A stretch of 64,000 bases of DNA. Origin: a virus. The DNA lies in IMG/VR virus record IMGVR_UViG_3300029267_002119, positions 1 through 64,000 of that record. The stretch is one strand, 5' to 3'. Positions 1 through 64,000 of this stretch are shown in pieces (positions within the stretch are counted from its first letter, which is position 1; every line of letters starts with the position of its first letter). The notes under the pieces were generated by a model. That model saw nothing but the letters and a program-made list of their open reading frames with translations, made no database searches and was not told where the DNA came from. A program made the position numbers and the translations under genes.

Positions 1-171
1 GTCGGTCTCGTAGGCGACCTCCTGCACGAAGTCGATGGCCTTCTCCACTAGGTTCCGGGCTACCTGGCGGAAGCCGACGAACCGCTTGACCCGGCGCAGC
101 TTTGGCCGCTTCGAGACGCGGCGATAAGAGAGGACAATGGGCACTGTCCCGCCTTGCACGACGTTCTCCAC
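1..171 (-). CDS. Hypothetical protein, partial (runs off the left edge)
   Basis: Open reading frame of 57 codons that leaves the window without a stop. The start is taken as GTG at 171 because AAAGGAG lies five bases upstream and the previous gene ends just before it at 184. The visible part is rich in Arg, Lys and Val and has no motif I recognise. It continues the leftward operon that begins at 7852, so it is probably co-transcribed with the kinase and methyltransferase genes. Confidence 0.55.
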   Translation of the reverse strand, partial: MENVVQGGTVPIVLSYRRVSKRPKLRRVKRFVGFRQVARNLVEKAIDFVQEVAYETD

Positions 172-183
172 GTCTTCTCCTTT

Positions 184-456
184 CTAGCCGCACACGGCGG
201 CGAGTCTCACGATGTCACCGAGCTTCTCGATCGCACTCGGCGGGGCCGGGATGTAGGGCGCGAGTGTTTCGAGGACATCCTCCCGGATACTCGATCCCCA
301 CATCCCGAGCAGGTTGCGGCACGCCCCGTCGTCGAGCCGCGCACCGCACTTGTGCCGCCACACAGCATCGTCGCCAAACTCGAATCCGCGCTCGCGAAGA
401 TCATTGCACAGTAGCTCGTAGTCCTTCGGATCTGGGGAAGGCGCCTTGAACGCCAC
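184..456 (-). CDS. Hypothetical protein of about 90 aa
   Basis: Follows the kinase stop (459-461) almost without a gap. Two starts are possible: GTG at 456, two bases after the stop, or GTG at 474, overlapping it by 16 bases. Neither has a clear Shine-Dalgarno, so translation is probably coupled to termination of the kinase gene. The frame stays open far upstream to 1068, but that part lies opposite the kinase coding frame and is a high-GC shadow. The protein has three cysteines and several charged residues but no recognisable domain. Function unknown. Confidence 0.55.
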   Translation of the reverse strand: MAFKAPSPDPKDYELLCNDLRERGFEFGDDAVWRHKCGARLDDGACRNLLGMWGSSIREDVLETLAPYIPAPPSAIEKLGDIVRLAAVCG

Positions 457-458
457 CC

Positions 459-2231
459 CTACAATCCATTCCACGTCTTCATGAACGGGCGCTCCTCGGC
501 CGCGATCTTGTTGATCTCCGCGTTGAGGTTTTCGACGTCGCCGAACTCGTTCCAGTCCACGCGTAGGACGCGAGTGTAGCGAGACATCGCGTCCGCGAGC
601 ATCTCGTGCTTGTCGTGGATGCGGCGGAGGTAGTCGAGCGGAACGCCGGACTCCTCGGTGCGGGCGCGGCGCTTCATCCGGTCGAAGCAGGTCTGGGGGT
701 CGGTGCGCAGGTAGACGATCACGTCGGGGTAGCGGAGGAACCGCTTCATCGCCCCGAACGTGTCCTCGTAGATCCCCCACTCGGCCTCGGTCATGTTGCC
801 GTCCTCGCGGACGGTCATGCCGAAGCAGCCATCGGCGAAGATCGTGCGGTCCTGCACGACATCGACGCCGTTGTTCACCAGCTCGGCCGCCAGCGTGTGT
901 TGACGGAAGCGCGCCTGGAGCGCGTGCATCTGGAAGGTGAATCCCCAGCGCTTTGGATCGCCATAGTAGAGGCCGAGCAGCTCCTTGAACCTGCCCTTGA
1001 TGGGCTCGAACAAGACGTGGGTCGGACCATCGTAGCCGGTCCGCAGGCGGGCGAGCATGTTGGCGCACTCGGTGTTGTGCGTCACCTGGAAGTTGCCGAG
1101 CAGGAACCGGCCATCACCGTCGAGCGTGAAGCCCGCGTAGTCGCCACGGCCTAGGGGCTCGACCGTGAAGCCAAACCGCAGTGGGTTCTTCTTCTGCTTG
1201 CGAGGCCGGGGCTTCTTCCGCTCGACGCGCATGGGCAGAAACGTCATGTCGCCAGAGACGGACATCCGGTAGTAGGGACGGTCGTAGCCGGGCACGGTCT
1301 TGATCGAGCGCACGACGCGCAGCCCCAGAGAGCGCGCGACGAAGGCGATGTCGTCGGCGAGCTGCTCACCGCGCTGGACGATCTCGAAGGAGCCCTTGCA
1401 CAGGTAACCGTCGGTATCGAGAAGCCCGGCCAGCAGTCGAGACCTGACCTCGCGCGAACCGTACTTGCAGCGCGCGGGAATGCTGTAACCGTAGTCCTGC
1501 TGCTCCGGCGCCATCAGGTGTCGCAGCTTCTCCAGCAGCGGGTTGCCCTTCCCGTCGCACACGAGTCCGAACGTCGGACAGCGCTCGGGGTATTCGTAGC
1601 GACTCAGGCGACACCCCTCGGTCGGTGCGAAGTCGCGCAGGTAGTCGATCAGTTCCTCGTCCGGGAACGTCAGCTGGATGCCCTGGCTGAGATCCTTGCG
1701 ACCATCCCCCAGCCAGAGCCCGACGAAGTAAGGATCGACCTCGGGCTCGGTCACTGGCGGAAACTCGACCGGAACGGTGAACAGCTTTTGCCGCTCCCGC
1801 CACGTCTTGTCGCGCGTCAGGAACTCGTTGAGGGGAATGTCGATGACCTCATCCGTCAGCGTGTCCACAACGGTCAGCACGTGCACGTCGTTACAGATCC
1901 ATGACGGCGCACGCTTCGGCTTGATCTCGAACATGGGGCCGGTGCCGCGAGTGGTCGAGAGCACCTCGCGCGGCTGACTGTCCGGTCCCATGAGGCGCTG
2001 GCCGACCTCGATCCCACCGGCCTTGACGGTGTAACCGTCGTAGAGCAGCACCGGAGTATCCGGGTCGAGACACTTGCCAGTGCCGATGTTGGCCTCGATC
2101 CCGATGAAGATTCCCTGGCGCTCACGAAGGTGGGGAAGAGCCTGCATGATCGCGTTCGTGTCGATCTCCTGAATCGCCTGTACCTGGGCCTGCACCTCGG
2201 TCTCCTCTTGTTCGTTGGGTTGGCTGGACAT
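459..2231 (-). CDS. Deoxynucleoside kinase precursor with an intein in its P-loop
   Basis: 590-residue precursor. After removal of residues 54-386 the mature enzyme would be about 257 aa, normal for the dNK/dGK family that phosphorylates deoxynucleosides to dNMPs for DNA synthesis. The Walker A motif is rebuilt only by splicing: IEANIGTGK (residues 45-53) joins TECANML. Downstream, QDRTIFAD is the DRS-type catalytic stretch, and an Arg-rich segment (RMKRRARTEE) resembles the LID that contacts phosphates. The start ATG at 2231 lies 16 bases after a TAGAAC hexamer, with a weak GGAAC-type ribosome site. It sits between the methyltransferase gene and a small unknown gene in one leftward operon. 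The unspliced protein should be inactive because the phosphate-binding loop is interrupted. A thymidylate-kinase role is less likely but not excluded. Confidence 0.88.
   Translation of the reverse strand: MSSQPNEQEETEVQAQVQAIQEIDTNAIMQALPHLRERQGIFIGIEANIGTGKCLDPDTPVLLYDGYTVKAGGIEVGQRLMGPDSQPREVLSTTRGTGPMFEIKPKRAPSWICNDVHVLTVVDTLTDEVIDIPLNEFLTRDKTWRERQKLFTVPVEFPPVTEPEVDPYFVGLWLGDGRKDLSQGIQLTFPDEELIDYLRDFAPTEGCRLSRYEYPERCPTFGLVCDGKGNPLLEKLRHLMAPEQQDYGYSIPARCKYGSREVRSRLLAGLLDTDGYLCKGSFEIVQRGEQLADDIAFVARSLGLRVVRSIKTVPGYDRPYYRMSVSGDMTFLPMRVERKKPRPRKQKKNPLRFGFTVEPLGRGDYAGFTLDGDGRFLLGNFQVTHNTECANMLARLRTGYDGPTHVLFEPIKGRFKELLGLYYGDPKRWGFTFQMHALQARFRQHTLAAELVNNGVDVVQDRTIFADGCFGMTVREDGNMTEAEWGIYEDTFGAMKRFLRYPDVIVYLRTDPQTCFDRMKRRARTEESGVPLDYLRRIHDKHEMLADAMSRYTRVLRVDWNEFGDVENLNAEINKIAAEERPFMKTWNGL
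1074..2072 (-). other. LAGLIDADG intein inserted between Lys and Thr of the kinase Walker A motif
   Basis: 333 residues in frame within the kinase gene. The N-terminal residue is Cys in CLDPDTPVLL (block A). NDVHVLTV resembles block B. FVGLWLGDG (about residue 169) and LLAGLLDTDG (about residue 266) are the two LAGLIDADG motifs of a homing endonuclease. The C terminus is VTHN followed by Thr as the +1 extein nucleophile. All expected splicing residues (Cys1, block B His, terminal His-Asn, +1 Thr) and both acidic catalytic residues are present, so splicing and homing both look intact. P-loops are a classic insertion point for inteins because the site is conserved among potential recipient genes. 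Confidence 0.93.
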
Positions 2232-2247
2232 GCTTTAGTTCCGATCC

Positions 2248-2253
2248 GTTCTA
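2248..2253 (-). promoter_or_regulatory. Candidate -10 hexamer TAGAAC before the kinase gene
   Basis: ACGCATAGAACGG on the minus strand, with 16 bases to ATG 2231. The spacing is identical to that at 4747-4752. No clear -35. Confidence 0.25.
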
Positions 2254-2274
2254 TGCGTCATACCATCTGGGGTT

Positions 2275-3993
2275 TCAGCGGTTGTCACCCCCTAGTAGCT
2301 CTTCCGCTGTGAAGCGCTTTAGGCACTTCATGCACGTCGTCTTCTTGCCGGTCTCCCTCATCCGCTCGACGGCCTTGCGGGAGATCAGCTTGATCTCGCC
2401 CTTCGCCTTGCAGCCGGGACAGAAGTAGGCGCCCGAGGTCAGCGCTGACGGCTCTCGCGCGTCCAGGCGGGCGAGCCTCGCTCGGGCGATCTGGGCGTAG
2501 TCCTCGTCTCGGTCGCAGGTCACGAACTGGTAGCCGAGCTTCTTCGCGGCCACGAGCGTTGTCCCGGTTCCGCAGAAGGGGTCGAGCACGACACCGCCGT
2601 CTTGTGTAACGAGCCGGACGAGATACTCCATCAGCGCGAGCGGCTTCTGGGTCGGATGGCTGACGACTTCGTCCTGGTGATCGTCATGCTCGTCGAAGCT
2701 GTCGCCCTCATGGTTGAAGACCAGCTGACACGCGCGGCAGTAGGACCAGCGCTCCCTGGCTGCGGCCTTCGGCGTGTAGAAGAAGCGGCTGGCGCCCCCC
2801 GCGTCTCCATAGCGCGTTCCGTTCGACTCGTCCGGCCGCCCGTCTCCTCGGAAGAGCGACCTGTTCGAGTCGGTACCGAGCCCGCCGCCACACGCGGAGC
2901 CAGCGCCGTGCATCCCACCCTCGATGCTCTGTTCGTCCAGCTCGGCGACCGGGCAGCCAGGGGCGCACTCGTACTCCGGGACCTCCTCCTTGCCGTCGGC
3001 ATCGGCGTATGTCTGGTCAACGCCGCGCTTCGTGCGCGCCTTCAGGTCAATGCGCTGCTTCGCGCCCTCCTCGGGCAGGTTGCGCTTCACGGCCGTTCCG
3101 GTGCGGACGCGTTTCGAGCCAATCAGCTGGCACTCGGGCAGATGGGCCACGATCACGTTCGAGGGCCAGCGCCCGGCCTTCGACTCGCACGCGATGTTCT
3201 TGAAGCCACCCTGGTGGCAGGGCGAGCCGCCCTTGCCCTTCGGGTAGCTCCAGCCGGGGTTCGGCCCGATGCGGCCCGAGTCGACGTTCAGTGCGCCAGT
3301 CCCGTGTTCGAGCACGTGCTCGGCGTAGGTTCCCTTGAACGGCTTGCGGGCCAGCACGATCGGCTCATGGCTGGGTTTTAGTGCCGTGCCCCAGCCCTTC
3401 CAGGCAGCGCCCTCTGGCGTGGCGGGCTCATCGCGGATGACACGAGGCGCGGCCTTGCCACGGTTGTTCCTCATGCTCATCCCATCGGACTGAGTGTGGG
3501 TACGTACCCGGCCTTCGCCCTCGCGCAGCTCGTCGTTGGCGAACTGGAGCGCGAGCGAGTCGGACTTCCCGGTCGAGACCAGGGCGTCGATCGCCTTCGA
3601 GATGTTGTGCGACTTCGGGAAGCCGCTGCCTGTGATCCAGTCGATCTGGTCGTGGACCTCGAAGCCCGCGAACCGGATCGCCATGACACCCCAGTCGTAG
3701 GTACGCGCTCCGAAGAAGCTCAGGAGCCAGCCGCCCGGCTTGAGGACCCGGTAGACTTCGCGCCAGACAGCTGGGCCAGGGACGAACGCGTCCCACTTCG
3801 AGTACATGAAGCCGGGGCCGGACGCCTCGTACTCGCGACCTTCGATCCAGGCGCGCATGACGTCGATCGGGTCAGGCTGGTGCTTGCCCAAGCCGTACGG
3901 AGCATCCGTGCAGCAAGCGTCGATGCACTCGTCGGGAACCTGCCGCAGATACTCCGCAGCTTCTCCAACTCCTACCGTGTTGAGGTAAGACAC
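2275..3993 (-). CDS. DNA methyltransferase, beta class (N4-cytosine or N6-adenine), with zinc ribbons
   Basis: 572 aa. Motif IV appears as DAPY (about residue 31) in place of the usual DPPY, and motif I as DPFCGTGTT (about residue 471), so the order IV then I is that of beta-class amino methyltransferases. The S-adenosylmethionine site FxGxG is intact. A long middle region of over 300 residues probably holds target recognition. It contains two short Cys clusters, ECAPGCP and YCRAC followed by a His-rich stretch. The C terminus carries a zinc-ribbon-like CPGC...CMKC. The start is GTG at 3993, with GGGGG five bases upstream; TTG at 3996 is an alternative. No restriction partner is seen nearby, so self-protection of phage DNA or gene regulation is more likely than a complete restriction-modification system. 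Confidence 0.85.
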   Translation of the reverse strand: MSYLNTVGVGEAAEYLRQVPDECIDACCTDAPYGLGKHQPDPIDVMRAWIEGREYEASGPGFMYSKWDAFVPGPAVWREVYRVLKPGGWLLSFFGARTYDWGVMAIRFAGFEVHDQIDWITGSGFPKSHNISKAIDALVSTGKSDSLALQFANDELREGEGRVRTHTQSDGMSMRNNRGKAAPRVIRDEPATPEGAAWKGWGTALKPSHEPIVLARKPFKGTYAEHVLEHGTGALNVDSGRIGPNPGWSYPKGKGGSPCHQGGFKNIACESKAGRWPSNVIVAHLPECQLIGSKRVRTGTAVKRNLPEEGAKQRIDLKARTKRGVDQTYADADGKEEVPEYECAPGCPVAELDEQSIEGGMHGAGSACGGGLGTDSNRSLFRGDGRPDESNGTRYGDAGGASRFFYTPKAAARERWSYCRACQLVFNHEGDSFDEHDDHQDEVVSHPTQKPLALMEYLVRLVTQDGGVVLDPFCGTGTTLVAAKKLGYQFVTCDRDEDYAQIARARLARLDAREPSALTSGAYFCPGCKAKGEIKLISRKAVERMRETGKKTTCMKCLKRFTAEELLGGDNR

Positions 3994-4010
3994 CAACGCC
4001 CCCGACAGGT

Positions 4011-4730
4011 CTACTCTTCGTCATCCCCCGAGCCAGAGTCTACCTCGTCCTTCAGACGTTGAGCGATTTCTTCAAGACGGCCCCGCATTGCTGCGCAAGC
4101 CGCGTCGAACTCGGCGATTACGCCATCGACGATCTCGGCCGCCTCGCCGATGACCGGCGCGCGCATCTCGCGTCGCAGCTCGGTCGCACGCTGGCGGATC
4201 TCCTGAAGAACTCGCTCCTGGGCGCCGGACCGCAGACGGCTGTAGGCGTCCTCGACCTTGTCGAGCTTCGCCTGGAGCTTCGCCATGCGTTTGATAGCCG
4301 CATCGGCCTTCTCTCGCTCGGCCTCGGCTAACGCCTTCCAGGCGTTGTCCACGGTCTCGAGCGCCTCCTGGGCGCGTGGCGCGTTCTTCGCCACCAGGCT
4401 CTCGCCCGCCATCTGAACGGCGTCCACGAACCAGTCGGCGCCACATCGGGCCGCGCCCTGGACGGCCGACGACCATCCGTCGCGGGCCTTGAGGACCGGA
4501 ACGCCCCACTCCGATCCCAGTTCGTGCGCCTGCCTTGAGAAGTTGTGGGAGACAGCGACCGTGCAGATCACGATCGCGTCGGCCCGCTGCGAGCCGAGCT
4601 TGCCTTTGCCGCTGTTCTGCGCCTGCTGGTCGATCAGCTCGATCTCGAACGCGTTACGCGCCCAGATGGGGATGTTCTTCTCCTTGCCTCCGACCACGAG
4701 CACGCGGGGGCGAGACGGACTGTTGGACAT
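4011..4730 (-). CDS. DUF2325-like N-terminal domain with a long C-terminal coiled coil
   Basis: 239 aa. The N-terminal 90 residues (VLVVGGKEKNIPIW, then IELIDQQ, then DAIVICTVAVSHN) read as a small Rossmann-like fold resembling DUF2325 proteins, which bind or sense an unknown ligand. Residues about 110-230 are rich in Ala, Glu, Lys and Arg with heptad spacing and look like a coiled coil, ending in an acidic tail. The start is ATG at 4730, preceded by TGGAGG and five bases. A TAGAAC hexamer lies 16 bases upstream, so the gene may have its own promoter inside the end of the preceding gene. The biochemical role is not known. Confidence 0.5.
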   Translation of the reverse strand: MSNSPSRPRVLVVGGKEKNIPIWARNAFEIELIDQQAQNSGKGKLGSQRADAIVICTVAVSHNFSRQAHELGSEWGVPVLKARDGWSSAVQGAARCGADWFVDAVQMAGESLVAKNAPRAQEALETVDNAWKALAEAEREKADAAIKRMAKLQAKLDKVEDAYSRLRSGAQERVLQEIRQRATELRREMRAPVIGEAAEIVDGVIAEFDAACAAMRGRLEEIAQRLKDEVDSGSGDDEE

Positions 4731-4746
4731 CACGTCCTCCAGTGAC

Positions 4747-4757
4747 GTTCTACCCAG
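4747..4757 (-). promoter_or_regulatory. Candidate promoter CTGGGTAGAAC before the DUF2325-like gene
   Basis: Overlaps the stop codon of the preceding gene. It matches the CCTGGGTAKAACC elements at 7899 and 7935 over 10-11 bases, and lies 16 bases before ATG 4730. An internal promoter within the leftward operon is possible. Confidence 0.35.
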
Positions 4758-5160
4758 CGTCTGCCACATCCCGGCCGAGATCGGCCAGCGCTTCGACCGC
4801 GTCAGCTGGCCAGCGCGGCTTGATCTCCCTGGTGTGCAGCCGTTTGTCGGTGACCTCGACGACCTCGGCCTCCCAGCCGCCAGCGATCAGATCCTTGAAT
4901 TCGCGAACGATCTTGGAGAACCGCCTGGCCCAGGCCACGTCCTCGAACCGCGTCGGCCCCTTCATGCGCTCTCGACTGACATCACGATCGTCGAGCGTGA
5001 ACCACGATCGGTTGGTGACTCGGCGCCCATCCTTCCATCGATAGCCGATCTCGGTCGATGAGGCCCACTTGATCTCGCGCTTCCCGTTCTTGCTCGTACG
5101 AACGAATCGCAGCAAGATGAAGGACTCTGTCGAATCTCTGACTGTCTCGCGTTCGATCAT
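4750..5160 (-). CDS. Hypothetical protein, 136 aa
   Basis: The start at ATG 5160 has GGAGGAGAC directly upstream and overlaps the previous stop as ATGA, showing translational coupling. The longer frame to 5361 is a shadow of the preceding gene. The protein is charged, with several Trp residues (WASSTEIGYRW, RSWFTLDD, KPRWPADA), and lacks signal peptide or membrane segments. I do not recognise a family. It belongs to a run of five small genes between the phosphatase and the DUF2325-like gene. Confidence 0.65.
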   Translation of the reverse strand: MIERETVRDSTESFILLRFVRTSKNGKREIKWASSTEIGYRWKDGRRVTNRSWFTLDDRDVSRERMKGPTRFEDVAWARRFSKIVREFKDLIAGGWEAEVVEVTDKRLHTREIKPRWPADAVEALADLGRDVADAG

Positions 5161-5396
5161 GTCTCCTCCGCCAACCGGCTCAGTCGGGTGATCGCATCGT
5201 CTGGTTGGCTTGTGATCTCCACCTCGCCGCAGACCGGCGGCAAGCCGTAGGGAGGCGGGAAACTCGTGTGGACTAGTTTGCTGCCTGGGCCGATCCCGAC
5301 GTAGGCCAGCTCGCCGTGCAGCTTGCCCGGATCCGGGTTGACCGGCCCCTCGCTTCCGCACCGCTTACATCGCCAACGGAGCGCACGTTCGCTCAC
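5157..5396 (-). CDS. Small protein with an N-terminal zinc-knuckle-like motif, 79 aa
   Basis: The start is GTG at 5396 with GAGGAGG four bases upstream. Near the N terminus WRCKRCGSEGP has a CxxC pair in a ribbon-like context. A second cysteine further on (PPVCGEVE) may complete a metal site, but a clean four-Cys pattern is not visible. Overlaps the next gene by four bases. Function unknown. Confidence 0.6.
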   Translation of the reverse strand: MSERALRWRCKRCGSEGPVNPDPGKLHGELAYVGIGPGSKLVHTSFPPPYGLPPVCGEVEITSQPDDAITRLSRLAEET

Positions 5397-5419
5397 GGGA
5401 CCTCCTCGGTCAACTAACC

Positions 5420-5782
5420 TCAGCCGCACTTCTCGTCCTCTTCCAGCCGCTTGACGATCCACTGGCAGACGTCGCCGTTGTGGCGGTAGGCGTCGCCCGA
5501 TTCGTGGCGCAGGATCAGGCCACGATCGCATAGGCCATCACGGCCGAGTTGGGGATCGCGAACCTCCAGCAGCTTGCCCTTCCGTCCCTTGCCGGGCCAC
5601 CGGAGCCGACCGATCTTCGTGTCGGTGTTCGTGGTCCAGGGCCGAAGGGTCACCCTCAGATCGGGCCAGGTCTCCTCGATGAAGCGAGCGAGTACCGAGA
5701 GGCGCGGCGGGATCGGCTTGATCTTGAAGCCTGGCATCCACTTGGCGCCTTGCTTGATTTGCCTGATCAGCTCTTGGTCCAC
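5420..5782 (-). CDS. Hypothetical protein, 120 aa
   Basis: GTG start at 5782, with AGGAG three bases upstream (short spacing) and a 16-base overlap with the preceding gene. The sequence is basic in the middle (PGKGRKGKLLEVRDP) and ends in an acidic, helical tail. No known family is recognised. Its place in the tightly coupled cluster suggests co-expression with the phosphatase and ADP-ribosylglycohydrolase. Confidence 0.6.
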   Translation of the reverse strand: MDQELIRQIKQGAKWMPGFKIKPIPPRLSVLARFIEETWPDLRVTLRPWTTNTDTKIGRLRWPGKGRKGKLLEVRDPQLGRDGLCDRGLILRHESGDAYRHNGDVCQWIVKRLEEDEKCG

Positions 5783-5967
5783 GTGCTCCTGCTCTCTTCC
5801 TCCAGCTCCCTGAAGACCCTCCTAAACGCCTCTGCGAACGCGGGAACCTCCTTCTGGACTGTGGCCGTGTCGGCGATCCCGGCTCCCCACAACACCAGGA
5901 GGCGTTGTTTCTCGGGCAGATGCTTGAAGACGCGCTCCATCGGTCCCACGAGCGTCCACTGCCTCAC
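5767..5967 (-). CDS. Hypothetical protein, 66 aa
   Basis: The start is chosen as GTG at 5967 because it overlaps the upstream TGA as GTGA and has AGAGG five bases before it. A longer start at 5982 would lie inside the phosphatase gene. The small, mostly helical protein contains LVLWGAGIADTA and a charged C terminus. No family recognised. Confidence 0.55.
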   Translation of the reverse strand: MRQWTLVGPMERVFKHLPEKQRLLVLWGAGIADTATVQKEVPAFAEAFRRVFRELEEESRSTWTKS

Positions 5968-6791
5968 GAGTACCTCTCCCACAGCTCAAGCTGCCGTGAC
6001 GCCCGGCCGCGCTTCGCTCGTCGCTCCCGCCGGATTTGCCGGGCGAGCGCATCGTGGAACCGCAGCGGAACGAAGGTCGTGTCCGAGTCGCGCGCCTGGT
6101 CGCCGTAGCAGACCGTGATCGGCTCCAGCCGCTCGTCGTCCTTCTCGTTGCTCACGATGACCGCATGGACTCGACGAAAGCCTTCGCCATCGATCCCGAT
6201 CGCGTGCTCGTACTGGGTCACCTCTCGGTGGCTCTCGTGGCCGAACACGATCGTGCCCCAGCGCCCGTCGTAGATCTCGGCCCAGAACACGTCACTCATC
6301 CTGGTGCCGGACAGCTCGTAGTAGTGGTCGTCGAGGTAGCGCGTGCGGAGCATGTAGTCACCGGCGATCTCGGGCGTCGCCATGTGCGGCGTGACGCCGC
6401 CGTGGACGCAGAACAGGTCCAGCTCGTGGACTACGATGTAGCGCGGGAGCGCCTCCATCCAGTCAAGCTCCTCGCGGGTGAGCTGGCGGTAGAGCTTCTT
6501 GTCTTCGGGCGCCGGGATCCGATCGCGGCCCGGCTTCGGGATACGGCGGCGGGTTCGCACGTAGGCGTCCTCGTGGTTGCCGCTGATGACCTCCAGTGAC
6601 CGCAGCGCGCCGGACCTGGCGCGGAACTGCCAGGTCATCGCGATGCGCAGGCACGCCTTGGACGCGGGGCCTCGATCAACCAGGTCGCCCAGGAGGATGA
6701 TGCGGTCGACACCGCGCTCCTCCAGCTCACCAATCATCTCAGCCAGCTCGGTCGCGTGTCCGTGTACGTCTCCTATGATCCCGACCCTCAC
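5964..6791 (-). CDS. PPP-family metallophosphoesterase (bis-nucleosyl tetraphosphatase or Ser/Thr phosphatase-like)
   Basis: 275 aa. The full dimetal signature is present in order: GDVHGH (7-12), GDLVDRG (35-41), GNHED (71-75), HGG (130-132) and a later FGHE near residue 184. This arrangement is that of PPP phosphatases and of PrpE/ApaH-like enzymes that cleave Ap4A or dephosphorylate proteins, and is known from phages such as lambda (Ninth phosphatase). The substrate cannot be told from sequence. GTG at 6791 overlaps the stop of the upstream ADP-ribosylglycohydrolase (GTGA), so the two are translated together. Both act on nucleotide-derived signals, which fits a role in countering host stress or defence, but this is inference. 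Confidence 0.85.
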   Translation of the reverse strand: MRVGIIGDVHGHATELAEMIGELEERGVDRIILLGDLVDRGPASKACLRIAMTWQFRARSGALRSLEVISGNHEDAYVRTRRRIPKPGRDRIPAPEDKKLYRQLTREELDWMEALPRYIVVHELDLFCVHGGVTPHMATPEIAGDYMLRTRYLDDHYYELSGTRMSDVFWAEIYDGRWGTIVFGHESHREVTQYEHAIGIDGEGFRRVHAVIVSNEKDDERLEPITVCYGDQARDSDTTFVPLRFHDALARQIRRERRAKRGRASRQLELWERYS

Positions 6792-7852
6792 GCTGCCTCC
6801 ACGAGCCGCTCGGCCAGGTTGGCGAGGTAGGAGCTGTCCTCGATTCGCTCGATCCAGTCGGCGGGCACGCCCTTCTGGCCGCCGAGGCCCCAGTAGGCTC
6901 CCGCGAATGCGCCGGAAATGCAGCCGATCGAGTCCGAGTCGCCGACCGTGTTGGCGCCGTAGCGCACGGTCTCGACGTATCCCTCGCCACGAGCGTGGGC
7001 GAGCAGGAAGCAGTAGAGCGAACTGGCCAGCGCCTCGTCACCGTGCCAGCTCTCGCCGAGCGCGAGGTCGTGTGCCCCATAGTTGACCATCACACGCTCG
7101 GGGGTGATCTCACCGGCGAGCGTCGCCTTGAGAGCGCGCGGCACGCGATCGAGGAGGCTGAGGAGCTTCGGGTCGTACTCGCCCAGCTCCCAGCCGCACG
7201 TCTCCATCAGGTCGGGGAGCAAGAACTCGGCGGTAATGTCGCCGCCGGTCACCTTCCCCCGGGCGAGCATATGAACCGCGAGCGCCCCCAGCTGCGCGGC
7301 CTGCCACGCTGACGGGTGGCCGTGCGTGCAGATCGCCTGGGCCTTCGCGATCTCCATGATCGTCTCGGGCTCATCGTAGACCAGGCCGACCGGCGCGGTT
7401 CGCATCACTCCGCCGCAGCCCTTCGAGTGCTTGATGCCGCTCTCGAGCCAGTGGGCGCCGTTCTCTAGGTTCCGGCACCCGCCCATGCACGTGTTCCCGG
7501 GCGCGCGGCCCGACTGGTCGGATCGCAGCCACCTGATGAGGTGCTTGACCACGACTGGCATCACGAAGTGGGGGTCGGCCATGTCGGCCGTGCAGACCGG
7601 ATGACCGAGCAGCTCGGCTGCCGCGCGCTCATGCTTGATGCTGGCCGCCGCGTCAAGGAGCCCCTCGGCGATGGCGATTGTCATGCACGTGTCGTCCGTG
7701 AAGCGGCCGTTCGTCTGAACCAGGTTGCGGATCCCTGCCTGGCCAAACCGGCGGCGGATCCCCTCCATCCCCATGAACTCGGTCGGCGCGCCGAGCGCGT
7801 CGCCGCACGCGAGTCCGTAGATCACTGCCTTGCTTCGATCGGGTGTCATCAT
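6788..7852 (-). CDS. ADP-ribosylglycohydrolase family protein (DraG/ARH-like)
   Basis: 354 aa. Three hallmark motifs bind the two Mg ions and ADP-ribose: GLACGDALGAPTEF near residues 13-26, TDDT at 52-55 and GDSDSIG near 304-310 followed by GAFAGAYWG. The family removes ADP-ribose from Arg or other targets, or acts on related adducts. In a phage it could reverse host ADP-ribosylation or recycle NAD products. The start is the first of two adjacent ATGs (7852), placed six bases after GGAGG. The frame continues upstream to 8083, but that part would overlap the divergent gene and control region and is rejected. First gene of the leftward operon, driven by the motif at 7899-7913. Confidence 0.87.
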   Translation of the reverse strand: MMTPDRSKAVIYGLACGDALGAPTEFMGMEGIRRRFGQAGIRNLVQTNGRFTDDTCMTIAIAEGLLDAAASIKHERAAAELLGHPVCTADMADPHFVMPVVVKHLIRWLRSDQSGRAPGNTCMGGCRNLENGAHWLESGIKHSKGCGGVMRTAPVGLVYDEPETIMEIAKAQAICTHGHPSAWQAAQLGALAVHMLARGKVTGGDITAEFLLPDLMETCGWELGEYDPKLLSLLDRVPRALKATLAGEITPERVMVNYGAHDLALGESWHGDEALASSLYCFLLAHARGEGYVETVRYGANTVGDSDSIGCISGAFAGAYWGLGGQKGVPADWIERIEDSSYLANLAERLVEAA

Positions 7853-7898
7853 CTTCAACCTCCATCCCTCCCAACAACCGCAGGTCCCTTTCTCACAA

Positions 7899-7913
7899 GG
7901 TTCTACCCAGGGG
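7899..7913 (-). promoter_or_regulatory. Candidate leftward promoter or operator (CCCCTGGGTAGAACC)
   Basis: On the minus strand this reads CCCCTGGGTAGAACC. Its core CCTGGGTAGAACC matches the plus-strand copy at 7935-7947 at 12 of 13 positions. TAGAAC could be a -10 element for the operon starting at 7852, 47 bases downstream. No good TTGACA-type -35 lies at the usual distance, so an extended -10 or a phage-encoded factor is possible. Confidence 0.45.
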
Positions 7914-7934
7914 CGGCCCGATGCTGTCGGAGGG

Positions 7935-7947
7935 CCTGGGTATAACC
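7935..7947 (+). promoter_or_regulatory. Candidate rightward promoter or operator (CCTGGGTATAACC)
   Basis: Mirror copy of the element at 7899-7911, pointing toward the plus-strand operon that starts at 8025. TATAAC would be the -10 hexamer. The back-to-back arrangement in the only divergent gap of the window supports a promoter pair. Confidence 0.45.
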
Positions 7948-8024
7948 CCTGGTGGCGCAGCAACATCGGATTCTTCCGTGAGAACTGAGCGCGGTGTTGT
8001 TGGGAGGAGTGAAGGAGGAGTTCA

Positions 8025-8897
8025 GTGGGACTCAAGAAGGTCAGCAAGAAGACGCTCGCAAAGAAGGATCTCTCGGACGGCATTCAGGTGCCCTGGCACC
8101 TGTGCCTCGACTACCTGCTCGCTGGGCGGGCCGTCGTGACGCTCGTTGACGTCGCGACCACCAAGCGGCACACCTACTTCGTTTCTCGCGCCACGGACGA
8201 CGAGAAGCAGCCGGACGGCACCGTCAAGGAGGTCGAGAAGGACCGCTGGTTCGTCCACGTGTTGCACGGCTCGGGCGACGGGCGGCGCTACTCCTACATC
8301 GGCGTGATCGACGACGTGCACGGCGTCCGCCGGTTCCGCACCACGAAGGGCACCAAGAAGGCCGCCGCGACTGCCGAGAACATCAACCTGATCGGCGATA
8401 CGACCAAGTGGCTCGTGGATGGTGTCGAAGCCTCCCACAAGATCAAGTTCTGGCATCGGGGCTTCTGCGCGCGCTGCTGCGCGGCCCTGACCGTTCCCAG
8501 CTCGATCGCGACCGGCTTCGGCCCCGACTGCGCGAAGATGATGGGGATCGCGATGAAGAAGGTCTCGCCCAGCGTGGTCGAGAAGCTCGCCGCGCTCTCG
8601 CCCGTCGAGGGCGAGCCCGCGCCCGCCAAGAAGGAGACGGTCAAGGAGCCCGAGGGGCTCGACGTGGCCGGAGCCGTAGAGAAGGTGCTCACGAAGCAGT
8701 TCGAGGCTGCCGCGCCCGCCGAGGAGCCCGAGGAAGACCCGACCGCTGTCCTGCTCGCGACCGCCGTGAAGCTCTCCAAGATGACGGCCGCTGAGGTCTA
8801 CGAGTGGCTGAAGGCGCGCGTCAAGGTCGAGAACGGCGAGATCGCCGAGCTGCTCACGCTCGACGACCTGCGCACGCCCAAGAAGGACACGGCGTGA
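8025..8897 (+). CDS. DUF6011-like zinc-binding protein
   Basis: 290 aa, starting at GTG 8025 after AGGAGGAG. The middle segment (FWHRGFCARCCAAL, TVPSSIATGFGPDC) matches the pattern of DUF6011: two or three cysteines, LT-P-S-I-G-GP-C. This pattern is thought to form a small treble-clef-like zinc site and is common in actinophage and other phage proteins. The N-terminal 120 residues may bind nucleic acid (basic, beta-rich). The C-terminal 100 residues are Ala/Glu/Pro-rich and probably flexible, ending in a helical segment. First gene of the plus-strand operon. Function unknown. Confidence 0.65.
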   Translation: MGLKKVSKKTLAKKDLSDGIQVPWHLCLDYLLAGRAVVTLVDVATTKRHTYFVSRATDDEKQPDGTVKEVEKDRWFVHVLHGSGDGRRYSYIGVIDDVHGVRRFRTTKGTKKAAATAENINLIGDTTKWLVDGVEASHKIKFWHRGFCARCCAALTVPSSIATGFGPDCAKMMGIAMKKVSPSVVEKLAALSPVEGEPAPAKKETVKEPEGLDVAGAVEKVLTKQFEAAAPAEEPEEDPTAVLLATAVKLSKMTAAEVYEWLKARVKVENGEIAELLTLDDLRTPKKDTA

Positions 8898-8926
8898 ACC
8901 GCCACGCAAGGAACACGCTGGGGCTC

Positions 8927-8944
8927 GCTTCCCGAGAGGGAGGC
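8927..8944 (+). terminator. GC-rich hairpin with GAGA loop
   Basis: GCTTCCC, loop GAGA, GGGAGGC, with one G-U pair, in the 122-base gap after the DUF6011-like gene. No U-run follows, so it may act as an mRNA processing or stability hairpin and not as a full terminator. Confidence 0.3.
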
Positions 8945-8986
8945 GGGTCCCAGCACGAGAGTCAACGTACCTACCAACCCGAGAAG

Positions 8987-9005
8987 GCGGGGTAGAACCT
9001 ACCCC
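8987..9005 (+). promoter_or_regulatory. Candidate promoter/operator with palindrome GGGGTAG-AAC-CTACCCC
   Basis: Positions 8989-9005 form a perfect 7-3-7 inverted repeat that contains GGGTAGAACC, the same core found at 7899-7947 and at 4747-4757. It lies 15-30 bases before the next start codon (9020). Either a -10-like element, or a repressor or activator site overlapping one. Confidence 0.4.
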
Positions 9006-9019
9006 AGGAGAGATGTCCA

Positions 9020-9694
9020 GTGAAGCTGCTCTTGACGAGCTACAAGTTCTACGACGCGATCATGGAGCAGGTCAGCGCCGACCTGGCCGACTGGCTGCAC
9101 GATCACGAGAAGCGCTGGAAGACCCAGGTCCGCTGGGACCTTCCCGACGACGACGCGTTCCACGCCGAGGAACTCGTGGGCGCCCTGTCGGCGCTCGCGG
9201 AGGCTGCCGAGACAACCGCCAAGCGCGGCAAGGCGATCGACCGCCTGGTCGGCGAGATCCGGGCCGTGTACCCGGCGACCGAGGCTCCGGCGACCGAACC
9301 CGACCTGGGCGAGCAGATCGAGGCGATCCTGGGCGGAACGGACGACGACCAGGCGGTCCTTCAGGACATGCTGGCGCAGGCTCCGGCAGGTGCGCCGACC
9401 GAGATCGTCGAGTCGGCCCTGCGCGATCTGGTCACCGAAGGTCAGATCCAGGTTGTTCAGACCACGGCCGACGACCAGGTGGCCTCCCAGGAGCCAGTGG
9501 AGGCCCACCAGGAGCCTGAAGAGGTGGTCGAGGCCCCGGAGGTCAAGCCGGTCGAGAAGGCCCCCCAGAAGGCCCCGCAGGCCGTGGAGCTGTCCAAGCC
9601 GGAGCCGGTCGCTCCGGCCGCGCCCCCGGTCCAGAAGCGGGCCGCCTACCTCCTCGCCGACCTGTTCCGAAACCTCAAGGTCGACGAGGCGTAA
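9020..9694 (+). CDS. Hypothetical protein with Pro/Glu/Ala-rich C-terminal linker
   Basis: 224 aa, GTG start at 9020. Residues 1-140 are predicted mostly helical and acidic. About 150-205 form a low-complexity Pro-Glu-Val-Ala stretch (EPEEVVEAPEVKPVEKAP), and the last 15 residues (AAYLLADLFRNLKVDE) look like a short amphipathic helix that could be a binding peptide. The competing frame from ATG 9013 encodes an Arg/Gly/Asp-rich shadow and is rejected. No family recognised. Confidence 0.6.
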   Translation: MKLLLTSYKFYDAIMEQVSADLADWLHDHEKRWKTQVRWDLPDDDAFHAEELVGALSALAEAAETTAKRGKAIDRLVGEIRAVYPATEAPATEPDLGEQIEAILGGTDDDQAVLQDMLAQAPAGAPTEIVESALRDLVTEGQIQVVQTTADDQVASQEPVEAHQEPEEVVEAPEVKPVEKAPQKAPQAVELSKPEPVAPAAPPVQKRAAYLLADLFRNLKVDEA

Positions 9695-9698
9695 GCCC

Positions 9699-10280
9699 TT
9701 GATCTTCGAGAACTTGACGAGCTGGAACACCGAGGATCTGCGCCGGGTCATGGACCTGGCGCTCTCGGTGGTCAACGACAAGGGAGAGAAGGTCGGCGTC
9801 CGCGTGGACACCCCGATCGTGGCCCGCCACTACACGGCCCGGTCGGGGCTCGTCTCGGCCAGCTTCGACCCCAACACGCGATCGGCCATCCTCCGTCTCC
9901 GTCGGCCCGGCCGGGTGGACCTGGAGGTCGTGGACGCGCTCGCGAGCGTCATGGACGGGGCGCTCGGTCGGATGCCGCGCGAGATGGTCGAGCACGTCTT
10001 CCTGGGCGGACTCGCGCTGGTGCGCGGCCGGTCCTACCAGGACGGCTGGACCAGCTGGGCAGCCAAGGACAAACCGCCGCCGCCCGAGCTGGACGAGATC
10101 CAGGTCCGGGCATCGCGCACCAGGCACCGACGGTCGCCCGCCTGGCTCCGTCGGCAGCTCGAGGCCGCCGAGAAGGAGATGGACCGGATCAACGCGAGCT
10201 GGCGGTCCGAGGTCGGCCTCCAGCAGCGAAAGATCGACGCGATCAGGGCGAAGCTCGCCGCGCAGGAGAATCCGTCGTGA
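9699..10280 (+). CDS. Hypothetical protein, about 193 aa, with C-terminal coiled coil
   Basis: The start is set at TTG 9699, just after the previous stop, with GAGG nine bases upstream. The same frame is open from 9390 but there overlaps the preceding gene out of frame. The first 120 residues look alpha/beta (LALSVVNDKGEKVGVRVDTP). The C terminus has a basic patch and then a coiled-coil-like helix (RRQLEAAEKEMDRI). Overlaps the next gene by four bases. Function unknown. Confidence 0.55.
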   Translation: MIFENLTSWNTEDLRRVMDLALSVVNDKGEKVGVRVDTPIVARHYTARSGLVSASFDPNTRSAILRLRRPGRVDLEVVDALASVMDGALGRMPREMVEHVFLGGLALVRGRSYQDGWTSWAAKDKPPPPELDEIQVRASRTRHRRSPAWLRRQLEAAEKEMDRINASWRSEVGLQQRKIDAIRAKLAAQENPS

Positions 10281-10840
10281 AACTCAAGAACGAGACGCGC
10301 TACAACGGCCGCGACATCCGAGGTCTCCTGCTCGCCTGCGCCCGAGAGCGCGGAATCACGCTCGGGAACCGGACCATCACCGTGGTTCACGCGCCACTGC
10401 GCAGACAAGCGGCGGCCGGAGTTCGGAACACGCTCAAGCTGATGCGACCCGAGCGTCTGCACGACAACGCGATCGACGCGTTGGCCGGGGTCAGCGCTGA
10501 CGAGCCTACGATGCCGCCCGGGGCGTTCCTCGACGTGTGCTCGATCATCGCCTGGTTCGTCTACGGTAGCCAGACGTGGTTCGACGAGCTTCCCGACTGG
10601 GCGGTCGGCCGCAGCGTGCGCTTCAAGCGGCAGGAGCCGAAGCAGGAGCGTCCCACGGGAATCGAGTACCACCAGAAGAAGCTCGCGGCCGAGCAGGCCA
10701 AGCTCGCCGAGTGGGAGGCCAAGCTCGAGCACGCCGAGCGGTTCGCACAGCGGTGGCGCAAGAAGGTCAACAGCCGCCGCGCGACCATCCGCCGCCTCAA
10801 GCGCGAGCAGGGGCAGATGGTCGAGCCCGGCGATTTGTAG
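10277..10840 (+). CDS. Hypothetical protein, 187 aa, basic coiled-coil C terminus
   Basis: GTG start at 10277 overlaps the upstream TGA as GTGA. An N-terminal basic domain is followed by a central segment (FLDVCSIIAWFVYGSQTWFDE) that is hydrophobic but short of a clear membrane helix. A strongly charged coiled coil (KLAAEQAKLAEWEAKLEHAE) ends in a very basic tail. Such a tail could bind DNA or RNA, but no known domain is recognised. Last gene of the plus-strand operon, before a hairpin terminator. Confidence 0.6.
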   Translation: MKLKNETRYNGRDIRGLLLACARERGITLGNRTITVVHAPLRRQAAAGVRNTLKLMRPERLHDNAIDALAGVSADEPTMPPGAFLDVCSIIAWFVYGSQTWFDELPDWAVGRSVRFKRQEPKQERPTGIEYHQKKLAAEQAKLAEWEAKLEHAERFAQRWRKKVNSRRATIRRLKREQGQMVEPGDL

Positions 10841-10855
10841 GGCACCCGGTCACCA

Positions 10856-10901
10856 GACGAAAGCGAGGGCAGCCCGCACGAGCGAGCGCCCTCGTTTCGT
10901 C
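10856..10901. terminator. Hairpin terminator between convergent operons
   Basis: GACGAAAGCGAGGGC at 10856-10870 pairs with GCCCTCGTTTCGTC at 10888-10901, apart from one bulged G. The pairing also provides T-rich segments on either strand. It is placed exactly between the end of the plus-strand operon (10840) and the end of the 53-kb minus-strand operon (10923), so it can serve both. Confidence 0.65.
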
Positions 10902-10922
10902 GGATCGGTTGGGCGGTTAGCC

Positions 10923-11381
10923 CTAGTAGATGCCCTGGACCTTCGCGTTGGCGTTGGCCGCCGACGTGGCGTCGTGGCTGTGACGACGGGCGGTCAGCCA
11001 GCCGTTCCAGGTCGCGCCCTCGACAGTGATGTTTCCGGCGCCGGTCTTCATGTGGAGCTGGAGCTGGTGCTCGCCCTTCGCCAGGCGGACGGTGCGCTCG
11101 AGAACGAGCGCGTCCTCCTGGTCGGCGACCGAAGGCATCGACTTCCGCACGAGGCCGTCCGCGAGCGGGGCCATGTCGGTGCCGTCCATGAAGAACGTCG
11201 CGTCGATCACGCCGTCCACCGCGCTGTGCGACAGCGTGAGGAACGCCTTGAGGTCGATGAGCATCTCGTCTTCCTCGACGGTGAACTTGAGCGATGCGAT
11301 GAGGCTCGCGCCGGTGGTGTAGTTGAAGGCCGTGATGCCCGTGAGGACGACATCGGCAACGATCGGGGCTTCGCCGAGCAT
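10923..11381 (-). CDS. Putative virion decoration or fibre-associated protein, 152 aa
   Basis: Last gene of the late operon. ATG 11381 follows GAGGAGAGAATC. The protein is beta-rich, with FNYTTGASLIASLKFTVEED and a receptor- or trimer-like jelly-roll feel (HQLQLHMKTGAGNITVEGA), but no named family is recognised. Structural assignment comes from position and composition only. Confidence 0.5.
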   Translation of the reverse strand: MLGEAPIVADVVLTGITAFNYTTGASLIASLKFTVEEDEMLIDLKAFLTLSHSAVDGVIDATFFMDGTDMAPLADGLVRKSMPSVADQEDALVLERTVRLAKGEHQLQLHMKTGAGNITVEGATWNGWLTARRHSHDATSAANANAKVQGIY

Positions 11382-11448
11382 GATTCTCTCCTCGATGATC
11401 TCTTTGTCTGGTTTGACGCTTTAGGCGTGGAGGTTCAGCCCGACTGGC

Positions 11449-12021
11449 CTACGGCCTGCCGGTGTCCTGCTGGTTGAGGCCGAACTTGTAGTTGGCCGTG
11501 ATGACCTGGTCGGTCAGGGCACCACCGCTGTTGTTGTAGAGGCTCATCCGGATGAACTCGCCCTCGCGGAGGGTGATGCCCGGGAAGCTCCGCACGGTGG
11601 TCGAGACCGTCGCGTGCGGCTCGCCCATCAGGTCGAGGAACGCGTCGCTGGCGGTCGGAAGCACGTCGGTCGTCTCGTTGACGATGAAGCGCACGTGGCC
11701 GGTGTCGGTCGGGGCGCCCGTGGGATAGTAGGCGGTGGCCGGACCCTGCACGCCCTTCTGCGCGGGAGGGAGGATCTTGCGGATCTCGACAGTCCGGCAG
11801 TAGACGTTCGCGAGCTTCAGCGTGGCGGGCAGCTCGACGGTGCAGTGCCCGGCGCTGAAGTCGTCCCGCGCGGGCGGCTCGACCACGTGATCGGACCCCT
11901 CCGCGTAGGGAACCTGCGCGGGCGTGGTCGTCTGCGGACGCGGAATGTCGAACGACGTCAGCGTGGTGTTCGGGAAGGTCTGCGTGACGACCTTCGTTGC
12001 CTGAATCCTGGTAACGGTCAT
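11449..12021 (-). CDS. Putative virion structural protein, 190 aa
   Basis: ATG start at 12021 after AGGAGCAAG. The protein is Thr/Pro-rich and beta-rich without membrane segments (TTTPAQVPYAEGSDHVVEP, GEFIRMSLYNNSGGALTD). It is preceded by the best sigma70-like promoter of the window (12062-12090), so this gene and the next may be made independently of the rest of the late operon, for example at high level. Function unknown. Confidence 0.5.
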   Translation of the reverse strand: MTVTRIQATKVVTQTFPNTTLTSFDIPRPQTTTPAQVPYAEGSDHVVEPPARDDFSAGHCTVELPATLKLANVYCRTVEIRKILPPAQKGVQGPATAYYPTGAPTDTGHVRFIVNETTDVLPTASDAFLDLMGEPHATVSTTVRSFPGITLREGEFIRMSLYNNSGGALTDQVITANYKFGLNQQDTGRP

Positions 12022-12061
12022 CTCTTGCTCCTTGGAGACGGAACCTCTACGTCAGGGTGAC

Positions 12062-12090
12062 ATTCTAGGTCCGTCGAGTTGGGGGGTCAA
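12062..12090 (-). promoter_or_regulatory. Sigma70-like promoter, TTGACC-17 nt-TAGAAT
   Basis: On the minus strand, TTGACC (12090-12085) and TAGAAT (12067-12062) are separated by exactly 17 bases, close to the consensus TTGACA/TATAAT. The expected start of transcription is near 12055, giving a leader of about 35 bases before ATG 12021. Confidence 0.65.
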
Positions 12091-12138
12091 GCCGATAAGA
12101 ACTGGTCTTCCTGGGTCTTCCGAGGGTTCTAGTGGACT

Positions 12139-13254
12139 CTACGTGGTGTACTCGAAAGCCGCCACCAGCTCGCCCGCGTGGATGCTCATGTACTCTGCGG
12201 TTGCACCGGAGGTGCCCCCGGTGAGCGTCTCGGATGCGGTGAACTGACCGCTGACCTGGCTCACCTTCAAGAAGCCATCGCCGACGAGGCTGATCTTCGC
12301 GGTCGCGCCGCTCGTGCCGCCTGTGATGATCTCCTTCCGTTGGAATGGACCGCCAGTCACGGTACCGTGGTTGACCTTCGAGTCCCGCTGGCCGTTGGCG
12401 TTCTCGATCGAGACGGTCACGAAACCGTTCATGCAGTCGCTCGACGCCAGCGTCGCTCGCGCAGCCGAAGTGCCGCCGAGGATCTCCTCGCCATTGGTCA
12501 TGTTCCCGGAGAACGTGTCGCACTTCATTGTGGCCGCCTCCTGAACCGTCGCTGTGTTCGAGGAGGTCTGGCCTGTGATCGTCTCGCTGTCGGAGAAGGT
12601 GGGCACGGTCGGATCGGCGTTGAGAGCGGCCGATGCGCTCGAGGTCCCGCCGGTGATCGTCTCCCCGTTCTGGAAGTCGCCGGTCACCGTCTTGATCATC
12701 AGGTAGGCCGCCTCAACCTGGGTGACCACGCCTGTCGCTGAGCTGGTCCCGCCAGTGACGGTCTCCCCCACCTGAAACGGGCCGCCGGTCACGGTACCGT
12801 GCGCCAGCTTCATGTGCATCTCGGCCACGAGGAGCCGGACCTTACCAGCTGGCGTGTCGCACGTCAGCGAAGTCGCGCTGCCCACGCTCACGCTCGTAGC
12901 CGCAACCCCATCGACCTTGACGGTCGGCGTCTCGACATCGAACGCGTGGCCCGTCAGCTCGATCGAGGTTCCGCCAGCTGTCCCACCGCTCTTGGTGGCG
13001 CCGAGCGAATCAACACGCGGCTTGCTCACGTTCGTGAAGTCGATGTTGCCATCGCTCGCGGCCGGTGTGCCGTCGTCGTGGACCACCGCCTCGCCGCCGC
13101 AGGTCGCGCACGTGAACTTGTGAGGCCCTGGGCCGTTCGCGTCGTCCTTCCACGCCTGGCAGAACTGCTCGCTCGTGATGTGGGCCGGTCGGTTAACCGT
13201 GAACAGAACGCCGCATCCGTAGGGGCACGAAAGCTGAATCTGATCGACTGCCAT
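12139..13254 (-). CDS. Modular tail adhesin: N-terminal zinc ribbon, IPT/TIG domain, GGT repeats
   Basis: 371 aa, ATG 13254 with GGAGAGAGAC upstream. Residues about 10-55 have CPYGCG and CATCGG, a zinc-ribbon-like arrangement that is odd for a fibre. Residues about 78-140 match an IPT/TIG immunoglobulin-like fold (PRVDSLGATKSGGTAGGTSI, then VKVDGVAATSVSV). From about 145 to the end, six or so copies of a beta repeat with core GETITGGTSSA alternate with HGTVTGGPF segments. One such unit also occurs near the C terminus of the protein encoded at 16938-18632. Probably a surface fibre or decoration module. Host ligand unknown. Confidence 0.7.
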   Translation of the reverse strand: MAVDQIQLSCPYGCGVLFTVNRPAHITSEQFCQAWKDDANGPGPHKFTCATCGGEAVVHDDGTPAASDGNIDFTNVSKPRVDSLGATKSGGTAGGTSIELTGHAFDVETPTVKVDGVAATSVSVGSATSLTCDTPAGKVRLLVAEMHMKLAHGTVTGGPFQVGETVTGGTSSATGVVTQVEAAYLMIKTVTGDFQNGETITGGTSSASAALNADPTVPTFSDSETITGQTSSNTATVQEAATMKCDTFSGNMTNGEEILGGTSAARATLASSDCMNGFVTVSIENANGQRDSKVNHGTVTGGPFQRKEIITGGTSGATAKISLVGDGFLKVSQVSGQFTASETLTGGTSGATAEYMSIHAGELVAAFEYTT

Positions 13255-13272
13255 GTCTCTCTCCTGAAGCTG

Positions 13273-13278
13273 ATTCTA
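13273..13278 (-). promoter_or_regulatory. Candidate -10 hexamer TAGAAT
   Basis: TAGAAT on the minus strand, 18 bases before the ATG at 13254 in a 47-base gap. No convincing -35 at 17 bases, so low confidence. Confidence 0.25.
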
Positions 13279-13301
13279 TTCTGACTATCGACGAAGCTGC
13301 C

Positions 13302-14495
13302 CTAGCCGGTCGCGTAGAAGATGCAGATACCGTCTTCGCCCGTGGCCCCGGTGCCTCCAGGTCCGCCGTCGTTGCTGCTGAATCCGTCGCCGCCTGCTCC
13401 GGCTATGCCCCCAGAACCGCCGTTAGCGTGGATATGCGAAGCGTCTACATTCGTTCCTGCCGTATCGTAGACGACGCGAAGGACTCCCCCTCCGCCACCA
13501 CCCCCGCTGCCGCCGCCACCACCGCCGTAACCGCTGCCACCAGCGCCGTCGCCGTCGCCTCCGTCGCCTCCGCTCGCGCCGTCCGCAGAGATCCGACCTG
13601 TGGCATTGATGTCGAGGGTTCCGCCGACAAACACGTCAAGCTCGCCACCTCCAGCGCCAGAAGCTCCTCCGCCGCCTCCGCCTCCGTAGGAGCCACCACC
13701 ATAGGGAGCATCACCGCCATCGCCACCATCACCGAGATCAGATACGGTCTGCGCACCAGGGGATCCGGCAATGCCTCCCGGCCCCACAGTGCCGATAGGT
13801 GTAGTCCCACCTTGTAGCGCACCACCTCCTCCTGCTCCGCCCCCGCCTCCGCCTCCGCCGAACAGCAGACCGAGCGAGTCGCCTCGGTCGTCGGCCAGGC
13901 GCGCGGCCCAGGTCGAATCCAGTGCTACGACAGCGGTGCCGCTTCCGCCGGTTCCTTTGGAGGCGGTTGCTCCAGTACCACCAGCAGCAAGACCGGCGCC
14001 GTCCAGGTTCGAGCTTCGATTGGAACCGTCTCCACCATCTCCTCCACCCTGCGCTGAAGGAGTACCTCCGATCACCCCGCAGCCACCTCCACCACCAGCA
14101 CCACCAGCGGAGATGCACCCGATCCCGTCGCTCCCGTCCGTAGCGTCAGCGGCTTTGGATCCACCTCCCGTCGATCCACCCGTGTACTGCCGCCCGGCGG
14201 CGCCAGCCGTTCCAGCGGCTCCGGCTGTTCCTCGACCATCCGCCGTGATTGCGCAGCCCGCACCAATGTCGCAATCTTCCTGCACGAGGACTACGAGCTT
14301 GCGGCGAGCCGTGGCGATCAGCTTCGCGCTGGACGAGATCGTGAGGCTCCGGTAGTCCTTGCGCCCGTCAGCGTTCGCGTCGGCGACGATGCTCACGTCT
14401 CCGAGACTGCCGTCCCCGAACGTCGGACCCTTAGCCGCGCTCACCCCGTCATCGAGTTCGGTCGAGGTTGCGAACCCGCCTAGTCTGATTGCCAT
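13302..14495 (-). CDS. Polyglycine-rich tail adhesin (paralogue of the gene at 15767)
   Basis: 397 aa. A short beta-rich N-terminal domain (about 1-90; FGDGSLGDVSIVADANADGR) is followed by about 250 residues dominated by Gly with Ala, Ser and Thr, including many runs of four to seven Gly. Such stretches form polyglycine-II helices in T-even gp38-type adhesins. The C terminus (GATGEDGICIFYATG) is a short non-glycine cap, as in the other two Gly-rich proteins here. The N-terminal domain is shared with the protein at 15767-16933 (TFGDGSLGDV against FGSGSLGDV). Likely receptor-binding tip or fibre segment. Confidence 0.75.
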   Translation of the reverse strand: MAIRLGGFATSTELDDGVSAAKGPTFGDGSLGDVSIVADANADGRKDYRSLTISSSAKLIATARRKLVVLVQEDCDIGAGCAITADGRGTAGAAGTAGAAGRQYTGGSTGGGSKAADATDGSDGIGCISAGGAGGGGGCGVIGGTPSAQGGGDGGDGSNRSSNLDGAGLAAGGTGATASKGTGGSGTAVVALDSTWAARLADDRGDSLGLLFGGGGGGGGAGGGGALQGGTTPIGTVGPGGIAGSPGAQTVSDLGDGGDGGDAPYGGGSYGGGGGGGASGAGGGELDVFVGGTLDINATGRISADGASGGDGGDGDGAGGSGYGGGGGGSGGGGGGGVLRVVYDTAGTNVDASHIHANGGSGGIAGAGGDGFSSNDGGPGGTGATGEDGICIFYATG

Positions 14496-14504
14496 GTGAC
14501 TCTC

Positions 14505-14939
14505 CTACGCGGCGTACTCGAACCCGTCAGTCAGCGTACTCCTGCCGGTCCAAGATCCCTCACCGTTCTCGATGGTGACGTCGACCGCTCCGGCGGCGTG
14601 AGCCGGAGTGTCGCACTGAAGGCTTGTCTTGGTCTGGTTCTGGATGTTTGTGGCGGCGACTCCGTCGAACTTCACCTCGACGTCGTCCAGGTCGAGGTTG
14701 TAGCCCTGGATCGTAACCGTGTCGCCGCCCGCTGTCCCCCCGGTTGCCGGATCGATAGAGTCGATAGCTGGCGTCGGACCATTCCAGTCTGGGTCGCTGT
14801 ACCAGCCGTCGATCCGAGCCTCGTCGGTGTACTCGACAGCCGTAGTTCCGGCCGGAGGAGTCCACGGGGTCACGCCATCCCACACCGTGATGTTCTCGAT
14901 CAGGCCGTCTGAATCACGGACTATTGCGTAGTTGCTCAC
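14505..14939 (-). CDS. Small IPT/TIG-domain fibre protein, 144 aa
   Basis: The N-terminal part (MSNYAIVRDSDGLIENITVW) is a short beta unit common at the start of phage tail proteins. Residues about 57-125 form one IPT/TIG domain (IDSIDPATGGTAGGDTVTI, then VKFDGVAATNI), very like that in the gene at 12139, including LQCDTPA against LTCDTPA. Ends GFEYAA, comparable to AAFEYTT of the 12139 protein. Probably an accessory fibre or receptor-contact protein. Confidence 0.7.
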   Translation of the reverse strand: MSNYAIVRDSDGLIENITVWDGVTPWTPPAGTTAVEYTDEARIDGWYSDPDWNGPTPAIDSIDPATGGTAGGDTVTIQGYNLDLDDVEVKFDGVAATNIQNQTKTSLQCDTPAHAAGAVDVTIENGEGSWTGRSTLTDGFEYAA

Positions 14940-14948
14940 GGTAATCTC

Positions 14949-15758
14949 CTAGTCGTAGACGTAGACGACGACTTTACCGGCGGCCCCAGAGCCGATGGAA
15001 GTCGAGCCACCACCACCACCACCGCCAGGTTGGGTGCCGTTGCCGCCGCCACCGCTGCCGCCATTGCCGCCGTTCACCGAGGAACCACCTCCCTGTAAGC
15101 CACCACCTCCCCCACCGCCGCCCCAAACAGAGCTACCGCCGCTGCCCGAGCCCACCGTGTCCTGGAAGCCGCCGCCCCCACCACCGCCAAACACAGAGTT
15201 GGCTCCGTTTCCTCCAGTACCGGCACCTCCGGCCCCGCCATCCACGCTCCCGCCTGCTCCCCCAGAAGGGCCGGACGCCCCGGCGGATAACTGGGCGCCA
15301 CCGCCGCCTCCCACCGCCTGCGGGCCAGGCGCTCCAGAAGACCACGTGCCGCCTCCACCGCCATAAGCCGAAAGGTGCGCGCCGAATGTGGTCGTCCCTC
15401 CAGTCCCCCCAGTCCCTCCTCCAGGCCCTCCTCCTCCAATGGTCACGGTCTGGTTGCCTGATATGTCACCGAGGTTCATCCTGCGCTCGACGTAGCCTCC
15501 ACCGCCTCCTCCAGACCCGCTACCTGGTGAGGTACCGCCGCCCCCGCCACCGCCGCCCCAAGCGCGGATCAGAACGATGCTGCCCACGGTAGGCTTGTTC
15601 CAGGTGCCGTTGCTCGTGAACTCCTGCACATCGACGGGGTCGGCCTTGTTGCCGACGTCGGTCTGAAGCGTGCCGATGTCGGAGGCGTTGTCGGAGATGT
15701 CACTCGCGTTCTGGGTAACATCGGCAGCGAGTCCGAACTTGCTGACGCTGATAACCAT
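14949..15758 (-). CDS. Glycine-rich tail fibre/adhesin with classic Gly-rich domain
   Basis: 269 aa. The start is ATG 15758 with AGGAG five bases upstream; the longer frame to 15791 enters the preceding gene. A short helical segment (VTQNASDISDNASDIGTL) resembles a trimerisation coiled coil. It is followed by EFTSNGTWNKP and RAWGGGGGGGG, a signature widespread in phage and prophage Gly-rich tail proteins. The rest is polyglycine-II-like, closing with GKVVVYVYD. Third glycine-rich gene within 4 kb. Confidence 0.78.
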   Translation of the reverse strand: MVISVSKFGLAADVTQNASDISDNASDIGTLQTDVGNKADPVDVQEFTSNGTWNKPTVGSIVLIRAWGGGGGGGGTSPGSGSGGGGGGYVERRMNLGDISGNQTVTIGGGGPGGGTGGTGGTTTFGAHLSAYGGGGGTWSSGAPGPQAVGGGGGAQLSAGASGPSGGAGGSVDGGAGGAGTGGNGANSVFGGGGGGGFQDTVGSGSGGSSVWGGGGGGGGLQGGGSSVNGGNGGSGGGGNGTQPGGGGGGGSTSIGSGAAGKVVVYVYD

Positions 15759-15766
15759 GTTAGCTC

Positions 15767-16933
15767 CTATACCTGGAAGACGGCTACCCAACCGTCTTCA
15801 CCTGGTCGACCGGCGGCACCATCGCCGCCGGTTGCCTCCGAGCCACCGGCACCGCTCCCAGCCGCCCCGAAACCACCGCCGTCCGCAGTAACATCAGTGC
15901 CAACTACCAAGTTCGTTCCGCTACCAGCGTAGACGACCAACACATGACCTCCGCCGCCGCCAGAGCCACCTCCGCCACCACCTCCGCCGCAGACAGGATC
16001 ACCACCAGCAGACGAGCTGCCCCCAGCACCGCCGTCTCCGCCGTTGGCTGAAATCCGACCTTGGCCAGAGGTCTCGATCTCCAGATCACCTCGACACCAG
16101 ACTTCGAGAAACCCTCCACCAGCTCCTCCTCCTCCTCCTCCGCCACCCGAGGAGAGAGTGCCATCACTTGGCCCTACGTCTCCGTCCTCGCCGTGACCTA
16201 CGTCAGCCCCGGTCTGTCCGCCAGCGTCTCCGCCGTCAGCGTCTGCGGTCGTTCCAGTGTTCTGTCTCGAAGCACCAGAACCACCTCCACCTCCGCCACC
16301 ACCCTGTCCTTGGTGGAACAGTACTCGATTCTCTAGCCAGTTAGTCAGCATCCGAGCTTTGATGGTACTGTCGTATGCGGAGATCGCGGCGGCCTGGTTA
16401 CCTGAACCACCAGATCCAACGCCGGTCCCTCCAGTGGAACCTCCAGTGCCGTCCAGAATCACTGAGGATCGAGACCCTCCGTCGCCACCGTCCCCACTAG
16501 TTCCGACAGAGCCTCCCACCCCTAATCCGCCACCACCCCCGCTGCCGCCGCCAGCAGAGGCCGTAAGACCATCGACGACGTCTGCCGAATCACCGCCCGG
16601 ATCACCGGGATCTGATCCGGCAGTATCACCGCCAGAGCCGGTGCCTCCTGCACCCGCAGCCGAACCACGACCGTCAGCATGGATCGCTCCAGTACCTTTG
16701 ATCAGGATATTCCCGAGCGTCTTGACGACCAGCTTCTGACCGGCAGTAGCTGCTAAGTAGTAGCCCGTCCTAACAATCAGGCTGTTGTAGTCCTTGATGC
16801 CGGACGTCTCTGTGGACGCAGTCGCTCCGGGACCGATGACGACATCCCCGAGAGAACCGCTGCCGAAGTTGAAAGCGGAGGATAGGGCGATACTCTCAAC
16901 AGGCGTCTTCCCTTTGTCAATAAAGCTGGGCAT
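15767..16933 (-). CDS. Polyglycine-rich tail adhesin, 388 aa
   Basis: Paralogue of the protein at 13302-14495: same N-terminal domain, similar transition (AIHADGRGSAAG against AITADGRGTAGA), then a Gly/Ser/Ala-rich body and a C-terminal cap (GEDGWVAVFQV). Divergence is mainly in the glycine region, where repeat slippage is easy. Overlaps nothing; nine bases separate it from the next start. Confidence 0.75.
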   Translation of the reverse strand: MPSFIDKGKTPVESIALSSAFNFGSGSLGDVVIGPGATASTETSGIKDYNSLIVRTGYYLAATAGQKLVVKTLGNILIKGTGAIHADGRGSAAGAGGTGSGGDTAGSDPGDPGGDSADVVDGLTASAGGGSGGGGGLGVGGSVGTSGDGGDGGSRSSVILDGTGGSTGGTGVGSGGSGNQAAAISAYDSTIKARMLTNWLENRVLFHQGQGGGGGGGGSGASRQNTGTTADADGGDAGGQTGADVGHGEDGDVGPSDGTLSSGGGGGGGGAGGGFLEVWCRGDLEIETSGQGRISANGGDGGAGGSSSAGGDPVCGGGGGGGGSGGGGGHVLVVYAGSGTNLVVGTDVTADGGGFGAAGSGAGGSEATGGDGAAGRPGEDGWVAVFQV

Positions 16934-16937
16934 CGTC

Positions 16938-18632
16938 CTACTCCTGCTTCACGAACGGTCGTCCAACGCGAACCCACTCGTCGGCGTCCACGGTGATCTC
17001 CATGACAACATGGAACCGGCCATCTCCCGAAGGTGTCGCGTCTGTGAGGTCTGTGTCGGTCAATGTGATCTCAGTCCTGCTCGTAGGTCCGGTTGTCAAC
17101 GACGACGCCCCGTACTGGTTCGTATCACCGTTGCCCTCCGTGTAGACCTTCAGCTGATACTCACCACGTGTGCCGGTACTCGTGTAGCTGGCCTGAGCGC
17201 CACTCGTACCGCCGTTTAGCGTCCCTGTGAACGAGCCGCTAATGTCGACCATCCAGAGGTGAAGCGAGCCGACCTCGACAACGACCCCGCTACCAGTCGT
17301 TCCGGTAACGGTCTCACCGACCAAGAAGGGTCCGCTCGTGACCGAACCGTGAACGATCTTTGTGGGAGCCTGCACAGGGATCTTGATCTGCTTGACCGTC
17401 GTCTGGGTCAGAGCCATACGCCCTGCCCACGAGATGTTCACACGGTTCGATGAGCCGCTCGCAGCACGCCCGTAGAACCACTGCTCGAAGTCAACGTCGA
17501 GTTGGGCAGGCTCCTTATCCGCGCTGGCAGAGCCGCTGATCTGAGCGAAGTCCGTCTCGCTCAGGTAGCCCTCCGAAATGGAGATTACGTCGAAGCCGGT
17601 CGATGGGCCGACGCCGGTCACGACCGTGGCGTTGATCACCTGGAAGACGTCACTGTCTGCCGTGTCGTCGGGGTCTGAGAACGCCCGCCGCGCGAGCTTG
17701 ATGACCAGTGTGTCGCCAGCTCCGATGTCGTTCGCGCTGATCGAGCGGATCACAACAGAGCGGTACGGATTCGTACTGGCCGCGCAGGTCAGGATGAACT
17801 TCTGGACCGCGATCGTGTCCACGTCGTTGCCCGAGACGTCGGCAATACTGCCCTCGGTCTCGAGAACGACGTCACCGCCCGTGCCCGTGTCGAGGGCGTA
17901 GGTCAGTCGAATGTGCAGGTCCGACATCCCGTCCCAGTGTTCGGGCACCATGCACTCGAACTTCTGCTCGTTGTCGGCCGCTCCGGCACTGTAGTCCAGG
18001 GTGTTGAAGTTGCCCTTGGTCCCAGACGCCGGGGCCGTCTCATCGGTGTCGGCGAAGAGCTGGATGTGCTGGAAGTGGTTCCGCGTGCCGACCTGGCCGG
18101 TGTAGGAGAAGTCGAAGCCGATGACCTGCCAGTTGCCGGTGTGGTCGTCGTCCCCGTGATCGGCATCGCGCTTCAGGCGAATCTGGATCGTATCTCCCGC
18201 CTGGAAGTCGACTGCGTCGATCACGATCGAGGCTGCGCTCGTCCGGTCCGGGTTCTGGTCCTCGCGAACCGTGAGCGTGACCCCTGCGGCCGTGTATGTG
18301 CCCGTGTCGATGGAGTTGTCCGACACGTCGATGATGTCGGCTTCCCACTCGAGCCGGATCTGGTTGTTCGGCGAAGAGACGGACGTCGCCATCGCGTAGG
18401 TAATGCTCAGGGTCAGGTCGCCCGAGTCGTAGTCGTCCGGGACCTTGAAGTCGAACTTGACTCCGTTGTCGGTATCTGGATCGAAGTCGAGCGTGTCGAA
18501 GTTGCCCTTCGTCCCGGCCGTGGGTCCGGTACCCCAGTCCTCGACAAACGGGATCTGCTTCGAGATCGTGCCGGTGACAGACCCGCCGCCTCCCCCACCA
18601 GGAACCTCGCCGTCTTGGATCAGTCTCGGCAT
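16938..18632 (-). CDS. Large beta-sandwich tail fibre protein with shared C-terminal GRPF module
   Basis: 564 aa. Two tandem beta-sandwich repeats of about 170 residues (FDTLDFDPDTDNGVKFDF and FNTLDYSAGAADNEQKFE, each followed by GDLTLSITYAM or DLHIRLTYAL) form the first two thirds. Next comes one HGSVTSGPF/GETVTGTTG unit like those in the gene at 12139. The last 100 residues (QLKVYTEGNG, then TDLTDATPSGDGRFHVVME, ending VGRPFVKQE) are shared with the proteins at 19111 and 29082. The repeated sandwich also occurs in the protein at 29082. Probably a side fibre or decoration protein. Confidence 0.68.
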   Translation of the reverse strand: MPRLIQDGEVPGGGGGGSVTGTISKQIPFVEDWGTGPTAGTKGNFDTLDFDPDTDNGVKFDFKVPDDYDSGDLTLSITYAMATSVSSPNNQIRLEWEADIIDVSDNSIDTGTYTAAGVTLTVREDQNPDRTSAASIVIDAVDFQAGDTIQIRLKRDADHGDDDHTGNWQVIGFDFSYTGQVGTRNHFQHIQLFADTDETAPASGTKGNFNTLDYSAGAADNEQKFECMVPEHWDGMSDLHIRLTYALDTGTGGDVVLETEGSIADVSGNDVDTIAVQKFILTCAASTNPYRSVVIRSISANDIGAGDTLVIKLARRAFSDPDDTADSDVFQVINATVVTGVGPSTGFDVISISEGYLSETDFAQISGSASADKEPAQLDVDFEQWFYGRAASGSSNRVNISWAGRMALTQTTVKQIKIPVQAPTKIVHGSVTSGPFLVGETVTGTTGSGVVVEVGSLHLWMVDISGSFTGTLNGGTSGAQASYTSTGTRGEYQLKVYTEGNGDTNQYGASSLTTGPTSRTEITLTDTDLTDATPSGDGRFHVVMEITVDADEWVRVGRPFVKQE

Positions 18633-18635
18633 GAT

Positions 18636-19109
18636 CTACGCCCCCACGATGAAGAAGACGAAGCTACTGAGCCCAGGCGGCGGCCCTGTTCCGGCTGCCC
18701 ACTGGAGCGACACCGCCTCACCGGCCGTGACCGGGTAGCCAGCCAGCGGCGTGTAGGCTTGCGGGTTCGTACCGACCACCGGAAGAGGGAGACCGAACGG
18801 AGCCGGGGTTGCAGCAACAGTCTTCCAGAGCTGGAAGATGTTCGAGGGATCTGGGGCCGTCACGACCCAGGCACAGCCCACAATGAAGCCGGTGATCGGA
18901 ACCGGGTGGTCAGCTGGGAAGCCGGGATGCGCGCCGCCCCAGGGAATGCGGGTTGGAGTCTGGACAGCCGGGCCGGTAAAGTCCAGCGGAGTCATCGGCG
19001 TCGCGTCGAAACCGAACCCGATCTGGCACGTGGCGACGCCGGGGAGCGTCGTGTGCTCGATTAACGCGTGCTCGGCCTCGGTCTGGTAGATGTCCATGTT
19101 CCGCGACAC
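18636..19109 (-). CDS. Putative fibre-associated protein, 157 aa
   Basis: Start GTG 19109 is one base after the previous stop, with AAGG nine bases upstream; ATG 19097 is an alternative. Beta-rich, Pro/Gly-rich (PTRIPWGGAHPGFPADHP) with a late segment AGEAVSLQWAAGTGPP typical of virion beta-sandwich domains. The family is not recognised. Lies between two fibre genes. Confidence 0.5.
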   Translation of the reverse strand: MSRNMDIYQTEAEHALIEHTTLPGVATCQIGFGFDATPMTPLDFTGPAVQTPTRIPWGGAHPGFPADHPVPITGFIVGCAWVVTAPDPSNIFQLWKTVAATPAPFGLPLPVVGTNPQAYTPLAGYPVTAGEAVSLQWAAGTGPPPGLSSFVFFIVGA

Positions 19110-19110
19110 G

Positions 19111-21315
19111 CTACACCGCCTTCAGGAAGGGCCGCCCCACGTAGAGGGTCTCGCCAGCGTCGATGTAAGCCTCCACCTTCACGATGACTCTCTTCTCTCC
19201 CGTGGGCTGGTCTTCCGACAGGTCGCTGGAGCCATCGATCGTAACTAATGTCCTCGAAGTAGGCGCCGTCTGCTTCGTCCCGTAGGTGCCCGTGTACTGG
19301 TTCGATCCGCTGGCACCGTCCATGCGCACGTCGACCAGGATCTCCGATCCTGAGGTCCCCTTGATCGGGATCTTGATGTCGCTGATCGTCGTCTGTCGAG
19401 TATCAAGCCTAGCCTCGTAGTAGGCATCCACCCGTCCACCAGCGACCGTGGACTCGAACTCATCGTAGACCTGGAAGTCGGTCGCGTCGTACACGGTGTC
19501 CGCGTCCACACCGGAGGTCGAGATGATGTCAAAGACGCCGAAGCCCATCTGGCTCTGCGCCTGAATCGCTTCCGTCAGGGACTCGTTCAGAGCGCCAACG
19601 ATGCTCGTGGCGGTGAAGCCGGATAGCGCCTCCTGGCCGGACTCGTTGAGCGTGATGGAGCTGCCGCGTGCGCCGAGTGTCAGATCCACACCGCTGGGCG
19701 ACGTAAGCGTCAACGCACCGGCCGCAGTGAGCGTGAGGGCGGTATCCCACGTGACAACGCTGCCCTGGGCGATACCGGACTCGTAGTTGATCAAGAGCTG
19801 GTCGCTTTGCTTCCTGATCTGGAAGTTGCTCCCAGCGTCCGACGATCTCCACGCGCCGTTGTAGTAGGCGTCGAAGGAGACGTCCATGTTGTCGTGCTGC
19901 CACGTGAAGACCTGCATCAGCGGATAGACATCGGCCCCGGTGACGAACGTCTGGTGCGGTCCGTCCGCACTGGCGTCGCTGCCGTTGATCTCTAGCTTGC
20001 TGTATGCGGTCGTACCGGGAGCGGCAGGTCCGATCGCGACATCGCCGCCAGCTGCGATAGTCGCCCTCGTCGTCGAGGTGGTCTTCAGGACGATCGCGCC
20101 CGCTTCGCCAGTTGCGATCGTCAGATCCCCGGTACCTCTGTGGGAGATCTCGGAGTTCGTGTTCGGGCCACCGCCGTATCGTCCGATCCTCAGCCCGTAC
20201 GAGGAGTAGGTGTCGTCCCCAATCAGATTCAGCCAGGCTTCCCGACTGCTAGACGAGTTCACGCCAACGGACACAGCGGCGTTCGTGGCAGCGGTAGCCG
20301 ACCCGATCAGCAGATCGCCGCATCGGAGATCGGTCAGCGCTGACAGTGCCCCCGTGGGAGGCGTCGTCCCCCCGCTGGTATCGAACAGGCCCAGCTCAAA
20401 GCGGTCGTTGACCTCGTTCCAGAGGATGAGGGCGTCGTCGCCGGTCACACCGCGCTCGAATGCGACCCCCGCCTCGTTGCCGTCGTTCCCGTCGTTGAGG
20501 ATGATCAGCTCGTCGGAGACGGCGAGGTTCGCGGTCGAGATCGTGGTCGTTGTGCCAGAGACCGTGAGGTTGCCCATGACCTCGGTTGTCTGGCCGCTGC
20601 GGCCCAGCTCGAGCTTGGTCGCATTGGTCCCGCCGATGTAGACCGTGCCCTCGGTACCGCTGGTAACTCCTCCAGCATCGATAGTTATGTTACCCGAGCC
20701 GCCGGAGGTGCTGCCCCCGGCCCCTGAGGTGAGCGTGATCGCGCCGCCGGTGCCCGTAGCCCCGCCCTGGCCCCCAGTCAGACCAGCGGCTCCCCCAGCT
20801 CCGGTCCCGTTGCCAGCTCCGGCCGTCACACCGAGCGCTTGCCCAGCTGTGTCGGTGGTCGAGGCCGCGTTGCCGGTCAGGCCGCCTGCCGCGAGCCTGG
20901 AGCCCGCGTCTGTGACCCAGCCCACGTCGATCTCGGCGTTCTCTCCGTCGAGCGCGATGTTGAAGACCTCGCCGGAGCTGTAGACCCCGGCGAGCGCCTG
21001 GCTCTGGTCGAAGGCGAACCGGGCAGCGCTGGCCAGGCCGACGACCAGGTCCCCGGTACTCAGAGCCCCCGAGGTAGTGCCGATGTGGAGCCCACCTGCG
21101 AACTTGTCGGCGACGTTGGCCTTGCCGATCGTCAGACCGGCGTAGTTCGTCCCCCCTCCGAGGGTGAGCGAGGTGACGTCAGCGTCCTCGTAGAGGGAGA
21201 CGGCTCCCGAGGCGCCGCGCTCTAACGTCGCGACGTTGGTGAGCGTGTCGGTCGGCTCCAGCGGAGCCGAGTAGCCGTCCGACGTGTCCGGTCCGTATGG
21301 TGCGCGAGTTGCCAT
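19111..21315 (-). CDS. Long tail fibre protein, marine-phage type, with GRPF C-terminal module
   Basis: 734 aa. The central segment VSGTTTTISTANLAVSDE, followed by FERGVTGDDALILWNEVNDR, is a module frequent in tail fibres of cyanophages and other marine myoviruses. A Gly/Thr-rich region precedes it (residues about 150-230). The module is shared with the protein at 26291-28384. The C-terminal 110 residues (VRMDGASGSNQYTGTYGT, ending VGRPFLKAV) match the proteins at 16938 and 29082. The ATG overlaps the previous stop by one base. A trimeric fibre is expected. Confidence 0.72.
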   Translation of the reverse strand: MATRAPYGPDTSDGYSAPLEPTDTLTNVATLERGASGAVSLYEDADVTSLTLGGGTNYAGLTIGKANVADKFAGGLHIGTTSGALSTGDLVVGLASAARFAFDQSQALAGVYSSGEVFNIALDGENAEIDVGWVTDAGSRLAAGGLTGNAASTTDTAGQALGVTAGAGNGTGAGGAAGLTGGQGGATGTGGAITLTSGAGGSTSGGSGNITIDAGGVTSGTEGTVYIGGTNATKLELGRSGQTTEVMGNLTVSGTTTTISTANLAVSDELIILNDGNDGNEAGVAFERGVTGDDALILWNEVNDRFELGLFDTSGGTTPPTGALSALTDLRCGDLLIGSATAATNAAVSVGVNSSSSREAWLNLIGDDTYSSYGLRIGRYGGGPNTNSEISHRGTGDLTIATGEAGAIVLKTTSTTRATIAAGGDVAIGPAAPGTTAYSKLEINGSDASADGPHQTFVTGADVYPLMQVFTWQHDNMDVSFDAYYNGAWRSSDAGSNFQIRKQSDQLLINYESGIAQGSVVTWDTALTLTAAGALTLTSPSGVDLTLGARGSSITLNESGQEALSGFTATSIVGALNESLTEAIQAQSQMGFGVFDIISTSGVDADTVYDATDFQVYDEFESTVAGGRVDAYYEARLDTRQTTISDIKIPIKGTSGSEILVDVRMDGASGSNQYTGTYGTKQTAPTSRTLVTIDGSSDLSEDQPTGEKRVIVKVEAYIDAGETLYVGRPFLKAV

Positions 21316-21968
21316 CAGAACACGTATCCCATCAGGTCAACGTCGGCGAGCTGGGAGGTGCCCGTCGCCCCCTCATCGACCCCTAGTCTAATGGATACAA
21401 GGGAACCGACGCGACTACCTCCTCCATCGGCCGCGAAGACGTAGGCCAGGCCGGACGCGGTCAGACCGTAGAGGCGGCGAGGGGTGAAGATGTTGTCTTC
21501 TCCCGTGTTCGTTCCCAATCCCACCTTGGCCGGAACCGAGATACCCGTCGCCGATTTGCAGCGGATCACCAGGTAGCGGATGATCGCCGTCTGGTCTTCC
21601 CCTGCGGTAAAGAGATGGTGAATGCCTTCAGCCGTGAGATCAACGTTGTCCTTGCCGCCGATCTTGCTAGTACCGATGGCCGTGAGCACCGATCCAGGTG
21701 CCAGCATCTTCCCGGTGGGGTCAACGTCGGCGTCCAACTCGGCGCTGACGGGAGGGCCTTGCGCGTAGTCAACTGCGCCGACCGTGTCGACCAAGGTATA
21801 CGCCGGAGGCCCTTGCGCGTAGTCGACCGCACCGACCGTATCCGCCAACACGGAGACGGGAGGCCCTTCGGCCCAGGTCGACTCTAGAGCACCGCCTGCC
21901 CTGGATCCGGCACCACTAGTCCGAGACCCGTCTGCAAATCCGCCTGCCCTGGATCCGGCGTTGCCCAC
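21315..21968 (-). CDS. Tail-associated protein with 18-residue N-terminal repeats
   Basis: 217 aa, GTG start 21968. The first 35 residues have two GSRAGG copies. Residues about 30-85 contain three 18-residue repeats (core VGAVDYAQGPP). The C-terminal 130 residues form a beta domain (KVGLGTNTGEDNIFTPRRL, YGLTASG) that is homologous to the whole of the protein at 25361-25783. The latter probably represents the core fold, to which repeats were added here. Role unknown, likely fibre decoration. Confidence 0.55.
   Translation of the reverse strand: MGNAGSRAGGFADGSRTSGAGSRAGGALESTWAEGPPVSVLADTVGAVDYAQGPPAYTLVDTVGAVDYAQGPPVSAELDADVDPTGKMLAPGSVLTAIGTSKIGGKDNVDLTAEGIHHLFTAGEDQTAIIRYLVIRCKSATGISVPAKVGLGTNTGEDNIFTPRRLYGLTASGLAYVFAADGGGSRVGSLVSIRLGVDEGATGTSQLADVDLMGYVF
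21751..21880. repeat. Tandem 54-bp repeats inside the gene at 21315
   Basis: Three units beginning with GGAGGSCCTT at 21751, 21805 and 21859, exact 54-base period. The first two are close to each other, the third is diverged. Each encodes an 18-residue VDYAQGPP-type unit. Confidence 0.75.
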
Positions 21969-21971
21969 AAC

Positions 21972-23444
21972 CTACTCGATGTAAGACAGAACCTCGAACC
22001 GTCCGCCGATGAAGGCGCCGTCCGTAAAGAAGTCCCAGGTGATCGTATAGGTCGTAGCTCCGTCCGCGCTCACGTTGGTGACCGTATTACCGCTCCTCGT
22101 CGCTGACCCTCCGGTTGCAGACCCGGTCAGGGTGCATTGAGACGTGGGGGTCTCCTCTTCAAGGGAGTAATAGAACTTGACCGTCTTGGTCCCGCCGCCC
22201 CAGGCTTTGAACGAGATGGTCAGCCCGCCAGTGCCTTGAGCGAGACCTGTAATCAGGACGTTCGGTTCGCTGCTGGTCCAGGCACGCTCGCCAGCCGTCT
22301 GGTTCGCGTCCGGCATGGAAAGCTCGCCAGAACCGAGCGATGTCCCGTCGCTCATCAGCGTTGATTCGCCTTCCCACACATAGTGCAGGACGGCAGCCGA
22401 ACCGTAGTTGAGCGAGAAATAGAAGTAGACGTCTGGGCTCGTGGGATCTGTGTCGTTGTCCTTGACTACCCACCACCTGGGGTAGTCGGTTGCTTGCATA
22501 CTACCCTGGCGATACGCGCTTGGGACCACAGGGTTGGTGATGTTCGTCTCGGTGAACGTCGAGCCGCTTGGCGCCAGTTTGAAGGCATAGAGCCCGCCGG
22601 TAGACACGCTGGTGCTAGCTCCGCGCACAATACAAAAGATGTTCGTCCCGTCTGACCAAGCCGCGTAGTGGTCTCTGTTCGGATTGGAGCCGTTTCCTCT
22701 CAACAGACCAGTGCCTACGACAGTGGACCCGATGTTCTGAACCGCAACGAACGCTCCCGATTGAAACCGCCAGAGGGTGATGTAGTCCTCTGCGTTGTTG
22801 ATGGTCCTGGCCCCTATCACGTAGAGGTCGTTGTTGAGAATTACGAATGTGCTGGCGGTGCCTCCGCACGTAGAGCCAGATGTGCCTGGAAGCGTGTGGA
22901 CAACTGCGACGCTATTCGCAGGATCCCAGGACATGACCTTGGGTGGATTTTGAGAGCCAACCATCCAGAAGAGGTCCCGCCAGACGAAACACCCGCCGAT
23001 GTAACCCATTCGGAAGAGATCCCCGCCGATCTCGTCAATGCCGGTGTTGTTGTTGCTCCACGAGCCTCCGAGAGGAAGGCGCACGTCCCAGATGTTTCCG
23101 GCCGACCGGCGGTGCAGTCCGATCAAGGTAGGAGTGCCACTCACGTTGATGATGTAGAGACCTGTTCGCCTCTCGTCGTCACCTGTGTCGTAGGAAGGAA
23201 CTGCGTAGTCGGAGTCCCAGTTGCCGGTCCCGGAGTTGTACTTGTAGATCGTGTTCCACTGCCAGCAGTACAGATCACCGCCAAACTCCACAACGCTGTT
23301 GCAGGGGAAGACGACTGCCCCGAGATCTTCCAGCGTCCCGAAGTTGTTCCCTACCTGCGAGAGCGTCTTACCGTTCAATGCCCGGTAAACCTGCGGACTG
23401 GTACCTCCATACCTGCGAGAGCAAAGATAAGGTGGGGCAGCCAT
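21972..23444 (-). CDS. Beta-propeller-like tail protein, 490 aa (paralogue of the gene at 23546)
   Basis: Repeated blocks with aromatic and Gly-rich turns (GGDLYCWQWNTIYKYNSGTG, NDLYVIGARTINN, GGCFVWRDLFWMVGS) suggest a six- or seven-bladed propeller, as in sialidase- or Kelch-like fibre tips. The C-terminal about 75 residues (TLTGSATGGSATRSGN, then SADGATTYTITWDFFTD) are a separate domain, nearly the same in the paralogue at 23546-25006. The N terminus MAAPPYLCSRR also parallels MALPPVLFARL there. Likely receptor-binding fibre. Confidence 0.65.
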   Translation of the reverse strand: MAAPPYLCSRRYGGTSPQVYRALNGKTLSQVGNNFGTLEDLGAVVFPCNSVVEFGGDLYCWQWNTIYKYNSGTGNWDSDYAVPSYDTGDDERRTGLYIINVSGTPTLIGLHRRSAGNIWDVRLPLGGSWSNNNTGIDEIGGDLFRMGYIGGCFVWRDLFWMVGSQNPPKVMSWDPANSVAVVHTLPGTSGSTCGGTASTFVILNNDLYVIGARTINNAEDYITLWRFQSGAFVAVQNIGSTVVGTGLLRGNGSNPNRDHYAAWSDGTNIFCIVRGASTSVSTGGLYAFKLAPSGSTFTETNITNPVVPSAYRQGSMQATDYPRWWVVKDNDTDPTSPDVYFYFSLNYGSAAVLHYVWEGESTLMSDGTSLGSGELSMPDANQTAGERAWTSSEPNVLITGLAQGTGGLTISFKAWGGGTKTVKFYYSLEEETPTSQCTLTGSATGGSATRSGNTVTNVSADGATTYTITWDFFTDGAFIGGRFEVLSYIE

Positions 23445-23447
23445 CGT

Positions 23448-23534
23448 CTACTCCTCGATCCTAGCCCTGTCCGGTGTTCCCTGATCCGTGGCGTGCATTT
23501 TGACTCCACCAGTAAGAGTGATCTTCCGCCCCAT
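23448..23534 (-). CDS. Very small protein, 28 aa, related to the products at 25006 and 25191
   Basis: ATG 23534 to TAG 23448, between two propeller genes. It begins MGRKITLTGGVKMHATDQ, which aligns with MAWKLTLEGGAEMTASDQ of the 55-aa product at 25191. It is thus a short or truncated member of that family in the equivalent position behind a propeller gene. The Shine-Dalgarno is weak. It could be a remnant of the longer form. Confidence 0.5.
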   Translation of the reverse strand: MGRKITLTGGVKMHATDQGTPDRARIEE

Positions 23535-23545
23535 TACGGTCGCTT

Positions 23546-25006
23546 CTACTCGATCCTGGGCGCGAGGTTGGCGTACTGACCAATCGACAGCCCGTCGGAG
23601 AAGAAGTCCCAGCCGACGGTATACGTAGTTGAACCGTCGGCGCTGATGTTCTCGACCTGGTTCCCGTTTCTGGTTGCGCTGCCGCCCGTCGCCGTCCCGG
23701 TCAGGGTCGCCAGGGCGGTCGGCGGACCCTCCTGCCCGTTCACGTAGATCTTGACGATCTTGCCGGTATCACCGCCATACGCCTTGAACGAGATCGTCAT
23801 CCCGTCTGAACTCTTCGTGATGCCGGTGATCTGGACGTTCGGTACACCCTCGGTCCAGACGCGCTGTCCTCCGCCATCCTTCGACTGCGATGGAGCGAGC
23901 CCCCATGCACCGATGGCGCCCACATAGGTCATCAAACTGCTAGGACCGTTCCACTTGTAGGTCACCCAAGAGTCTTGGTCGCGACGACCGTTGATGAAGA
24001 AATATGTCTCTGGGTTGGTCGGGTCCGTGTCGAAGTCTTGGAAGACGTGAATGCTGGGATGGTGAAGGCCGCTACTGGAAGACTGGAATGGACTGACCGA
24101 CGTGGTGATCCTGACCTCGTCGGTGCTCATGTCGATATAGTCGCCCGTGGCGTCGTACTCGTAGATTTCCAGGTGGCTGTAGAGGTCGCCCGAGCCCGTC
24201 AGGCGGCCCCACACGAAGGCGTAGAGCTTGCCATCGATGTCTACCAGTTCAGGCATCTTCTCGTCAGGACTGTTCGCATAGATGTGCTCGACACGGACGC
24301 CGCCCGGGTTGGAGTTAACGCCGATGTAGGCGAGGCCAGACGAGGTCCAGCCTGCACCGGTGAAGCGGTACATGTGGGGCTGCGTAGGACTCGTGTGGAA
24401 GTACAAGAGCATGTAGAGAACGCCCTTGTGCACCGCGAAGGACACACCAGATGGCGACAAGTTCTGCGTGCCCAGTGACGACCCTGAAGGATCCCACCAC
24501 CAGACGTAGGTGCCGCCGCCGGAGCTAGCGCAGAAGACGACGTTCCTGTAGATGAAGACCTCCGACTGACTGGGGGATACCACGGACAAAGGCAAGGTGG
24601 TCTCAGACCACGAATCCGTGTTGCCGTTGTACATGAGGACCACGTTGGCGCCGTAGAACCCGATCAGTGAAGGAACACCGTTGATCTCGATGTGGTACAG
24701 GCCGGAGTGGTCGGAGTTGGGCGTGCCTATGGTCGTGGTGTGCGCAACGTCCCAAGAGTCGGTTGCGGTGTTGATGCTGTAGATGATGTTCTTGACCCAG
24801 ACGAACACCTTGTTCCCAAACCGGACCATGTGGTTCAGCGGCTTCCGCTGATACTGGTAGTTCAGCCCGCTCTCGCCTTGGGCCGAGCCGATGTCCACGT
24901 TGTCGTCTGGGATCTCAGACAGCGCGGTTCCGGCGAGCAATCGGTAGCCGGTGGCCTCTCCGCCGCCGTTTTCGAGCCGAGCGAACAGGACAGGCGGAAG
25001 CGCCAT
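23546..25006 (-). CDS. Beta-propeller-like tail protein, 486 aa
   Basis: Paralogue of the product at 21972, with the same order: short N-terminal strand, propeller-like repeats (FGNKVFVWVKNIIYSINTAT, VPSLIGFYGANVVLMYNGN, GVLYMLLYFHTSPTQPHMYR), and a C-terminal domain with SADGSTTYTVGWDFFSDG. Its ATG overlaps the TAA of the preceding 59-aa gene (TAATG). Propeller plus small gene occurs twice in tandem, so a segmental duplication is likely. Confidence 0.65.
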   Translation of the reverse strand: MALPPVLFARLENGGGEATGYRLLAGTALSEIPDDNVDIGSAQGESGLNYQYQRKPLNHMVRFGNKVFVWVKNIIYSINTATDSWDVAHTTTIGTPNSDHSGLYHIEINGVPSLIGFYGANVVLMYNGNTDSWSETTLPLSVVSPSQSEVFIYRNVVFCASSGGGTYVWWWDPSGSSLGTQNLSPSGVSFAVHKGVLYMLLYFHTSPTQPHMYRFTGAGWTSSGLAYIGVNSNPGGVRVEHIYANSPDEKMPELVDIDGKLYAFVWGRLTGSGDLYSHLEIYEYDATGDYIDMSTDEVRITTSVSPFQSSSSGLHHPSIHVFQDFDTDPTNPETYFFINGRRDQDSWVTYKWNGPSSLMTYVGAIGAWGLAPSQSKDGGGQRVWTEGVPNVQITGITKSSDGMTISFKAYGGDTGKIVKIYVNGQEGPPTALATLTGTATGGSATRNGNQVENISADGSTTYTVGWDFFSDGLSIGQYANLAPRIE

Positions 25007-25185
25007 TACTCGATCTCCTCAACGGTCGCCACTTTTACCTCTCCGGCGAGCGCAAGGACGATTTGATCGTCCTCCGCTAGATCAGAAGCAGCCTTCGTAG
25101 CTCCGCCCACGAGTGTCACCAGTGTGGTGTTGGCGAAGTAGACTTCGGAGTCGTCTACGTCAACGAGAGTGATCTTGATCGCCAT
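25006..25185 (-). CDS. Small protein, 59 aa
   Basis: ATG 25185, stop TAA overlapping the next ATG. Begins MAIKITLVDVDDSEVYFAN and continues as a compact beta domain with DDQIVLALAGEVKVATVEE, which may be a small barrel resembling head/tail chaperone or fibre-cap proteins. Shares the M-x-x-K-[IL]-T-L opening with the products at 25191 and 23448. Confidence 0.6.
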   Translation of the reverse strand: MAIKITLVDVDDSEVYFANTTLVTLVGGATKAASDLAEDDQIVLALAGEVKVATVEEIE

Positions 25186-25190
25186 CTCGC

Positions 25191-25358
25191 CTAGACCTCT
25201 TCGACGTCGGTGACCTCAACCGGCATGTGCCCATCGGGGAAGATGCAGACCAGGTCCCCGACCTCGATTGACGAGGCGGCCACGAGCCCCCCAGGCGTCC
25301 GCACCTGATCGCTGGCGGTCATCTCCGCGCCGCCCTCAAGAGTGAGCTTCCAAGCCAT
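25191..25358 (-). CDS. Small protein, 55 aa
   Basis: ATG 25358, with GGGGCGG seven bases upstream. Begins MAWKLTLEGGAEMTASDQ, then GGLVAASSIEVGDLVCIFPD. Small beta domain of the same type as its neighbour. Tightly packed between the genes at 25006 and 25361. Confidence 0.6.
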   Translation of the reverse strand: MAWKLTLEGGAEMTASDQVRTPGGLVAASSIEVGDLVCIFPDGHMPVEVTDVEEV

Positions 25359-25360
25359 GT

Positions 25361-25783
25361 CTACACCGCCCCATATCCCAGCACGTCAGCTGCCAGGGTC
25401 ATCGAGGTCCCCACGGCTGCTTCATCGATGCCCAGCTTGATCTCCTCACCTGCGTCGGCGATTCTCCTGATCCCTCCCTGTGGGAACTGGAACTCATCGC
25501 CGTCCGCGAGCAGCCCGTAGCACCGCTGCGACGTGAAGATGTCGTCGGCGCCCGCTGCGATTCCGACCCCGGCCTTTGGCGCAGTAGTGATGCCGCTGGC
25601 CGCCGTACACCGGAGCACGACCCCGATGACGACCACTTCCTCGCCGGTGGGCACTGTATAGAGGGATGTCTCGGTCTCCGACAGCGCGTTGATGCCGGAC
25701 ACGGTCTCGAGGACGAACGGAGCCGCCACTGCTTGGCCGAACGCCCTCGTCCCGTACCGCCTGAGCAGCTTCAGGGACGACAT
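25361..25783 (-). CDS. Tail-associated beta protein, 140 aa (core of the family also at 21315)
   Basis: Contains GVGIAAGADDIFTSQRCYGL and ends MTLAADVLGYGAV, matching GLGTNTGEDNIFTPRRLYGL and ADVDLMGYVF in the C-terminal half of the product at 21315. Beta-rich and without other recognisable domains. Probably an oligomeric decoration or connector protein of the fibre region. Confidence 0.55.
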   Translation of the reverse strand: MSSLKLLRRYGTRAFGQAVAAPFVLETVSGINALSETETSLYTVPTGEEVVVIGVVLRCTAASGITTAPKAGVGIAAGADDIFTSQRCYGLLADGDEFQFPQGGIRRIADAGEEIKLGIDEAAVGTSMTLAADVLGYGAV

Positions 25784-25795
25784 CTGCTAGCCTCC

Positions 25796-26206
25796 CTACC
25801 CCTGGGCCGGTGCCCGCGCCTTCTCCCAGAAGAACTCGCCGGTCTTGTCGTCCTTCGTGATGGACCGCCCCAGCTCGAACTTGCGCTCCTTGACAAGCGA
25901 CTGGTTCTCCTTCGCGCTGTCCTCGATCTCCATCGTGAGGATCCGCTGATTTGCGACGCCCAGCTGGGTCCGCAGCTCGACGATCTCCTTCTCCCTCGCG
26001 AGCAACTGGGTGCGCAGCCGATTGGCGTCTTCCCTGGCCTGGTGAAGCTGCACTCCCAGATAGTCCAGCTCGGTGGCCGGGATCCGATCGTCCGCTTCCT
26101 TCTTGTCGGATCCGTCGTTGTTGCCCCCAATCTTGGGGACCTTGGGACCCTTGGGAGCGTTGTTGGGAATCGACTGCAACCTGCCCTGCTTTCCTCGGCT
26201 TGGCAT
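25796..26206 (-). CDS. Coiled-coil protein, 136 aa
   Basis: ATG 26206 is placed six bases after GGAG; the longer start at 26218 lacks a site. The first 45 residues are Pro/Asn/Lys-rich (PNNAPKGPKVPKIGGNN). The centre is a heptad coiled coil (LREDANRL-type spacing, QLLAREKEIVELRTQL), and the C terminus is basic. Could be a fibre chaperone or trimeriser, but no family is recognised. Confidence 0.55.
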   Translation of the reverse strand: MPSRGKQGRLQSIPNNAPKGPKVPKIGGNNDGSDKKEADDRIPATELDYLGVQLHQAREDANRLRTQLLAREKEIVELRTQLGVANQRILTMEIEDSAKENQSLVKERKFELGRSITKDDKTGEFFWEKARAPAQG

Positions 26207-26290
26207 GTCTCTCTCCACTGAAGTTGAAGAACCCAGGGGGCCGGTAGGATCGCCTCTGCCCTACTCGGCCCCCAGAAGAAGCCTAGTCTC

Positions 26291-28384
26291 CTAGACGACG
26301 ACCCGGGAACCGAAGTGAATGACGCACTCGAGCGCCTCACCATCGGTCGTGGCGCCGCCCGCCTCGGAGTCGTTCGCGAATCCGACCTCGTAGACCGTAT
26401 CACCCGTCCCAGACGGGGCGACGTTGGTCACGCGGCCGGTGACGGTCGAGAGGTAGATCACCTCGCCGGGGAGGACGTTGAGCCCGACCTCGAAGGCCAT
26501 GTTGGTCACGCCGCCCAGGACGACCTCGCCGGTTCCGGCCGCGCCGACCGTCTTGACGAAGCCGATCACATCCGACGTGGCGACCGCGTCGGCGTCGCAC
26601 TCCGAAGCCGTGTCGAGCGCCGACACGTAGCACGGAGCCCCGACCGTGAGCCCGGTCGTGGCGAAGGTCGTGGTGATCATGGTCGCGGCCGAGGACGTGC
26701 CGCCCGCAACCTCGTTGATCGCCTCGATGATCGTCTGTGCCGTAGTAGCGAGCGCAGGCCCGGTCCCAGCAGCCGTCAGGTAGTACTGGGTCGTCCCGGA
26801 GGTGAAGGCCACACGGCCAGGGTTCCCCTTGGCTCCGGCACCGACGATCGCTCCTGCGTCCGCAGCAACGATCAGAACGTCGCCACCAGCGCCCGAGGTC
26901 GAACCGGCGTTGTTGCCTGAGACCCCGCCAACACCAGACGTGATCGTGAGCGCGCCACCCGCGCCGCCATCCTGCGGGTTGTCGTCGCCCGCACCACCGA
27001 CACCGGCCGTCAGACCGATCGCGCCACCGACACCACCAGCCGCAGCCGCATCGGCCGCTGCGCCAGCGCCAGCCGTCAGCGCGTACGGGTTACCCGCCGT
27101 GGTGGACCCGGCCGTCTGGGTCTCGTTGAGCGTGATGGTCCAGTCGAACATGGTCCAGGTGGAGTCGCCATCGGCGTCCACGCCCAGTCCACCGGTTCCA
27201 GTCTCGAGCGCGATCCCGTTGGCCCCGACGTTGTTGCCGATCGTTGTAGTGCGCTCGCCCTGGCCGCCGATGTTGATCGCCTGATCGACGTCGTCGGCAC
27301 CGATGCTGATCGTCCCACCAGAGCTGTCGATGGTGACCGCACCGGCGGTGTTGACGTCGAAGGCGCCGCCCGCCGTAAAGGTCATGGCTCCGGTGCCGCA
27401 CTGGATCGTGGTCGCGCTCGCGCCCGTCGTGCTGCCCAGGGTGACCGTGTGAGCGTTGGCCGTGGTTCCGAGGTTCAGGCCGCCCGTGCCGCACTCGATG
27501 GCGGTTGTCGAAGCGCCAGCTGACGCGCCAACCGTCACGGTCTTGGCGTTGGCGGCGTCCACGCCCAAGCTAACCGAGCCAGTGGTCCCGCTGTCGAGGA
27601 CCAGGTTGCCGGTCGTGGTCGTGACGATGTCGAGCCCTGCGTCCGCCGTGATCGTGGCCGCGCTGGTCTCGATCCCGGTGCCGTCGAGGCTGAGGACCGC
27701 ACCTGTGGCCGCGACCGTACCTGCGCCATCGAACGTGACGCCAGTGCCATCCAGCAGCAGGTTGAGGATCTTGAGATCCTTGTAGCCCGCCGTAGTCACG
27801 TCCGAAGGCGCGCTGTTGGCTCCGTTGTTCGAGGCGAACAAGCCCAGCTCGAAGCGATCGTTCGTCTCGCTCCAGAGCCAGATCGCGTCGTCCGCGCTGG
27901 TCGTACCGCGCTCGACCACGATGCCGGAGTCGGCCGCCGCCTGGGCCGACGAGTCGCCCCGGAGGATGATCAGGTCGTCCGCAACGGACAGGTTCGTGGT
28001 CGAGACCGTTGTGGTCGTTCCGTTGACCGTCAGGTCGGTGATCGTCACCGTAGCCGGGATGTTCACAGCGGTCCCGGTAGCACCGATCGCGATCGTGTCA
28101 CCGGACCCCATGCCCGTGCCGATGTTCAGCGCGGTCATGGTGGCTACGGTGGCGAGGTTCAGGGTAGTCAGGGAGGTCATCCCCGAGTCCTGCCCGATGT
28201 CGATCTGCGTGACGTTGTCGGCAGCAGCGCCGCCGAGCTGGATCGACGTCGAGTTCGTGTCGTCACCGATCTTCATCGCTCCAGCGGTGGACCGGACGAT
28301 GCTGCCGATGACGGCATCGTCCGTGTCCGGGAGCACTTGCATGTGCGCCCGAGAGGTGCGCTTGACGAGAGTTGCAGTTGCCAT
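26291..28384 (-). CDS. Long tail fibre protein, marine-phage type, 697 aa
   Basis: Residues about 115-165 carry TDLTVNGTTTTVSTTNL and SVADDLIIL, with VVERGTTSADDAIWLWSETN after it. This is the same module as in the product at 19111 and is widespread in cyanophage-like fibres. A long series of short beta repeats follows (TVTLGSTTGASATTIQCG, TVTVGASAGASTTAIECG). The C-terminal 130 residues resemble a fibre-head domain (TTGLTVGAPCYVSALD, VLPGEVIYLSTVTGRVTN), also recognisable in the small product at 28649. Predicted trimeric fibre. Confidence 0.72.
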   Translation of the reverse strand: MATATLVKRTSRAHMQVLPDTDDAVIGSIVRSTAGAMKIGDDTNSTSIQLGGAAADNVTQIDIGQDSGMTSLTTLNLATVATMTALNIGTGMGSGDTIAIGATGTAVNIPATVTITDLTVNGTTTTVSTTNLSVADDLIILRGDSSAQAAADSGIVVERGTTSADDAIWLWSETNDRFELGLFASNNGANSAPSDVTTAGYKDLKILNLLLDGTGVTFDGAGTVAATGAVLSLDGTGIETSAATITADAGLDIVTTTTGNLVLDSGTTGSVSLGVDAANAKTVTVGASAGASTTAIECGTGGLNLGTTANAHTVTLGSTTGASATTIQCGTGAMTFTAGGAFDVNTAGAVTIDSSGGTISIGADDVDQAINIGGQGERTTTIGNNVGANGIALETGTGGLGVDADGDSTWTMFDWTITLNETQTAGSTTAGNPYALTAGAGAAADAAAAGGVGGAIGLTAGVGGAGDDNPQDGGAGGALTITSGVGGVSGNNAGSTSGAGGDVLIVAADAGAIVGAGAKGNPGRVAFTSGTTQYYLTAAGTGPALATTAQTIIEAINEVAGGTSSAATMITTTFATTGLTVGAPCYVSALDTASECDADAVATSDVIGFVKTVGAAGTGEVVLGGVTNMAFEVGLNVLPGEVIYLSTVTGRVTNVAPSGTGDTVYEVGFANDSEAGGATTDGEALECVIHFGSRVVV

Positions 28385-28391
28385 CTCCTAC

Positions 28392-28640
28392 CTAGCCTCC
28401 CTGGGTCCTGATGAGTTCGCCTTCCGCGACGACCTCAGCGTTCTTGAGAATGTAGACCACGGAGAGCGTGTCCGACCCTCCGTACTTCCGGGTCGCCCCG
28501 GACCAAGTGTCTGCGGTAACCGGCGTGTCGAGCGTCACCTGGTAGCGAGTGTCCTCGGCGGCCGTGACCGTACCAGCCCGCCATGAGTGGGTCTTGTCGG
28601 CCCTCACATCGACGAGATCGTCCACGTCGTAGTCTGCCAT
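28392..28640 (-). CDS. Small protein, 82 aa
   Basis: ATG 28640 with GGAGGAAGC directly upstream. Begins MADYDVDDLVDVRADKTHSW. Compact beta protein that could form an SH3- or KOW-like barrel (YQVTLDTPVTADTWSGATRK). Lies between two fibre genes. Function unknown. Confidence 0.55.
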   Translation of the reverse strand: MADYDVDDLVDVRADKTHSWRAGTVTAAEDTRYQVTLDTPVTADTWSGATRKYGGSDTLSVVYILKNAEVVAEGELIRTQGG

Positions 28641-28648
28641 GCTTCCTC

Positions 28649-29077
28649 CTACAGCACCTCGAAATCCCTGCCGGGCTCGATGAACAGCTTCGTGGTGCTA
28701 ACAGCATTCCCGACCTCACGCAGCGCGTGACCTGGCCCTGGGTAGTTGGGGTTTCCGGTGTCGTCAACGCGAACGATCTGGCCCGGCGAAGACGCCAGGA
28801 CGTAGAGCCCACCGACCGTGAGGCCGGTGAAACCGTCCATGTCGCCGTGGAGCCTGACGCGGCACTCGCCAGCGCCGGGGTCGTCGATGGCAATCACTAG
28901 CCCAATGGCGGTCTCGGCGGTCGTGATCGACGAGGCATCGGCCCGGTCCACGGTGCCGTCGCTCTTCTGGTAGACGACATCGCGGATCTGCACTCCGCCC
29001 GTGTAGTTCCGAATGACCTCGGGCAGACCGGCTGCGGCAGAGCCCGACTCGATAGCCTTGTCGATGGAAAAGACCAT
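28649..29077 (-). CDS. Fibre-head or decoration-like protein, 142 aa
   Basis: VQIRDVVYQKSDGTVDRADA, TAIGLVIAIDDPGAGECRV and FTGLTVGGLYVLASSPGQIV give a fold similar to the C-terminal part of the fibre at 26291 and to DUF2190-type decoration proteins, where a short beta barrel displays a variable face. Probably a stand-alone head module. Confidence 0.5.
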   Translation of the reverse strand: MVFSIDKAIESGSAAAGLPEVIRNYTGGVQIRDVVYQKSDGTVDRADASSITTAETAIGLVIAIDDPGAGECRVRLHGDMDGFTGLTVGGLYVLASSPGQIVRVDDTGNPNYPGPGHALREVGNAVSTTKLFIEPGRDFEVL

Positions 29078-29081
29078 AGTC

Positions 29082-31496
29082 CTACTCGTGCCTCACCCAC
29101 GGGCGGCTCACGTAGAGTTCCTCGGTGTTGTCGAGGTGAGCCTCGACAACGACGTGGTAGATCTCGTTCGCGGTCGTGGCCGAGAAGTCGCCGGGGCTGG
29201 TCAAGACGATCGGAGTAAGCGTGAGCGGCGCCGCCACGGGCGATCCGCCGCCGCTGTTGTCGTAGATCGGTGTGGCCCCGCCCGTGGCCGTATAGATCTT
29301 CAGCTTGTAGCGTGGGCTGGGGCCGACTCCCTTGATGAAGATCCGCACCGACTTCAGACCGTTGGCCTGATAGGCCGCGATCCGGCCCTGGTAGGCGACG
29401 TCGAGCTGCTTGCCGTTCGATGTAGCGTAGATGTGGTCCATCGCGTGGAAGTCGCCGCCGAACGAGGGATAGGCCGTGTCACCGAAGATGTCGATGTCAG
29501 CTGGTTGGCTGAAGACGCCCAGCTCGAGGAACTTCTCCTCCGTCTGGACGGTCGTAAACCCGCCCTGAGCAATGTTCGTGAAGGTGATCGTCACCGCAAC
29601 CATACGGAAGTTCGCGGGCGAGTTGCCCCCGACCGCCACTCGGCGAGCCAGCTTGAGGGTGACGAAGTCCCCGCGCTGGAGGGCCGTGGGCGTCAGCTCC
29701 CTGATGATCGTGGACCGATGAATGTTCGTGTTCGCCGGAACCAGGAGATCGGCGTTCACGATCCCGATGGGAACAACCGCACCACCGATGGACATGATCT
29801 CGCCCTCGGTGGCCATACGGACGGTTCCGCCAGCGCCGGTACTCATCGCGTAGACGACGCGCAGGGCCGGTGGCGTGATCTCGTCCCACTCGTCCGGGAT
29901 GTGGAAGGAGAACTTCACCTCGGTGTCGGAGCCGGTCGGGAACTCCTCGGTATCCGTGTCCGTGCCAATCGTGCCGGACGTTGGAGCAGGCTCGTCGGTC
30001 GAGCGGAGCGCCTCCACGTGAATCGTGCGTGCGCGATTGGTGATCTCGCTCTTGTAGCGGACCTGGTAGGCAATGAGCTTCAAGGCCCGGGTGTCGGTCT
30101 CGCCGCCCCACGTCCCGATCCGCTGCATGAAGATCTGGAGCGTGTCCCCGCGCGTCACGTTGGCGGCCGGGATCGCGAAGATCGATTCCTGGTCGATGTT
30201 CGTGGTGACCAGGGGCGCGAAGTCGTAGTCCACGGCTGAGAGAAGCGTCGTGCCGCCAGCGTCGATGTCGTGGACCTCGGCCTGCCCTCGCATCCGCAGG
30301 TTCCCGGCCGTGCCGACACTGTCCATCCGATAGACGACCAGGACCGTGAGATCGCCGCCCGCGTAGTCGTCCGGGACCACGTACTCGAAGCGCTGGCCGG
30401 TGTCCGACCCGGCCGGGTGGTCCAGAGTGTCCGTGTCGGTTCCGGTCGTCCCGGGGGTCGCGGGCGTGATCCCCGACGCGTTCCTGACGAAGACGGGCGC
30501 GTAGGTCGCGTCGGCTGTCAGCGCACCGCTACCAGTACCAAGCGAGGCGAGTTTGCCGAACCCGTCGATCGTCATCGTGACGCCGTCGACCAGCACCTCG
30601 GCGACGCCAGCGGTGATCTTGAGCGCCTTGTCCTCGTCCATCGTGAGCTTGCCGATGGTGCCGCCGCCCGAGCCTGACGTTGCGACCGGCACCACGATCC
30701 CGATCTGGTTCCACTGGGTCGCGTCCGCGTCCCAGGCGTACTGGAGATCCTCGGCAAGGACGAGGTGCTGCTCGCCGGGATCGAGGGAGGCCAGGGCTCG
30801 GCTGATCCCGAAGTTCCTGGTCCCCGGGTCGGCGGCCGGGAGCGCGGTCAGCGACTTGTTTCCGTAGTCCAGGTCGTCGGGGATCGTCCCGTAGTCCACG
30901 ACCTGGCCGTTCGTGGTCGAGCCGTAGAGGCGGTCGTTGTCGCCGTCATCGGGGATGAGCTTGCGGATCACGACCACGTTGGGCGCAATCGAGGTCAGGT
31001 TCGTGTGAACGGCGGCTCCCCAGTAGGTAGAGTCCGTGCCGATCTGGGACGCCAAGTTCGCGTGCGAGGTCGGAACATCGCCGCCGATCTGCACCTCGAA
31101 CGGAGCTGCCGCTGCGGCCCGCCACGTGAAGGTCTCGGCGCCATCGGTGTCGTTCTCGATGATGAGCGTCTGGCCGTCAGCTGGGAGACCGGAGAGCGCA
31201 AAGACGATCGCGGGCTGGATCCCGTCGTTGACGCTGTCGAGTTGGGTCGCGGTGAGCAGCACCTCCTTCCAGCCAGCCTGGCCCGCCGCAACCTCATGCT
31301 TGTAGGCGACTTCCGCGTCTCGGCCGGGATCGGTGAACTTGACCACGCGATCGACCGTGGCGGGCTCGTCCCAGTCCATGATGAGCTTGCGGATCGCTGA
31401 CGCATCTTGCAGCTCGACAGTGGATTGGAGCCTGGCGTCGGTGAGGGTCTTGTCGCTCTGGATGTCGAGTACTTGCTCAGTGGGGAAGGGCGGCAT
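29082..31496 (-). CDS. Large beta-sandwich tail fibre protein, 804 aa, GRPF-type C terminus
   Basis: The N-terminal about 240 residues form a unique domain (LIMDWDEPATVDRVVKFTD, EQHLVLAEDLQYAWDADA) that may attach to the tail. After a short link, two beta-sandwich repeats (DTDTLDHPAGSDTGQRFEYV and DTDTEEFPTGSDTEVKFSFH, each with VVYxM) are homologous to those in the product at 16938. The C-terminal 100 residues (KLKIYTATGG, ending VSRPWVRHE) are the module shared with 16938 and 19111. It appears to be a chimera of attachment domain, sandwich repeats and tip. AGGAG lies nine bases before ATG 31496, and a TATAAT hexamer is further upstream. Confidence 0.7.
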   Translation of the reverse strand: MPPFPTEQVLDIQSDKTLTDARLQSTVELQDASAIRKLIMDWDEPATVDRVVKFTDPGRDAEVAYKHEVAAGQAGWKEVLLTATQLDSVNDGIQPAIVFALSGLPADGQTLIIENDTDGAETFTWRAAAAAPFEVQIGGDVPTSHANLASQIGTDSTYWGAAVHTNLTSIAPNVVVIRKLIPDDGDNDRLYGSTTNGQVVDYGTIPDDLDYGNKSLTALPAADPGTRNFGISRALASLDPGEQHLVLAEDLQYAWDADATQWNQIGIVVPVATSGSGGGTIGKLTMDEDKALKITAGVAEVLVDGVTMTIDGFGKLASLGTGSGALTADATYAPVFVRNASGITPATPGTTGTDTDTLDHPAGSDTGQRFEYVVPDDYAGGDLTVLVVYRMDSVGTAGNLRMRGQAEVHDIDAGGTTLLSAVDYDFAPLVTTNIDQESIFAIPAANVTRGDTLQIFMQRIGTWGGETDTRALKLIAYQVRYKSEITNRARTIHVEALRSTDEPAPTSGTIGTDTDTEEFPTGSDTEVKFSFHIPDEWDEITPPALRVVYAMSTGAGGTVRMATEGEIMSIGGAVVPIGIVNADLLVPANTNIHRSTIIRELTPTALQRGDFVTLKLARRVAVGGNSPANFRMVAVTITFTNIAQGGFTTVQTEEKFLELGVFSQPADIDIFGDTAYPSFGGDFHAMDHIYATSNGKQLDVAYQGRIAAYQANGLKSVRIFIKGVGPSPRYKLKIYTATGGATPIYDNSGGGSPVAAPLTLTPIVLTSPGDFSATTANEIYHVVVEAHLDNTEELYVSRPWVRHE

Positions 31497-31531
31497 CTTG
31501 CTCGACTCCTGTCCGTCCGCTACGAACGGGC

Positions 31532-31537
31532 ATTATA
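31532..31537 (-). promoter_or_regulatory. Candidate -10 hexamer TATAAT
   Basis: Perfect TATAAT on the minus strand (TTTGTATAATG) in the 72-base gap before the fibre gene starting at 31496. The -35 region is poor, so strength is uncertain. Confidence 0.4.
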
Positions 31538-31568
31538 CAAAGCGCGTCCCGGCGTGCCCTTCTGTCTA

Positions 31569-32261
31569 TCAGGACGGGTCGATTGAGCGCAGCTCCGCCC
31601 GGCCGTCCTCAACGACCACGTAGGTCATGTGCTCCGGGCCGAAATCGCCTGTGTTCACCAGGATCTTCTCGCCGTGCTCCTCGCGGGTCGTAGGGACGTG
31701 GGTATGGCCGATGAGGACGATGTCCCCGTCGAGGTCGGCCGCCGCCTTGCTGTGGATCGGGGCAACGTAGCTCGACCGCCCCGGTCCTCGCTCGGCATAC
31801 GAGTACCGGAAGCTCCTGGTGATCGAGACACCCGGGCCAGCGAACCAGCGGGCAACGCGGTCGGCCAGTCGAGAAGCCCACGCACCGAACCTGGACGGAA
31901 CACCCTCAAACTCGTCGTAGGTATCTCCGTGCGCTGCGACAACCCACTTCCCGCCCGAGCTGAAGCGATAGTAGGGCCAGACGGTCTGGAACGAGTTGAG
32001 GTAGCTGAGGCCGCGAAACGCGTCGTCGTGATTGCCGGGAACGTAGGTGACGGTGCACTCGGCTGCCTCGAGCACCGCCAGCACCGCTGCGTGCATCCTC
32101 GCGATCTTATGGAAGGGCGCGGCCCACAGATCGAAGACGTCGCCCAGGAGGACGATCTGCCCCCAGTCGCCCCGGTGGATCAAGTTGCAGAGTTCTCCGT
32201 CCGCTTGGGGGAGGCGTCCGGGGGCTCCGAGGTGAAGATCGCTGACAACGAGGGTTCGCAT
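31569..32261 (-). CDS. LpxH-like metallophosphoesterase
   Basis: 230 aa. Dimetal motifs: SDLHLG (7-12), GDVFDLW (40-46), GNHDD (76-80), AAHGD (109-113) and GHTH (185-188). The spacing and the DVFDLW motif match UDP-2,3-diacylglucosamine hydrolases (LpxH/LpxG) and related calcineurin-like enzymes that act on membrane-bound pyrophosphate substrates. Activity on lipid A precursors is possible but not shown. An enzyme is unexpected in a run of fibre genes. It partly overlaps the following papain-like gene (82 bases), so the pair may form one module. Confidence 0.8.
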   Translation of the reverse strand: MRTLVVSDLHLGAPGRLPQADGELCNLIHRGDWGQIVLLGDVFDLWAAPFHKIARMHAAVLAVLEAAECTVTYVPGNHDDAFRGLSYLNSFQTVWPYYRFSSGGKWVVAAHGDTYDEFEGVPSRFGAWASRLADRVARWFAGPGVSITRSFRYSYAERGPGRSSYVAPIHSKAAADLDGDIVLIGHTHVPTTREEHGEKILVNTGDFGPEHMTYVVVEDGRAELRSIDPS

Positions 32262-32788
32262 GGCACGCTCCGAAAAAGCTCGGAACGCTCCAGCACGGCT
32301 GACAATCCCGCTGGCGATACGTCGTCAGGGCGGAGCGCGTCTTGGGGTTGGTCGAGCCGGAGTTGCACCTCGTTCAGCCACCTTGCCACCAGCTCAGAAC
32401 AGAACATCTTCTCTGGGGTATCCTCCACTGGGACCGTCACGCCATAGAGCTTGGCGACGATGATCCGCAACGCGAAGCTGAACGCGCCCTTCCAGTCGTA
32501 ATCCGCGCCCAGGTTCTTCCACATCTCCCGGAACGCGGCCCTTCCGATGACCTCGTGCTGCTCGACCATCTCGTAGGCCGCGACCGGCCGGTTCAGCTTG
32601 TCCCACCGCGACGGGTGGACCAGGCCGATCCCGTGCGCAGTTGCCTCGAAGACCATCCGCTCGCCCTCGAACAGGCCGCGTCCCATGATGTGCAGGGACG
32701 CGTGGCTGGCCGGGTAGCCCGTCCCGATCTTGATCAACCACGAGGACAGGTGGAACGACCTGGGGGTCGAGAGGACTACGACGATCAC
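32180..32788 (-). CDS. Permuted papain-like hydrolase (YiiX/C92-like)
   Basis: About 202 aa, from GTG 32788, which overlaps the previous stop as GTGA. The order of catalytic motifs is reversed relative to NlpC/P60: a histidine comes early (ASHASLHI), and the cysteine in MFCSELVARW comes late, as in YiiX/YebB and poxvirus G6-type proteins. These may cleave amide bonds in lipids or peptidoglycan. The C-terminal 28 residues lie in the overlap with the metallophosphoesterase gene and are probably non-essential. Possible roles are local cell-envelope digestion during infection, or lysis. No signal peptide seen. Confidence 0.65.
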   Translation of the reverse strand: MIVVVLSTPRSFHLSSWLIKIGTGYPASHASLHIMGRGLFEGERMVFEATAHGIGLVHPSRWDKLNRPVAAYEMVEQHEVIGRAAFREMWKNLGADYDWKGAFSFALRIIVAKLYGVTVPVEDTPEKMFCSELVARWLNEVQLRLDQPQDALRPDDVSPAGLSAVLERSELFRSVPCEPSLSAIFTSEPPDASPKRTENSAT

Positions 32789-33858
32789 AACAGGTCGTTC
32801 GGGTTCGTGGTGCTTCTGCGGCCGAACTTCATGCTGAACTGGGCGACGATGCTGCCCGATGTCTCGCGGTGCAGGAAGAACCGGCACTTCCAGTGCGGGA
32901 GGAACTTCTTGCCGCGAACGTTCGGCGGGCAGCAGTTCTTCCCGGTCACCGCCGCCAGACCGAGTCGGTTCGCCTGGCGGACGAGCGGCATTGCCACGTC
33001 GTAGAGATCATAGGCGCCGTCTGGAGCCCCCGGATTGGCGACCGGCGTGATCGACGGATCCTCGTCCGGGTCCCAGTTCCAGTAGCCGGTCTGCGGTGTG
33101 CTTGCGCTCGGCACCGGAACCAGGCCCGTGTTGATCTCACCGGCGGTCAGCGCTGACCCATCCACGTTCCAGTCGCCGTCGTTCCCGGGCGCTGGCACGA
33201 TGATGTTGAAGCCCATGCCGGTGGCCACCTTGTTCGCGTTGCCGTCGTGCGTGCCGGTCCGGTCCTCGGGCGCACTCGCGGGAGCGTAGGCCATCATCGA
33301 TGCCCAGTCCCCCTTGCCGATCGTCCCAATCACGCCGATCTCGCCACCGACGATGTACTGGTGCGTGAGGTACTGGCCGTCCAGCGTCTCCGTCTTGGGG
33401 CCGCCATCGTAGGTAGCCTCGATCTCGATCTGGTCACCGGCACCGATCAGCCCGCCACCGAGATCGTCGAAGGCCCCGGTCAGGTAGAGCAGGTAGCTCG
33501 GCGGAATGACGTCCGGGTTGAAGATCGGCGTCTTGTTCGTCGTCTGCGGCTGGTTCCAGACGGTGCTTTGGTCGTCGTTGACGATCTTCGTCACGCCCGC
33601 TTCGAGCAGAACGGCGCCAGAGTGCGAGCCGATGATGCTCTCGTCGCTGGCTGGCGAGACGCCCCCGTACAGGATGCCTTCGTCAGTGCTGTCCAACTCG
33701 GCCTTGAACCAGACGGAGCACGCGGCGCCCGACGCTGTGATGTAGTCCACCGCTGTCTTGATGGGCGACTGGCGGATGTCCTCCAAGAGACGTGGGATGT
33801 TCACCTTCCCGTTTGGGAAGTCCGTGGCAATGACGAACGGGTATTCGGTTGAGGGCAT
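32785..33858 (-). CDS. Putative virion structural protein, 357 aa
   Basis: The start is ATG 33858 with AGGAG five bases upstream; the upstream GTG frame is rejected. The protein is beta-rich, acidic and Gly/Pro-rich (YEFVIATDFPNGKVNIPRLL-type start, YLTGAFDDLGGGLIGAGDQI). A Cys/His-containing C terminus (GKNCCPPNVRGKKFLPHWKC) hints at metal binding near the end. No family recognised, and its place among fibre genes argues for a tail component. Confidence 0.5.
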   Translation of the reverse strand: MPSTEYPFVIATDFPNGKVNIPRLLEDIRQSPIKTAVDYITASGAACSVWFKAELDSTDEGILYGGVSPASDESIIGSHSGAVLLEAGVTKIVNDDQSTVWNQPQTTNKTPIFNPDVIPPSYLLYLTGAFDDLGGGLIGAGDQIEIEATYDGGPKTETLDGQYLTHQYIVGGEIGVIGTIGKGDWASMMAYAPASAPEDRTGTHDGNANKVATGMGFNIIVPAPGNDGDWNVDGSALTAGEINTGLVPVPSASTPQTGYWNWDPDEDPSITPVANPGAPDGAYDLYDVAMPLVRQANRLGLAAVTGKNCCPPNVRGKKFLPHWKCRFFLHRETSGSIVAQFSMKFGRRSTTNPNDLL

Positions 33859-33869
33859 TGAAACTCCTG

Positions 33870-35573
33870 CTACGCCACCGTTCCAAAGAACGGACTGTTC
33901 CACCGCTGGAGGGCGGGATACCTGAGTACGATGATGACGCTCTCTGCTGCCTGGAGCGTGATGCCGTCGGGGGAGATCCCGCCGTTACGGCAGATGGCCG
34001 AGACCGACCGCGTCCTGACGTCCGCGACCCCGGCGATGTGGTGGTAGCCCTGGTCGGCGCTGCCATTGCGGCTGATCCGATGATTCGTGAGCAGCACGGC
34101 GGAGGAGTCTTCTGCGATCACCCCGGACTTGCGGCCCGATCCAGTCGTGTCGCCCGAGATGCGCATGGACTGAATCACCAGGTACTCCCGCTCCTCTGAC
34201 GGCGCAGTTGTGGTGATCGCGTTCTTCTGCACGTAGGACGTGGACGTGGTCGTCGTCTGCGCAGCCTCAAGGTCGTACTGCACCAGGTCCCACACGTCTT
34301 CGCGGAAGGTCATCAGCTTCCGGTACCTGTGCTGACTACCCTCCGTGCCCGAGGCGCTCGACGTGAACCGCAGACTGATGGTCTGCGAGCCGCTACCCAA
34401 GCTCTCACGATACGCTGTGGAGAAGGGGCTCCAGCAGTCTCTCGCGTTCGAGTAGTGGACGCCGGACGGCGAGTTCGGGTGCTGAGTGCTATCGGCCCCG
34501 AGCACCCAGATCTGTGCTGTGCTCCCGCCCGGAGCTTCCTGGATGGACGCCTTGCCAAACACGAAGTAGTTGCCAGCGCTCGACGGCGTGAAGGTGAGAG
34601 CCTGGATCTGCTGATTCACCCCCGTGGTCTGAACGGTTGAGTTCGACCGAGCGAACTGGAGATCGGCGCCATGTGGTAGCCGGGCCGCCACCACGCGCAG
34701 CTGGCTGACGTACGTGGTGCCTGCGGCGGCCCGGAACTGCGGCTGGATCACCTGGTCGCCCGTGACCCCGGTAATACGGTCGAAGATCAAGAACCCCGCG
34801 CCGTTCGGCGTGGTGGTCGGATCTACCTGATGCCCCCAGTAGTCGACCTCGGACCCGTCGATGAGCAGCCGCATCTCGGCCGAGGTCTCGGCTGTACTGG
34901 ACGAGCGCATCACCCCGCTCACGAAAACGAGCCACACATCCTCGTCGCGCGTAGGTGTCACCGTCAGCGACGAATTAGGTACGTCCACGAAGGTGCCACT
35001 GCTCGTGCTCTGCTCGGTCAGTGCCTCTGTCTTCAGGATGTTGGAGGGCTCGTCAGGCTCATCGGGCGGCTCCACCATGTAGGTCAGGTAGAAGCTGTAC
35101 CAGAAGTCGCTGAACGAGCCGCCAGCCGGGAACGTGCTCGGGTAAGCGGTGTTCTCGTTTGAGGAAATGCCGCTAGACTCGAACCTACCTCGCGCCGTCT
35201 GGAAGTCACCGGCCCCGGCGGAACTGTTCTGGTAGACGACATCGAATCCGCTGTCGTTGCCCTTAACCGCGATCCAGGTGACCTCGTTCGCAGCGAGGTC
35301 GATGTCGCCAACGACAGACAGCGTCAAGAACTGATCGGTAGCGGAACCGGACGTGAGGCCGAAGTCGTAGACCAGCGTTGCGCCGGACGGATCGTCAAGC
35401 GCGCCGCCCTGGTACACGGCGACCCGGACCTGGTTGGTGTGCGGCGACCCGACGTAGACCGAGACCGAGGTCAACTTCATGTAGTCGACGTTGGGCGAAG
35501 TCCCGCCCATCGCTCGACACCAGTCGACCGACGTTTCCGTCGGATTGGCAGTAGTTCGTCCCCAGGTAGGCAT
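33870..35573 (-). CDS. Large putative tail fibre/receptor-binding protein, 567 aa
   Basis: An N-terminal jelly-roll-like domain (YVGSPHTNQVRVAVYQGGAL, GDIDLAANEVTWIAVKGND) is followed by two C1q- or TNF-like beta-sandwich domains (SGTFVDVPNSSLTVTPTRDE and TSTSYVQKNAITTTAPSEER) with matched internal features. Typical of trimeric fibre knobs, although no named family is certain. Confidence 0.6.
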   Translation of the reverse strand: MPTWGRTTANPTETSVDWCRAMGGTSPNVDYMKLTSVSVYVGSPHTNQVRVAVYQGGALDDPSGATLVYDFGLTSGSATDQFLTLSVVGDIDLAANEVTWIAVKGNDSGFDVVYQNSSAGAGDFQTARGRFESSGISSNENTAYPSTFPAGGSFSDFWYSFYLTYMVEPPDEPDEPSNILKTEALTEQSTSSGTFVDVPNSSLTVTPTRDEDVWLVFVSGVMRSSSTAETSAEMRLLIDGSEVDYWGHQVDPTTTPNGAGFLIFDRITGVTGDQVIQPQFRAAAGTTYVSQLRVVAARLPHGADLQFARSNSTVQTTGVNQQIQALTFTPSSAGNYFVFGKASIQEAPGGSTAQIWVLGADSTQHPNSPSGVHYSNARDCWSPFSTAYRESLGSGSQTISLRFTSSASGTEGSQHRYRKLMTFREDVWDLVQYDLEAAQTTTTSTSYVQKNAITTTAPSEEREYLVIQSMRISGDTTGSGRKSGVIAEDSSAVLLTNHRISRNGSADQGYHHIAGVADVRTRSVSAICRNGGISPDGITLQAAESVIIVLRYPALQRWNSPFFGTVA

Positions 35574-36536
35574 CTAGCTGAAGTCCAGGCTCGCCACGCC
35601 GAAGTAGTTCGTCCCGTCGTAGTAGAACGTGACGATATCGATGGCATCGCCGCCGTTTGTGAGGTTCGGCGCCTTGCCTTTCGCCCATAGCACGGAACCC
35701 GGCCAGGTCGCGTCGTGTCCGCCGGTGACATCCTGTACCAACTTGAGCAACAGGTTGGTAGGCCCGGCGGGCGCCGTGAAGGAGAACGTGCAGTCGGCTG
35801 TCATGGTCACACGTTGCTTCTGACCGGCTGTCCAGTCGATAGTCTTCGTCGCGCCGCTGTTTCCGTTGTTGATCTCCGTCTTGTAGGCGATCCGCTCGAC
35901 GTTGGAGACAGCGCCGTCGTCGTCAATGACTACGTCCGACCCCTGGACCACCTTCCCCGTCGTACCGTCAAACCTAGCAACAGCGTTGTCCGTTGCTGAC
36001 GAAGGTCCAGCGACATCGGCAGTAACCCATCCATCGAGCTTGGCTGAACCGTCCGCCTTGGGGATCGCGTTCGCGGCCGGGGTTGCCGTGGCTACTTCGT
36101 CAGTGCCGCCGTTCCGGTGGCTACTCGCGTGCGTGTTCGGATCTCGGGAATCTGCCGCGTCGTCCAGCGTGACGTTCTTGTCTGGAACAGAGACTATCCT
36201 CGTTGTACCTGTCGTGACCGCCCCAGCGTCTAGCCGTAGTCGCTTCGTTGTATCGACAGGATCGCGGACGAGTTCGGTCGTGTCGTCAACCGGAAAGGAC
36301 ACTGTGGACTGGGCCGCAAGACTCTGCGCCTTGGTCTGGTCCTCGCCGTCGATGTTCAGCAGCACCTGATCGCTGTTAATGTAAGCAAGCAGTTCGGGAT
36401 CGTTTTGAATTTCTGTGACTGTGTTCCAATCCGTCAACTGGACTTGGCCGGAGGCTGGAATCACAGTGTCTGGTACTGACAGCAATGTCAGCAACAGGTC
36501 ACCGGCCGTCTGATTCTTAGCGATGATCGTAGTCAT
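35574..36536 (-). CDS. Tail fibre protein with shared MTTIIAKNQTAGDL N terminus, 320 aa
   Basis: The first about 65 residues are nearly the same as in the product at 36540, implying a common attachment point. They are followed by a repeat-rich linker (THASSHRNGGTDEVATATPA, a collar-like GGTDE motif often at fibre ends) and a C-terminal beta domain (GNSGATKTIDWTAGQKQR, LWAKGKAPNLTNGGDAID), which resembles the final head of many Caudovirales fibres. The Shine-Dalgarno (GGAGGG) lies in the last codons of the preceding gene. Confidence 0.65.
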   Translation of the reverse strand: MTTIIAKNQTAGDLLLTLLSVPDTVIPASGQVQLTDWNTVTEIQNDPELLAYINSDQVLLNIDGEDQTKAQSLAAQSTVSFPVDDTTELVRDPVDTTKRLRLDAGAVTTGTTRIVSVPDKNVTLDDAADSRDPNTHASSHRNGGTDEVATATPAANAIPKADGSAKLDGWVTADVAGPSSATDNAVARFDGTTGKVVQGSDVVIDDDGAVSNVERIAYKTEINNGNSGATKTIDWTAGQKQRVTMTADCTFSFTAPAGPTNLLLKLVQDVTGGHDATWPGSVLWAKGKAPNLTNGGDAIDIVTFYYDGTNYFGVASLDFS

Positions 36537-36539
36537 ACG

Positions 36540-38693
36540 CTACACCCTCCATTTGACCTTGAACCAGCCGATTACATTGGAGGTCGTATTAGAGCCCGTA
36601 TTGTTGCCGGGAGCGAGAACGTCCTGGGCCGAGAAGTTAGCGTTCAGTGACGAGTCAACTCCCTTGTTAGCGGTCGAGGCGACTGTCACAACGACGCTTG
36701 CTGTCGTATTGTTTCTAATCGCAAAGGTTGCAGCATCTGAATCATCCCGGTGATAGCCCAGGGCGACAATTGTTCCGTCATGCGGCATAGTCAGCCCCCG
36801 CGTAGCAGAAAACGCAAGCCCGTTGATACCGCGATAGAACGAGCCGCTAGGCGTGTCTCCGTTGCGGCCGAACTGGTAGGCGGCCTCGGCAACCGAAAGC
36901 CACTTAGCTCTCGTCGCGTCGTATCGCATTTCCTTGTCGAGCGCCGTGTTGTAGTAGATGTCCCCGTCAACAGGAGACCCGGCTGGGTCACTGGCCGATG
37001 CGCCGAAGTCCGTGCGCGGCACCCTTCCCTTGAGCTTGAGCGGGGTGACGATCCTGGCATCGTCTGTACCGGTATCCGTCTCGGCCTGAGTCGCAAGCTC
37101 GGCAATACCAGCGCGCGTTTCTGTAGCCGTTCGACCAGCTAGCTTGAGCGGAGTAACAGCACGCGTATTGTCCGTGCCGGTGTCGGTCTCGGTCTGGGTG
37201 GCGATCTCGATAGCGCCCTGCGCGCTCTCGGACGCGCCCGGGAGCCAACCTGGGTTGATCGTGGGCTGAACCGAGCCAGAGACGGGAATCGTGTCCACAG
37301 CTGGCGTCTGCGAAGCTGGGAGCTGGATCAGCGGTACCTTGCTGCCCGAGTTGAGCGTGGCCAGACCATTTGCGCCGCCAGGCGTCAGCCCATCCTTCAG
37401 GAGCTTGCCGGACGTGTCCGCAAACTGGGGCACGTTGTTGGTAGTCGAGCTTCCCGGCCCGACGACATCGCCAGTGGGCAGACCGGCCACGATCTCGTCG
37501 ATGGCCGCCTGGACCTCATCCGCCGCGAGGCCGGAGGCCGTGTTGTCGTAGAAGTCGCCCTCGTTGGTCCAGTTGCCGCCTGTGTTAGAGACGGCGAAGT
37601 CCCCCACGACCGAGCGCGTGGTCAGGTCACCGGGGTTGAGGGTGATCGTGGGGTTTCCCACCAGGATGGTGTTGAGAATCCTGATCCGATGCCCGGCGCT
37701 GGCCGCGTTCAGCGCAGCGTAGCTGACGCAGTTCCAGAGCGTGTAGCTCCCGGCCAGGTAGGTTGTGGTGCCGCCGATGAAGATCTCGCAGAAGTTGAAG
37801 TTGCCGCCCCGCAGGGTGTAGTTCGACGCGAACCTGGTCCAGTGCGCCTGGACCACGTCCGGGAAGCCGCCGCCGGAACCATCGACGATGCTGCGGTAGA
37901 TCTGCATCAGATCCATGTTGAAGTAGTTGCCGCCATCCACGCGGCAATGGTCGAGTCGGCACCAACCTCCGGTGGGAGTTCCTCCCGTCAGCTTGCAGTT
38001 GTGGAAGATGGTCCACTCGTTCGCGGCCGAGAAAGCGAGACTGGCGACTTCGCACTCGCGCACGAGCCCGATGGTGGGGTCGCCTGTGCCGTTGAAGCTG
38101 ACCGTCGAGGTCAGGTTGCCGGTGAGCCTCGTGGACCCTTCTGGCATCCCCACGATGACCACCCACGGGCGCACGACGATGTTCTCGCTGTTCGTGCCGG
38201 TGATCTGGATGCCCCACCTGTTCGTGGAGGACGGTGTTTGCGTTGCCACGTAGGTGTCGGCGGCGGCCCATGTCTGGTATCGAACCCCGACCAGGGCTGG
38301 CTGGGCTGGATCCACCAGCACGAGGTTCGGGGGAAGCCGGTAGGCGCCGGAGGCCGCCAGATTGGTGAGCAAGGAGCCGTCCAGCGCCGGTAGTCCGGCG
38401 ACACTTCCGCCAACATCCACAACCTCGACCAGGTTGCCGATGTTCGTGCCCGCGACCTTCTGCTCGGCGGCCGTCAGGCTCTCCGCCTTGGTCAGGTCCA
38501 CGCCGTCGATGTTCAGGAGCACCTGGTCGGCGTTGATGTAGGCGACCAGCTCCGGGTCGATCGTGATCTCGTAGGGCGCGTTCCAGTCGGTCAGCTGGGC
38601 CTGGCCGCTCGCCGGGATCTTGGCATCGGGCGCAACCAAGCGCGTGAGCGCGAGGTCGCCTGCGGTCTGGTTCTTCGCGATGATGGTCGTCAC
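36540..38693 (-). CDS. Long tail fibre with beta-helix and Phage_fiber_2-type repeats, 717 aa
   Basis: The N terminus is shared with the product at 35574. Residues about 110-390 look like a right-handed beta-helix (ENIVVRPWVVIVGMPEG, CKLTGGTPTGGWCRLDHCRV, ILNTILVGNPTITLNPGD), a shape common in polysaccharide-degrading or binding fibres. Then two repeats of IAELATQAETDTGTDDAR / VTPLKLKGR are the Phage_fiber_2 (collar) signature. The C-terminal 150 residues (DKEMRYDATRAKWLS, ending KVKWRV) match the product at 38695. Likely the main long tail fibre, with a conserved tip. Confidence 0.78.
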   Translation of the reverse strand: MTTIIAKNQTAGDLALTRLVAPDAKIPASGQAQLTDWNAPYEITIDPELVAYINADQVLLNIDGVDLTKAESLTAAEQKVAGTNIGNLVEVVDVGGSVAGLPALDGSLLTNLAASGAYRLPPNLVLVDPAQPALVGVRYQTWAAADTYVATQTPSSTNRWGIQITGTNSENIVVRPWVVIVGMPEGSTRLTGNLTSTVSFNGTGDPTIGLVRECEVASLAFSAANEWTIFHNCKLTGGTPTGGWCRLDHCRVDGGNYFNMDLMQIYRSIVDGSGGGFPDVVQAHWTRFASNYTLRGGNFNFCEIFIGGTTTYLAGSYTLWNCVSYAALNAASAGHRIRILNTILVGNPTITLNPGDLTTRSVVGDFAVSNTGGNWTNEGDFYDNTASGLAADEVQAAIDEIVAGLPTGDVVGPGSSTTNNVPQFADTSGKLLKDGLTPGGANGLATLNSGSKVPLIQLPASQTPAVDTIPVSGSVQPTINPGWLPGASESAQGAIEIATQTETDTGTDNTRAVTPLKLAGRTATETRAGIAELATQAETDTGTDDARIVTPLKLKGRVPRTDFGASASDPAGSPVDGDIYYNTALDKEMRYDATRAKWLSVAEAAYQFGRNGDTPSGSFYRGINGLAFSATRGLTMPHDGTIVALGYHRDDSDAATFAIRNNTTASVVVTVASTANKGVDSSLNANFSAQDVLAPGNNTGSNTTSNVIGWFKVKWRV

Positions 38694-38694
38694 G

Positions 38695-39540
38695 CTACGC
38701 CCTCCACCGGACCTTCACCCACGCCTGGACCCCGGAGGTGGTGTTCCCCCCGGACTGGTTCCGCAGGGACAGCACGCTGTCGGAGGCGATGTCCACGTTC
38801 AGTGCGGTGCTCTTGCCAGACGCGGCCGAGGACGCCAGTGTAGCGACCGAGGCCCCATCGTCCATCACCTCGAAGGTTGCCGCATCCGTGTCCGTCCTGG
38901 TGTAGCCCATTGCCACCACAGTTGCGTTGTGCGGCAAGAGGTACCCCGTAGCGCCTGCCCCGGTGACGGCCCCGATACCACGGTAGTAAGCCCCGGCCGC
39001 TGTTCCGAAGAAGCCCGAGTTCGAGAAGGTGCACACCTTGGCCTCAACAGAGACCCACTTCGCGCGGGTGGCGTCGTAGCGCATCTCCATGTCGAGCGCG
39101 GTGTTGTAGTACTTGGAGCCGTCCGGCGAAGTCCCTGCCGGATCGGCAGCAAGCGGTCCGTAGTCCGGCCTGGTGTCGTTGTCGATCTTCTGCCAGGCGG
39201 TCCCGTTGAAGATAGCCCAGTCGCCCACGGTCCACAGGCTGACACCGTCGAGGGTCGTGGTTCCGCCGACCGCGACGATGTAGTATTCGCCCGGGGTGCC
39301 AACACCAGAAGCGAGCGCGGGAGTATTCGTAGAAGCGTCCCACGTGCCTTTGTAGGTGATGCCGCCAGCGCCGGGCGCCGGGCCAACGGTCCAGCCGCCC
39401 AGGCCGTCGCCCTTGAGGACATCGTTGAGCGCGGGAGATCCGCCGATCTCGGTGGTCGGGTCGATCAGGATGCCAGACGGCGAAGCAGGATCGACTGGAG
39501 TGCCGAGCGTGCTGTAGCCGGGTCTGCCGAGACTGCTCAT
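38695..39540 (-). CDS. Tail fibre tip protein, 281 aa
   Basis: ATG 39540 overlaps the previous stop as ATGA. The N-terminal 70 residues carry a short repeat-rich linker (SGILIDPTTEIGGSPALNDV). The C-terminal 160 residues (DMEMRYDATRAKWVSVEAK, YYRGIGAVTGAGATGYLLPH, ending KVRWRA) are homologous to the tip of the fibre at 36540. Appears to be a second tip-bearing fibre or an exchangeable tip cassette. Confidence 0.68.
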   Translation of the reverse strand: MSSLGRPGYSTLGTPVDPASPSGILIDPTTEIGGSPALNDVLKGDGLGGWTVGPAPGAGGITYKGTWDASTNTPALASGVGTPGEYYIVAVGGTTTLDGVSLWTVGDWAIFNGTAWQKIDNDTRPDYGPLAADPAGTSPDGSKYYNTALDMEMRYDATRAKWVSVEAKVCTFSNSGFFGTAAGAYYRGIGAVTGAGATGYLLPHNATVVAMGYTRTDTDAATFEVMDDGASVATLASSAASGKSTALNVDIASDSVLSLRNQSGGNTTSGVQAWVKVRWRA

Positions 39541-40076
39541 GCGAAGTTGACCCCCAGCTCGTAGAGGAACCAACGGCCCACCAGGGTGTCCGAGCCTGAG
39601 GCCGGATTCCTACTCACGATGAACTGCGCATCGTCACCCGGGCTCAGGCTCAGACCAGCGAGCGTCGTGGAGAACGACCAGCTCTGCGCCAGGTCGTTGG
39701 GCACAGCGAGGATCCCCAAGGCAACCGGACCTGACCACGCGCCAGCTCCCACCCGCGCGTGCAGGCGTACAACGACGTCACCGGCCACAGCGGGAGCGTC
39801 CCCGGCTCGGCCCGGCATCCTCACGACCATCGTCGTCACGCCGGACGGGATCTGGAGCGAGAACCCGGCGCCGGTCTCGCCGGAGTCCACGAAGGCTCGA
39901 GCTAGCCCGGACGCCGAGTAAGGGGAGTCGGCGACCACCGGGGCGTTGGACGAGACCGGCCACGTGCCGCCGGGCACCTGGAGCATGTCCGCAACGAAGA
40001 TGCGCTCATTGCCGTGCACGCCCTGGAGCGCGCCAACGGTGAAGCCCCCGGGGCCACGCTTGCCGATACCGCTCAC
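39537..40076 (-). CDS. Putative tail protein, 179 aa
   Basis: GTG 40076 after GGAGGACCC. Beta-rich with a jelly-roll-like pattern (SLQIPSGVTTMVVRMPGR, VVRLHARVGAGAWSGPVALG, SPGDDAQFIVSRN), similar in style to fibre decoration proteins. Coupled to the fibre-tip gene by ATGA. No family recognised. Confidence 0.5.
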   Translation of the reverse strand: MSGIGKRGPGGFTVGALQGVHGNERIFVADMLQVPGGTWPVSSNAPVVADSPYSASGLARAFVDSGETGAGFSLQIPSGVTTMVVRMPGRAGDAPAVAGDVVVRLHARVGAGAWSGPVALGILAVPNDLAQSWSFSTTLAGLSLSPGDDAQFIVSRNPASGSDTLVGRWFLYELGVNFA

Positions 40077-40090
40077 GGGTCCTCCTGACG

Positions 40091-40408
40091 CTACCAGGCC
40101 CAGAAGCGGAAGGCGGCTCCCGGAGTCCCCTTGAGGTAGATGGCCTTCAGCCGCCGGAAGTCCTGCACCAGCGACTCACCAGCCTTCACGCGTCCGTGGT
40201 CCGGTAGACCGCCGGTGTCTGGCGCGACGCGGAAGTAGATGTCGGATCCCGCGTCGTTCGCCAGCATGATCGAGTGGCTCGTGAACGGGTTGGTCGTGTC
40301 CAGATCCTCGAACACCAACACGTTGTCGGTGTAGGTGCCAGCGCCCTGGATCGTGGAGTCCACGAAGTAGTTGTAGGAGCGAATGCTCGTCTCGCCTGTG
40401 CCTGCCAT
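40091..40408 (-). CDS. Putative tail protein, 105 aa
   Basis: ATG 40408. Small single-domain beta protein (TYTDNVLVFEDLDTTNPFTS, AGSDIYFRVAPDTGGLPDHG). Has the look of a head-tail or fibre accessory subunit, but no family can be named. Confidence 0.5.
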   Translation of the reverse strand: MAGTGETSIRSYNYFVDSTIQGAGTYTDNVLVFEDLDTTNPFTSHSIMLANDAGSDIYFRVAPDTGGLPDHGRVKAGESLVQDFRRLKAIYLKGTPGAAFRFWAW

Positions 40409-40424
40409 TCAAGCCCCCTGGGAT

Positions 40425-41174
40425 CTACTGCCCCAGCACCCTATCGACGGTGCCCCTGTACTGGTAGTTGCGGCCGTCCTGCTCGAACGGAGTCCGGCCG
40501 ATGTACTTGATCGACGACTGACCCCTGCCAGCTGACGAGTGCTGGACGATCTCGTCGAAGGTGAGTGAGACCTGGACCATGCGCGGGTGGCCGTTCGGGA
40601 ACCAGGACTCGTAGGTGATCGGGGCGCTGCGGAGGACCACCAGGATCGCGTCGTCGGTGCCACCGAGCAGCGAGCCCTCGAGCACGAGCCAGAGCTTCTT
40701 GGGCGGGCTGGCTAACGAGTTGAGGCCGCTCGCCTGGGTCCCGTAGTCGGCCATCATGAACGAGCGCAGGCGCGAGAGCGCAGCTCGGATGTCCACCGTG
40801 TATCGGTCGGACGGCATCATCCCGATGCGAGCTAACCCCTGGTTGATGCTGGCCTGCACGCTCAGGCCGCCGCGCTCCTCGCCCATGTCCAACTCGGCCG
40901 TGAACTGAGCCGTGAAGGTGATCTGTCGGCCGCTCCCGCCGATCCACTGAAGCAGCGGATGGCTCGCTCCCGGAACCTGCTTCTGGGCGTACTCGACGTT
41001 GTAGGTGTCGTCGAGCGATTCCGGCCAGTACTGGAAGACGAACGTCTCGTCGCTGATCGCGCCCGTCCTCTTGTTCCCGGCGATGCTCACCATCTCCGGG
41101 AACATATAGGCCGCGCGCGGCTCGCCGTCGCGGAAGATGTCCTGCGTGTCGCTCAGGCGCGTGTTGATCGACAT
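40425..41174 (-). CDS. CIS-tube-like baseplate/tail protein (Afp7/PVC7 N-terminal domain type)
   Basis: 249 aa. FVFQYWPESLDDTYNVEYAQ, then QVPGASHPLLQWIGGSGRQ and ITFTAQFTAEL, matches the characteristic N-terminal domain of contractile-injection-system proteins that link the tube or hub and usually carry a LysM domain. Here the protein is shorter, without a visible LysM. It would sit at the tail tube/baseplate interface. Located next to fibre genes, unlike the main baseplate cluster at 51.9-64 kb. A candidate promoter (CATAAT) lies 20 bases upstream in a 124-base gap. Confidence 0.65.
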   Translation of the reverse strand: MSINTRLSDTQDIFRDGEPRAAYMFPEMVSIAGNKRTGAISDETFVFQYWPESLDDTYNVEYAQKQVPGASHPLLQWIGGSGRQITFTAQFTAELDMGEERGGLSVQASINQGLARIGMMPSDRYTVDIRAALSRLRSFMMADYGTQASGLNSLASPPKKLWLVLEGSLLGGTDDAILVVLRSAPITYESWFPNGHPRMVQVSLTFDEIVQHSSAGRGQSSIKYIGRTPFEQDGRNYQYRGTVDRVLGQ

Positions 41175-41194
41175 AAGCCGAAGCTCCGTGCCCC

Positions 41195-41200
41195 ATTATG
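41195..41200 (-). promoter_or_regulatory. Candidate -10 hexamer CATAAT
   Basis: GCGCATAATGGGG on the minus strand, in the gap before the gene at 40425-41174, 20 bases from the ATG. No clear -35. The 41201-41298 part of this gap shows no gene. Confidence 0.25.
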
Positions 41201-41298
41201 CGCCCCAAGGCGGGAGAGCACCAGGACGCGCCCGAACAACAAGGGACGGCCCGAGTACCCCGCGAGCCGCCCCAAGCTGTCCCAAGACGGGATGAGTC

Positions 41299-41682
41299 CT
41301 ACCCTTCGGCCGCGCCCCCGGTCTCCGGGTCGCGGGCGAGGTCGCCCAGCCTGGTGACCGCGTCGTTGTTGATCGCGTAGCCGTCCTCGCCGCCCTTCGC
41401 CGCCTTGCAGATGACGGGCATCATGTAGCGGACCCCCTTCTTGAGGATCGGGTCGATGAGGCTGTCCGGCAGCCACGGGATGTCGGTCTCATCGATCACG
41501 TAGTCGAGGATCTGCTCGGCCGCCGCAGCCTTCTCTGCGCCGGTCATGCCCTCGACCGCCTCGACGATCTCCATCACCTTCGGGACGATCTCGAAGAGAT
41601 CGGTCCACTGCCAGCCGTCCTCGAACACCTCGAGCACGTCCTTGGCGTGCTGCTCCACCTGTTCGATCGTGAACTCTGCCAT
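41299..41682 (-). CDS. Conserved phage protein of unknown function, 127 aa (possible lysis-cassette member)
   Basis: ATG 41682. Mostly helical: VPKVMEIVEAVEGMTGAEK, LDYVIDETDIPWLPDSLID, PILKKGVRYMMPVICKAAKG. Proteins with the DKTDIPWxPD...DPILKK pattern occur in cyanophage-like genomes next to lysis or tail-tip genes. Whether it inserts into membranes is unclear: the C-terminal helix is moderately hydrophobic. Grouped here with the membrane-like and lipoprotein genes that follow upstream. Confidence 0.45.
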   Translation of the reverse strand: MAEFTIEQVEQHAKDVLEVFEDGWQWTDLFEIVPKVMEIVEAVEGMTGAEKAAAAEQILDYVIDETDIPWLPDSLIDPILKKGVRYMMPVICKAAKGGEDGYAINNDAVTRLGDLARDPETGGAAEG

Positions 41683-41701
41683 CGTTCTGTCCTTGAGCCC
41701 G

Positions 41702-42223
41702 TCAGCTCTCAGAGGGTCCGGTGGCGGCGTCTCCAGCAGCGTCGAGAAAGGAATCGACCGCGCCCGCGATCCCTCCTCCCACGGCCCCGGCTGCGCCGCC
41801 GGTGAGGGCGTTGATCGCGCCGGACACGAGTCCGGCCGTGACGCCCTTGATGATGCTGATCGCGATGTCCTCGAGTGTGTCGAGGACGAGGTTCACGGTC
41901 TCCATCAGGAAGCTCGCGGCCTTGGCATCCGCGACAACCTTCGCGCCCAGGCCCAGCGTCTCCATCGCGCGGACCTTGGACTCGTAGACCTGCGCCCACT
42001 GCCGGGCCTTCTCGGGATCCGTCTGCACGAGACACTTGACCTTGGCGTCGGCCGCGCCCTTGAACAGATCCTCCAGCTCGTCCTTGTGAGCTGCCTCGAC
42101 GAACTCGCCGAACTTCGTCATGAAGTTGCCGCGAATCCGGTCGGCTGCCTCGACGAGCTTCGGCTCGGCGATGGCGATGACCTGCTCCTTCAGGTCGGGG
42201 GTCGGGGCGGACTCGTCGCTCAC
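41702..42223 (-). CDS. Glycine-zipper membrane protein, holin candidate, 173 aa
   Basis: The start is GTG 42223 with GGAGG six bases upstream, overlapping the preceding stop as GTGA. Residues 1-115 are helical and charged. Residues about 119-160 form a long hydrophobic Gly/Ala zipper (AISIIKGVTAGLVSGAINAL, AGAVGGGIAGAV) able to span a membrane once or twice. With the adjacent lipoprotein it may belong to a lysis module, but no holin family is confidently recognised. Confidence 0.45.
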   Translation of the reverse strand: MSDESAPTPDLKEQVIAIAEPKLVEAADRIRGNFMTKFGEFVEAAHKDELEDLFKGAADAKVKCLVQTDPEKARQWAQVYESKVRAMETLGLGAKVVADAKAASFLMETVNLVLDTLEDIAISIIKGVTAGLVSGAINALTGGAAGAVGGGIAGAVDSFLDAAGDAATGPSES

Positions 42224-42537
42224 TGGTCACCTCCGCCCTCGGCGGCCTTCTTCTCCTCGACGGCGCCTGTCAGACAGTCGTCGCAGAGAAGGATCGTGGC
42301 GTCCACGACGTCCAGCCGTCCCTCCTTCAGCTCGGGGATGATCGCTTCGGCCTCGACGGCCGCGTCCAGCGCCTCCGAGTAGCCGGGGCGGATGTCCTTC
42401 TCCAGGTTGTCCTTGATCTTCTCGATGGACTCGACGTAGCTGTCGATGCTCACCATCGTCACCGGATGACGATCGCAAGCACAGGCGCTCAAGAACAGAA
42501 CGCCCACCAGCACCGTCATAGCGAGAACTCGTCTCAC
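42220..42537 (-). CDS. Small lipoprotein, possible outer-membrane spanin-like subunit, 105 aa
   Basis: GTG 42537 after GGAGGAGGAAGAC. The signal peptide (RRVLAMTVLVGVLF) ends in lipobox LSAC, with Cys19 as the lipidated residue. The mature protein of about 87 residues is acidic and helical (YVESIEKIKDNLEKDIRPGY) and contains CDDC near the end. A lipoprotein next to a putative holin suggests Rz1-like or host-interaction roles, and implies a host with a lipoprotein export system. Confidence 0.6.
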   Translation of the reverse strand: MRRVLAMTVLVGVLFLSACACDRHPVTMVSIDSYVESIEKIKDNLEKDIRPGYSEALDAAVEAEAIIPELKEGRLDVVDATILLCDDCLTGAVEEKKAAEGGGDQ

Positions 42538-42581
42538 GTCTTCCTCCTCCCACAGTGGGCTGATTGTTGGGGCCGAACAGC

Positions 42582-43184
42582 TTACCCTACTGCCCAGCCG
42601 AGAATCCTAAACCGAGTGCCGCGCGCCAGCATCCCGGCGGCCTTGACCATACCGACAGCGCCCTGGGCAGGCACAACCAGCCTCTTCACCGGCGTCTCGC
42701 CGTTGGTAAAGACCATCTCCCATTCGGCCTCGGGGGCAACCCACGTAGACCGGGCCTGTGAGCAGTTGACCTTGGTGCCATCTGGGATCCCAGGCGACGC
42801 GAGCTTGTACTCCAGCTCGGTGCCAGGCGGCCTCGCGATCGTCTGGCCCTGTGTGACCTCCTCGCCGTCGATGTAGTGCTTCGTCACAGGTTTGGGGGTC
42901 AGCTTGCCGTCCACGACCCAGTTCTCGGCGAAGACTACGCTCACGTGACCTGCGCAGTGCTTCATCTCAGCTGGGCATGGACAATCGTAGGCGATGTAGC
43001 CGACGATGTCCGGCCGGTGCTTGGCCCGACTCGCCCGAAGCGTCGTCGAATTCTCGTGCTTGCAGTCCGGGTTGGAGAGACCCTCGCAGCCAGGCGAGCA
43101 GTCACAGGGCGGCCAGCCGCCGGGCGTGTGGGTCTCGATCGAGGTCAAGGCGCCGTCTGCCAGGTATCCGAAGTAGTGCCTCAT
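42582..43184 (-). CDS. Cys-rich tail-associated protein, 200 aa
   Basis: The start is ATG 43184, which overlaps the upstream stop as ATGA; the longer frame is rejected. The N-terminal 70 residues carry ten cysteines (PPCDCSPGCEGLSNPDCKH, DCPCPAEMKHC) and could bind zinc or an Fe-S group. The rest is a beta domain (GTELEYKLASPGIPDGTKV, WEMVFTNGETPVKRLVVPAQ). Linked to the collagen-fibre genes. Function unknown. Confidence 0.5.
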   Translation of the reverse strand: MRHYFGYLADGALTSIETHTPGGWPPCDCSPGCEGLSNPDCKHENSTTLRASRAKHRPDIVGYIAYDCPCPAEMKHCAGHVSVVFAENWVVDGKLTPKPVTKHYIDGEEVTQGQTIARPPGTELEYKLASPGIPDGTKVNCSQARSTWVAPEAEWEMVFTNGETPVKRLVVPAQGAVGMVKAAGMLARGTRFRILGWAVG

Positions 43185-45046
43185 TCGCAGGCCCCCAACC
43201 ATAGCTTGAAGTAGATGTTTTCGGCCGCGCCGATCAGGCGACCGTCGATCCGGCCCGTCGAGCCGGAGAAGCTGAGGTGGTCGATTCTGATCTCTCTCCC
43301 CTGGTTGAACCCTCGCAATCCGGCGAGGCCGCCCCAGACGTGTCGGATCGAAGAGATCGACGGGGACACCGAGCTGAAATCGACCGTGAACGACTTCGAG
43401 ACCGTCGGGCCAGGGCCGACCCACAACGAATCCTTCTCGAACGGGTTGCAGTTCGTGAAGCCGTAGCCGGGGTCTCCCTGCGGCCCCGTTGGACCCGGGT
43501 TCGAGTCAGCCCCCTTCGGCCCCTTCGCGCCGATTACCGACACCTCGGCCACGCCCAGACCAGCGTCCGAGGCACCGCCGTAGACGAAGTTGAGCGTGTG
43601 GTAGTCGTTGCCAACCGGCGTTCCGTTGTTCTCGACCGATCTGAGCGAGCCCACCTTGCCGTCTGGGGCTGCGAGCAGCGCCTTGCCGGGCGTGGACTCG
43701 GTCGCATCGGGCACCGGCGGCAGCTCACCGTTCCGCTTGAGGAGCAGCCACCCATCGAAGATCGACCTGTCGGCGCGGTAGAAGGCCGGGAAGAGGAACC
43801 TGATCGAGCTGCCACCCGGCATCGAGTGAGCACCACCCGACACGGTGAAGAAGTTCAGGGTGTACCGACGGAACGGCGGATTGACGACGGGAATGGCCGG
43901 ACCTCCAGGCGTCCCGCCTTGGAAGGCGGCTCCCAGCGTGGCGTTGTTCGCGTCGTCGATCTCGGCGATCTCGTACCACCTGTCGTCGCCAGGCGGACTC
44001 GTCGCCTTGACCAGGTCGCCCTCTTGGATGGAGGCGAACGGGTTGCCGGTCCCATCGACGGTGGTTGTGCCGTTGTAGAAGTTGATCGTCCCGGACACGT
44101 TGCCGGAGATGTCGGAGCCGGGGGCCGACTCCGTGAACACGAGACTGCCGTAAATCGGCTCCCGGCTGGTCGAGTCGACGACCCGCTGGCCGGTGCCTCC
44201 GTCCACGACGAAACACAGGTTGCGGAGCGTGTCGGTAGGGTCGGTGAGCGCGCCCTCGTCCGTCTCTGTTCCGCCGGGGACGACGTCGATCAGAGGAGCG
44301 AACTCGCGATTCGTGGCCGCAAACGAACCGGACACATTCGTCGCTGTTCCGGCCACCCCCGTTACCAGGTTGCCGACGAGGAGACTGAGCCGGTAGCCGA
44401 GTCGGTCGGCCATCGACGGACCGACCAGATCGGCTTCGATACGATCGGCCAGGCTCGGGTGCGGCGCGGGCGTCGTGTGCGCCGACAGCCGCGCGTCGGT
44501 AACCTCGGCCCGCGTCGAGTTGCCGATCTCCAGGTCGGTGATCGCGTCGTCAGGCATGAATCCGACCACTTGCCCGTCGAACGCGATCGGCGGCTGACGC
44601 GTGTCCGGGAAGTCGTACGTGACCGTAAGGTCAGCGCCGACCTTGTCCACCTTGCAAATCAGCACCTCCTGTGGCCCGGAGGCGGTCGTCGCCCTCGTCA
44701 GGATCTTGGCCTGGGTCGCGATCTTGTCTCGGTAGTCCGCCCTTGCGATCACGTAGACCGGGAACACGGTGTGTCCGTTGAAGTTCAGGTCCACATCGTT
44801 GGCCGTGAAGAGGTCGACGTTCATCTTCCTGGTCTGGGAACCGACCGACAGCTTGGAGAAGTTGTGGTTCGGGTCGGTGGCCAGCACCAGGATGTCGGAG
44901 CCTGGCGTCGTCTGCGGGATGAAGCCCAGATACACACCTCGCGGAAGGGCGAGCGCGCGCACGTTGATGGCATCACCCGCGAACGGCTCCAAGAAGCGAG
45001 TCTTCACGAACTCTTCGGTGAAGTCGTATGTAGGGAAGCTCGCCAT
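43181..45046 (-). CDS. Collagen-repeat tail fibre, copy 1, 621 aa
   Basis: First of three tandem paralogues. Common plan: N-terminal beta domain (GVYLGFIPQTTPGSDILVLA), region with NVSGSFAATNREFAPLIDV, a central domain with a LRNLCFVVDGGTGQRV core, a domain rich in Tyr, Phe and Arg (FRRYTLNFFTVSGG, IRFLFPAFY), then GAKGPKGADSNPGPTGPQG (Gly-X-Y triplets) and a C-terminal domain of about 90 residues that differs between copies. The Gly-X-Y repeat would form a triple helix that holds the trimer. Likely baseplate-anchored short fibres with different tips. Confidence 0.72.
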   Translation of the reverse strand: MASFPTYDFTEEFVKTRFLEPFAGDAINVRALALPRGVYLGFIPQTTPGSDILVLATDPNHNFSKLSVGSQTRKMNVDLFTANDVDLNFNGHTVFPVYVIARADYRDKIATQAKILTRATTASGPQEVLICKVDKVGADLTVTYDFPDTRQPPIAFDGQVVGFMPDDAITDLEIGNSTRAEVTDARLSAHTTPAPHPSLADRIEADLVGPSMADRLGYRLSLLVGNLVTGVAGTATNVSGSFAATNREFAPLIDVVPGGTETDEGALTDPTDTLRNLCFVVDGGTGQRVVDSTSREPIYGSLVFTESAPGSDISGNVSGTINFYNGTTTVDGTGNPFASIQEGDLVKATSPPGDDRWYEIAEIDDANNATLGAAFQGGTPGGPAIPVVNPPFRRYTLNFFTVSGGAHSMPGGSSIRFLFPAFYRADRSIFDGWLLLKRNGELPPVPDATESTPGKALLAAPDGKVGSLRSVENNGTPVGNDYHTLNFVYGGASDAGLGVAEVSVIGAKGPKGADSNPGPTGPQGDPGYGFTNCNPFEKDSLWVGPGPTVSKSFTVDFSSVSPSISSIRHVWGGLAGLRGFNQGREIRIDHLSFSGSTGRIDGRLIGAAENIYFKLWLGACE

Positions 45047-47029
45047 TTACGACCCCGCCGATGACAAGAAGAGCTTCGCGCGCGTGTCGTTGCGCAGGGT
45101 GATCTCGATCCGGCCGGTGCCTGTTCCTACGCCGGTGATGTCGATGATCTCGATCTCGTCCGGCGTACTGGTCTCGAAGACGCCATCGTCATCCCACGAG
45201 GCGATGCCGCCGCACAAGGCCCTGATCGTGTGCCCCATCCCCGTCTGGAAGCTGTAGGTGTTCGGGCCACCCGAGTTGTAGCCGGAGCTGGGCAACCACC
45301 CGCTGAGTTCCCAGACGTTGATCTCGTCGAATCCAACACCATCCGGCCCGGTTGGTCCTGGGGCTCCCGGGATGCCGGGGTCGCCTGTTGGTCCAGTCGG
45401 TCCGATCTCGCCGACTGTGACCTCACCATCGCCGGTCTCGATGACCTGGCCGCCTCCGTCACGGAAGTTGATCGTGTGGAACGGTCCGCCAACCAGCGGT
45501 GCACCCGCGTTTTGGATATTGATCGCGCCCAGCTTCGCGCCAGACTGAGACAAGAGCACGCGGCCTCGCTGCGTCGTAGTCGCGTCGGGCAGCGGCGGCT
45601 TACCGCCCGGCATGTGGTGAATGAGCCGCTGATCGGCCATGCCTGTCTCGAGCGGCACAAAGGCGGGGAAGATGAACCGGATGGTGGTCGCCGCATCAGC
45701 CTCGGCATCGATCTCGAGCGTGCCCGAGATCTTCTTCAGCTCCAGCGTCCAGCGCCGCTTCGTCAGGCCGCCCGACGCGGCGTTTGGCCCCTGGTACTCG
45801 TCGACCAGCTCGATCAGCTCGTCAGAGAAGATCGTCCCGACCTCATAGTAGAGGCCGTCAACACCCATGATCGTGTCCCCAACCTCCAGCTCTCCGACCG
45901 CCTGGCCGTCCGTGATCGACACGGCCTTCTGGGCGTTCAGGAAGTTGTAGGTCCCGGTGAGCGTGGATTCCTCTGGGCCGGTCACGCGGCCGAAGATCAC
46001 TCGCCGAGTGTCGTCATCGTCGAGGAGCCGGTATCCGGTCACCGCGTCAAGCACCACCGCGATGTTGCGTACGTCGTCGTTGGGCGACGAGACGGCCCCG
46101 CGCACACCCTCGGCGCCCTGGCCGTCGAGAGTGATCTCGGGCTTGTGGAGCCGGTTGACCTCGGAGAACGATCCCGAGACGTTGACCGAGGTATCGCCCG
46201 ACTCGACCAGGTAGTCGTTGCTTCGTAGCGCCGCGAGGATGAAACCCAACCGACCGCCCATCGAGGGCGCGCTCTGGTCGGCAGCGAGTCGTTCGGAGAG
46301 CGTGTCGTAGACGGTCGAATCCAGCCCGATCCGAGCTGCGGCCATCTCGTTGACGATCTCGACGGCCGTCGCGAGGTCTTCGACAGATCCGGCGGGCATG
46401 AAGCCGAAGTCGACACCGTCGTAGGCCAGCGGCGCATCCCGCAGCATATCCAGGGAGTGCGTGTGGCCGGACGCCATCTGCACGACCCCGGCGACGACCG
46501 TGTGGGAGTGGCTGTCGTCGATCGAAGAAGTGCCGTTGAGGCTGGCGTCCAGCTCGACCGTGTGGGAGTGGCCGAAGTTCAGCACAAGCCGGTAGGAGAT
46601 CGTCATCGCCCCGGCGTTCCCGGTCACGATGCAGACTAGCACCTCGTCGTGGGCCACTGGTCCAGCTGACCTGGTGATGATCTCGGCCGAGGTCGGCGCT
46701 GACCCGTCGGCTGTGTACGAGGCTCGCGCGATCACGTGAAGCGGGAAGTCGCCTGGAGGCTGACCCGTGAAGTCCAGGGAGATGTTCGAGTCCAGAGCGA
46801 CTGTCAGTCCTCCCGGATCGTCCTGAGATGCTGTCTTGAGGAGCGAGAAGCCCTCGGCGGCGTCGGTCACCAGGTTGAGCACCGGCGAGGCCACGGTTGG
46901 CGTGAATCCGACGTAGACGCCTTTCGGCATCCCCCCGAACTTCTGAACGAGCGGCGCCGACTGCCACTCGTCGGAGTAGTTGAGTAGCGCGTTGCCCAGG
47001 GTGAAGAACTCGACGGGGTAGATCGCCAT
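45047..47029 (-). CDS. Collagen-repeat tail fibre, copy 2, 660 aa
   Basis: Same architecture as copies 1 and 3: GVYVGFTPTVASPVLNLVTD, NVSGSFSEVNRLHKPEITL, DDVRNIAVVLDAVTGYRL, WTLELKKISGTLEIDAE, collagen stretch GPTGPTGDPGIPGAPGPTGP, then a tip of about 90 residues. It differs from the other copies by an extra segment (HSHTVELDASLNGTSSIDDS) near residue 170. The ATG overlaps the TGA of copy 3. Confidence 0.72.
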   Translation of the reverse strand: MAIYPVEFFTLGNALLNYSDEWQSAPLVQKFGGMPKGVYVGFTPTVASPVLNLVTDAAEGFSLLKTASQDDPGGLTVALDSNISLDFTGQPPGDFPLHVIARASYTADGSAPTSAEIITRSAGPVAHDEVLVCIVTGNAGAMTISYRLVLNFGHSHTVELDASLNGTSSIDDSHSHTVVAGVVQMASGHTHSLDMLRDAPLAYDGVDFGFMPAGSVEDLATAVEIVNEMAAARIGLDSTVYDTLSERLAADQSAPSMGGRLGFILAALRSNDYLVESGDTSVNVSGSFSEVNRLHKPEITLDGQGAEGVRGAVSSPNDDVRNIAVVLDAVTGYRLLDDDDTRRVIFGRVTGPEESTLTGTYNFLNAQKAVSITDGQAVGELEVGDTIMGVDGLYYEVGTIFSDELIELVDEYQGPNAASGGLTKRRWTLELKKISGTLEIDAEADAATTIRFIFPAFVPLETGMADQRLIHHMPGGKPPLPDATTTQRGRVLLSQSGAKLGAINIQNAGAPLVGGPFHTINFRDGGGQVIETGDGEVTVGEIGPTGPTGDPGIPGAPGPTGPDGVGFDEINVWELSGWLPSSGYNSGGPNTYSFQTGMGHTIRALCGGIASWDDDGVFETSTPDEIEIIDITGVGTGTGRIEITLRNDTRAKLFLSSAGS

Positions 47030-49224
47030 CAGTCAAGCCCCGCAGCGTTGAAGAGGAATCGGATACCGGCGACATCCGGGTTGCCGAGCGGCACATAGCC
47101 GGTCACCCGCAACGTCGTAGCCGAGATCTTCTCGAGCAGCTCGATCTGCCAGCGGTCGTCCCCATGGTCGTCGTTCGGGTTCCACTTCGAGAGCCCCGTC
47201 GTTCCGAACAAGATCTCCGAGATGCTGTGAGTGGCACTGAAGTCGTGCGTGTCGGTCCAGGTCGTCCCTGGCGTATACCCAAAGTAGCCCTGGGGTACGT
47301 TGAATGTCTCTACGATCGGATAGGTTCCAGGGTTGTCGCCGGACGATCGCTCGAAGCCGGGTCCCTGATCGCCCTTCGGACCAGTTGGTCCGACCGGCCC
47401 GCCAGATGCGTCTGGCCCTGTTGGCCCGGTCGGCCCTCGCTGCGTGATGTTGGCAACGCCGCTCCCGCCATCGGATGCGCCGTTGAAGTTGAGCGTGTGG
47501 TAGAAGCCGTCCGGCAGCGGGTTCCCCGTGTCCTGAATCTCGTTGATGGCCCCGGCCTTCCCATCACCCGCGTTGGCGGCTACCAGCGCGCGGCCTGAGA
47601 TCACGGTCGTCGCGTCGATCACCGGCTCGGCGTCCGCGTTCCTGAAGAGGTACGGCAGGTAGTCGAACTGCGACGTCTCCATCGTGTCCCAGAGCGGGAA
47701 GAAGAACCGAAGCGTCGGGCCGCCGTCGAGCGCCAGGCCGGACTCGGCTCCGATGCCGGTGCGAACGTAGAAGGAGAGAGTGAACCGCCGCCTCAGCAAT
47801 GTAGCCGACGAGCCGGGGGTGGCAGCTGGCGTCGAGATCTGGATCTCGTTGGTCACCGTGGTGTAGTTGGCCTGGACCAGCGAGGCCGCCTGGAGGTTGA
47901 CCGTGACTCCGGTCATTGCCCCGGTCGTGTAATTGATCGTCCCGGGTGCGGTCAGCGCGGCGCTCGTGAGGTTCCCGGCCCCGTCGTCGATGATGACGTC
48001 GGACCCTACACCGTCCACCACGACGTCGATCGAGACGGAGCCGGGGATGATCGCCGTTGGGTTCGAGAGCGGAGTCGTCGAGAGATCGTGCGGAGCGGGT
48101 GAGCCGCCGATCGTCGCGAGCAGCTCGCCTGTCACGGTCTGGGGAATCGCGGTCACCTCGTAGTAGTCATCGGCCGTATCTTGGACGATGTCCCCAACCT
48201 CTACCTGGTTCGGGAAGTCGGTTCCAGCTCCGCTGACCCGATCGCTTGCGGCCACGAACGTGAGCGTGCCCGTGAGCACGACCTCGGAGAGCGTCAGCCG
48301 CCCGTAGGCCGCCACCTTGGCAGTGTTCTGGATCCGGCGCTCGGTCGAGGTATCGATAACCATGCAGACGTTGCGCTCCGAGTCAGACAGCGCACCCGGC
48401 GGCACCAGAACTGGGAGTGTTCCACCCGTGATCGCACCGTTGCGGTCCTCGGAGGCGAACCCGGGGATGTTCTCGACAGGCGAGGACGATCGGTAGAGGG
48501 CCGAGAACGACCGGCTCACGTTGATACTGCCGGTAGGCGCAGACGGCAGCGTGATGTCCTCGCTGACAATCGTCCGCAGCTCTTTCCCCAGCCGCTCGGC
48601 GATGGCCGGACCAGTGGCGTCGGCGTCGAGCCGCTCACGCAGGGTCGGGTGCGTGAAGCCAGTCAGATCGGTTCTGGCGTTCTCGACCTCCTGCACCAGG
48701 GAGACGGCGGCGATGAGATCCTCGACCGACCCCGAGGGCATGAAGCCGTAGCCGAGAGGCGCCCCGGCGTAGGCGTAGGGGTTGCTCCTCTTGGCGGGCA
48801 GCGTCACGTCGATCGTGTTCGCGGCCGTGACCTCGCCGAGCAGCAGCTCGGTCGGATCAGTCGCGGCCCCGACCTTGGTGAAGACCTGGGCTGAGTGCGC
48901 CAGCCCCAGCGCCCCGTTGGCCTTGAGGACCACGTTCACCGGGTAGCTCGAGTGACCGGTGAAGTCAAGCGTGATCGACTCAGTGGTCACGACATCGAGC
49001 GCGATCAGCGGATCGTCGGACGACGTGAGCCGAGCCTGAGAGACTCCGTAGGTCGGGTCCGGCGCGAGGGTCAGCACGTCGTTCTCGAACGTGGGGATGA
49101 AGCCGTAGTAGACGCCTCTCGGGATCGCGAGGAATTTCCGGTTCGCGGCCTCCGAGACGTACTGCTCCCCGTACCGGAACTTCACGTTCTGCTTGTTGAT
49201 CGTGCTCGTCGGGAAGACAGCCAC
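47029..49224 (-). CDS. Collagen-repeat tail fibre, copy 3, 731 aa
   Basis: Longest of the three: GVYYGFIPTFENDVLTLAPD, NVSRSFSALYRSSSPVENI, SERNVCMVIDTSTERRIQN, RRFTLSFYVRTGIGAESG, collagen-like RGPTGPTGPDASGGPVGPTG, tip domain. Contains an additional beta insert (GSDVIIDDGAGNLTSAALTA), a stand-alone Ig-like unit. Copies 1-3 share clear identity in the N-terminal and trimer-forming parts but not in the tips, indicating duplication followed by diversification. Confidence 0.72.
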   Translation of the reverse strand: MAVFPTSTINKQNVKFRYGEQYVSEAANRKFLAIPRGVYYGFIPTFENDVLTLAPDPTYGVSQARLTSSDDPLIALDVVTTESITLDFTGHSSYPVNVVLKANGALGLAHSAQVFTKVGAATDPTELLLGEVTAANTIDVTLPAKRSNPYAYAGAPLGYGFMPSGSVEDLIAAVSLVQEVENARTDLTGFTHPTLRERLDADATGPAIAERLGKELRTIVSEDITLPSAPTGSINVSRSFSALYRSSSPVENIPGFASEDRNGAITGGTLPVLVPPGALSDSERNVCMVIDTSTERRIQNTAKVAAYGRLTLSEVVLTGTLTFVAASDRVSGAGTDFPNQVEVGDIVQDTADDYYEVTAIPQTVTGELLATIGGSPAPHDLSTTPLSNPTAIIPGSVSIDVVVDGVGSDVIIDDGAGNLTSAALTAPGTINYTTGAMTGVTVNLQAASLVQANYTTVTNEIQISTPAATPGSSATLLRRRFTLSFYVRTGIGAESGLALDGGPTLRFFFPLWDTMETSQFDYLPYLFRNADAEPVIDATTVISGRALVAANAGDGKAGAINEIQDTGNPLPDGFYHTLNFNGASDGGSGVANITQRGPTGPTGPDASGGPVGPTGPKGDQGPGFERSSGDNPGTYPIVETFNVPQGYFGYTPGTTWTDTHDFSATHSISEILFGTTGLSKWNPNDDHGDDRWQIELLEKISATTLRVTGYVPLGNPDVAGIRFLFNAAGLD

Positions 49225-49499
49225 TACAGCACCACCTCACCAACCCTCGCGTCTCCGCTCTCCACGCCCCTGGTGCCGGGACTGATCGTCGAGCCTGTGC
49301 CCTGTGCGAAGAACGTCGTCAGCTGGCCGGTGATCTTCTGCTCGTGAGCCACGATCGATGGATCCAGCGGTTCGATGAGCGGAATGTCGTACGACTGTCC
49401 GAACCAGCCGCCGGTAAAGACGAACGTGGGCTCGTCCTCCTCGCCTGAGGGCGGAGGTCCATCCCATCCGAAAGTGTAGACGCGCCTGACCGTCGTCAC
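49224..49499 (-). CDS. Small tail protein, 91 aa
   Basis: GTG 49499 overlaps the upstream stop (GTGA). Pro/Gly-rich N terminus with FGWDGPPPSGEEDEPTFVF, then a short polar segment. Between the Ig-like protein gene and the collagen fibres. May be a fibre-attachment or assembly factor. Confidence 0.5.
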   Translation of the reverse strand: MTTVRRVYTFGWDGPPPSGEEDEPTFVFTGGWFGQSYDIPLIEPLDPSIVAHEQKITGQLTTFFAQGTGSTISPGTRGVESGDARVGEVVL

Positions 49500-49963
49500 A
49501 CCGGGGTCCGCTCCGTGTCGTTGTCGATGTTGGTGAACAGGGCGCCCGTGTCCGCGTCATTGCGGTACTCGTAACGGTTACCCATCGTTCTGACGACCTT
49601 CCCGGCCGCAGCCGCGTTCGCGCGAGCCAGGGCTGTCTGGACGGTGACCGTCCCGTCCACGAGGTCGCCCAGCGCGATGAACGCGGCCCGAACGAACACC
49701 TCGGACGTCCGGTCGTACGTGGCAGAGACGATCGTGTGACCGGCGTCATCGTAGACGGTGTAGACGACCGTCACGAAGTCCTGGGCAGGCATGTTCTCCG
49801 TGTCGACCGTGTAGAGCCCGGTGGCGCGGTGGACGAGGTCCACGGTGGTCAGGAGTGCCCCGGCCACCGAGTAGATGTCCGCCTGCGGGTACTTCGAGGT
49901 GACCCCGTCCGGGAGCTGCAACGACAGCGGAAGCGTGTCGCCTTGTCGAATCAGGGTGCTCAT
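49496..49963 (-). CDS. Putative baseplate beta-sandwich protein, 155 aa
   Basis: N-terminal Ig-like domain (STLIRQGDTLPLSLQLPDG, GLYTVDTENMPAQDFVTV) resembling the N-terminal domain of upper-baseplate or fibre-anchor proteins (BppU-like), then a helical C terminus (VTVQTALARANAAAAGKV). Probably links fibres to the baseplate. Family membership is suggested by pattern only. Confidence 0.5.
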   Translation of the reverse strand: MSTLIRQGDTLPLSLQLPDGVTSKYPQADIYSVAGALLTTVDLVHRATGLYTVDTENMPAQDFVTVVYTVYDDAGHTIVSATYDRTSEVFVRAAFIALGDLVDGTVTVQTALARANAAAAGKVVRTMGNRYEYRNDADTGALFTNIDNDTERTPV

Positions 49964-49973
49964 TCATCGCCTC

Positions 49974-50243
49974 CTAGTAGGGCGGCGTATCTTCCGGCGG
50001 ACCACCGCTGGCCGCGATGGCCCCCTTCTCCTTGGTCAGCTCATCCCCCCACACAAGGAGCATCTTGCCTTCCTTCTTGCGGACACCCAGGTCTGTGCCG
50101 GGCCACTCGTGGTTGCTCGCTCGCAGCACGATCTCCAGGCCCTCGTTGAACTTCCTCTCGGCCTCGGCCACTGCCCTGCCTCTCGTCTCCATGAGCAGCT
50201 TGACGTGGGCCTCTCCTAACTCGTCCAGTTCGATCTTCGGCAT
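49974..50243 (-). CDS. Hypothetical protein, 89 aa
   Basis: ATG 50243. The N-terminal helix is rich in Glu, Ala and Arg (EAHVKLLMETRGRAVAEAER), then a short beta part. No recognised domain. A 72-base gap without genes separates it from the upstream propeller gene. Confidence 0.5.
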   Translation of the reverse strand: MPKIELDELGEAHVKLLMETRGRAVAEAERKFNEGLEIVLRASNHEWPGTDLGVRKKEGKMLLVWGDELTKEKGAIAASGGPPEDTPPY

Positions 50244-50315
50244 TTGCTCTCCACCTCACCTAGCGTGCCAGAGAGCGAACTTACCACCATTCACCGACCG
50301 AGTGCCTCTATCTTC

Positions 50316-51719
50316 CTAGACCCCGGAGATCCGGGAGACGATCCGCATGTTCATGTTGGGGTACGTGCCGGTCAGGTCGGCCCAGGCGTCCCAGTAGAAC
50401 TGGTAGCTGCTGCCTGCCGGGGTTGTCGCGAGCTGCTCGTTGCCGTCATCCCCGTCGCCCTGGGTCATCGGCGACCACTCGTCGCCATCGACCGAGTACT
50501 CGCCGAAGATGTCCACCGGCCGCGAACTGGCATCTCTGACGTCGTAGTCGATCACGACGCGACCGTCCCACGGTTGCGCGACGCCAGTAATCGAAGTCGT
50601 CGGCTGGAGGTTCGTGAACGTCCGCAGCGCGCCAAACCGCTCATCGGGCGGCATGACCCGATGGGAGAATGTCGTTCGGACGTTGATCTCCGACACGCCA
50701 TCCCACGTAGCCAGCTGGGTGGTGGAGCTACTGTGAATCAGGATGTTCTGAACCTCGTTGACCCGTCGCCGGTCGTCCTGGTAGAGCGTGAAGCCGCCGT
50801 CCGAGATGCCCTGGATGGCCGAGGGTAGCAGGCTGGTCGTCACGTCCGTGAAGGCGAAGACTGGGAAGGCCGCCGCGTCCGTCTTGACGAGCTTCGAGCC
50901 AAGCGCGGCCGAGTAGAGGATGCACAACTCATCGACCCTGTTGACGAAGAGCAGCGCAGGTGGCGTGTCCGGTACGATCGTGAGCGATCCCAAGCTCGGG
51001 ATGCCGGTAGCCGAGAGCTTGGTCCACGAGGGCGGGGCGGTTGGCGCTGTCGGCTGCCACGCGGTGTCGAGCTGGTAGAGGGACAGGGCTGTCCCAGGCT
51101 TCAGGACGTAGAGGTTGTTGTTCCAGAACGCGAACGAGCCGACGGGCACCTCTGGACCGTCGAGGTTGCCGTCGTCCCCGTCATCGAAGGCGGCCGACAT
51201 CGTGTTGGTGATCGGGTTGTAGTAGGCGATCCCGCTCGCCGTGGCGTACCACATGACCTGTCGCCAGGCGATCGAGGCGCAGCCCTCCGAGACCGTGGGC
51301 TGCACAGGGGCGCCGAGTGCCACCGGCGCGTCCCACGTCGAGCCATCGGCCGTCCGCTTCACGATCAGACCATCCACGCTGGCGGAGTTCTGCCGCCACA
51401 CGCTCATCACGAGGTAGTCTTGGACGACCTCCAGGCTGATCGGAACGACGGTTCCCGACACAGGAGGGAAAGCGGCCGATGGAACGTCGGACCACGAGCC
51501 GCTCTGGTATACCGCGACACGGGCCTCGCCTGACGAGTGGATGTAGAGCAGGTAGGGATCGCCGTTGTAGACGGCGATGTTGTTCCTGGTACGCCCCGGA
51601 AACACCGTCGTCGTGAGCGCTCCGGGAATCGCGATTCCAACGTCGGCCACGACGTTGTTGATGGTGTCGATCGTGACGACCGTGCTGGTGTCTCGCCTGA
51701 ACGCTAGCGCCTTCGCCAT
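50316..51719 (-). CDS. Beta-propeller-like tail protein, 467 aa
   Basis: Repeated strand-turn blocks (NNIAVYNGDPYLLYIHSSGE, FAFWNNNLYVLKPGTALSLY, GFTLYQDDRRRVNEVQNILI) suggest a propeller, like the two proteins at 21972 and 23546 but more distant. The C-terminal domain (AGSSYQFYWDAWADLTGTY) parallels the TTYT-WDFF domain of those. Could be the first receptor-binding protein downstream of the baseplate genes. Confidence 0.6.
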   Translation of the reverse strand: MAKALAFRRDTSTVVTIDTINNVVADVGIAIPGALTTTVFPGRTRNNIAVYNGDPYLLYIHSSGEARVAVYQSGSWSDVPSAAFPPVSGTVVPISLEVVQDYLVMSVWRQNSASVDGLIVKRTADGSTWDAPVALGAPVQPTVSEGCASIAWRQVMWYATASGIAYYNPITNTMSAAFDDGDDGNLDGPEVPVGSFAFWNNNLYVLKPGTALSLYQLDTAWQPTAPTAPPSWTKLSATGIPSLGSLTIVPDTPPALLFVNRVDELCILYSAALGSKLVKTDAAAFPVFAFTDVTTSLLPSAIQGISDGGFTLYQDDRRRVNEVQNILIHSSSTTQLATWDGVSEINVRTTFSHRVMPPDERFGALRTFTNLQPTTSITGVAQPWDGRVVIDYDVRDASSRPVDIFGEYSVDGDEWSPMTQGDGDDGNEQLATTPAGSSYQFYWDAWADLTGTYPNMNMRIVSRISGV

Positions 51720-51917
51720 CTAGCTCTTCCTCTCCGCGAGAGCGCCGAGCAGGTCAACTGCGCTCTCTTCGTAGAGCGTCTCGTAGATCACCTTGCGCCT
51801 GAGCGCCTGGTATTCATCTTCGCTGAGATCGAGAATCGTCTTTGCGAGCCAGCTCGTTGACACGAATGGGGCAACTCGCTTGGCGTATTCCATCCTCGCC
51901 ATCGTCAGCTCGCTCAT
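51720..51917 (-). CDS. Small helical protein, 65 aa
   Basis: The start is ATG 51917, overlapping the upstream stop (ATGA); the frame upstream of it is a shadow. Helical and charged (TILDLSEDEYQALRRKVIYE). Its location between the gpI-like baseplate gene and a fibre gene suggests a connector or chaperone. Confidence 0.5.
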   Translation of the reverse strand: MSELTMARMEYAKRVAPFVSTSWLAKTILDLSEDEYQALRRKVIYETLYEESAVDLLGALAERKS

Positions 51918-52843
51918 ACCGTGTCCGCCACGACAGCGCCGGTCCACGTCTGGCTGGCTGCGGTCAACATCGCGACGATTGGGCCATTCATCCACATTCC
52001 GGCGGCGTGGTCGCCAGCCTCGATGCTCTGTGTCCACGTCTGACTCGACCCGCGTAGGCCGTCGAACACGATCCTGTCGATCTCCACGTAGATCGGCTTA
52101 AACCGCAGCAGCCGCTCGGCCAGACGCGCGGCCACATCGGGGTCGAAGTCCTGCGAAGGGTCATCTGTCGGATAGAAGATCAGCCGCAGGAAGTGGGACC
52201 GCTTCTCGTCCTTGACACCCAGGTACTTGGGCCACAGCGCGAAGCGGTCGTCGTACTCCGCGTCGAGGGGCACCACGTCGGTGACCTCGCTGTTGTAGTA
52301 CGGGATAAACACGGTCGGGTCGACCGGGGTCAGTGCGGCGCTGGGGTCGGCGCTCTCGGCCCAGAGCGGAATGATCTCGACCAGGAGATCCTCGAAGGCA
52401 GCGAGGATCGTGTAGCCCAGGTCGGTTCCCTTGTGCAGGAACAGCTGGGGAGCGTTGAGCACCTCCGAGCGCTGAAGCCGCTCGTTCTTCGTGGGATCGA
52501 GCGTGATCCCCACGTTGTAGGCCAGCATCGGCAGCTGGTCGATCGGACAGGTGACCGCGTCCCACAAGCTCGGGAAGATCGCCCACTTGGCGAGCAGCTC
52601 GTTCAGGAGCGGCTTGACGGCCTCAATGATCCCCCGGAGCGGCTCTGGAACGTCGCTGCCGAGCCCGTCCTCATCCCGCGTGTCGTCGGGGAGGATCCGC
52701 CAGGTGACCTCCTCGGCCCAGTCGCCTCGGCCGAACCCAGCATTGACCGAGTACGGGCCGCCGCCGGGGACGCTGAACAAGGCGCCGCCGTGCGGATGCC
52801 CGAAGGGGTTGTGGCCGTAACCGATTCTCGACGGCTTGCCCAT
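51914..52843 (-). CDS. P2 gpI-like baseplate/tail protein
   Basis: 309 aa. The segment FPSLWDAVTCPIDQLPMLAY and then NVGITLDPTKNERLQRSEVL, HKGTDLGYTILAAFEDLL is characteristic of phage tail protein I (P2 gpI), which joins the baseplate wedge to the fibres. The C-terminal 40 residues (SSQTWTQSIEAGDHAAGMW) have a Trp-containing repeat with SQTWTGAVV, which may be the fibre dock. The order J-like, then an accessory gene, then I-like matches P2-type modules. Confidence 0.72.
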   Translation of the reverse strand: MGKPSRIGYGHNPFGHPHGGALFSVPGGGPYSVNAGFGRGDWAEEVTWRILPDDTRDEDGLGSDVPEPLRGIIEAVKPLLNELLAKWAIFPSLWDAVTCPIDQLPMLAYNVGITLDPTKNERLQRSEVLNAPQLFLHKGTDLGYTILAAFEDLLVEIIPLWAESADPSAALTPVDPTVFIPYYNSEVTDVVPLDAEYDDRFALWPKYLGVKDEKRSHFLRLIFYPTDDPSQDFDPDVAARLAERLLRFKPIYVEIDRIVFDGLRGSSQTWTQSIEAGDHAAGMWMNGPIVAMLTAASQTWTGAVVADTV

Positions 52844-52845
52844 GA

Positions 52846-53829
52846 CTAGACGTTGATCCTCCGATGCGCCACGAAGACCTCACCAACCCCGGTTGGCGTC
52901 ACGAGTGTGACAAAGCCGGTGCCGGTATCGAGGGTGTAGTCGTCAGGCTCGACCAGGATGGCACCGCCACGGAACAGGTCCACAGCGTCCAGCACAGGGG
53001 CGGTCACCAGCATGTCGAGCAGTGCCGTGGCCGGGGCTGGCTTGAGCACGAGCGTCGAGAGGTGCGAGTGTCCCAGCGTGAGCGAGATCGGGTCACGGGT
53101 CTCGCGCAGGAGCACGAAGCGCTCGCTGCCGTGCACCGTGGGGATGACGAGCGTGACGATCCCGGTTCCCAGGTTGATCGTGTAGTCGTCCGGTGCGGCG
53201 AGAAGCTGGCCGTTCCGGTAGACCTCCACCTTGATCAGGTCTGGGGCAGTGATGCCCGCATCGAGCGTCGAGACCCCGGCCGATGGCGGCTGGATGATCA
53301 GCGCTGGCTCGTGCTGGTGGATCGGCGTGATGGTGGAGGGAAACAGGCCGCCACCGAACAACTCCCCCTCCTGGCCGTCCTTGAGGCTCAGGCCATTCTG
53401 GAAGTAGAGCTTGTCGCCCACCCGGGCGCAGAACAGTCGAAGATCCGGCAGCCGAGAGCCCTCTAGGAAGATCCGGTTGCTCCGGTAGAGCGTCAGCTCC
53501 GTCCTGGCCCTGAGCGCGCGCGGGAGGAGGAAGAACAGCACCTCCCCGTCTTGCATCTCGACCGAGGCCCCGCCTGCGATGTAAGCCTTGAAGGCGTCGG
53601 AGAATCCGGTGACATCGATGTCCTCGGTCCAGTAGACCAGGCCATTCGGCGGCGCCCCGGCGACGTCCCAGCCGACCGAGCCAGTGGAGAGGAACTGGAG
53701 CTGACTGTTCTCGGCGTTGCTGTAACCGATGGAGTCCAAGGCCAGCGACCCGTCGCGGGACGTCTCGTAGTAGGGCTCCTCGAACTCCGAGGGAACCGGG
53801 ATCGAAAGACGCGGGGTGAGATCGGCCAT
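52846..53829 (-). CDS. Baseplate-fibre adaptor candidate with two tandem beta repeats, 327 aa
   Basis: Lies between the J-like and I-like genes. The C-terminal half carries two copies of a short beta domain (VEVYRNGQLLAAPDDYTINL and VDLFRGGAILVEPDDYTLDT, each followed by GTGxVTLVxPT), a pattern often seen in tail-fibre anchor proteins. The N-terminal part is unique. Proposed role: wedge-to-fibre adaptor. Confidence 0.6.
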   Translation of the reverse strand: MADLTPRLSIPVPSEFEEPYYETSRDGSLALDSIGYSNAENSQLQFLSTGSVGWDVAGAPPNGLVYWTEDIDVTGFSDAFKAYIAGGASVEMQDGEVLFFLLPRALRARTELTLYRSNRIFLEGSRLPDLRLFCARVGDKLYFQNGLSLKDGQEGELFGGGLFPSTITPIHQHEPALIIQPPSAGVSTLDAGITAPDLIKVEVYRNGQLLAAPDDYTINLGTGIVTLVIPTVHGSERFVLLRETRDPISLTLGHSHLSTLVLKPAPATALLDMLVTAPVLDAVDLFRGGAILVEPDDYTLDTGTGFVTLVTPTGVGEVFVAHRRINV

Positions 53830-53839
53830 CTCGATTCTC

Positions 53840-55456
53840 CTACTGCACCGTGACCGCTGGGATCGCGCCCATCGTGATCACCTCGAAGTCCTCGATCTCC
53901 AGATCGCCGAAGCCGTTGACGCGGCCGAGCGACTCGGTATCGCCGGTGATAGCAGCATGGCTCCAGCTCACCCCGGTGATGCCGTTGATCAGCTGGTAGA
54001 TGTCGCTGATGCGAATCGACTCCCCGTAGGCCCTGCCCAGAAGCTCGTCCTCTAGCTGTGACCGTACCTCGGCAAGCACGGTCTCCTTCTGCTCCTGGCT
54101 GCTGTAGTCTTCGGTCGTCGTGATCGAGACCGTCAGATCGACCGAGAGGAGGTTGACCGACCCGTCGGTGACGTGGACCTTCGCCGTGCTGACCGCCTTC
54201 TCGTCGAGGAAGACTTCTAGCGCCTGGGCCAGCCCGACCGGAGCAGTCACGTAGCGCCCAACGTCGTCCTCCGCGAGGATCTGGGCCAGGATGATCTCCG
54301 CCTGCCCGTTCGACGCCAGGACCCGGTTCCAGTAGTTGTAGAGCCGGTCGATTGTGTCCTGTGGGACCCCCGCATTCGCCATCTCCTCGAGGATCGTGAG
54401 GGCCTCGGCGTCCTGCTCGACACTCCTGGGTGTGGTCGCGCGGCCGATCGCCACGCTGCCCCACGTCGGGTCGGAGAAGGAGTTGATCCATCCGTCCAGG
54501 TCCACCTGGGTGACGGCTCGCTGGGCCGTCTGGAAGACCAGGGGCGCGTTCACCTTGATCGCGTCGATCGTCTCCCGGTCAGACCCGGGCGTGGAGGGCT
54601 CGTCGTGGACCAGGATCGGCTCGATCAGGGTCGTACCGGCCACGACCGGCTCCATGAAGGCCGTCACCGTGTTCGCGGCCACGGAACCGCCGGTACCGCT
54701 CGTCACAAAGAACTTGAAGCGCAGCTCGGCGTCCTTCAGTGGAATGTTTCCGGCCACACCATCGCCCATCACCGCGCGGGGCGGCGAGAAGCCGTACTGG
54801 AACTCGAACTGGTTGGTCTGCTCGAACTCCATGAAGCGGTTCTCGTCCCACTCGACAGCCGACACGAAGAGCTGCGGGCTGTCCTGAGCGATCGAGAACC
54901 CATCCGGGACGTTGGTGATCTGGAAGATCTGGGCGGGCTCGCCGGTGGAGACGAAGACCGACTCGAGCGACTCGCCCTGCCTGGCGTCGAACTCCTTGGG
55001 ACCCGACTCCCCGACATCGAAGATGGTCTCGTCCACGACCTCGAAGATCAAGCCGCTCGGCCCCTGGAGCTTACGTCCCTTCTCGATCGTAAACCGGCTC
55101 GGGGCTGGGGCAGCTAACGTCATCGTGATCCGCACGGCAGGTGGAACGGCCGCCGCAGGCTTGTAGCCCAGCTGGCGGGCGATTGTGACGGCCGCAGCTC
55201 GCAGACGCACGTCGCGCAGGTTGGTGTCGTCCGCCTGCCGGTCCCCGTACCAGTTCATCGTCGAGAGTCCGAAGGCGAACATCTCGATCAGCTCGATGCC
55301 CTTCTCGGACGCGACGATGTTGGAGGAAACTTCGGGGCCGAAGCGGAGCTGGAGGAACGAGATGATCTCGTCTCGGTTGGTCTCGAAGTCCTTGCCAAAT
55401 AAACCCGATCTGACGAGATCCCGTGCGGTCGTACTCAGCGAAATGCCGTTGCTCAT
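53840..55456 (-). CDS. Baseplate wedge protein, gp6/J-like
   Basis: 538 aa. Typical Baseplate_J composition: NIVASEKGIELIEMFAFGLS near residue 50, GYKPAAAVPPAV, and the late segment FLDEKAVSTAKVHVTD, LTVSITTTEDYSSQEQKETV, ITGVSWSHA. T4 gp6 and P2 J form the ring that joins neighbouring wedges in contractile tails. The ATG overlaps the TGA of the gp25-like gene. This is the longest wedge gene of the module. Confidence 0.83.
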   Translation of the reverse strand: MSNGISLSTTARDLVRSGLFGKDFETNRDEIISFLQLRFGPEVSSNIVASEKGIELIEMFAFGLSTMNWYGDRQADDTNLRDVRLRAAAVTIARQLGYKPAAAVPPAVRITMTLAAPAPSRFTIEKGRKLQGPSGLIFEVVDETIFDVGESGPKEFDARQGESLESVFVSTGEPAQIFQITNVPDGFSIAQDSPQLFVSAVEWDENRFMEFEQTNQFEFQYGFSPPRAVMGDGVAGNIPLKDAELRFKFFVTSGTGGSVAANTVTAFMEPVVAGTTLIEPILVHDEPSTPGSDRETIDAIKVNAPLVFQTAQRAVTQVDLDGWINSFSDPTWGSVAIGRATTPRSVEQDAEALTILEEMANAGVPQDTIDRLYNYWNRVLASNGQAEIILAQILAEDDVGRYVTAPVGLAQALEVFLDEKAVSTAKVHVTDGSVNLLSVDLTVSITTTEDYSSQEQKETVLAEVRSQLEDELLGRAYGESIRISDIYQLINGITGVSWSHAAITGDTESLGRVNGFGDLEIEDFEVITMGAIPAVTVQ

Positions 55457-55836
55457 CAGCGCGCCCCCGCCGCGTCAAATGGAACCTGCGTCCGTCGAGC
55501 GTCGCCGATCGACCCACGCTGGCGCCAGATGACTTCGAGCACGATTCTACTCTCCTCGGTCCTAACGAGAATCTCGTCCACCACAACACGGGGCTCCCAC
55601 TGCTCGATCGCCCGCCGCGCCTCGACCTTCGCCCGGAGAGCCGTGGCCCGAGACACGTTGGAGAACAGGAGTCGCTTGAGCCCGGAGCCGAACAACGGCC
55701 GACGAACACGCTCACCGATCCCGGTCTTGAGGATCGTGTTGATCGACACTCCCAGGAGGTCGATGTCTGTGGCCGCCTCCGGGTAGCCTCGGGAGGTGAA
55801 CCTGATTGGCCCGTAGAGCCCTTTGATCGTGGCCAT
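55456..55836 (-). CDS. gp25-like baseplate wedge protein (GPW/gp25 family)
   Basis: 126 aa. LLGVSINTILKTGIGERVRR, then PLFGSGLKRLLFSN and AIEQWEPRVVVDEI give the family pattern GERV-RP-FG...EPRV. gp25 is the most conserved sheath-initiating wedge component. ATG shares bases with the previous stop. Position between spike and J-like genes fits the T4/P2 order. Confidence 0.87.
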   Translation of the reverse strand: MATIKGLYGPIRFTSRGYPEAATDIDLLGVSINTILKTGIGERVRRPLFGSGLKRLLFSNVSRATALRAKVEARRAIEQWEPRVVVDEILVRTEESRIVLEVIWRQRGSIGDARRTQVPFDAAGAR

Positions 55837-57128
55837 CAGTTCCCCCTCAGCGCGTCGGTAGCCATGAGGTTCGGTATGACCGGCTGGATCGGCTTGCCAG
55901 TCGGCGCACCGCTGAAGCCGAGCAGATGCGTGTGGTTCTCGGCCCAGACCAAGAACCGCTCATCGACGAGCCGGTACTTGACCCCGTTCGCGCCCACGAA
56001 GCAGGTCGAGGACCCGAGGGCCGAGATCAGCTCGACCCCTGCGCCAGTCACCCGCCACGGGCCTGTGGACGTGTGGATCGAGCCCCCATCCTGCGACGTC
56101 TTGGCCCCGGCGAACGTCTCATTCGCGACCCCGCCGCCTGTGATCTGGGTCGGCGCTGACCCCGTGCTCTGCATCGTCAGACCGTTACCGGCGAGCGTCA
56201 GGAGACCGGCGGCCGTCACGGTCGCAGCCCCGCCAGCCGTGACGTTCGCGGTCGTTCCGGCCACCACGTTCACCAGCGCGGCTGCATTGACGTTCACGCC
56301 GGTCGGACCCATGTTGACGATGTTCCCGTTCGCGTCCTGCACGTTGATCGAGGCAGGCGAGTCGAAGAACTCGGCCTTCTGCTGGCCGGTCGTCTGCACG
56401 GTGATCTTGCTGGGGTTCGTCTCGATCTTGATCGTGTTCCCGTTCGCGAGCTGGAGGACGATGTTGTCCTGGGCGTCGCTGATCTTGATGAAGTGGTCGT
56501 TCGCGGACCTGTGCTCGATCGCCTCCTGGCCGGAGATGTCGATCCAACTGGACTGACGCCCCCCGAACGACGCGATAACGATCTGCTCCTCCCCGCTCTT
56601 GTCGGAGAGGGTCATCTGGTGGTGCTTCTCGGCCTCGGTTCCCGCCTCTCCCTGGGCGCCGGTCCAGACCTGGACCTTCTGCTCGCCAGCCTTGTCCTCG
56701 AACAGGAGTCCGAGACCCGCCTTCGTCTTGATACCGCGCTTCGTGGGCTCGCCGCCCTCGGTCGCGAACTCCTTCGGCACCTGGGCGCCGTTCGCGCCCT
56801 TGTCCTGGTCCCTGTTCCCCCACCAGGACCCGGAGAACCTCGGCACACGGAGGTCGCCGTAGTCGAACCAGACCCAGACCTTGTCGTCCTTGTTCGGGGG
56901 GAAGAAGATACCCTTGTCCGGCCCAGCGAAGTCCGAGCTGGGGTAGGCCCAGATACTCAGCTCACCCTTGCGGCCGGTCACCGACTCGCAGCTGACCCTG
57001 ACTCGGCCCTGGCCCTGCGGATCCTCGTTGTCGACGACGGTCCCCTGATACTTCGAGTAGTGCCTGCCTGTGACGTACTCCAGGCCGCGATCTCGGATGT
57101 TCTTCACGAATCGGAAGAAGGGACTCAT
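55836..57128 (-). CDS. Baseplate spike protein, gp5/VgrG-like
   Basis: 430 aa. YQGTVVDNEDPQGQGRVRVS and WAYPSSDFAGPDKGIFFPP form an OB-fold like the N-terminal domain of T4 gp5 and VgrG, and WVWFDYGDLRVPRFSGSWWG is the typical gp5-C entry. From about residue 220, short repeats (TIKIETNPSKITVQTTGQQ; VNVNAAALVNVVAGTTANVT) would make the triple-stranded beta-helix needle. There is no lysozyme domain between them, unlike T4. ATG at 57128 shares its first base with the preceding stop. Confidence 0.83.
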   Translation of the reverse strand: MSPFFRFVKNIRDRGLEYVTGRHYSKYQGTVVDNEDPQGQGRVRVSCESVTGRKGELSIWAYPSSDFAGPDKGIFFPPNKDDKVWVWFDYGDLRVPRFSGSWWGNRDQDKGANGAQVPKEFATEGGEPTKRGIKTKAGLGLLFEDKAGEQKVQVWTGAQGEAGTEAEKHHQMTLSDKSGEEQIVIASFGGRQSSWIDISGQEAIEHRSANDHFIKISDAQDNIVLQLANGNTIKIETNPSKITVQTTGQQKAEFFDSPASINVQDANGNIVNMGPTGVNVNAAALVNVVAGTTANVTAGGAATVTAAGLLTLAGNGLTMQSTGSAPTQITGGGVANETFAGAKTSQDGGSIHTSTGPWRVTGAGVELISALGSSTCFVGANGVKYRLVDERFLVWAENHTHLLGFSGAPTGKPIQPVIPNLMATDALRGN

Positions 57129-58648
57129 CAGCTGTCGACCCTTTCCTGCGGCTCCGGGTCTACAGCCTCGCCCCCGCCCTCCCTCGTGGGAGGATCCTGC
57201 CCGCCCGTGATCGGAACCTTCCCTGTTCCGGTGTTCTTGTCACCGCTCGAGGACTCTCGTTTCAGCTTCAGATCAGTGGAGTAGCCGTCCATCCCGATCC
57301 GGTGCGTCACCTCGATGATCCGGTAGGCACCGCTGAACGTCTCGCTACCGCACAGCACGCGCACGATCATCATCGGCACCAGATCCGGGTGACCGAGGAC
57401 CGTGGCCGTTGCCTCCGTGTTCATCCAGGTGTTCCCGTCCCGGACAGGCTTTTTGGCGTGCTCATCGCGGTTCGGGATAGCATTAGAGTTTGATTTGTGC
57501 GTACCGACCGTGTTCCCCGTCATGGCCGGATTCGGGGTAACCGCTGTCCCCTGCTGATCTACCTGGTAGGTGGTTCCATCTGCGTTCCTCGCACCGGCCG
57601 CATTCAGCTGGCCGGTGTGCTCCTCGTCCGCCATGTCTAGTGGATCGAGCACCAGTGTAGTGACCTCTCCCGTATCCGGGTCGGCGTACGAGTGCGTCAT
57701 GCCTCGACCGGCCGGAGTCGAGAACAAGGTCTCCAGCGCCCTCGTCGAGAACGCCTCCATCGGGATGTCGCGGTCGTTCTCGGGCGCCTGCATGAACAGC
57801 AGGTTGTAGGACGCGTCCACCTTCTTGATCGTGTTCATGTCGCCCACGATCACCTTGTCACCGAGCACGAAGAACGAGCAGCGGTTCGTATCGCACAGCT
57901 CCTTGAAGAAGAGCCAGTCACTAGAGTTCTGCTCGAGTACCTCCGGCTCCTCCTTGTTGAGCGGCCTCTGTTGGCGGAGCGGCGAGTCAGCGCCGACCTG
58001 CGATACATCCAGCTCCAGGTTGGTCTTCCTGGCGAGGTGTTCGAGAACGGCTAGATCGGTAGCGAACGTCCCGTTCTCCTCAGCCCTAGCAGCAGCTCCC
58101 GAGTTCCTCGCGTAGCTTGTCTTCGCCTGCCTGGCAATTCCGCTGCCGCTGAGGAGGTCCGTGCCGTGGATTGTCACCCGAATGTCGGTGCCCGACATAT
58201 CGAGACCCGGCTTCGTGATCATGAAGATGTGCTTGTCGCTGGTGAGCTTCTTCGCGGTGGGCGTGCTCGGCAGCCAGCCCCACTCGATCACCATGACGCC
58301 GTTCCTCTGGATCGCGCGGTCATCGACGATCTTGACCGCGTCGGCGAACGGCGGCTCGAGCGTCACCGTCGCCTCGGCGAAGCCGCCGCCCTCGAGCCTG
58401 ATCTCGATCGATGGGGAAAAGCTCCGCAGCCAACTGCTGTAGTCGAACTCGAGCGTGATGTCACCGCTGCTCGTCTGGCCCTTGGACTCCTCAATGGGCT
58501 GACGCTCGTTGTTGCCAACCTGCTCGCCATCGACGTTGACGTTCCCCTCGAGCTGCTCCACGGTGAGGAACTTCAACGTGAAGAACGGCGCGAAGAAGTC
58601 ACCTGTACCTTCGGCGCCGGAAAGCGGGTTGTAGCGCCCGTCGCCCAC
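57128..58648 (-). CDS. Baseplate hub protein, gp27/phage late control D-like
   Basis: 506 aa. Order and content match the gp27/D type: SFSPSIEIRLEGGGFAEATV at the start, WGWLPSTP, then DLAVLEHLARKTNLELDVSQ and FKELCDTNRCSFFVLGD, with a late VRVLCGSETFSGAYRIIEVT and HRIGMDGYSTDLKLKRESSS. The hub trimer carries the spike. Located just upstream of the spike gene and coupled to it. Confidence 0.78.
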   Translation of the reverse strand: MGDGRYNPLSGAEGTGDFFAPFFTLKFLTVEQLEGNVNVDGEQVGNNERQPIEESKGQTSSGDITLEFDYSSWLRSFSPSIEIRLEGGGFAEATVTLEPPFADAVKIVDDRAIQRNGVMVIEWGWLPSTPTAKKLTSDKHIFMITKPGLDMSGTDIRVTIHGTDLLSGSGIARQAKTSYARNSGAAARAEENGTFATDLAVLEHLARKTNLELDVSQVGADSPLRQQRPLNKEEPEVLEQNSSDWLFFKELCDTNRCSFFVLGDKVIVGDMNTIKKVDASYNLLFMQAPENDRDIPMEAFSTRALETLFSTPAGRGMTHSYADPDTGEVTTLVLDPLDMADEEHTGQLNAAGARNADGTTYQVDQQGTAVTPNPAMTGNTVGTHKSNSNAIPNRDEHAKKPVRDGNTWMNTEATATVLGHPDLVPMMIVRVLCGSETFSGAYRIIEVTHRIGMDGYSTDLKLKRESSSGDKNTGTGKVPITGGQDPPTREGGGEAVDPEPQERVDS

Positions 58649-58956
58649 TAGAGGAAGCCCCTCTCACTGAGACTGAGCCTGGTCGGAACCTGGATACGGA
58701 GGCCGGGAAGGAAGTCGTTCGGCCAGAGCCGCATGTCGTTGCGGAGCATGATGAGGTGGCCGGTCGCGTCGTCGCCCAGCTCCTCGTCAGCCAGGCTGTC
58801 TGGGCGGTCGAGGTAGTGGACGACGTACTCGTGGTCGTCCGAGTGAGGGTTGAGGGCCGGTGGGCGCGTCTTGTCCCACCAGATCACCTCCTCGTACTTG
58901 ACGAGCGTCGAAAAACGCAGCGGACCCTTTGGGTTTCGTCTGATCGGACTCGCCAT
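58648..58956 (-). CDS. LysM/gp53-like small baseplate protein, 102 aa
   Basis: YEEVIWWDKTRPPALNPHS, then EYVVHYLDRPDSLADEELGD and WPNDFLPGLRIQVPTRLSL have the shape of a short LysM-like or T4 gp53/P2 gpX-type domain: leading beta strand, D-x-L segment, and a terminal -PG-x-x-I-xVP motif. Such proteins cap the hub or bind the sheath-baseplate edge. The gene lies between tape measure and hub, the usual place. Confidence 0.6.
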   Translation of the reverse strand: MASPIRRNPKGPLRFSTLVKYEEVIWWDKTRPPALNPHSDDHEYVVHYLDRPDSLADEELGDDATGHLIMLRNDMRLWPNDFLPGLRIQVPTRLSLSERGFL

Positions 58957-61900
58957 TACATCTGCGCCTCCTCAACAGACGCCTTCCGAGCCATGTGCTC
59001 ATCGATGCCGTTGCCGACGCCCCGGAACACGACGCGCACCTTCTGATCGCCGCCGCCGCGCCCCTCGAGCTTCCTAACCAGCGCGGCCCACGCCTCAGCT
59101 GGGATGCCGCCCGCGCCCGCGCCCTTGCCCGCGCTATCCGCGACCTCGCCCGGGGCCTTGCCCTTCATGGCAGCTTCCAGGCCACGGCGCTTGGCCTCGG
59201 CAAATCTCGTGATCCCCTCGTCCAGCTCGATCTCGCCCTTGGCGACCGACGATGCGATGTCGCTCAGGGACTTCTCCATGTGCGACCTGAGGCGGCGCTC
59301 GGCCTCGCGCATACCGGACGCGCTGAGAGCGGTACCCTTCTCGGCCAGCTCTCGGAGAGCCTGCTCCGTGTGGCTCTTCGCCCGGCGGCGGAACTCGGCG
59401 GCCTCGCCGAAGTTCTCGTTGTTCTCCTTGCGCTTCCGCCTGTTCAGCTCCAACTCGGCGCGCGAATTGGCCACTTCCGTTTCGGCGATGACCTTCTGGT
59501 CGTCCATGAACTTCAGCGCCGACTGGTGGGCGTCGTCTAGACCCTCCTTCATACCGGCCACACCCGACGTCACGGCCTTCTGCTCGGCCGCAATTCGCTG
59601 CTGCGTGGTCTCCCAGTCGGCGCCCAGCCCGGATATTCTGGCTTGCTCGTCGGCGGCGGCCGTCAGGGACGCGGCCATGTCCCTACCGAAGCCTACGGCA
59701 CTGGACCGCACGCCACGGATAGCGGTAAGCGCCTCCAGCGCCATGTCCGACGCCCCGCGTGGTCCGTAGTTGTATGCGTAGTCCAATAGCTTCTCAACAG
59801 CGGTGAGCGCTCCGCTAAGGATGCCGTTTTCTCCCAGCAGCATGTCGGAGATGGCCTTCGCGGCAGTGAGCCCGGCCACCTTGATCGCCGCCCAGCCCTT
59901 CTCCCAGCTTCCACTGAAGGCATCGACAACGAACTGTCCGACACCTTTGATCGCCACGATCGCGTTGGAGATCTTCTCGAACGAGCTGAGAGCGATCTGC
60001 GCGACCGACACCCACATGCCGCCCATGTGCTCGAGCAGGAACTTGCCCACGGTGATGCCGAGGCTCTTGATCTCGAAGAACGAGACCTTGAAGCTGAGTC
60101 CGATCCCCCCAATGATGTCGCTCAGGCCGTGCTCCCAGATGTCGCCTAGCTCCGGGAAGAACTTCTCAGCAAGCCAGCTGGGGATGCCAAGCAGGATGTT
60201 GTCGAGGAAGGTACCGAGAGTGACGATGGCCGTCTCCACAGCGCCTTGGAAGATGTCCAGCCCGGACGCCTCGGGATCGGAGAGCACCTTGCTCATGCGA
60301 TCCATCCCGTCCATCACCGCGTCGATCCCGGAGACGATCAGCCCGATCGGTCCCAGGATCTTGAGGAGCCTGGGGCCAATCGCTCGCAACGCCCCGGCGA
60401 GCTTGGGGAACCGGCCGAACAACTTGCCGATCGCATTCAGCTTGCCGATGGCCCCCGTAGCACCACCAGCCACGCCCAGCAGCGTGCCGAACGCTGTCCC
60501 CAGGAGCAGGACGCCTTTGCCGACAGTACCCAGGATCGGCGCAAGGGCCTGACCCCACTCGCGCATCCGCTCGCTCTCGATGAAGTCCTTGATCGTCAAG
60601 CTGAGACTGGCGAGCGTGTCCTTCGCCCCACCGAAGGCGTCCTTCAGCACGTCGATCAGTCCGGTCTGCGTGAGGAACGCGATGCCGAGCTGCTTGACGT
60701 TGAACCACATCTTCTGTAGTTCCTTCGTCGTGTCGAGCATTCCAGACGTCAGCTCGTCGAACGACTGGACTCCGGCAGCAGTCCCGAGCGCGCGACGCCG
60801 TTCGGCTTCCTCCTGCTCGCGCACCATCGCGTTGTAGTCCTCGGTGTGCTCGATCGCTCGCATGAGTTCTGCGGGCAGCTCGTCACGGAGCTGCTCCATG
60901 AACCTGTCACGGAGGAACTGGGACGGGATCGAGTCGATGTGACCGCGCAGGGATGTGACGAACCCGAGCGTGTCCGTCTGCGCCTGACGCATCAGTGCGC
61001 CGCTCTGGTCGAGCGAGATCCCGGTCTCCATCATTGCCATCTGGAGCGGGTCGAAGCTGTCGCTGAGACCGAGGAACACGCGCCGCTGCGTCTGCGACGC
61101 CCTGGCGAAGCGCTCGAACGTGCGCTGGGCGGCCTGGACAGCCTCGGCCATCGTCTTGCCGAACGCCTTGGCGTAGACACCGGCCGTCTGGGAGACGCTC
61201 TTCACGATCCCAGCGCCGGAGCCGACCACGGCCTTGCCGAACGAGACTGTGGCGTCCATTGCGCCCTCGATCACGCCCGGGAGCTGCTCCATCATCCCCG
61301 GCATTCGGAACGCCGACTGGAACTTGGTGGCATCGTCCAGCGCCCCGACCATCGAGCCACCGAACGTCCGCATAGCGGAATCGGCCTTCGCGATCTCCTG
61401 ACCAGACACACCATATAGGTCGTTGAGCGCGATGAACGCCTGCTGCTGGTCCTCGGACAGCTCGGTGAGAGAGACACCGGCCGCCGCCAAGCCCTGGGTC
61501 ATCCGGGTGACTTCGCCAATGCTGAACTGTGTCGTACCGACCAGCTGAAGCATGTCGCTGCGAAGCTCGAACGCGGCCTCGCGCCCCTCGCCGAATCCTG
61601 CCGCCATCTTCCGTGACGAGTCCTCCAGTTCGAGGAACGTGTCCCGTTCCCGGCCGAGGAATTCCAGGTTCTCGACGTCCTGCACGAAACCAGAGATCGC
61701 CTGGCCGCTCTCCTTCAGCTCCCGGGCGAGTGCGGAGAACGCGGGATGGACCTTCGTGGCCGTACTGAGAAGCTCCCTGAATGAGCCGACCGTCTTCCCG
61801 GCCCCGAGCGCAACGCGCTCGAGCGCGTCCATGTTCTCCCACGTCACCGAGGTGAACCGGCCCTGCTCATCCCGGACCTGGCTCATCCACCGGGGCAACC

Positions 61901-62201
61901 CCTGAAGGTCGGTACCAACCAGGCCCAGCGCCTTGCTGAGGAGACCGGCCGACGCGGTAAACCTGTTGAAGGCCAGCCCTGTCTCGGTGATCTTGATGGT
62001 CAGATCCTCGCCACCCTCGGCCGCCTCGTCCATCGCCGGAGCGACGGACCCGCCGACTAACGCGTGGTCGAGTCCCCCAGCCGCCTTCGTCGCCGCCTCG
62101 GTCGACGAGGCCAACGACACCAGCGCCGCGTCAACCGATTTGATCGGCTTCGTCGCGTGATCGACAACTGTGAGGCCGATTCCGAGGTTATAGAGTTCCA
62201 C
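58956..62201 (-). CDS. Tail tape measure protein, 1081 aa
   Basis: The longest gene in the window, immediately after the tail-assembly chaperone genes. The N-terminal third is Ala/Ser-rich helical, the middle carries two or more hydrophobic stretches that could cross the host membrane (about 555-585 and 610-625, TVGKGVLLLGTAFGTLLG and KILGPIGLIVSGIDA), and the C-terminal third is a strong coiled coil (AELELNRRKRKENNENFGEA). Using about 0.15 nm per residue this predicts a tail of roughly 160 nm (rule of thumb). No peptidase or lysozyme domain was recognised. Confidence 0.8.
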   Translation of the reverse strand: MELYNLGIGLTVVDHATKPIKSVDAALVSLASSTEAATKAAGGLDHALVGGSVAPAMDEAAEGGEDLTIKITETGLAFNRFTASAGLLSKALGLVGTDLQGLPRWMSQVRDEQGRFTSVTWENMDALERVALGAGKTVGSFRELLSTATKVHPAFSALARELKESGQAISGFVQDVENLEFLGRERDTFLELEDSSRKMAAGFGEGREAAFELRSDMLQLVGTTQFSIGEVTRMTQGLAAAGVSLTELSEDQQQAFIALNDLYGVSGQEIAKADSAMRTFGGSMVGALDDATKFQSAFRMPGMMEQLPGVIEGAMDATVSFGKAVVGSGAGIVKSVSQTAGVYAKAFGKTMAEAVQAAQRTFERFARASQTQRRVFLGLSDSFDPLQMAMMETGISLDQSGALMRQAQTDTLGFVTSLRGHIDSIPSQFLRDRFMEQLRDELPAELMRAIEHTEDYNAMVREQEEAERRRALGTAAGVQSFDELTSGMLDTTKELQKMWFNVKQLGIAFLTQTGLIDVLKDAFGGAKDTLASLSLTIKDFIESERMREWGQALAPILGTVGKGVLLLGTAFGTLLGVAGGATGAIGKLNAIGKLFGRFPKLAGALRAIGPRLLKILGPIGLIVSGIDAVMDGMDRMSKVLSDPEASGLDIFQGAVETAIVTLGTFLDNILLGIPSWLAEKFFPELGDIWEHGLSDIIGGIGLSFKVSFFEIKSLGITVGKFLLEHMGGMWVSVAQIALSSFEKISNAIVAIKGVGQFVVDAFSGSWEKGWAAIKVAGLTAAKAISDMLLGENGILSGALTAVEKLLDYAYNYGPRGASDMALEALTAIRGVRSSAVGFGRDMAASLTAAADEQARISGLGADWETTQQRIAAEQKAVTSGVAGMKEGLDDAHQSALKFMDDQKVIAETEVANSRAELELNRRKRKENNENFGEAAEFRRRAKSHTEQALRELAEKGTALSASGMREAERRLRSHMEKSLSDIASSVAKGEIELDEGITRFAEAKRRGLEAAMKGKAPGEVADSAGKGAGAGGIPAEAWAALVRKLEGRGGGDQKVRVVFRGVGNGIDEHMARKASVEEAQM

Positions 62202-62537
62202 TTAGACTCCCCAGGCAGCTCCAGCAGATGGCCTCTCTGCGACCGGCTGAGAGGCGTGAGGGCTCAGACCAGTCGAGTATGTCACCTGGCGCTGAGTCCC
62301 ACCGCCGCCACCCGTCTTCCGCGTTCGGACGATCTCCTCTCGTATTTTCACCAACCGATGCCTTCGTGACGAGGGCATACTCATCACGGCGTCGTACGGC
62401 TGATTGTAGGCTTCCATGAGGAACACGATGTCGTGCTCCAGATTCGCCCGGGAACCAAGAGGTAGGAACGCATGGAAGCGCGGTCCTACAACCAGTTCAG
62501 CCCCTCGGCCGTAACAGGCTCGGCTCCCGTGTTCGAG
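62202..62537 (-). CDS. Frameshift extension of the tail-assembly protein (T domain), read by -1 slippage
   Basis: This frame is open without a stop from the slippery site at 62537-62543 to TGA-type stop at 62202, overlapping the 3' end of the upstream gene. It has no in-frame ATG, GTG or TTG before GTG 62426. The conserved-looking part (NLEHDIVFLMEAYNQPYDAV, then MSMPSSRRHRLVKIREE) begins before that codon and resembles the small gp26-like proteins that normally follow PF12322 tail proteins. A -1 shift would fuse 283 residues of the upstream protein to 111 residues here (about 394 aa). An independent start at GTG 62426 (GGAG nine bases upstream) remains possible. Confidence 0.65.
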   Translation of the reverse strand, partial: LEHGSRACYGRGAELVVGPRFHAFLPLGSRANLEHDIVFLMEAYNQPYDAVMSMPSSRRHRLVKIREEIVRTRKTGGGGGTQRQVTYSTGLSPHASQPVAERPSAGAAWGV

Positions 62538-63385
62538 AAAAAAGCCTGCCCCAGGTCGAGCGGGAACTCGAACTCGCAGTTGCAGAGGCGGCCCTGGCAG
62601 CTGACCTGGACGCTCGTGTCCACGTCGGCCTCCATCGCGTTGTAGACCTCGCGGAGATGGTTCCGGTCGTCCTTCGGGAGCGCCTTCACCAGATCCAGGT
62701 CTCGCTTCGGATCGCCGAGCGTGATCATCTGCTTCTGCTTCTGTGGTGGCTGACCGTCAGCCCCAGGAACTTCTGTCTCGACCTCGAGCTGCTCGAGCCT
62801 GGCGAGGATCGCGTAGGACCGCAGATCCTTCTGGTTCAGGCTCAGGCCCGTGAGCTTCTCCTCGTGGCTGGCCGTCAGCACGCGCACGATCGCCTTCCGG
62901 CCGGACCGGCGGAGCACGACCTCGACGCGGCGCTTCGACACCCGATCCTCGGGGACCTCGGTCATCTCGATCGTCCGCAGGTCGAGCTGCTTGTTCTTGT
63001 TCAGGTGGCCGCAGCGCGGGCACGTCCGCTCGAACTTGTAGACGTCACCGCAGGAGCAGCGGCGGAGGAAGATCCGCATCGCCAGCCGGTCCGACGACGT
63101 GATCGGCAGACCCGCCTTCAGGTCGTCACCGATGATCGCCTTGATCTTCTCAGGATCGGTCTCGTTGCCGATCTTCTCGCAGCAGGCCGAGAGGAGCATG
63201 GTTGTCCGCTCGTGAACAGGCAGCTCGTCATCGTCCATGATGTCTTCCTCCGTGCCGGTCATCTCACGGAGGACGATGGTCTTGTGGACCTTGCCCTGCT
63301 CGTCCACGTAACCGCAGGGGAGTTGGTACTGCCCCCTACCACGCCCAAATACTTCAACACCCGGTACGTCTACGATCCCCGGCAC
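62486..63385 (-). CDS. Tail assembly/baseplate protein, T4-type PF12322-like, with zinc motifs
   Basis: 299 aa for the unshifted product. GTG 63385 has AGGAGG five bases upstream; the same frame upstream lies opposite the endonuclease gene and is rejected. DRLAMRIFLRRCSCGDVYKF and ERTCPRCGHLN form a zinc ribbon; a second cysteine cluster (VSCQGRLCNCEFEFPLD) precedes the terminal FFSN. This arrangement is typical of the tail-assembly protein family found just ahead of the tape measure in T4-like and jumbo phages. Codons GCT TTT TTC at 62545-62537 hold the slippery heptamer. Confidence 0.75.
   Translation of the reverse strand: MPGIVDVPGVEVFGRGRGQYQLPCGYVDEQGKVHKTIVLREMTGTEEDIMDDDELPVHERTTMLLSACCEKIGNETDPEKIKAIIGDDLKAGLPITSSDRLAMRIFLRRCSCGDVYKFERTCPRCGHLNKNKQLDLRTIEMTEVPEDRVSKRRVEVVLRRSGRKAIVRVLTASHEEKLTGLSLNQKDLRSYAILARLEQLEVETEVPGADGQPPQKQKQMITLGDPKRDLDLVKALPKDDRNHLREVYNAMEADVDTSVQVSCQGRLCNCEFEFPLDLGQAFFSNTGAEPVTAEGLNWL
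62537..62543 (-). promoter_or_regulatory. Slippery heptamer TTTTTTC for -1 ribosomal frameshifting
   Basis: Reads T TTT TTC in the zero frame (codons GCT TTT TTC), fitting X XXY YYZ exactly. About 25-35 bases downstream the mRNA can form GCCG...CGGC, a GC-rich stem that may stimulate slippage. The -1 frame is open to the stop at 62202. Confidence 0.65.
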
Positions 63386-63999
63386 GCTTTCCTCCTGACC
63401 ACGCCTCGCTTGCGTAACTCGTCGTAGACGGTGCCCAACGGAACACCGATCTTCTCTGACACCTCGTTCAGCGACAGCCCCTTCCTGTAGAGCTGTTCCG
63501 CTTTGTTTCTCTTCGATGGTGCGAAGCTGGAGTTGAGCAGCTTGGCTTCGGACACACCGCGAACCACACCGGCGATGTGGAGCACACGCAGCACACTCGA
63601 CTTCGCACGCCCGACCTCGCGTCCAACCTCGATCGCCGACATGCCGCTCTCGTAGAGCTTGATGATCTGCTTGCGCACCGCCCGATTCATGCGCGTGCGG
63701 AACCTGTGATCGACTAGCGTCTCCGGTCGTAGGTCCAAGATCCCGCGCCTCTTCAGCTGGGCCTTGCGCCACAGCTTCAATCTGATCTCTGAATGCCTCT
63801 CCCGAAAGCGCTCGATCTTCTCGGCACCCTCCGGGGAGAGCCAGCCTTTGACCTCGATCAAGTAGTCGATCTCGCCACCGCTGTTGTAGATCCAGAAGTC
63901 CGGCAGGTAGTCGTCGAACTGCTCGACCTCGTAGTCCCAGTTGAACCTGCGCGCATCGAGCCAGGCGGCGGTCTTCGCCTCCCACGAAGATCGGAAGAA
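63370..63999 (-). CDS. PD-(D/E)XK-type homing endonuclease with two HTH motifs, partial
   Basis: At least 209 aa; the start lies beyond the right edge. The catalytic region reads SSWEAKTAAWLDARRFNWDY, then DDYLPDFWIYN and LIEVKGWLS, giving a PD-F...E-V-K core with an upstream Trp-Glu, as in phage-encoded Vsr/EDxHD-like homing endonucleases. After a basic helix (HSEIRLKLWRKAQLKRRG), two helix-turn-helix segments (KLYESGMSAIEVGREVGRAK and QLYRKGLSLNEVSEKIGVPL) would bind the target. Its stop overlaps the start of the tail-assembly gene by 16 bases. It could be a free-standing enzyme that spreads into or beside conserved tail genes. Confidence 0.7.
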   Translation of the reverse strand, partial: FFRSSWEAKTAAWLDARRFNWDYEVEQFDDYLPDFWIYNSGGEIDYLIEVKGWLSPEGAEKIERFRERHSEIRLKLWRKAQLKRRGILDLRPETLVDHRFRTRMNRAVRKQIIKLYESGMSAIEVGREVGRAKSSVLRVLHIAGVVRGVSEAKLLNSSFAPSKRNKAEQLYRKGLSLNEVSEKIGVPLGTVYDELRKRGVVRRKACRGS

Positions 64000-64000
64000 G

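Follow-up and report, generated by a model that had tools for sequence, protein, structure and literature searches.

A probable class 1 homing intein splitting the P-loop of a jumbo-phage deoxynucleoside kinase, with relatives at Gly-x-Gly-Lys sites of unrelated genes

Introduction

Inteins are known to prefer P-loops, and it is a long-standing question whether the cause is the function of the loop, its conservation, or recognition of P-loop DNA by the endonuclease. The question is made testable by the family around an insertion that splits the Walker A loop of a viral deoxynucleoside kinase (dNK) gene in the window (the whole stretch of 64,000 nucleotides analysed here). The first-pass annotation described the insertion as an intact LAGLIDADG intein and suggested that this kinase family may be new as an intein host. 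With this locus, a phage enzyme of nucleotide salvage joins the hosts of inteins, and a clean natural intein/empty pair becomes available for splicing and homing tests. More notable than the kinase site, relatives of the intein occupy the same short Gly-x-Gly-Lys in numerous unrelated genes, one of them encoding a capsid protease that binds no ATP.

Results and Discussion

Structure of the interrupted kinase gene

A single open reading frame at 459-2231, read on the minus strand, encodes a 590-residue precursor, in which a 333-residue intein (precursor residues 54-386) separates the GTGK of the P-loop from the following threonine (Table 1). The intein begins with CLDPDT and ends with FQVTHN. 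The precursor matches the dNK family PF01712 (3e-35; 122 bits, cut-off 27), and phmmer matches the kinase to the solved structures of PDB 8puu, fly dNK and human dCK. Alignment with fly dNK reveals the P-loop motif GxxxxGK[ST] as GIEANIGTGK/T across the junction (a slash marks the insertion point here and below) and the LID motif RxRxEE as RARTEE in the C-extein. Excision of the intein would leave a kinase of 53 + 204 = 257 residues with GTGKT restored, the size anticipated at first pass.

Table 1. Features of the kinase gene and its intein in the window
Feature	Position	Strand	Basis
N-extein of deoxynucleoside kinase, 53 aa, ending GIEANIGTGK (Walker A to Lys)	2073..2231	-	Translation; aligns with uninterrupted L016 and L017
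PI-SceI-like intein of class 1 (333 aa): LAGLIDADG endonuclease nested in a Hint splicing domain	1074..2072	-	Pfam, PDB sequence search, AlphaFold, Foldseek, family alignments
Cys1, N-terminal splice nucleophile (block A)	2070..2072	-	Invariant in 63-row alignment and in 83/83 members tallied
Block B N61-D-V-H64 (in W-I-C-N61-D-V-H64)	1881..1892	-	N61 and H64 invariant in 63-row alignment
First LAGLIDADG motif YFVGLWLGDG; Asp123 = PI-SceI residue 218	1701..1730	-	Alignment to 1dfa
Second LAGLIDADG motif LLAGLLDTDG; Asp221 = PI-SceI residue 326	1407..1436	-	Alignment to 1dfa
Block G His332-Asn333	1074..1079	-	Invariant in 63-row alignment; HN terminus in 83/83 members
Thr+1, C-extein nucleophile and Walker A Thr	1071..1073	-	Translation; +1 is T in 57/83 and S in 26/83 members
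C-extein of deoxynucleoside kinase, 204 aa; stop codon 459-461	462..1073	-	PF01712 3e-35; phmmer to PDB 8puu, fly dNK, human dCK

When residues 54-386 are searched alone against Pfam, the families Hom_end_hint (4.8e-13), Hom_end (1.5e-6) and LAGLIDADG_3 (8.9e-6) are found. The insertion has Cys1, a block B histidine, His332-Asn333 followed by threonine, a Hint fold and empty homologues, as in class 1 inteins, and two LAGLIDADG motifs with the catalytic acids D123 and D221; in the alignment to PI-SceI, from which the numbering is read, these pair with residues 218 and 326, its catalytic aspartates. The features listed at first pass are thus all present, with a minor correction: the block B histidine is there as H64, but its motif is N61-D-V-H64 and not TxxH. 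Assignment to class 3, in which position 1 lacks a nucleophile and a WCT triplet takes its place (PMC5050341), is ruled out by Cys1.

Intein-free homologues and the insertion site

A comparison with related phages reveals the same kinase without an insert. The homologues L016 and L017, whose C-exteins are 76-77% identical to that of the intein-bearing kinase, read GIEANIGAGK/TEACNM and GVEANIGAGK/TELANM and are continuous at the same codon, and the P-loop of L017 aligns with that of PDB 8puu. More distant phage kinases (L089, L090 and L091, 59-61% identical) are likewise uninterrupted. Because related phages carry the kinase without the insert, the insertion site and the predicted 257-residue product are established; in these alignments the junctions are confirmed as exact to the codon, between the Walker A lysine and threonine, as had been proposed. 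The same five homologues rule out that the region is an ordinary kinase domain. With its Walker A loop interrupted, the precursor would be expected to have no kinase activity before splicing, in agreement with the earlier expectation.

Fold and nearest known systems

The AlphaFold model of the intein has a mean pLDDT of 95.0. A Foldseek search with this model places PI-SceI on top (TMq ~0.8), followed by archaeal VMA inteins, and Prp8 inteins are also matched. PI-SceI, the VMA1 intein of yeast (VDE), is the best PDB match by sequence as well as by structure, with E values of 4.6e-14 for the single sequence and 1.7e-44 for the family profile. The two share class 1 organisation, Cys1, an Asn-xx-His block B, the His-Asn end and a pair of LAGLIDADG motifs whose aspartates both align; the block B pair matches the Asn76/His79 arrangement of PI-SceI. 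They differ in length (333 residues against 454, the phage intein having far less sequence between its splicing and endonuclease parts), in host (a kinase P-loop against the vacuolar ATPase) and in the +1 residue, which is threonine here and cysteine in PI-SceI. Yeast HO endonuclease is most similar to PI-SceI/VMA1 (PMC7282813), which, among solved structures, also lies nearest to the clade of the kinase intein.

Among phage inteins, the P-loop helicase inteins of Klebsiella phage JD001, Salmonella phage FSL SP-038 and Escherichia phage Bas95 match all 333 residues at 36-40% identity; the hosts of such P-loop inteins are helicases and terminases, whereas the host here is a kinase. The mycobacteriophage terminase intein TerL1-a, compared through its published description, has the P-loop position in common with the kinase intein: it sits at the "classic" position between the Walker A lysine and threonine (PMC5050341).

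Splicing, homing and alternative explanations

In a related phage (L003), the same gene carries the same intein at 93% identity. Between these two intein-bearing alleles, dN/dS is 0.11 for the kinase C-extein and 0.07 for the whole intein, in a test that consists of one allele pair, whose inteins differ by 22 nonsynonymous and 80 synonymous changes. Purifying selection acts on both the kinase and the intein. Splicing in vivo is very likely on these sequence comparisons, because a kinase split for good in its P-loop should drift, yet the kinase is conserved. Additionally, Cys1, N61, H64, D219, H332 and N333 are invariant and D123 and D221 nearly invariant in an alignment of 63 rows, the others of which are 38-93% identical to the kinase intein. 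We therefore hold with high confidence that the P-loop of this jumbo-phage kinase is occupied by a functional class 1 homing intein, although block B has asparagine, as in PI-SceI, where many inteins have threonine, a point that counts against this reading. That the insertion is splicing-dead or degenerate and the kinase inactive is highly improbable, as all splicing residues are present and the kinase of the intein-bearing alleles is under purifying selection.

According to established intein chemistry, the 590-residue precursor, which would lack a usable Walker A loop, would undergo an N-S acyl shift at Cys1, transesterification onto Thr+1 and cyclisation of Asn333 in the His332-Asn333 pair, and a last acyl shift would form the peptide bond that ligates the exteins. 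The predicted products are the 257-residue kinase, which regains GTGKT, and the released LAGLIDADG endonuclease of 333 residues. During co-infection, this endonuclease probably cleaves the site in phages that lack the intein, and repair would copy the intein in; mis-homing to other GxGK[T/S] sites would be rare.

Motifs alone are insufficient to infer endonuclease activity; the element is probably self-spreading. A resident, vertically inherited intein that still splices but whose endonuclease is no longer active is an alternative that we regard as unlikely, though worth weighing. The phages that carry the two intein-bearing alleles are close relatives (93% intein identity) and do not show a recent move into the kinase, and within the intein dN/dS is highest in the endonuclease part (0.12, or 0.117, compared with 0.04 and 0.01 in the N-terminal and C-terminal splicing parts). 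This value is still far below 1, however; both LAGLIDADG aspartates are intact, and sites are empty in relatives at 76-77% identity. It is less probable still that the intein is kept as a switch, with conditional splicing, responsive to redox or metal, timing kinase activity during infection. The first 10 relatives aligned all have Cys60 of block B, and conditional splicing is documented elsewhere, for example for the mycobacterial DnaB intein (PMC6195587). Nothing here points to a benefit of such a switch, however, and related phages do without the intein; moreover, its relatives occupy functionally unrelated hosts, which selfish targeting fits better than regulation.

A giant-virus precedent for the host gene

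The suggestion that the kinase family may be a new host for inteins does not hold. A 613-residue protein of Pithovirus LCPAC304 named "Deoxynucleoside kinase" (A0A481ZAD2, UniProt/BFVD) ranks fourth among the viral structure matches to the intein model and first for the model of the whole precursor, intein included (E 5.9e-44, 30% identity, 618 columns for lengths of 590 and 613). The precursor model has a pLDDT of 79 overall with a poorly modelled kinase part, and was used solely for this end-to-end database match. The two proteins share the host protein name, the intein fold and the end-to-end precursor alignment; they differ in that the pithovirus is a giant virus of eukaryotes and its intein is only 32% identical, and the match is one between predicted structures. 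From these models we conclude that A0A481ZAD2 is an intein-bearing dNK deposited earlier. The paper that described the genome in 2019 does not use the word "intein" in its main text (PMC6401483), and the intein was apparently deposited without remark. The phage kinase intein is thus a well-formed case of a known kind, and its host family has one unremarked giant-virus precedent.

No further dNK intein is found in phage records, IMG/VR or 84,980 prokaryote genomes with degenerate-DNA patterns for a dNK P-loop followed by cysteine, which cover the loops E[GA]N[IV]GxGK, EG[PTS]IGxGK and GxIGxGK only, so that absence is not proof. In viral contigs, the patterns return as dNK inteins only the two already known, the other matches being chance or inteins and frames of other genes, and 20 matches in the prokaryote genomes, which lack an intein-like frame, are judged to be chance. 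In Pithovirus LCPAC304, the intein fold is apparently present in at least four genes (A0A481ZAS3, A0A481ZAD2, A0A481Z965 and A0A481ZA80: RecD helicase, dNK, AAA ATPase and A18-like helicase). A Klosneuvirus PEP carboxykinase is also among the structure matches (BFVD).

Hosts and insertion sites of the intein family

With an alignment as query, relatives of the intein are found encoded in 365 IMG/VR stretches, 80 of which were sampled, and 83 members were read, five of them from named phages. The insertion lies at GK/T or GK/S in 77 of the 83, at AK/T (GLPGTAK/T) in one and at TG/SGKT in five; these last form a sub-lineage (L029 and L049-L052) inserted three codons earlier, at PTG/SGKT. The hosts fall into 16 similarity groups, which include SF2 helicases, DnaB-like, UvrD-like, DinG-like, AAA+, primase-like and dNK proteins and others, some single or unclassified. 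Mapping of these 16 labels onto the tree requires at least 23 changes; the DnaB-like hosts are scattered, with 6 changes for 6 rows, at least 3 of them forced by well-supported branches. The clade has therefore moved between unrelated genes. Across hosts, the flanks and the inteins are weakly correlated (rho about 0.17, 0 of 300 shuffles), which may partly reflect genome composition.

No donor is claimed for the kinase intein. A quick tree groups it with SF2-helicase inteins (SH-aLRT 91), but a careful tree does not place it firmly (18/92), and the second intein of the same phage, in the prohead protease, is only about 41% identical and was rejected as a close source. Two helicases (L004 and L012) have, in addition to the P-loop intein, another insertion whose ends look intein-like (C...HN/C); it lies at the Walker B/DEAD-type motif and reads VDEC/...HNCHH in L004, with a similar insert at VDEC in L012.

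Look-alike sites and the DNA read by the endonuclease

At 67 sites, the strongly conserved bases are those of the glycine codons (-12,-11 and -6,-5), the AA of lysine (-3,-2) and A-C at +1,+2. A conserved P-loop would give the same bases, and therefore only hosts that are not P-loop proteins discriminate. One such host is found in the same phage, outside the window: a second intein (G000:82432-83469, minus strand), 41-42% identical to the kinase intein by tblastn, interrupts the prohead core protease at AVDHPGDGK/SRIRE. Equivalents are present in L033, L034 (the copy in a 275-kb record), L133 and L135; the host assignment is read on L033, the same gene in a related record (Peptidase_S77, 4e-9; PHROG head maturation protease, 1e-23). 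The intein-free protease L137 (DHPGDGK/SRVREAG) aligns with T4 gp21 (PDB 5jbl, 2e-12) straight through the site. The prohead protease is not a P-loop NTPase and merely has GDGKS, a Walker A look-alike. Additionally, a clade member at L060:3001-4002 interrupts an SF2 helicase within its C-terminal half, at VACGGK/SVIAALQRIGR, with the genuine Walker A (GAGKT) intact upstream; the homologue L044 is uninterrupted at this site and reads CAGGKAKIRLLQRVGR.

The protease and L060 cases suggest that DNA sequence, rather than the fold of the host protein, guides the element, and the same-clade insertion in a capsid protease at GDGK/S argues for an endonuclease that reads P-loop DNA. We give about even weight to the reading that, in this large viral PI-SceI-like clade, the endonuclease recognises the very DNA that encodes Gly-x-Gly-Lys-(Thr/Ser), in any fold, and the intein hence jumps among unrelated genes. 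The proposed targets would be dNK, SF1 and SF2 helicases, DnaB, AAA+, DinG and primase, with the S77 prohead protease and the helicase motif VI region as chance look-alikes. On this reading, the textbook preference for P-loops among inteins would be, at least partly, a DNA-target effect of one lineage and not a sign of function.

All four inteins nearest to the kinase intein are in helicases with a site that continues ACCGA, as in the kinase, a continuation present in 5 of 65 other sites; the chance of four in four is about 7e-6, which is a post-hoc count that includes close relatives (L004 and L007) and a nearest set resting on a weakly placed tree position.

The phage and the neighbouring genes

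An IMG/VR record of 102,389 bp begins with the window. Another IMG/VR record, of 275,101 bp, carries the identical intein, as checked on the DNA, and the second, related intein; in both records the two inteins span 82,395 bp between their outer coordinates. Both ends of the 275,101-bp record are overlapped by the kinase gene, and tail-fibre and tape-measure proteins are encoded within the window. We infer a jumbo tailed phage of ~275 kb as the source.

Directly upstream of the kinase, 2275-3996 on the minus strand encodes a DNA methyltransferase of 573 residues, with a long stretch (approximately residues 145-405) between two conserved halves, in which inspection by eye reveals no intein motifs. 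Near the kinase, also on the minus strand, are genes for an ADP-ribosylglycohydrolase-like protein (6788-8083; PHROG 6572, 3e-31) and a NinI-like phosphatase (5964-6791; PHROG 246, 3e-19).
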